Shown here piece after piece: positions 1 through 9,851 of a stretch of 9,851 bases of DNA. Positions within the stretch are counted from its first letter, which is position 1; every line of letters starts with the position of its first letter. The translations under genes and the position numbers were made by a program. A model generated the notes under the pieces. It had not been told where the DNA came from. It did no database searches and saw nothing but the letters and a program-made list of their open reading frames with translations. The DNA is from a bacterium (GTDB lineage: Bacteria; CAIWAD01). The DNA lies in NCBI GenBank assembly GCA_030429345.1, contig JAUIFJ010000059.1, positions 1 through 9,851 on the forward strand, given 5' to 3'.

Positions 1-25
1 AATTGGCTTCATGCTGCTGGGCCAT
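1..25 (-). CDS. IS256-family transposase, N-terminal fragment cut by window edge
   Basis: Only eight codons are visible, reading MAQQHEAN. The intact transposase at 8214 begins MAQIHEVN, so six of eight residues agree at the same place relative to the terminal repeat. A strong Shine-Dalgarno (AAGGAGG, 32-38 on the minus strand) sits six bases before the ATG. Whether the rest of the gene is intact cannot be judged. As a full gene it would encode a DDE transposase acting on the ends of its own element. Confidence 0.7.
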
Positions 26-97
26 GGTTTTCCTCCTTAGTGATTTGGTTATGCACCACTAAAGAAGGCCATGGCCCTTCCTTTTTCAAGGGCTTAG

Positions 98-121
98 CTG
101 CTTTTGCACAAATCTACGGAC
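98..121 (-). repeat. Terminal inverted repeat of the left IS256-family element
   Basis: On the plus strand the repeat starts CTGCTTTTGCACAAATCTAC and ends GGAC at 121. The reverse complement of 8121-8144 differs from it at one base of 24. Being an element end, it puts the boundary with flanking DNA at 121/122. Confidence 0.8.
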
Positions 122-484
122 TCAACCAGATTCTCCGGGGAGGGCGGTTGGCATGACACTTGTTCGGCAGTATTGGGATTGTCAAAAATGGATTGGAATA
201 ACAACACACTCTACAAGAAACTACCAGCTACACTTATCTACTCAAAAACCTTTGCTGACATTATCAAACAAGATCCTGAATTGGTTAGTAGTGTTTATGA
301 TTTCCGTAGTTTTATGTGAAGAGGAGATTGTTATTGATAATGTGACACCATGCTCGAATATGGATTACAAATCGTATTCGGTAAAGCGTAAACAGATTTG
401 CGCGATCTACAATAGTCTAAGGACGATTGGAGTTCTACCAGATATAGGTGCTGTTTGTTAAGTGGATTGACCTCGTTTTGCGGC
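122..484. other. AT-rich stretch with no supportable gene
   Basis: About 360 bases lie between the IS end and the repressor gene. One plus-strand reading frame (153-461, 102 codons) opens with an ATG about nine bases after a GGAGG-like sequence. Its predicted protein has no motif I recognise, has irregular composition, and overlaps another open frame (104-319), so I do not call it a gene. A 10-base match to the IS end core (CCGTAGTTTT, 304-313) may be a relic or chance. I see no RNA gene and no convincing terminator for the repressor gene, which ends at 485. Confidence 0.5.
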
Positions 485-907
485 TTAGTTGTTGCTTCCG
501 CGTGTTGTCAAGATTTCTGATGTTTCATCATTGTAATCATCTGCACCAATGCCAATTCGACATTTATCTTCACTTCTTAGGCTCAAACGCGCATGGAATC
601 GGTGGAGATCTTGTTCAAGAATTTGCTCGTCAATTCCTTTGACTATCTCGCAAAGAAGGTTGCTGTTTTTCGATGGTTCTGATAGGGAATAGTACACCCA
701 GCGTCCATCTTTATTTCCTACAACCAGCCCTGCATTTTGCAATTGGCCGATTCCTTTGGAAACTGTGTACTGCCGTTCCTGTAAACTGTCCACAAACTCA
801 CAAACACAGATTTCGGTTGAGTGCAGAGCTAGTAATCTGAAAATTCGCAGGCGAATTGGATCGGATAGTGCTTTCAGGGCACTGCAGAGCGTCTTCGAGT
901 CAGTCAT
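485..907 (-). CDS. ArsR/SmtB-family metal-responsive transcriptional repressor
   Basis: This predicted 140-residue protein is a winged helix-turn-helix repressor of the kind that blocks a metal-resistance promoter until metal binds. The N-terminal helix reads ALKALSDPIRLRIFRLL (10-26), a hallmark of the family. ICVCEF (33-38) supplies the Cys34-x-Cys36 pair seen in ArsR- and CadC-type thiolate sensors for As/Sb or Cd/Pb. The recognition helix lies around 46-62 and the wing is DGRWVYYSL (67-75). The C-terminal tail after about residue 105 is longer than usual and contains another Cys. I chose the ATG at 907 because AAGGAA lies six bases upstream. The in-frame ATG at 946 has no binding site and would put the gene start inside the operator. 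The gene is divergent from the efflux operon, so it probably represses both itself and the operon. Family assignment is firm; the sensed ion is inferred. Confidence 0.9.
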   Translation of the reverse strand: MTDSKTLCSALKALSDPIRLRIFRLLALHSTEICVCEFVDSLQERQYTVSKGIGQLQNAGLVVGNKDGRWVYYSLSEPSKNSNLLCEIVKGIDEQILEQDLHRFHARLSLRSEDKCRIGIGADDYNDETSEILTTRGSNN

Positions 908-930
908 TGGGCTTCCTTGTTGAATGACAG

Positions 931-959
931 TTGCAAATATGCGCATAAGTGCTTATATT
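931..959 (+). promoter_or_regulatory. Predicted sigma70-type promoter of the efflux operon
   Basis: A -35 candidate TTGCAA (931-936) is separated by exactly 17 bases from a -10 candidate TATATT (954-959), matching the consensus at four and five of six positions. Transcription would begin near 966 and read into the adaptor gene at 1031. The promoter for the divergent repressor is less clear. A weak candidate on the minus strand (TTATTA, 17-base spacer, CATATT) overlaps the same bases. Confidence 0.55.
945..956. promoter_or_regulatory. Probable ArsR-type operator
   Basis: ATAAG-TG-CTTAT is a perfect 5-2-5 inverted repeat lying in the -35/-10 spacer and overlapping the -10 box of the predicted operon promoter. 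The adjoining ATGCGCAT (939-946) is also a perfect palindrome. ArsR/SmtB repressors typically bind AT-rich interrupted palindromes in the divergent region of their own locus, so position and shape fit. Binding is inferred. Confidence 0.55.
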
Positions 960-1017
960 AATAATTATTCTGGAAATCTACAAATCCGCTAAGCCGAAAA
1001 GAATTGGCTGTAGCGCT

Positions 1018-1024
1018 GAAAGGA
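1018..1024 (+). promoter_or_regulatory. Ribosome binding site deciding the adaptor start
   Basis: AAAGGAG ends six bases before the ATG at 1031. The frame is open further upstream to a TTG at 1004, but no Shine-Dalgarno precedes that codon. Starting at 1031 also places the signal peptide at the very N-terminus. Confidence 0.7.
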
Positions 1025-1030
1025 GAACGA

Positions 1031-2575
1031 ATGACAGCACAAGAAAACCGGAATCTCATAGGCGTGCTCCTCTTTATGCTCGTTTGGGCATTCTTGGGAA
1101 GTGGCTGTAGCAAAGAGAGGCCGGCCCAACAATCGTCTTCCACCGATTTGCAGCAAACTCAAGCGCATGCTCATTCAAACAATGATGAGACCTGTTTCAT
1201 ATGTGATCCCTCAAAACGGGAATCTGGCAGATTGTGGTGCGGTGAACACGCTCGATACGAAGACAGATGTTGGATTTGTCAACCACAGTTAGAAGAAGAA
1301 GGACGCCTTTATTGCGTGGAGCATTCCCTGTACGAAGATGAATGTCACCTGTGTCACCCTGAAGTGAAGAATAAAGACACGGGGAGTATTCAACCATCAG
1401 AAACCAACAAGCCTACCAGCTTATTCTGTAATGAACATCAAGTACCTGAGCGTGAGTGCGGAATCTGTCAACCGCAGATGACTGCTGAACTAGAGCCTGG
1501 TGAAGAATTGAAAGTCAGATTCGAATCCAAAGACTCATCTTCAAAGGCTGGGCTCCAAATGGGAGTCCCGGAGTATTCTGAGTCTGTTTCATCAGTAAAA
1601 GCTGTATGTGAAGTTCAATATGACGGGAATGCACACGGCAAGATAACTCCATTTGCTCCTGGAATTGTACGAACAGTACTGGCAGATGTAGGCAAATATG
1701 TTCGCGCTGGGGATGCATTGGTTGAATTGCATTCATCAGAAATTGCTGAAGCAAAAGCTGCATTCTCAAGTGCAGTAGTCGATGCAGAACTCAAAAGGAT
1801 TCAATACGAGCGTGAGAAAAGTCTTGCAGACAGAGGGGTAACATCTGAACAGGAACTAGAGCTAGTTGCTGCAGAGAAAAGAACGGCGACTTTGACACTG
1901 GAAAGAAACCGGCAGAGATTGAGTAATTACGGTCTAACGAATGAAGAGATCGATTCTATTGAGGAATCAGATAACGGATCTGCTTCTCTATTCATTCGTG
2001 CTCCATTTGATGGTACACTCATTGAAAGGAATGCAGTAATTGGTGAATCTGTTAAGCCCGGCGATGCGTTATTCACATTAGTTGATATGTCGAGCATGTG
2101 GCTCGATCTTTCAATTCCCGAGGATAGTGCTACACCCCTACAAGAAGGGTTGGACGTCGAAGCACTTTTTAGTGGCCATGTGAATTCAGGACTCATTGGG
2201 GAACTCACCTGGATTAGCAGTTCCATTGACCCCAGGAGCCGAATGGTGAGAGCTAGAGCTATTGTACCGAATAAGGATAAACAGCTTAGAAAAGGAATGT
2301 TTGGTGAGGCGTTAATTCATTTAAAGAAAAGTAGTCCCGTCATATCCGTACCAACCGCTGCAGTCCAGGAGTTCGAAAACCAACCTTATGTATTTGTACA
2401 ACATGAAGAGGACCTATTTGGTCTTAGGCGGGTAGCAGTTGGTCGCGCAATTGGTGGGTATCGCCCGATTAAGGCAGGTCTCAATCCTGGGGAACCAGTA
2501 GTAGTAGTTGGTGCATTTACTGCCATGTCTGAGTTTCTAAAATCTCGACTTGGCGCAGGTTGTGTGGATGACTGA
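1031..2575 (+). CDS. RND efflux periplasmic adaptor (CzcB/CusB-like lipoprotein) with N-terminal Cys/His repeats
   Basis: This predicted 514-residue membrane fusion protein links the inner-membrane pump to the outer-membrane channel. Residues 1-26 form a lipoprotein signal ending in SGC, with Cys26 the likely lipidated residue. The lipobox is slightly atypical, with Gly at -3. Residues 45-148 carry a repeated module C-x2-H-x6-C-x2-C. Complete copies lie at 70-83, 95-108 and 133-146. A first copy at 45-58 has Ala45 in place of the first Cys. Conserved pieces include CxEH and, in two copies, YED. The adaptor proper follows: a lipoyl/barrel-sandwich half (about 203-235, GIVRTVLADVGKYVRAGDAL), an alpha-helical hairpin (about 237-312), the second lipoyl half (320-355, RAPFDG at 323-328), a beta-barrel and a membrane-proximal domain. 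It ends in GAGCVDD. It is the first gene of the operon, 17 bases before the pump gene. The repeats probably bind metal in the periplasm, which is inference. The adaptor family is clear. Confidence 0.93.
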   Translation: MTAQENRNLIGVLLFMLVWAFLGSGCSKERPAQQSSSTDLQQTQAHAHSNNDETCFICDPSKRESGRLWCGEHARYEDRCWICQPQLEEEGRLYCVEHSLYEDECHLCHPEVKNKDTGSIQPSETNKPTSLFCNEHQVPERECGICQPQMTAELEPGEELKVRFESKDSSSKAGLQMGVPEYSESVSSVKAVCEVQYDGNAHGKITPFAPGIVRTVLADVGKYVRAGDALVELHSSEIAEAKAAFSSAVVDAELKRIQYEREKSLADRGVTSEQELELVAAEKRTATLTLERNRQRLSNYGLTNEEIDSIEESDNGSASLFIRAPFDGTLIERNAVIGESVKPGDALFTLVDMSSMWLDLSIPEDSATPLQEGLDVEALFSGHVNSGLIGELTWISSSIDPRSRMVRARAIVPNKDKQLRKGMFGEALIHLKKSSPVISVPTAAVQEFENQPYVFVQHEEDLFGLRRVAVGRAIGGYRPIKAGLNPGEPVVVVGAFTAMSEFLKSRLGAGCVDD

Positions 2576-2592
2576 ACTTAGGAAATCGTAAA

Positions 2593-5500
2593 ATGTTAGA
2601 ACATATTGTTCGCTTTTCACTTAACAATCGTCTACTTGTATTGATGCTGGCTGCCTTGCTGATAGGTGTCGGTGGCTTCACAATGTATCACACAACGGTT
2701 GATGCATTCCCAGATACCACACCAGTTCAGGTTCAAGTAAACACGGTTGCACCAGCATTGAATCCTGAAGAGGTTGAACAGCAACTCACACTACCTATTG
2801 AGTTATCCATTGGCGGTCTTCCTGGGCTGGCTGATGTAAGGTCAATATCTAAGTTCGGACTTTCTCAAGTCGTCGCTACATTTCATGATGGGACTAGTAT
2901 TTCCGATGCTCGGCAATATGTTTCAGAGCGATTGGCATCAGTTGAATTACCATCAGGAATTGACCGCCCAGTTTTAGGGCCGATTGCAACTGGCTTGGGC
3001 GAAGTATTCCACTATGTAGTACGATCAGATTCTCCCGACCGATCACTTGAAGAACTTCGTACTCTGCACGACTGGATCGTGAAGCCTGAACTCCGTAAAG
3101 TAGCCGGAGTTGCAGAGGTGAATTCCTGGGGAGGGCATGAGAAGCAGTACCATGTTGTTGTATCACCATCAGCATTACTGAAGTATGGGTTGACTCTTGA
3201 AGATGTGTTTACCGCACTAGAACACAACAATGAGAATGTGGGTGGTGGGATGCTCACGACAGGCGGACAAGCACGTTTGGTCCATGGAATTGGACGAATT
3301 TCCACAATTGAGCAGATAGGCGATGTTGTAGTCAGCTCGACTGATGGAGTACCAATCCGTGTACGCGATTTGTCTGAAGAAATTCGCATTGATCACGAAA
3401 TTCGACGAGGTGCAGTTACTGCGCAAGGCGATGGGGAAGTGGTACTGGGTCTGGCATTCATGTTGATGGGCGAGAACGGTAAGGCTGTGACTGAGCGATT
3501 AAAAGAGCGCCTAGCAGCAGTTCGAAATTCTTTGCCGGACGATGTCAATGTTGATATTGTCTATGATCGTACTGAGCTAACGCGTGAAGTTATTGGAACA
3601 GTCGAACACAATCTGTTTGCTGGTGCAGTCCTTGTCGTTTTAGTTTTGCTTGTGCTCTTCGGAAATCTACGCGCCGGTCTGCTAGTTGCTGTAGTCATCC
3701 CGCTTGCGATGTTGTTTGCCATCCTGGGAATGCACCAGTTCGCGATTGCTGCGAGCCTTCTTAGTCTTGGTGCGATAGACTTCGGAATCTTGGTAGACGG
3801 ATCAGTCGTGATGACTGAATCAAACATGCGACAAATGGCTGACCAGGCAAAATTGCTTGGAAGGCGCCTTTCAAACAAAGAGAGGTTAGAGATTGTACTA
3901 CAATCGGCACGCCAGGTGGCAAGGCCAATTGCATTTGGCATGGCAATCATTGCGGTTGTGTTTGTTCCTGTACTAACCTTGCAGGGTATGGAAGGGAAAA
4001 TGTTCAAACCTATGGCCTGGACATTTATCTTTGCCCTAGGTGGTGCACTAGTTCTTGCTCTGACACTCTCTCCTGTTCTGAGTTACTACTTCCTTCCACG
4101 AAATTTTAGTCACAAAGAAAGCCGAATAGCGCAGTACTTCTCAGCACTGTATACAAGAGCGTTGCATATGGCAATGCAGTTCAAATGGATTACTCTCAGT
4201 GTTGCTGCTATTGCCATACTGCTGGCAGGCGGGCTTGCCACACGGATGGGCGGCGAGTTTATACCCCGTCTTAGTGAAGGGGCAATTGTCCTTAACACAA
4301 TTCGCTTGGCTGGAGTATCAATAGAAGAATCGGTTCGCTATAACACGCAAATTGAGAATTTAGTTTTAGAAAGTTTTCCAGATGAAGTGAGAGATATATG
4401 GAGTAGAATTGGGACTGCTGAAGTGGCAACCGATCCCATGGGACTTGAGCTTACGGACATCTTCATAGCGTTGCATCCTCGTGATGAATGGACAAAAGCA
4501 GAATCGCAGTCGGAGCTGGTGGATGAAATCCAAAAACTGGTGGATGACCTGCCAGGGTTAAACATAGTTGCTACCCAGCCGATTGAGATGAGATTAAATG
4601 AAATGGCTTCCGGAATACGTTCGGATGTTGGAATAAAGATTTTTGGTGATGACTTCGATGAGCTGGTCCGAATCGGAGATGAAGTACAACGTATACTTCT
4701 TGACATCCCTGGTCAGTCGGATATCGCAGTGGACCAAGTAACAGGGCAACCAACACTTCGAATTCGTGTCGATCCAAACTCACTAGCCCGATATGGAATT
4801 TCTTCTTCTGATGTCCTTGACATTGTCGAGGTTGTAGGTGGTCGACAAGTTGGTGAGATCTTTGAGAGTCAGAGACGGTTTCCCTTGGTAGTTCGACTGT
4901 CCGATCGCCATAGACAGGACATTGATGTATTACAGAATACAATCGTTCCAACAAAGAATGGTCTTCAACTACCGTTAGGTGAACTGACCACCATTACTGA
5001 GGAGGAGGGAATCTCCACAATCAACAGGGAATGGGGTAGGCGACTGATTAGGGTACAGTGCAATGTCCGTGGTCGAGATGTTCAATCCTTTGTTCAGGAG
5101 GCGCAACGCAAGATATCCGATGATTTGATTCTGCCCGAAGGATATGTCATTGATTGGGGTGGACAATTTGAGAACCTAGCCCGAGCAAAGACACGCTTCC
5201 TGATTGTTGTACCAATGACGTTACTGTTAGTATTCCTGCTATTGTTTTTCAGTTTGAGGAATCTGCGCGAAGTCCTCCTCATTTATTCTGGAATTCCTTT
5301 TGCTGTGATTGGAGGTGTATTTGCTCTGTGGATCAGAGGTATCCCATTTAGTGTTAGTGCGGCAATTGGATTTATTGCACTGATAGGAATCGCAGTGTTG
5401 AATGGTCAAATCTTAATCTCTGCAATTCGACATTTTCTAACGCAAGGGAAACCATTACTGGAATCGGTTACTAGTGCTGCTGTCCAGCGACTTCGGCCAG

Positions 5501-5715
5501 TTCTTGCTACTGCAATCACGGATGCTGTTGGTTTCATCCCTATGGCCACTTCGGTGGGAATTGGCGCTGAAGTTCAACGGCCATTAGCTACGGTAGTCAT
5601 TGCCGGGGTATTGACTTCGACACTGTTGACACTTTTTGTGCTGCCGGTGTTATACATGCTGACCGTGCCAAGGAAAAATACCGTTAAGGAGGTGCCGCTT
5701 GAATCAATCCACTAG
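2593..5715 (+). CDS. czcA: Heavy-metal RND efflux pump, inner-membrane permease (CzcA/CusA family)
   Basis: This predicted 1040-residue proton-driven antiporter exports metal ions and is close to the usual family length of about 1,050. It shows the duplicated RND plan. TM1 (about 13-31) is followed by a large periplasmic loop, a membrane block (about 340-500), a second single helix (about 528-546), a second periplasmic loop and a C-terminal membrane block (about 870-1030). The TM4 motif is DFGILVDGSVVMTE (396-409). Asp396, Asp402 and Glu409 match the proton-relay residues Asp402, Asp408 and Glu415 that I recall for Cupriavidus CzcA. This motif marks the divalent-cation subgroups rather than the Cu/Ag CusA type. 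GIRSDVGIKIFGDD and AVLNG are further heavy-metal RND signatures. The start has AGGAAA (2580-2585) seven bases upstream. The 3' end overlaps the channel gene. The exact ion is not settled by sequence, and the symbol denotes the family. Confidence 0.95.
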   Translation: MLEHIVRFSLNNRLLVLMLAALLIGVGGFTMYHTTVDAFPDTTPVQVQVNTVAPALNPEEVEQQLTLPIELSIGGLPGLADVRSISKFGLSQVVATFHDGTSISDARQYVSERLASVELPSGIDRPVLGPIATGLGEVFHYVVRSDSPDRSLEELRTLHDWIVKPELRKVAGVAEVNSWGGHEKQYHVVVSPSALLKYGLTLEDVFTALEHNNENVGGGMLTTGGQARLVHGIGRISTIEQIGDVVVSSTDGVPIRVRDLSEEIRIDHEIRRGAVTAQGDGEVVLGLAFMLMGENGKAVTERLKERLAAVRNSLPDDVNVDIVYDRTELTREVIGTVEHNLFAGAVLVVLVLLVLFGNLRAGLLVAVVIPLAMLFAILGMHQFAIAASLLSLGAIDFGILVDGSVVMTESNMRQMADQAKLLGRRLSNKERLEIVLQSARQVARPIAFGMAIIAVVFVPVLTLQGMEGKMFKPMAWTFIFALGGALVLALTLSPVLSYYFLPRNFSHKESRIAQYFSALYTRALHMAMQFKWITLSVAAIAILLAGGLATRMGGEFIPRLSEGAIVLNTIRLAGVSIEESVRYNTQIENLVLESFPDEVRDIWSRIGTAEVATDPMGLELTDIFIALHPRDEWTKAESQSELVDEIQKLVDDLPGLNIVATQPIEMRLNEMASGIRSDVGIKIFGDDFDELVRIGDEVQRILLDIPGQSDIAVDQVTGQPTLRIRVDPNSLARYGISSSDVLDIVEVVGGRQVGEIFESQRRFPLVVRLSDRHRQDIDVLQNTIVPTKNGLQLPLGELTTITEEEGISTINREWGRRLIRVQCNVRGRDVQSFVQEAQRKISDDLILPEGYVIDWGGQFENLARAKTRFLIVVPMTLLLVFLLLFFSLRNLREVLLIYSGIPFAVIGGVFALWIRGIPFSVSAAIGFIALIGIAVLNGQILISAIRHFLTQGKPLLESVTSAAVQRLRPVLATAITDAVGFIPMATSVGIGAEVQRPLATVVIAGVLTSTLLTLFVLPVLYMLTVPRKNTVKEVPLESIH
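5686..5692 (+). promoter_or_regulatory. Strong Shine-Dalgarno selecting a TTG start
   Basis: AAGGAGG ends six bases before the TTG at 5699. The first in-frame ATG (5717) has no purine-rich site at a useful distance. The site lies inside the end of the pump gene, so translation of the two genes is probably coupled. Confidence 0.75.
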
Positions 5716-7090
5716 AATGAGTTTTGGATCAGCATGCCTAAAATGTAGTCGGCTTCTGCTTGTTATAGTTTTGTCTACTCTTGCGGGTTGTGCTAGCCTT
5801 AACCCAGAAAAGGACCTGAAAAAGGTATACGAGTACAACAAAAGTATCCTACCGGTTACGGACGACTCAGTATTTGATCCGGATGAAATTGATGTTGTTA
5901 GCCAGAGAGTGGCAGAGTTGTTGGAAGGTGGTCTAACAGCGGACGAAGCTGAACAGATTGCAGTACTCAACAACAAAGAGATTGAGGCGGCGTATTTTGA
6001 GATTGGGATTTCAAGAGCGGAGCTTGTTCAGTCAACAACGATTGGGAATCCAATAGTTGAGGCAACAATGCTCAACTCAAGAGACAATGATAATACTACA
6101 TATGAGGCGAGTATATCATTCTCGCTGAGCGAGATTTGGAGTTTGCCCTTAAGAAAGAGGATTCAACACTCACGACATGAAGGTAAACTACTTGATGTCT
6201 CTGATAGAATCGCAGTGTTGATCTCCGATACAAGAGAAGCATTTAACTCTGCAATAGCTTCAATCAAAGCAAGGGAGATTGAGGAAATCAATCTGGCTTC
6301 TACCAGTCAATTGTTAGAATTGGTTTTAGTCAAGCAAGAATTGGGTGCAACTTCTACGATCGAAGTAAATAGTGCAAAAGCAGAAAATATAGAGCAAGAA
6401 ATTGTATTACAATCAACGCTCGTTGAAGTCAATCGTACACACAGACATTTGGAGACAATTCTTGGTCTAAAATTAGAGCAGGATATCTTATCTATCGAAC
6501 AAGATGTACATATGGATCTCGATTCATTGATAAATGTTGACCGGCTCATCATTGCAGCCGAAGCTAATCGACCCATTCTGAGGCAATTGCAATTCCGAGT
6601 CCAGGCAGCAGAAGCAGATATCAAACTTCAGAAACAACTTACAATCTCTGAGTTTCGAGGTAGTCTAGCAGTTGAAAGCAAAGATGGCTCTCTGGAGTAC
6701 GGACCGGGAGTAGAACTGGAAGTTCCGATCTTCAATCGGAACCGGGCTTTGATTTCAAAGGCAAAGTATCGGTTGCAGCAGGTCAGAGCTTTGTATGAAG
6801 CCCAGAGACTGCAGGTCCGACAAGAAGTGTACGATGCGTATCATGGTGCATTAACAGCACTTAGTGTGATGAAAGCATACAATGATCAAATCGTTCCACT
6901 ACGTGAGCGCAACCTGGAACTCACCAGAAGCTCCTACTTAGCCGGCAAAGAGACTCTGGTATCGGTTCTATTAGCACAGCAAGAACTTCTTGACTCGAGA
7001 CGTGCCGCTGTTCAGAGTGAATCCCAAGCATTTACAGCAGTTACTGTTTTGGAAAGTGTCTGCAGAACGGAACTGCTATCGGACAAGTAG
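5699..7090 (+). CDS. TolC-family outer-membrane channel lipoprotein (CzcC/CusC-like)
   Basis: This predicted 463-residue outer-membrane factor forms the exit duct of the tripartite pump. The N-terminus is a lipoprotein signal: a basic start, a hydrophobic run LLLVIVLSTLAG and Cys31 in a good lipobox (LAGC). The body has the two outer-membrane efflux protein repeats. The first begins near TADEAEQIAVLNNKEIEAAY with ISRAELVQSTTIGNP after it. The second begins near LIIAAEANRPILRQLQFRVQ and ends with a long helix carrying LTRSSYLAGKETLVSVLLAQ. Long Glu- and Gln-rich helical stretches fit the periplasmic coiled-coil tunnel. Translation starts at TTG 5699 by virtue of the Shine-Dalgarno at 5686, overlapping the pump gene by 17 bases. 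This is the last gene of the operon. The order adaptor-pump-channel differs from the C-B-A order of classical czc. A start at ATG 5717 is the alternative and would still keep the signal. Confidence 0.92.
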   Translation: MNQSTRMSFGSACLKCSRLLLVIVLSTLAGCASLNPEKDLKKVYEYNKSILPVTDDSVFDPDEIDVVSQRVAELLEGGLTADEAEQIAVLNNKEIEAAYFEIGISRAELVQSTTIGNPIVEATMLNSRDNDNTTYEASISFSLSEIWSLPLRKRIQHSRHEGKLLDVSDRIAVLISDTREAFNSAIASIKAREIEEINLASTSQLLELVLVKQELGATSTIEVNSAKAENIEQEIVLQSTLVEVNRTHRHLETILGLKLEQDILSIEQDVHMDLDSLINVDRLIIAAEANRPILRQLQFRVQAAEADIKLQKQLTISEFRGSLAVESKDGSLEYGPGVELEVPIFNRNRALISKAKYRLQQVRALYEAQRLQVRQEVYDAYHGALTALSVMKAYNDQIVPLRERNLELTRSSYLAGKETLVSVLLAQQELLDSRRAAVQSESQAFTAVTVLESVCRTELLSDK

Positions 7091-7163
7091 ACTGCCGGGC
7101 GATGTCTGTTATTGTTAGCTGTTAAAGCCAATGAAGATCAATAAGTAATTGCTACTACAAGCC

Positions 7164-7191
7164 TGCCAGTGGCAAGAGTTGGCACAGTTTT
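7164..7191 (+). terminator. Weak candidate terminator after the efflux operon
   Basis: TGCCA (7164-7168) can pair with TGGCA at 7180-7184, followed by TTTT (7188-7191). It can also pair with a nearer TGGCA at 7170-7174. The five-base stem is short, so this is only a candidate. It sits in the 107-base gap between the channel gene and the convergent recombinase gene, and nothing else there looks like a terminator. Confidence 0.25.
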
Positions 7192-7197
7192 CATGGT

Positions 7198-8049
7198 CTA
7201 ACGTAATCTTGATTCAATTGCTGCCTGCAGTTCGTCGTCGACCACATGCGTGTAGATCGCGGTGGTCTGCGGATTCTCATGATCCAGGGCTTTCTGGACC
7301 AGGCGCAGGTTCCCGTTCTTGGCGAGCAGGCTGGTGGCGAAGGTATGGCGCAGGGTGTGCGGATGCACATCTTTGTCGATGCCGGCCAGCTGGCACCAGC
7401 GGCTCACGATCCGGCGGACCTGGCGGTCTGATAGGCGCAACTTCCTGGACGACAGGAAGACAGGCCCTTGCATTTCTATTTCCGAATAACTCGCGAACAG
7501 GCTACCGAGCTGCGTACGAACATCTGCTGACAGGAACTTATTCCTGTTCTTCCCGCCTTTAGCCAGCAGTTTGATCCGCTTACTCTCCAGATCCACATCC
7601 GTAACATCCAAGCCGACGGCTTCACTCACGCGGACGCCTGTGTTCAGAATCAGGCAGATCAGTGCGCGGTCGCGCTGCTGGTGGCGCTGGTCGGTGCGGT
7701 CCTTCAGCGTCTTGCGTAGGAGCTTCTCTTCGCTGTTGTTCAGGAATTCAGGGACTTGCCGTGTGACTCGCGGCCCCTTCATTTGAGCGAGGAAATCTCC
7801 GCACGGATGCTGGTTCCAACGGAAGAACTGGCGGAGTATCACGAGCTGCCGGTTTGCGGTTGAATTTGCGTTTCCATGTCGGGCGATATACCGTGTCAAG
7901 TGGTGCTGGGTAACGCCGCCCAGGAGGATGCCTTCTTTATCAAGGAAATCCGCTAGACGCATGAGTTCGCTTCTGTAGGTCCGGCTGGAGTTTTCTGATA
8001 AATGCCTGGCTTGCAGGCTTTCGATGAATTGGATGATTGTGGTGTGCAT
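7198..8049 (-). CDS. Tyrosine recombinase / integrase (XerC/D-like), intact
   Basis: This predicted 283-residue site-specific recombinase cuts and rejoins DNA through a covalent phosphotyrosine. Residues 1-90 form the N-terminal core-binding domain (SSRTYRSELMRLADFL at 21-36). The catalytic domain has the full set: Arg140 (TGVRVSEAVGL), Lys164 (AKGGK), His231 and Arg234 (HTLRHTFA), His257 (LDHENP) and the nucleophile Tyr266 (AIYTHV). The frame stays open upstream to 8169, but that part runs into the IS end. I therefore take the ATG at 8049, which has AAGGA ten bases upstream and gives a normal N-terminus. It lacks the extra helix typical of integron integrases. It is convergent with the efflux operon and in the same orientation as a related truncated recombinase at 9422-9851. 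It could mobilise the island or could be a chromosomal-dimer or phage-type enzyme. Its site is unknown. Confidence 0.92.
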   Translation of the reverse strand: MHTTIIQFIESLQARHLSENSSRTYRSELMRLADFLDKEGILLGGVTQHHLTRYIARHGNANSTANRQLVILRQFFRWNQHPCGDFLAQMKGPRVTRQVPEFLNNSEEKLLRKTLKDRTDQRHQQRDRALICLILNTGVRVSEAVGLDVTDVDLESKRIKLLAKGGKNRNKFLSADVRTQLGSLFASYSEIEMQGPVFLSSRKLRLSDRQVRRIVSRWCQLAGIDKDVHPHTLRHTFATSLLAKNGNLRLVQKALDHENPQTTAIYTHVVDDELQAAIESRLR

Positions 8050-8075
8050 GGATTCGGATTCCTTTTTGCATGCCT

Positions 8076-8112
8076 GCCCGGCGTGTTTGTCCTCCAGCAC
8101 GCCGGGCTTTTT
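8076..8112 (+). terminator. Perfect GC-rich hairpin with T-run (Rho-independent terminator form)
   Basis: GCCCGGCGTG (8076-8085) and CACGCCGGGC (8098-8107) form a perfect 10-base stem around a 12-base loop, followed directly by TTTTT on the plus strand. In form it is a strong intrinsic terminator for rightward transcription. No plus-strand gene ends just before it, because the neighbour is the start of the minus-strand recombinase. It may therefore be a relic of a lost gene, a shield between the recombinase and the IS, or a structured leader or recombination site for the recombinase. Confidence 0.6.
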
Positions 8113-8120
8113 GCGGTTGT

Positions 8121-8144
8121 GTCCGTAGTTTTGTGCAAAAGCAG
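8121..8144 (+). repeat. Upstream terminal inverted repeat of the right IS256-family element
   Basis: The repeat begins GTCCGTAGTTTTGTGCAAAA and ends GCAG. It pairs with 9398-9421, and the best conserved block is GTGCAAAA. The end at 98-121 is almost identical in reverse orientation. Confidence 0.85.
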
Positions 8145-8213
8145 GATGGCTTGAAATAGAGTGGGCCATCGCTTTCCTTGTCTAGTACCACCTAAGACAA
8201 AGGAGAGCACACG

Positions 8214-9401
8214 ATGGCCCAGATCCATGAAGTCAATCTCAGCGCGCAGTTGCAAGAGGCATTGATCGATGACCCAGATTTCCTGCGCAACCTGCTTCAA
8301 GAGTCACTACAGCAGTTTCTGGAAAGGGAGTTCAGCCGTTTCATCGGTGCTGAACCTCACCAGCGGGTTGACACGAGGCGTGGCTACCGCTGCGGCTACT
8401 ACGAGCGGGACCTGATCACGACCGTTGGGAGCATCACCCTTCGGGTTCCCAGGGATCGAAAGGGTGAGTTCTCTTCGGAGATCTTCGATCGGTATCAACG
8501 CAGCGAGAAGGCCTTTGTCCTTTCCTTGATGCAGATGTACGTCCAGGGGGTGTCGACTCGGAAGGTGAAGCGGATTACCGAGGAGCTGTGTGGAGTTTCC
8601 GTTTCCAAGTCCCTGGTCTCCACGCTGGTTGAGAACTTGGACCAACAGCTGTTGGATTGGAAAACCAAGCCACTGGAGTCCCATTATTCGGTCTTGTACG
8701 TGGATGGCATGTACATGAGCGTTCGCCTGGAAAGCCGTGTCCGGAAGATGGTCGGTCTGGTGATCTTAGGTGTGAAGCCGGATGGCAAGCGAGAAGTGTT
8801 GACGGCCGCTGTCGTACCGGAGGAAAACGAGACCGAGTACGGCGAGCTGTTTGATGAGCTGAAAATGCGTGGTCTGCGTAGTGCCGATCTGGTCGTGAGC
8901 GATGCCCACCCGGGGTTGAAAAGCGCCATCGCCCGAGCATTTCCTCGCTCCGCCTGGCAACGGTGTCTGGTACACTTTCTTCGGAATCTGGGAGGAAAGT
9001 GTCCTGCCCGGCATCGCGAGGAAATGCTCGGGCGAGTCAAGGGTGCGCTGCAACTACCGAATCGAAGTGCTGCCGAAAAGGAGCTGCGTGAGATTGCCCA
9101 CTGGGCGCAAGGCATTCGCGAATCACTGGGTAACTGGCTTGAGGATGCGATTCCCGAGATCCTGGCATTCACTGAATTCCCGCAGGGACTCTGGCGCAGA
9201 ATCAAATCGAACAACCTGCTTGAGCGGTTCAATGGTGAACTCCGGCGACGCTTCCGCGTGATACGCATCTTTCCGAATGCGAAGAGCTTTCTGCGGTTGC
9301 TTACGGCACTAGCCGCAGAACAAGACGAAGAATGGCAGGCAGCGAACCGCTACCTGAAGCCCTCATTACTGAATCAGATTCAGGCGAGGAAGGCGAGCTG
9401 A
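8214..9401 (+). CDS. IS256-family (Mutator-like) DDE transposase
   Basis: This predicted 395-residue transposase moves the surrounding element by cutting at its terminal repeats. Length is typical of the family. The catalytic triad is visible as Asp164 (YVDGMY), Asp230 (VVSDAHPGL) and Glu337 (NNLLERFNGELRRR). The family's C-x2-H pair is Cys251 and His254 (CLVHFLRN) between the second Asp and the Glu. The N-terminal DNA-binding part includes RRGYRCGYYERDL (55-67) and the conserved LRVPRDRKGEF (76-86). AAAGGAGA lies upstream of the ATG at 8214. The frame has no interruption, so the enzyme may be active. The stop codon (9399-9401) lies inside the right terminal repeat. Hand-counted GC near the gene centre is about 65%, far above the efflux genes, which suggests separate origin. 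Confidence 0.95.
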   Translation: MAQIHEVNLSAQLQEALIDDPDFLRNLLQESLQQFLEREFSRFIGAEPHQRVDTRRGYRCGYYERDLITTVGSITLRVPRDRKGEFSSEIFDRYQRSEKAFVLSLMQMYVQGVSTRKVKRITEELCGVSVSKSLVSTLVENLDQQLLDWKTKPLESHYSVLYVDGMYMSVRLESRVRKMVGLVILGVKPDGKREVLTAAVVPEENETEYGELFDELKMRGLRSADLVVSDAHPGLKSAIARAFPRSAWQRCLVHFLRNLGGKCPARHREEMLGRVKGALQLPNRSAAEKELREIAHWAQGIRESLGNWLEDAIPEILAFTEFPQGLWRRIKSNNLLERFNGELRRRFRVIRIFPNAKSFLRLLTALAAEQDEEWQAANRYLKPSLLNQIQARKAS

Positions 9402-9421
9402 TTTTGCACACGATTCAGGAC
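9398..9421 (-). repeat. Downstream terminal inverted repeat of the right IS256-family element
   Basis: On the plus strand the repeat starts CTGATTTTGCACACGATTCA and ends GGAC at 9421. It matches the reverse complement of 8121-8144 at 18 of 24 positions, with the outermost four bases and the TTTTGCAC block conserved. The transposase stop codon falls in its first bases. Confidence 0.82.
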
Positions 9422-9851
9422 TTGACTTGGCAAAGGTGTGCCGCAGGGTATGGGGGTGGACATGCTTCTCAATCCCTGCCAGCCGCGTCCAGTGGACGAC
9501 GATCCGCCTGACCTGGCGATCGGATAGCCGGGTGCCGTCCCGCCCCTCGAACAGCGGTTCATCCGCCTCGCGATTGTGAATCATGGGCCCCAGGTGCTCC
9601 CGGGTTTCTGCCGGCAGGAACTTGGAGCGCAGCTTTCCCCCCTTGGTCTGCAGGCGCACCCGCTTGTCCACCAGGTCGACATCTCCCACCGAAAGCCCGA
9701 CGGCCTCCGCGACCCGCAATCCCGTGTCGAGCATCAGGCACAGGAGCGCCCGGTCCCGGTCGCGGAAGGGCTGATCCGTCCGCCCCTTCAGCACTTGTCG
9801 CAGCTGCCGCTCCTCCCCCTCGGTCAGGAACTGGGGGATCTTGCGCACGGT
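9422..9851 (-). pseudogene. Tyrosine recombinase, truncated by IS256-family element and window edge
   Basis: This is the central part of a tyrosine recombinase clearly related to the intact one at 7198-8049. Both share PxFL near the left, TDQ...RDRAL, TG-RV-EAVGL, LSDRQVRRIV and HPHTLRHTFA. The first catalytic Arg (TGLRVAEAVGL), the Lys region (TKGGK) and the His-x2-Arg (HTLRH) are present. The coding sequence breaks off shortly after HTFAKS at the IS boundary (9421/9422), and the frame then runs into IS sequence to a stop at 9366. The second His and the nucleophilic Tyr are therefore lost, and the product cannot be active. The 5' end continues past the window edge. The GTG at 9848 is only an internal codon, judging by alignment to the intact paralogue. 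Hand-counted GC in one row is about 67%, against about 55% in one row of the paralogue, so the two are not recent duplicates. Confidence 0.85.

Follow-up and report, generated by a model that had tools for sequence, protein, structure and literature searches.

Cys/His units on the adaptor of a CzcCBA-type efflux operon suggest a periplasmic metal relay coupled to a C-terminal cysteine

Why should the adaptor of a bacterial efflux pump carry a row of regularly spaced cysteines and histidines at its N terminus? The question is raised by a 9,851-base stretch of DNA (the window), which is an entire contig (C77) of a 4.2-Mb genome and encodes the following.

485-946, minus strand: ArsR/SmtB-family repressor, divergent from the operon (NCBIfam HTH_metalloreg, 1.8e-20)
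1031-2575, plus strand: RND periplasmic adaptor, CzcB/CusB-like, 514 residues (HlyD_D23, 2.4e-41; TIGR01730, 3.4e-49; ZneB 3lnn, 4.2e-18)
1106-1108, plus strand: lipobox Cys26 (LGSGC) of the adaptor, from the sequence
2593-5715, plus strand: HME-RND pump of the CzcA/ZneA type, 1040 residues (TIGR00914, E 0; ZneA 4k0e, 1.3e-199)
5723-7090, plus strand: TolC-like outer membrane factor, a lipoprotein (OEP, 7.3e-33)
7198-8169, minus strand: tyrosine recombinase

The adaptor, which scores above the TIGR01730 cutoff and starts at an ATG (a TTG at 1004 is a possible alternative), shares one operon with the pump and the TolC-like channel (OEP). Judged by its pump and operon, the predicted product is an HME-RND tripartite efflux system of the CzcCBA kind.

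The operon is bounded on both sides by mobile elements.

8115-9421, plus strand: IS256-family element with its transposase at 8214-9401 (Transposase_mut, 9.6e-116; inverted repeat pairs I1 and I4)
1-127, minus strand: end of a second, related insertion sequence at the contig edge, about 73% identical to the element at 8115-9421 and inverted

Across the operon the GC content lies at 0.42-0.48, and the contig as a whole is at 0.48; four other stretches of the genome have values of 0.62-0.66. This low GC and the two related, inverted insertion sequences mark the metal operon, by its sequence features, as an imported island. Although the same GC difference might suggest that the contig is a contaminant, we consider this unlikely, because another 11 contigs from this genome carry ends that are 98-100% identical to the insertion sequence end at 1-127. 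At the right edge, a fragment of a second tyrosine recombinase runs off the contig; a 103-base stretch of it (9428-9530) is 75% identical to 7335-7437, which belongs to the recombinase at 7198-8169.

Behind the lipidated Cys26, the sequence-only reading had described three complete C-x2-H-x6-C-x2-C units, one more that lacks only its first Cys, and linkers of 11, 11 and 24 residues between them. Translation confirmed the three exact units and the linker lengths.

1163-1204, plus strand: unit 1, residues 45-58, variant H46-x-H48-x6-C55-x2-C58 (sequence)
1238-1279, plus strand: unit 2, residues 70-83, CGEHARYEDRCWIC (sequence)
1313-1354, plus strand: unit 3, residues 95-108, CVEHSLYEDECHLC (sequence)
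1427-1468, plus strand: unit 4, residues 133-146, CNEHQVPERECGIC (sequence)

Residues 27-165 contain 11 Cys and 7 His; when this segment was shuffled 20,000 times at the same composition, the average was 0.002 units and no shuffle contained more than one. The description of unit 1 needed refinement: the first Cys is indeed absent, but the variant has H-x-H in its place, and relatives show two forms. The arrays of L018 (CTEHGIANNECFIC), L035 (CARHNAPEDLCFIC) and L068 (CAPHHAPKQWCFIC) start with a complete unit, and those of L027, L030, L051, L061 and L066 with H-x-H-x6-C-x2-C, matching the window. Unit 1 therefore appears to be a genuine unit in which one ligand has changed, and this apparently incomplete unit is likely to be a working variant.

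Which metal might such an array handle? The pump scored 1138 bits against TIGR00914 (cutoff 701), and its best solved match was ZneA (4k0e, 1.3e-199), ahead of CusA (7.9e-173). The Met triad of CusA (Met573, Met623 and Met672) aligns with Asn, Leu and Glu in the window pump. A signature motif lies in TM4.

3778-3801, plus strand: pump TM4 motif DFGILVDG (DFGILVDGS), from alignment and motif survey

The third part of the motif is TESN in the window pump instead of VEN. Among the matches listed, all pumps next to unit-bearing adaptors whose motif could be read have DFG, and none found beside such an adaptor has a CusA-type motif; AIG was seen only once, in L005, which is related but lacks the unit. 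DFG-x3-DGA-x3-VEN is the motif of the HME1 and HME2 groups (Zn, Co, Cd and Ni), whereas HME4 comprises the Cu(I)/Ag(I) pumps (PMC3637150). The window repressor has an EICVC motif, read from the sequence, in its recognition-helix region; ELCVCD occurs in the ArsR of L011, L039 and L049 but not in that of L043. In ArsR and CadC, CVC is a thiol metal site for thiophilic ions. A ZneA-like pump with DFG and without the Met triad, together with the CVC of the repressor, thus points to a divalent thiophilic metal, such as Zn, Cd or Pb, as the most likely exported ion.

These findings did not support one part of the earlier reading, that the array stands in place of the methionines of CusB: the pump is CzcA-like. 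A CusB-like copper or silver system was rejected on the pump residues and motif. The CusB model scored 50 bits on the window adaptor against a cutoff of 390, and TIGR00999, the CzcB equivalog, scored 165.5 bits against 319.3, each below its threshold. Because the pump is of the CzcA type, the counterpart of the adaptor is CzcB rather than CusB, and by this sequence comparison the array is a cysteine-type counterpart of the His-rich extension of CzcB, not of anything in CusB.

We then looked at the unit beyond the window. Public species genomes were scanned with a DNA pattern for C-x-E-H-x6-C-x2-C-x-P, which returned at least 119 stretches. Real unit proteins were found in at least 110 loci: at least 61 in Planctomycetota, 17 in Myxococcota, 8 in Verrucomicrobiota, 5 in Zixiibacteriota and 19 in other or unplaced genomes, each number a minimum and a count of matches listed, not a frequency. 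A profile of the two-unit protein described below was searched over an even draw of genomes (E <= 1e-5). It matched at least 43 of 246 Planctomycetota, 21 of 140 Myxococcota and 7 of 145 Verrucomicrobiota, all lower bounds because certain draws had only part of their candidates scored and units of the window type give low scores; among Pseudomonadota it matched none of 249. A CEH...CRYEVG variant pattern was likewise absent from 398 Pseudomonadota genomes. That similar CxEH...CxxC motifs occur in planctomycete adaptors, as the earlier reading stated, is supported, as both pattern scan and profile search found the unit to be common there.

Closer to the window, a genome search found no second copy of the array in the same genome, and the array was absent from all four other genomes of the phylum that were examined. 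G003, of the same phylum, encodes an adaptor that has just one unit, a variant (CEHGVKTHQCEEC), together with a stretch rich in His and a C-terminal GAGC. The unit is also carried by planctomycete plasmids, on an adaptor in L006 and, in L007, in a two-unit protein with an adaptor beside it; a plasmid search with the unit alone matched two planctomycete plasmids only. In viral contigs the DNA pattern gave 13 scattered single matches.

The fetching pattern fixes the ligands of one unit per locus, the remaining units having been found with a looser pattern, so the following conservation figures, all from the matches listed, lean upward. Spacing was exact in 335 of 356 units, and 19 had one residue fewer between C and H. 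The unit His was replaced in only 3 of 325 cases, once by Lys and twice by Cys, the sole swap seen twice at this ligand. Non-ligand residues were conserved as well: W before the first Cys, E after it, P-E in between and P after Cys4. Linkers between units ranged from 8 to 60 residues, with peaks at 10-11 and 14; fixed inner spacing combined with variable linkers indicates that the unit is self-contained. An alternative division into C-x2-C-x11-C-x2-H was rejected, because C-x2-H-x6-C-x2-C is exact in relatives, the stretch between units varies and one-unit proteins exist. The longest array among the matches listed, nine units, is on an adaptor of Candidatus Uabimicrobium amorphum (L039).

The unit occurs in two arrangements. 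In the fused form, seen in 91 ORFs among the matches listed, one to nine copies are attached to the N terminus of an adaptor core, and for 83 of the 91 a pump lies within 4 kb on the same strand. The separate form, again among the matches listed, consists of 48 small ORFs with at least two units, usually two; an RND part lies within 2.5 kb of 39 of them, and most of the remainder lie where the retrieved sequence ends. A hydrophobic export signal was found in 48 of 50 separate proteins listed (42 with a lipobox and 6 with a hydrophobic stretch). Both forms occur together in 26 of the listed loci. Seven loci have a separate protein but a neighboring adaptor without visible units; at least three of those adaptor ORFs (L021, L040 and L111), however, look incomplete at the N terminus.

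Two myxococcal exported proteins combine one or two units with a following thioredoxin domain, recognized by Pfam in L028 (1.6e-10) and by sequence in L119, where the ORF is cut at the locus edge.

L028:4634-5320, minus strand: exported unit protein with thioredoxin domain
L119:1-441, minus strand: exported unit protein with thioredoxin domain

Several unit operons also encode, directly ahead of the TolC gene, an exported Cys-rich protein of 140-153 residues (LCLCADGGVQIEKSC...CC...CNNCTDLPL). Five scanned copies had no Pfam family, and the protein was not seen in the window.

L091:5795-6214, minus strand: Cys-rich protein
L051:2745-3179, plus strand: Cys-rich protein
L066:714-1139, plus strand: Cys-rich protein
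L070:4965-5423, minus strand: Cys-rich protein
L086:2345-2791, plus strand: Cys-rich protein
L112:6960-7418, minus strand: Cys-rich protein
L114:3306-3731, plus strand: Cys-rich protein

The window array belongs to a recognizable subclass. Its order is a first unit, then GRLWCxEHxRYEDRCWxCxP, RLYCxEHxLYEDECxLCxP and finally FCNEHxVPExECGICQP, and among the matches listed such arrays occur in Planctomycetota, Verrucomicrobiota, Kiritimatiellota and one deltaproteobacterial bin. In a FastTree analysis of adaptor cores from which the array had been removed, the window adaptor nested with six window-type rows at 99% local support. L040 and L100, labeled Bacteroidota/Bacteroidales or Alphaproteobacteria, fell among planctomycete rows in this tree, which may reflect misbinning or transfer.

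The other end of the adaptor is also distinctive.

2552-2563, plus strand: C-terminal GAGC (Cys511) of the adaptor, conserved in unit-bearing adaptors

Among the matches listed, 81 unit-bearing adaptors had a readable end; 77 of these have G-x-[GA]-C near the C terminus and 79 have a Cys within the last 20 residues. None of 38 proteobacterial relatives, Cupriavidus CzcB included, has the unit or such a C-terminal Cys; 22 of the 38 end in HxH, and most have His-rich N termini. The contrast is not only between phyla. Planctomycete adaptors with the unit neither in cis nor in trans have His tails (GEGHAH on the second adaptor of L109, GHGH in L115), and in L109 the GEGHAH adaptor stands beside a unit-bearing one ending in GAGC. 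In L031, L040, L087, L096 and L111, the adaptor has no visible unit, a separate protein is present and the tail is GAGC. These planctomycete His-tail and in-trans cases are a small sample. Moreover, a single ancestral event could explain the coupling; as Cys tail and unit may share one origin, it does not amount to repeated independent evidence. With that proviso, what is new here, as far as the compared sequences go, is that a C-terminal G-x-G-C almost always accompanies the unit. Adaptor chains begin and finish at the inner membrane (PMC4446572), so both adaptor ends should lie near the pump.

Does the unit have a fold of its own, and is it known? Structure prediction gave a confident, compact model for the two-unit protein and a middling one for the window array. 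AlphaFold2 with 34 sequences modeled the two-unit protein of L054 at pLDDT 87 and pTM 0.70, with 91-95 over the units: short strands surround each C-x2-H, a helix turn lies at each C-x2-C and a longer helix follows each unit. The window array, with 14 sequences, reached pLDDT 68.5 and pTM 0.32, with about 80 over the first three units, units 2-3 among them, and a floppy linker at 78-88. Neither model matched a PDB structure at E <= 0.001 (best Foldseek E values 1.3 and 5.1). The unit fell into no family of Pfam or NCBIfam, nor did it match any PDB sequence; in particular, no CusF family match was found in these three collections. Zinc-finger profiles gave only sub-threshold matches or partial ones of 11 residues, and since so small a fold matches weakly, novelty is unproven. 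One of these, the TRM13 zinc-finger profile, exceeded its threshold over the whole protein (21.8 versus 20.9) through an 11-residue stretch that fails alone; we take it to be chance. A description of the motif was not found in the open-access literature.

Known systems offer instructive comparisons. Cupriavidus CzcB and ZneB resemble the window in adaptor core, adaptor-pump order and DFG-type pump, and also in having a flexible ligand-rich N terminus and a C-terminal ligand tail; CzcB-type adaptors, however, use His-rich runs and HxH tails without cysteine, where the window has Cys3His units at intervals and a GAGC tail. The proposed layout, in which an element in the periplasm, on its own or fused to the adaptor, binds metal and feeds the pump, parallels the copper and silver systems: a metallochaperone domain is fused in SilB and stands alone as CusF, and the CusB N terminus receives metal from CusF and then hands it on (PMC4446572). 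Those elements are an OB-like barrel or Met-based Cu(I)/Ag(I) sites, whereas the window has short Cys3His beads in a row and a divalent-type pump. CzcI, a small exported protein encoded beside czcCBA, has been proposed as a chaperone to CzcB (PMC10393844); the two-unit protein, likewise small, exported and pump-adjacent, belongs to no Pfam or NCBIfam family.

Metal binding by the units is, on sequence and model grounds, the best explanation of their conservation, their association with pumps and the two-unit fold. The earlier reading, of a Cys/His domain with several sites on an RND adaptor that is exported, is supported, and we propose, with a probability of about 0.6, that the beads capture a divalent thiophilic metal in the periplasm and deliver it to the pump. 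The window adaptor would have four beads, units 2-4 each forming a Cys3His site and unit 1 a His2Cys2 site, tethered next to the RND pump by the lipid anchor and variable linkers. They would take up Zn, Cd, possibly Pb or Hg, and hand the metal to the CzcA-type pump, perhaps via Cys511 of the C-terminal GAGC; the pump would then expel it through the TolC-like channel. Relatives also have the bead as an exported protein of its own, encoded next to the pump, much as CusF relates to SilB. What the sequences show directly is the pattern and how well it is kept, the existence of units both fused to adaptors and as separate proteins, their association with pumps of the CzcA type and their co-occurrence with the Cys tail; from this we infer metal binding, the identity of the metal, its transfer and the order of transfer.

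The beads could instead be structural, each holding a permanent zinc that keeps a tiny fold together and mediating protein-protein contacts (with pump, channel or separate protein) rather than carrying metal. Cys3His is a common structural zinc ligand set, the conserved non-ligand residues suggest a real surface and the two-unit fold is predicted with confidence. Yet one to nine copies among related adaptors would be odd for one fixed interface, the unit lies almost only beside metal pumps among the matches listed, and one window unit has His-His for Cys-His; we consider this explanation unlikely. A metallothionein-like buffer, which would sequester periplasmic metal and protect the envelope without delivering it directly to the pump, is in our judgment quite unlikely: most units are covalently part of the adaptor, the genes for separate unit proteins lie next to that of the pump, and the accompanying C-terminal Cys suggests a path to it, even though buffering would suit the many sites per protein (up to nine among the matches listed), the separate small lipoproteins and the 26 listed loci with both forms.

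Could the units belong to a family already described, or serve redox chemistry? HMBD (PF19335) is C-x2-H-x10-C-x2-C and is found on CusB-like adaptors and P-type ATPases; its ligand order and, on some adaptors and ATPases, its N-terminal place are alike. A divergent HMBD is nevertheless very unlikely, and we rejected membership: PF19335 matched neither the window protein nor any of 35 two-unit proteins and 14 arrays, although the same library found it in L047 at 4e-19, and the unit has a spacing of 6 rather than 10, different surrounding residues and no CGM. Exported CxxC motifs are frequently redox-active, and the units adjoin a thioredoxin domain in the two myxococcal proteins (L028 and L119). 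Oxidized CxxC pairs, serving stability or a thiol-redox task in the periplasm, are still the least probable of these alternatives, given the link to metal pumps and three Cys with a near-invariant His per unit; in one-unit proteins the number of conserved Cys is odd, so that one would always lack a disulfide partner. Capture of metal and delivery to the pump remains the reading that we prefer.

The metal route into HME-RND pumps is understood mostly for Cu(I)/Ag(I), via the Met sites of CusF and CusB; to our knowledge, the role of the adaptor ends in divalent pumps is largely open. The unit provides a natural series of one to nine copies, fused and separate, that goes together with a C-terminal Cys of the adaptor and has a His-based counterpart in the same phylum; this makes the hand-off question testable by end swaps and unit counts. 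Because Pfam and NCBIfam hold no model of the unit, many of these proteins are now named only 'adaptor subunit' or 'hypothetical'. Tentatively, and with less confidence than we attach to capture and delivery, we suggest that they may form an undescribed family of periplasmic metal-relay domains, acting in cis or in trans, for the HME-RND pumps of Planctomycetota, Myxococcota, Verrucomicrobiota and relatives, in which thiols at both adaptor ends would replace the histidines of the CzcB type and set a preference for thiophilic divalent metals.
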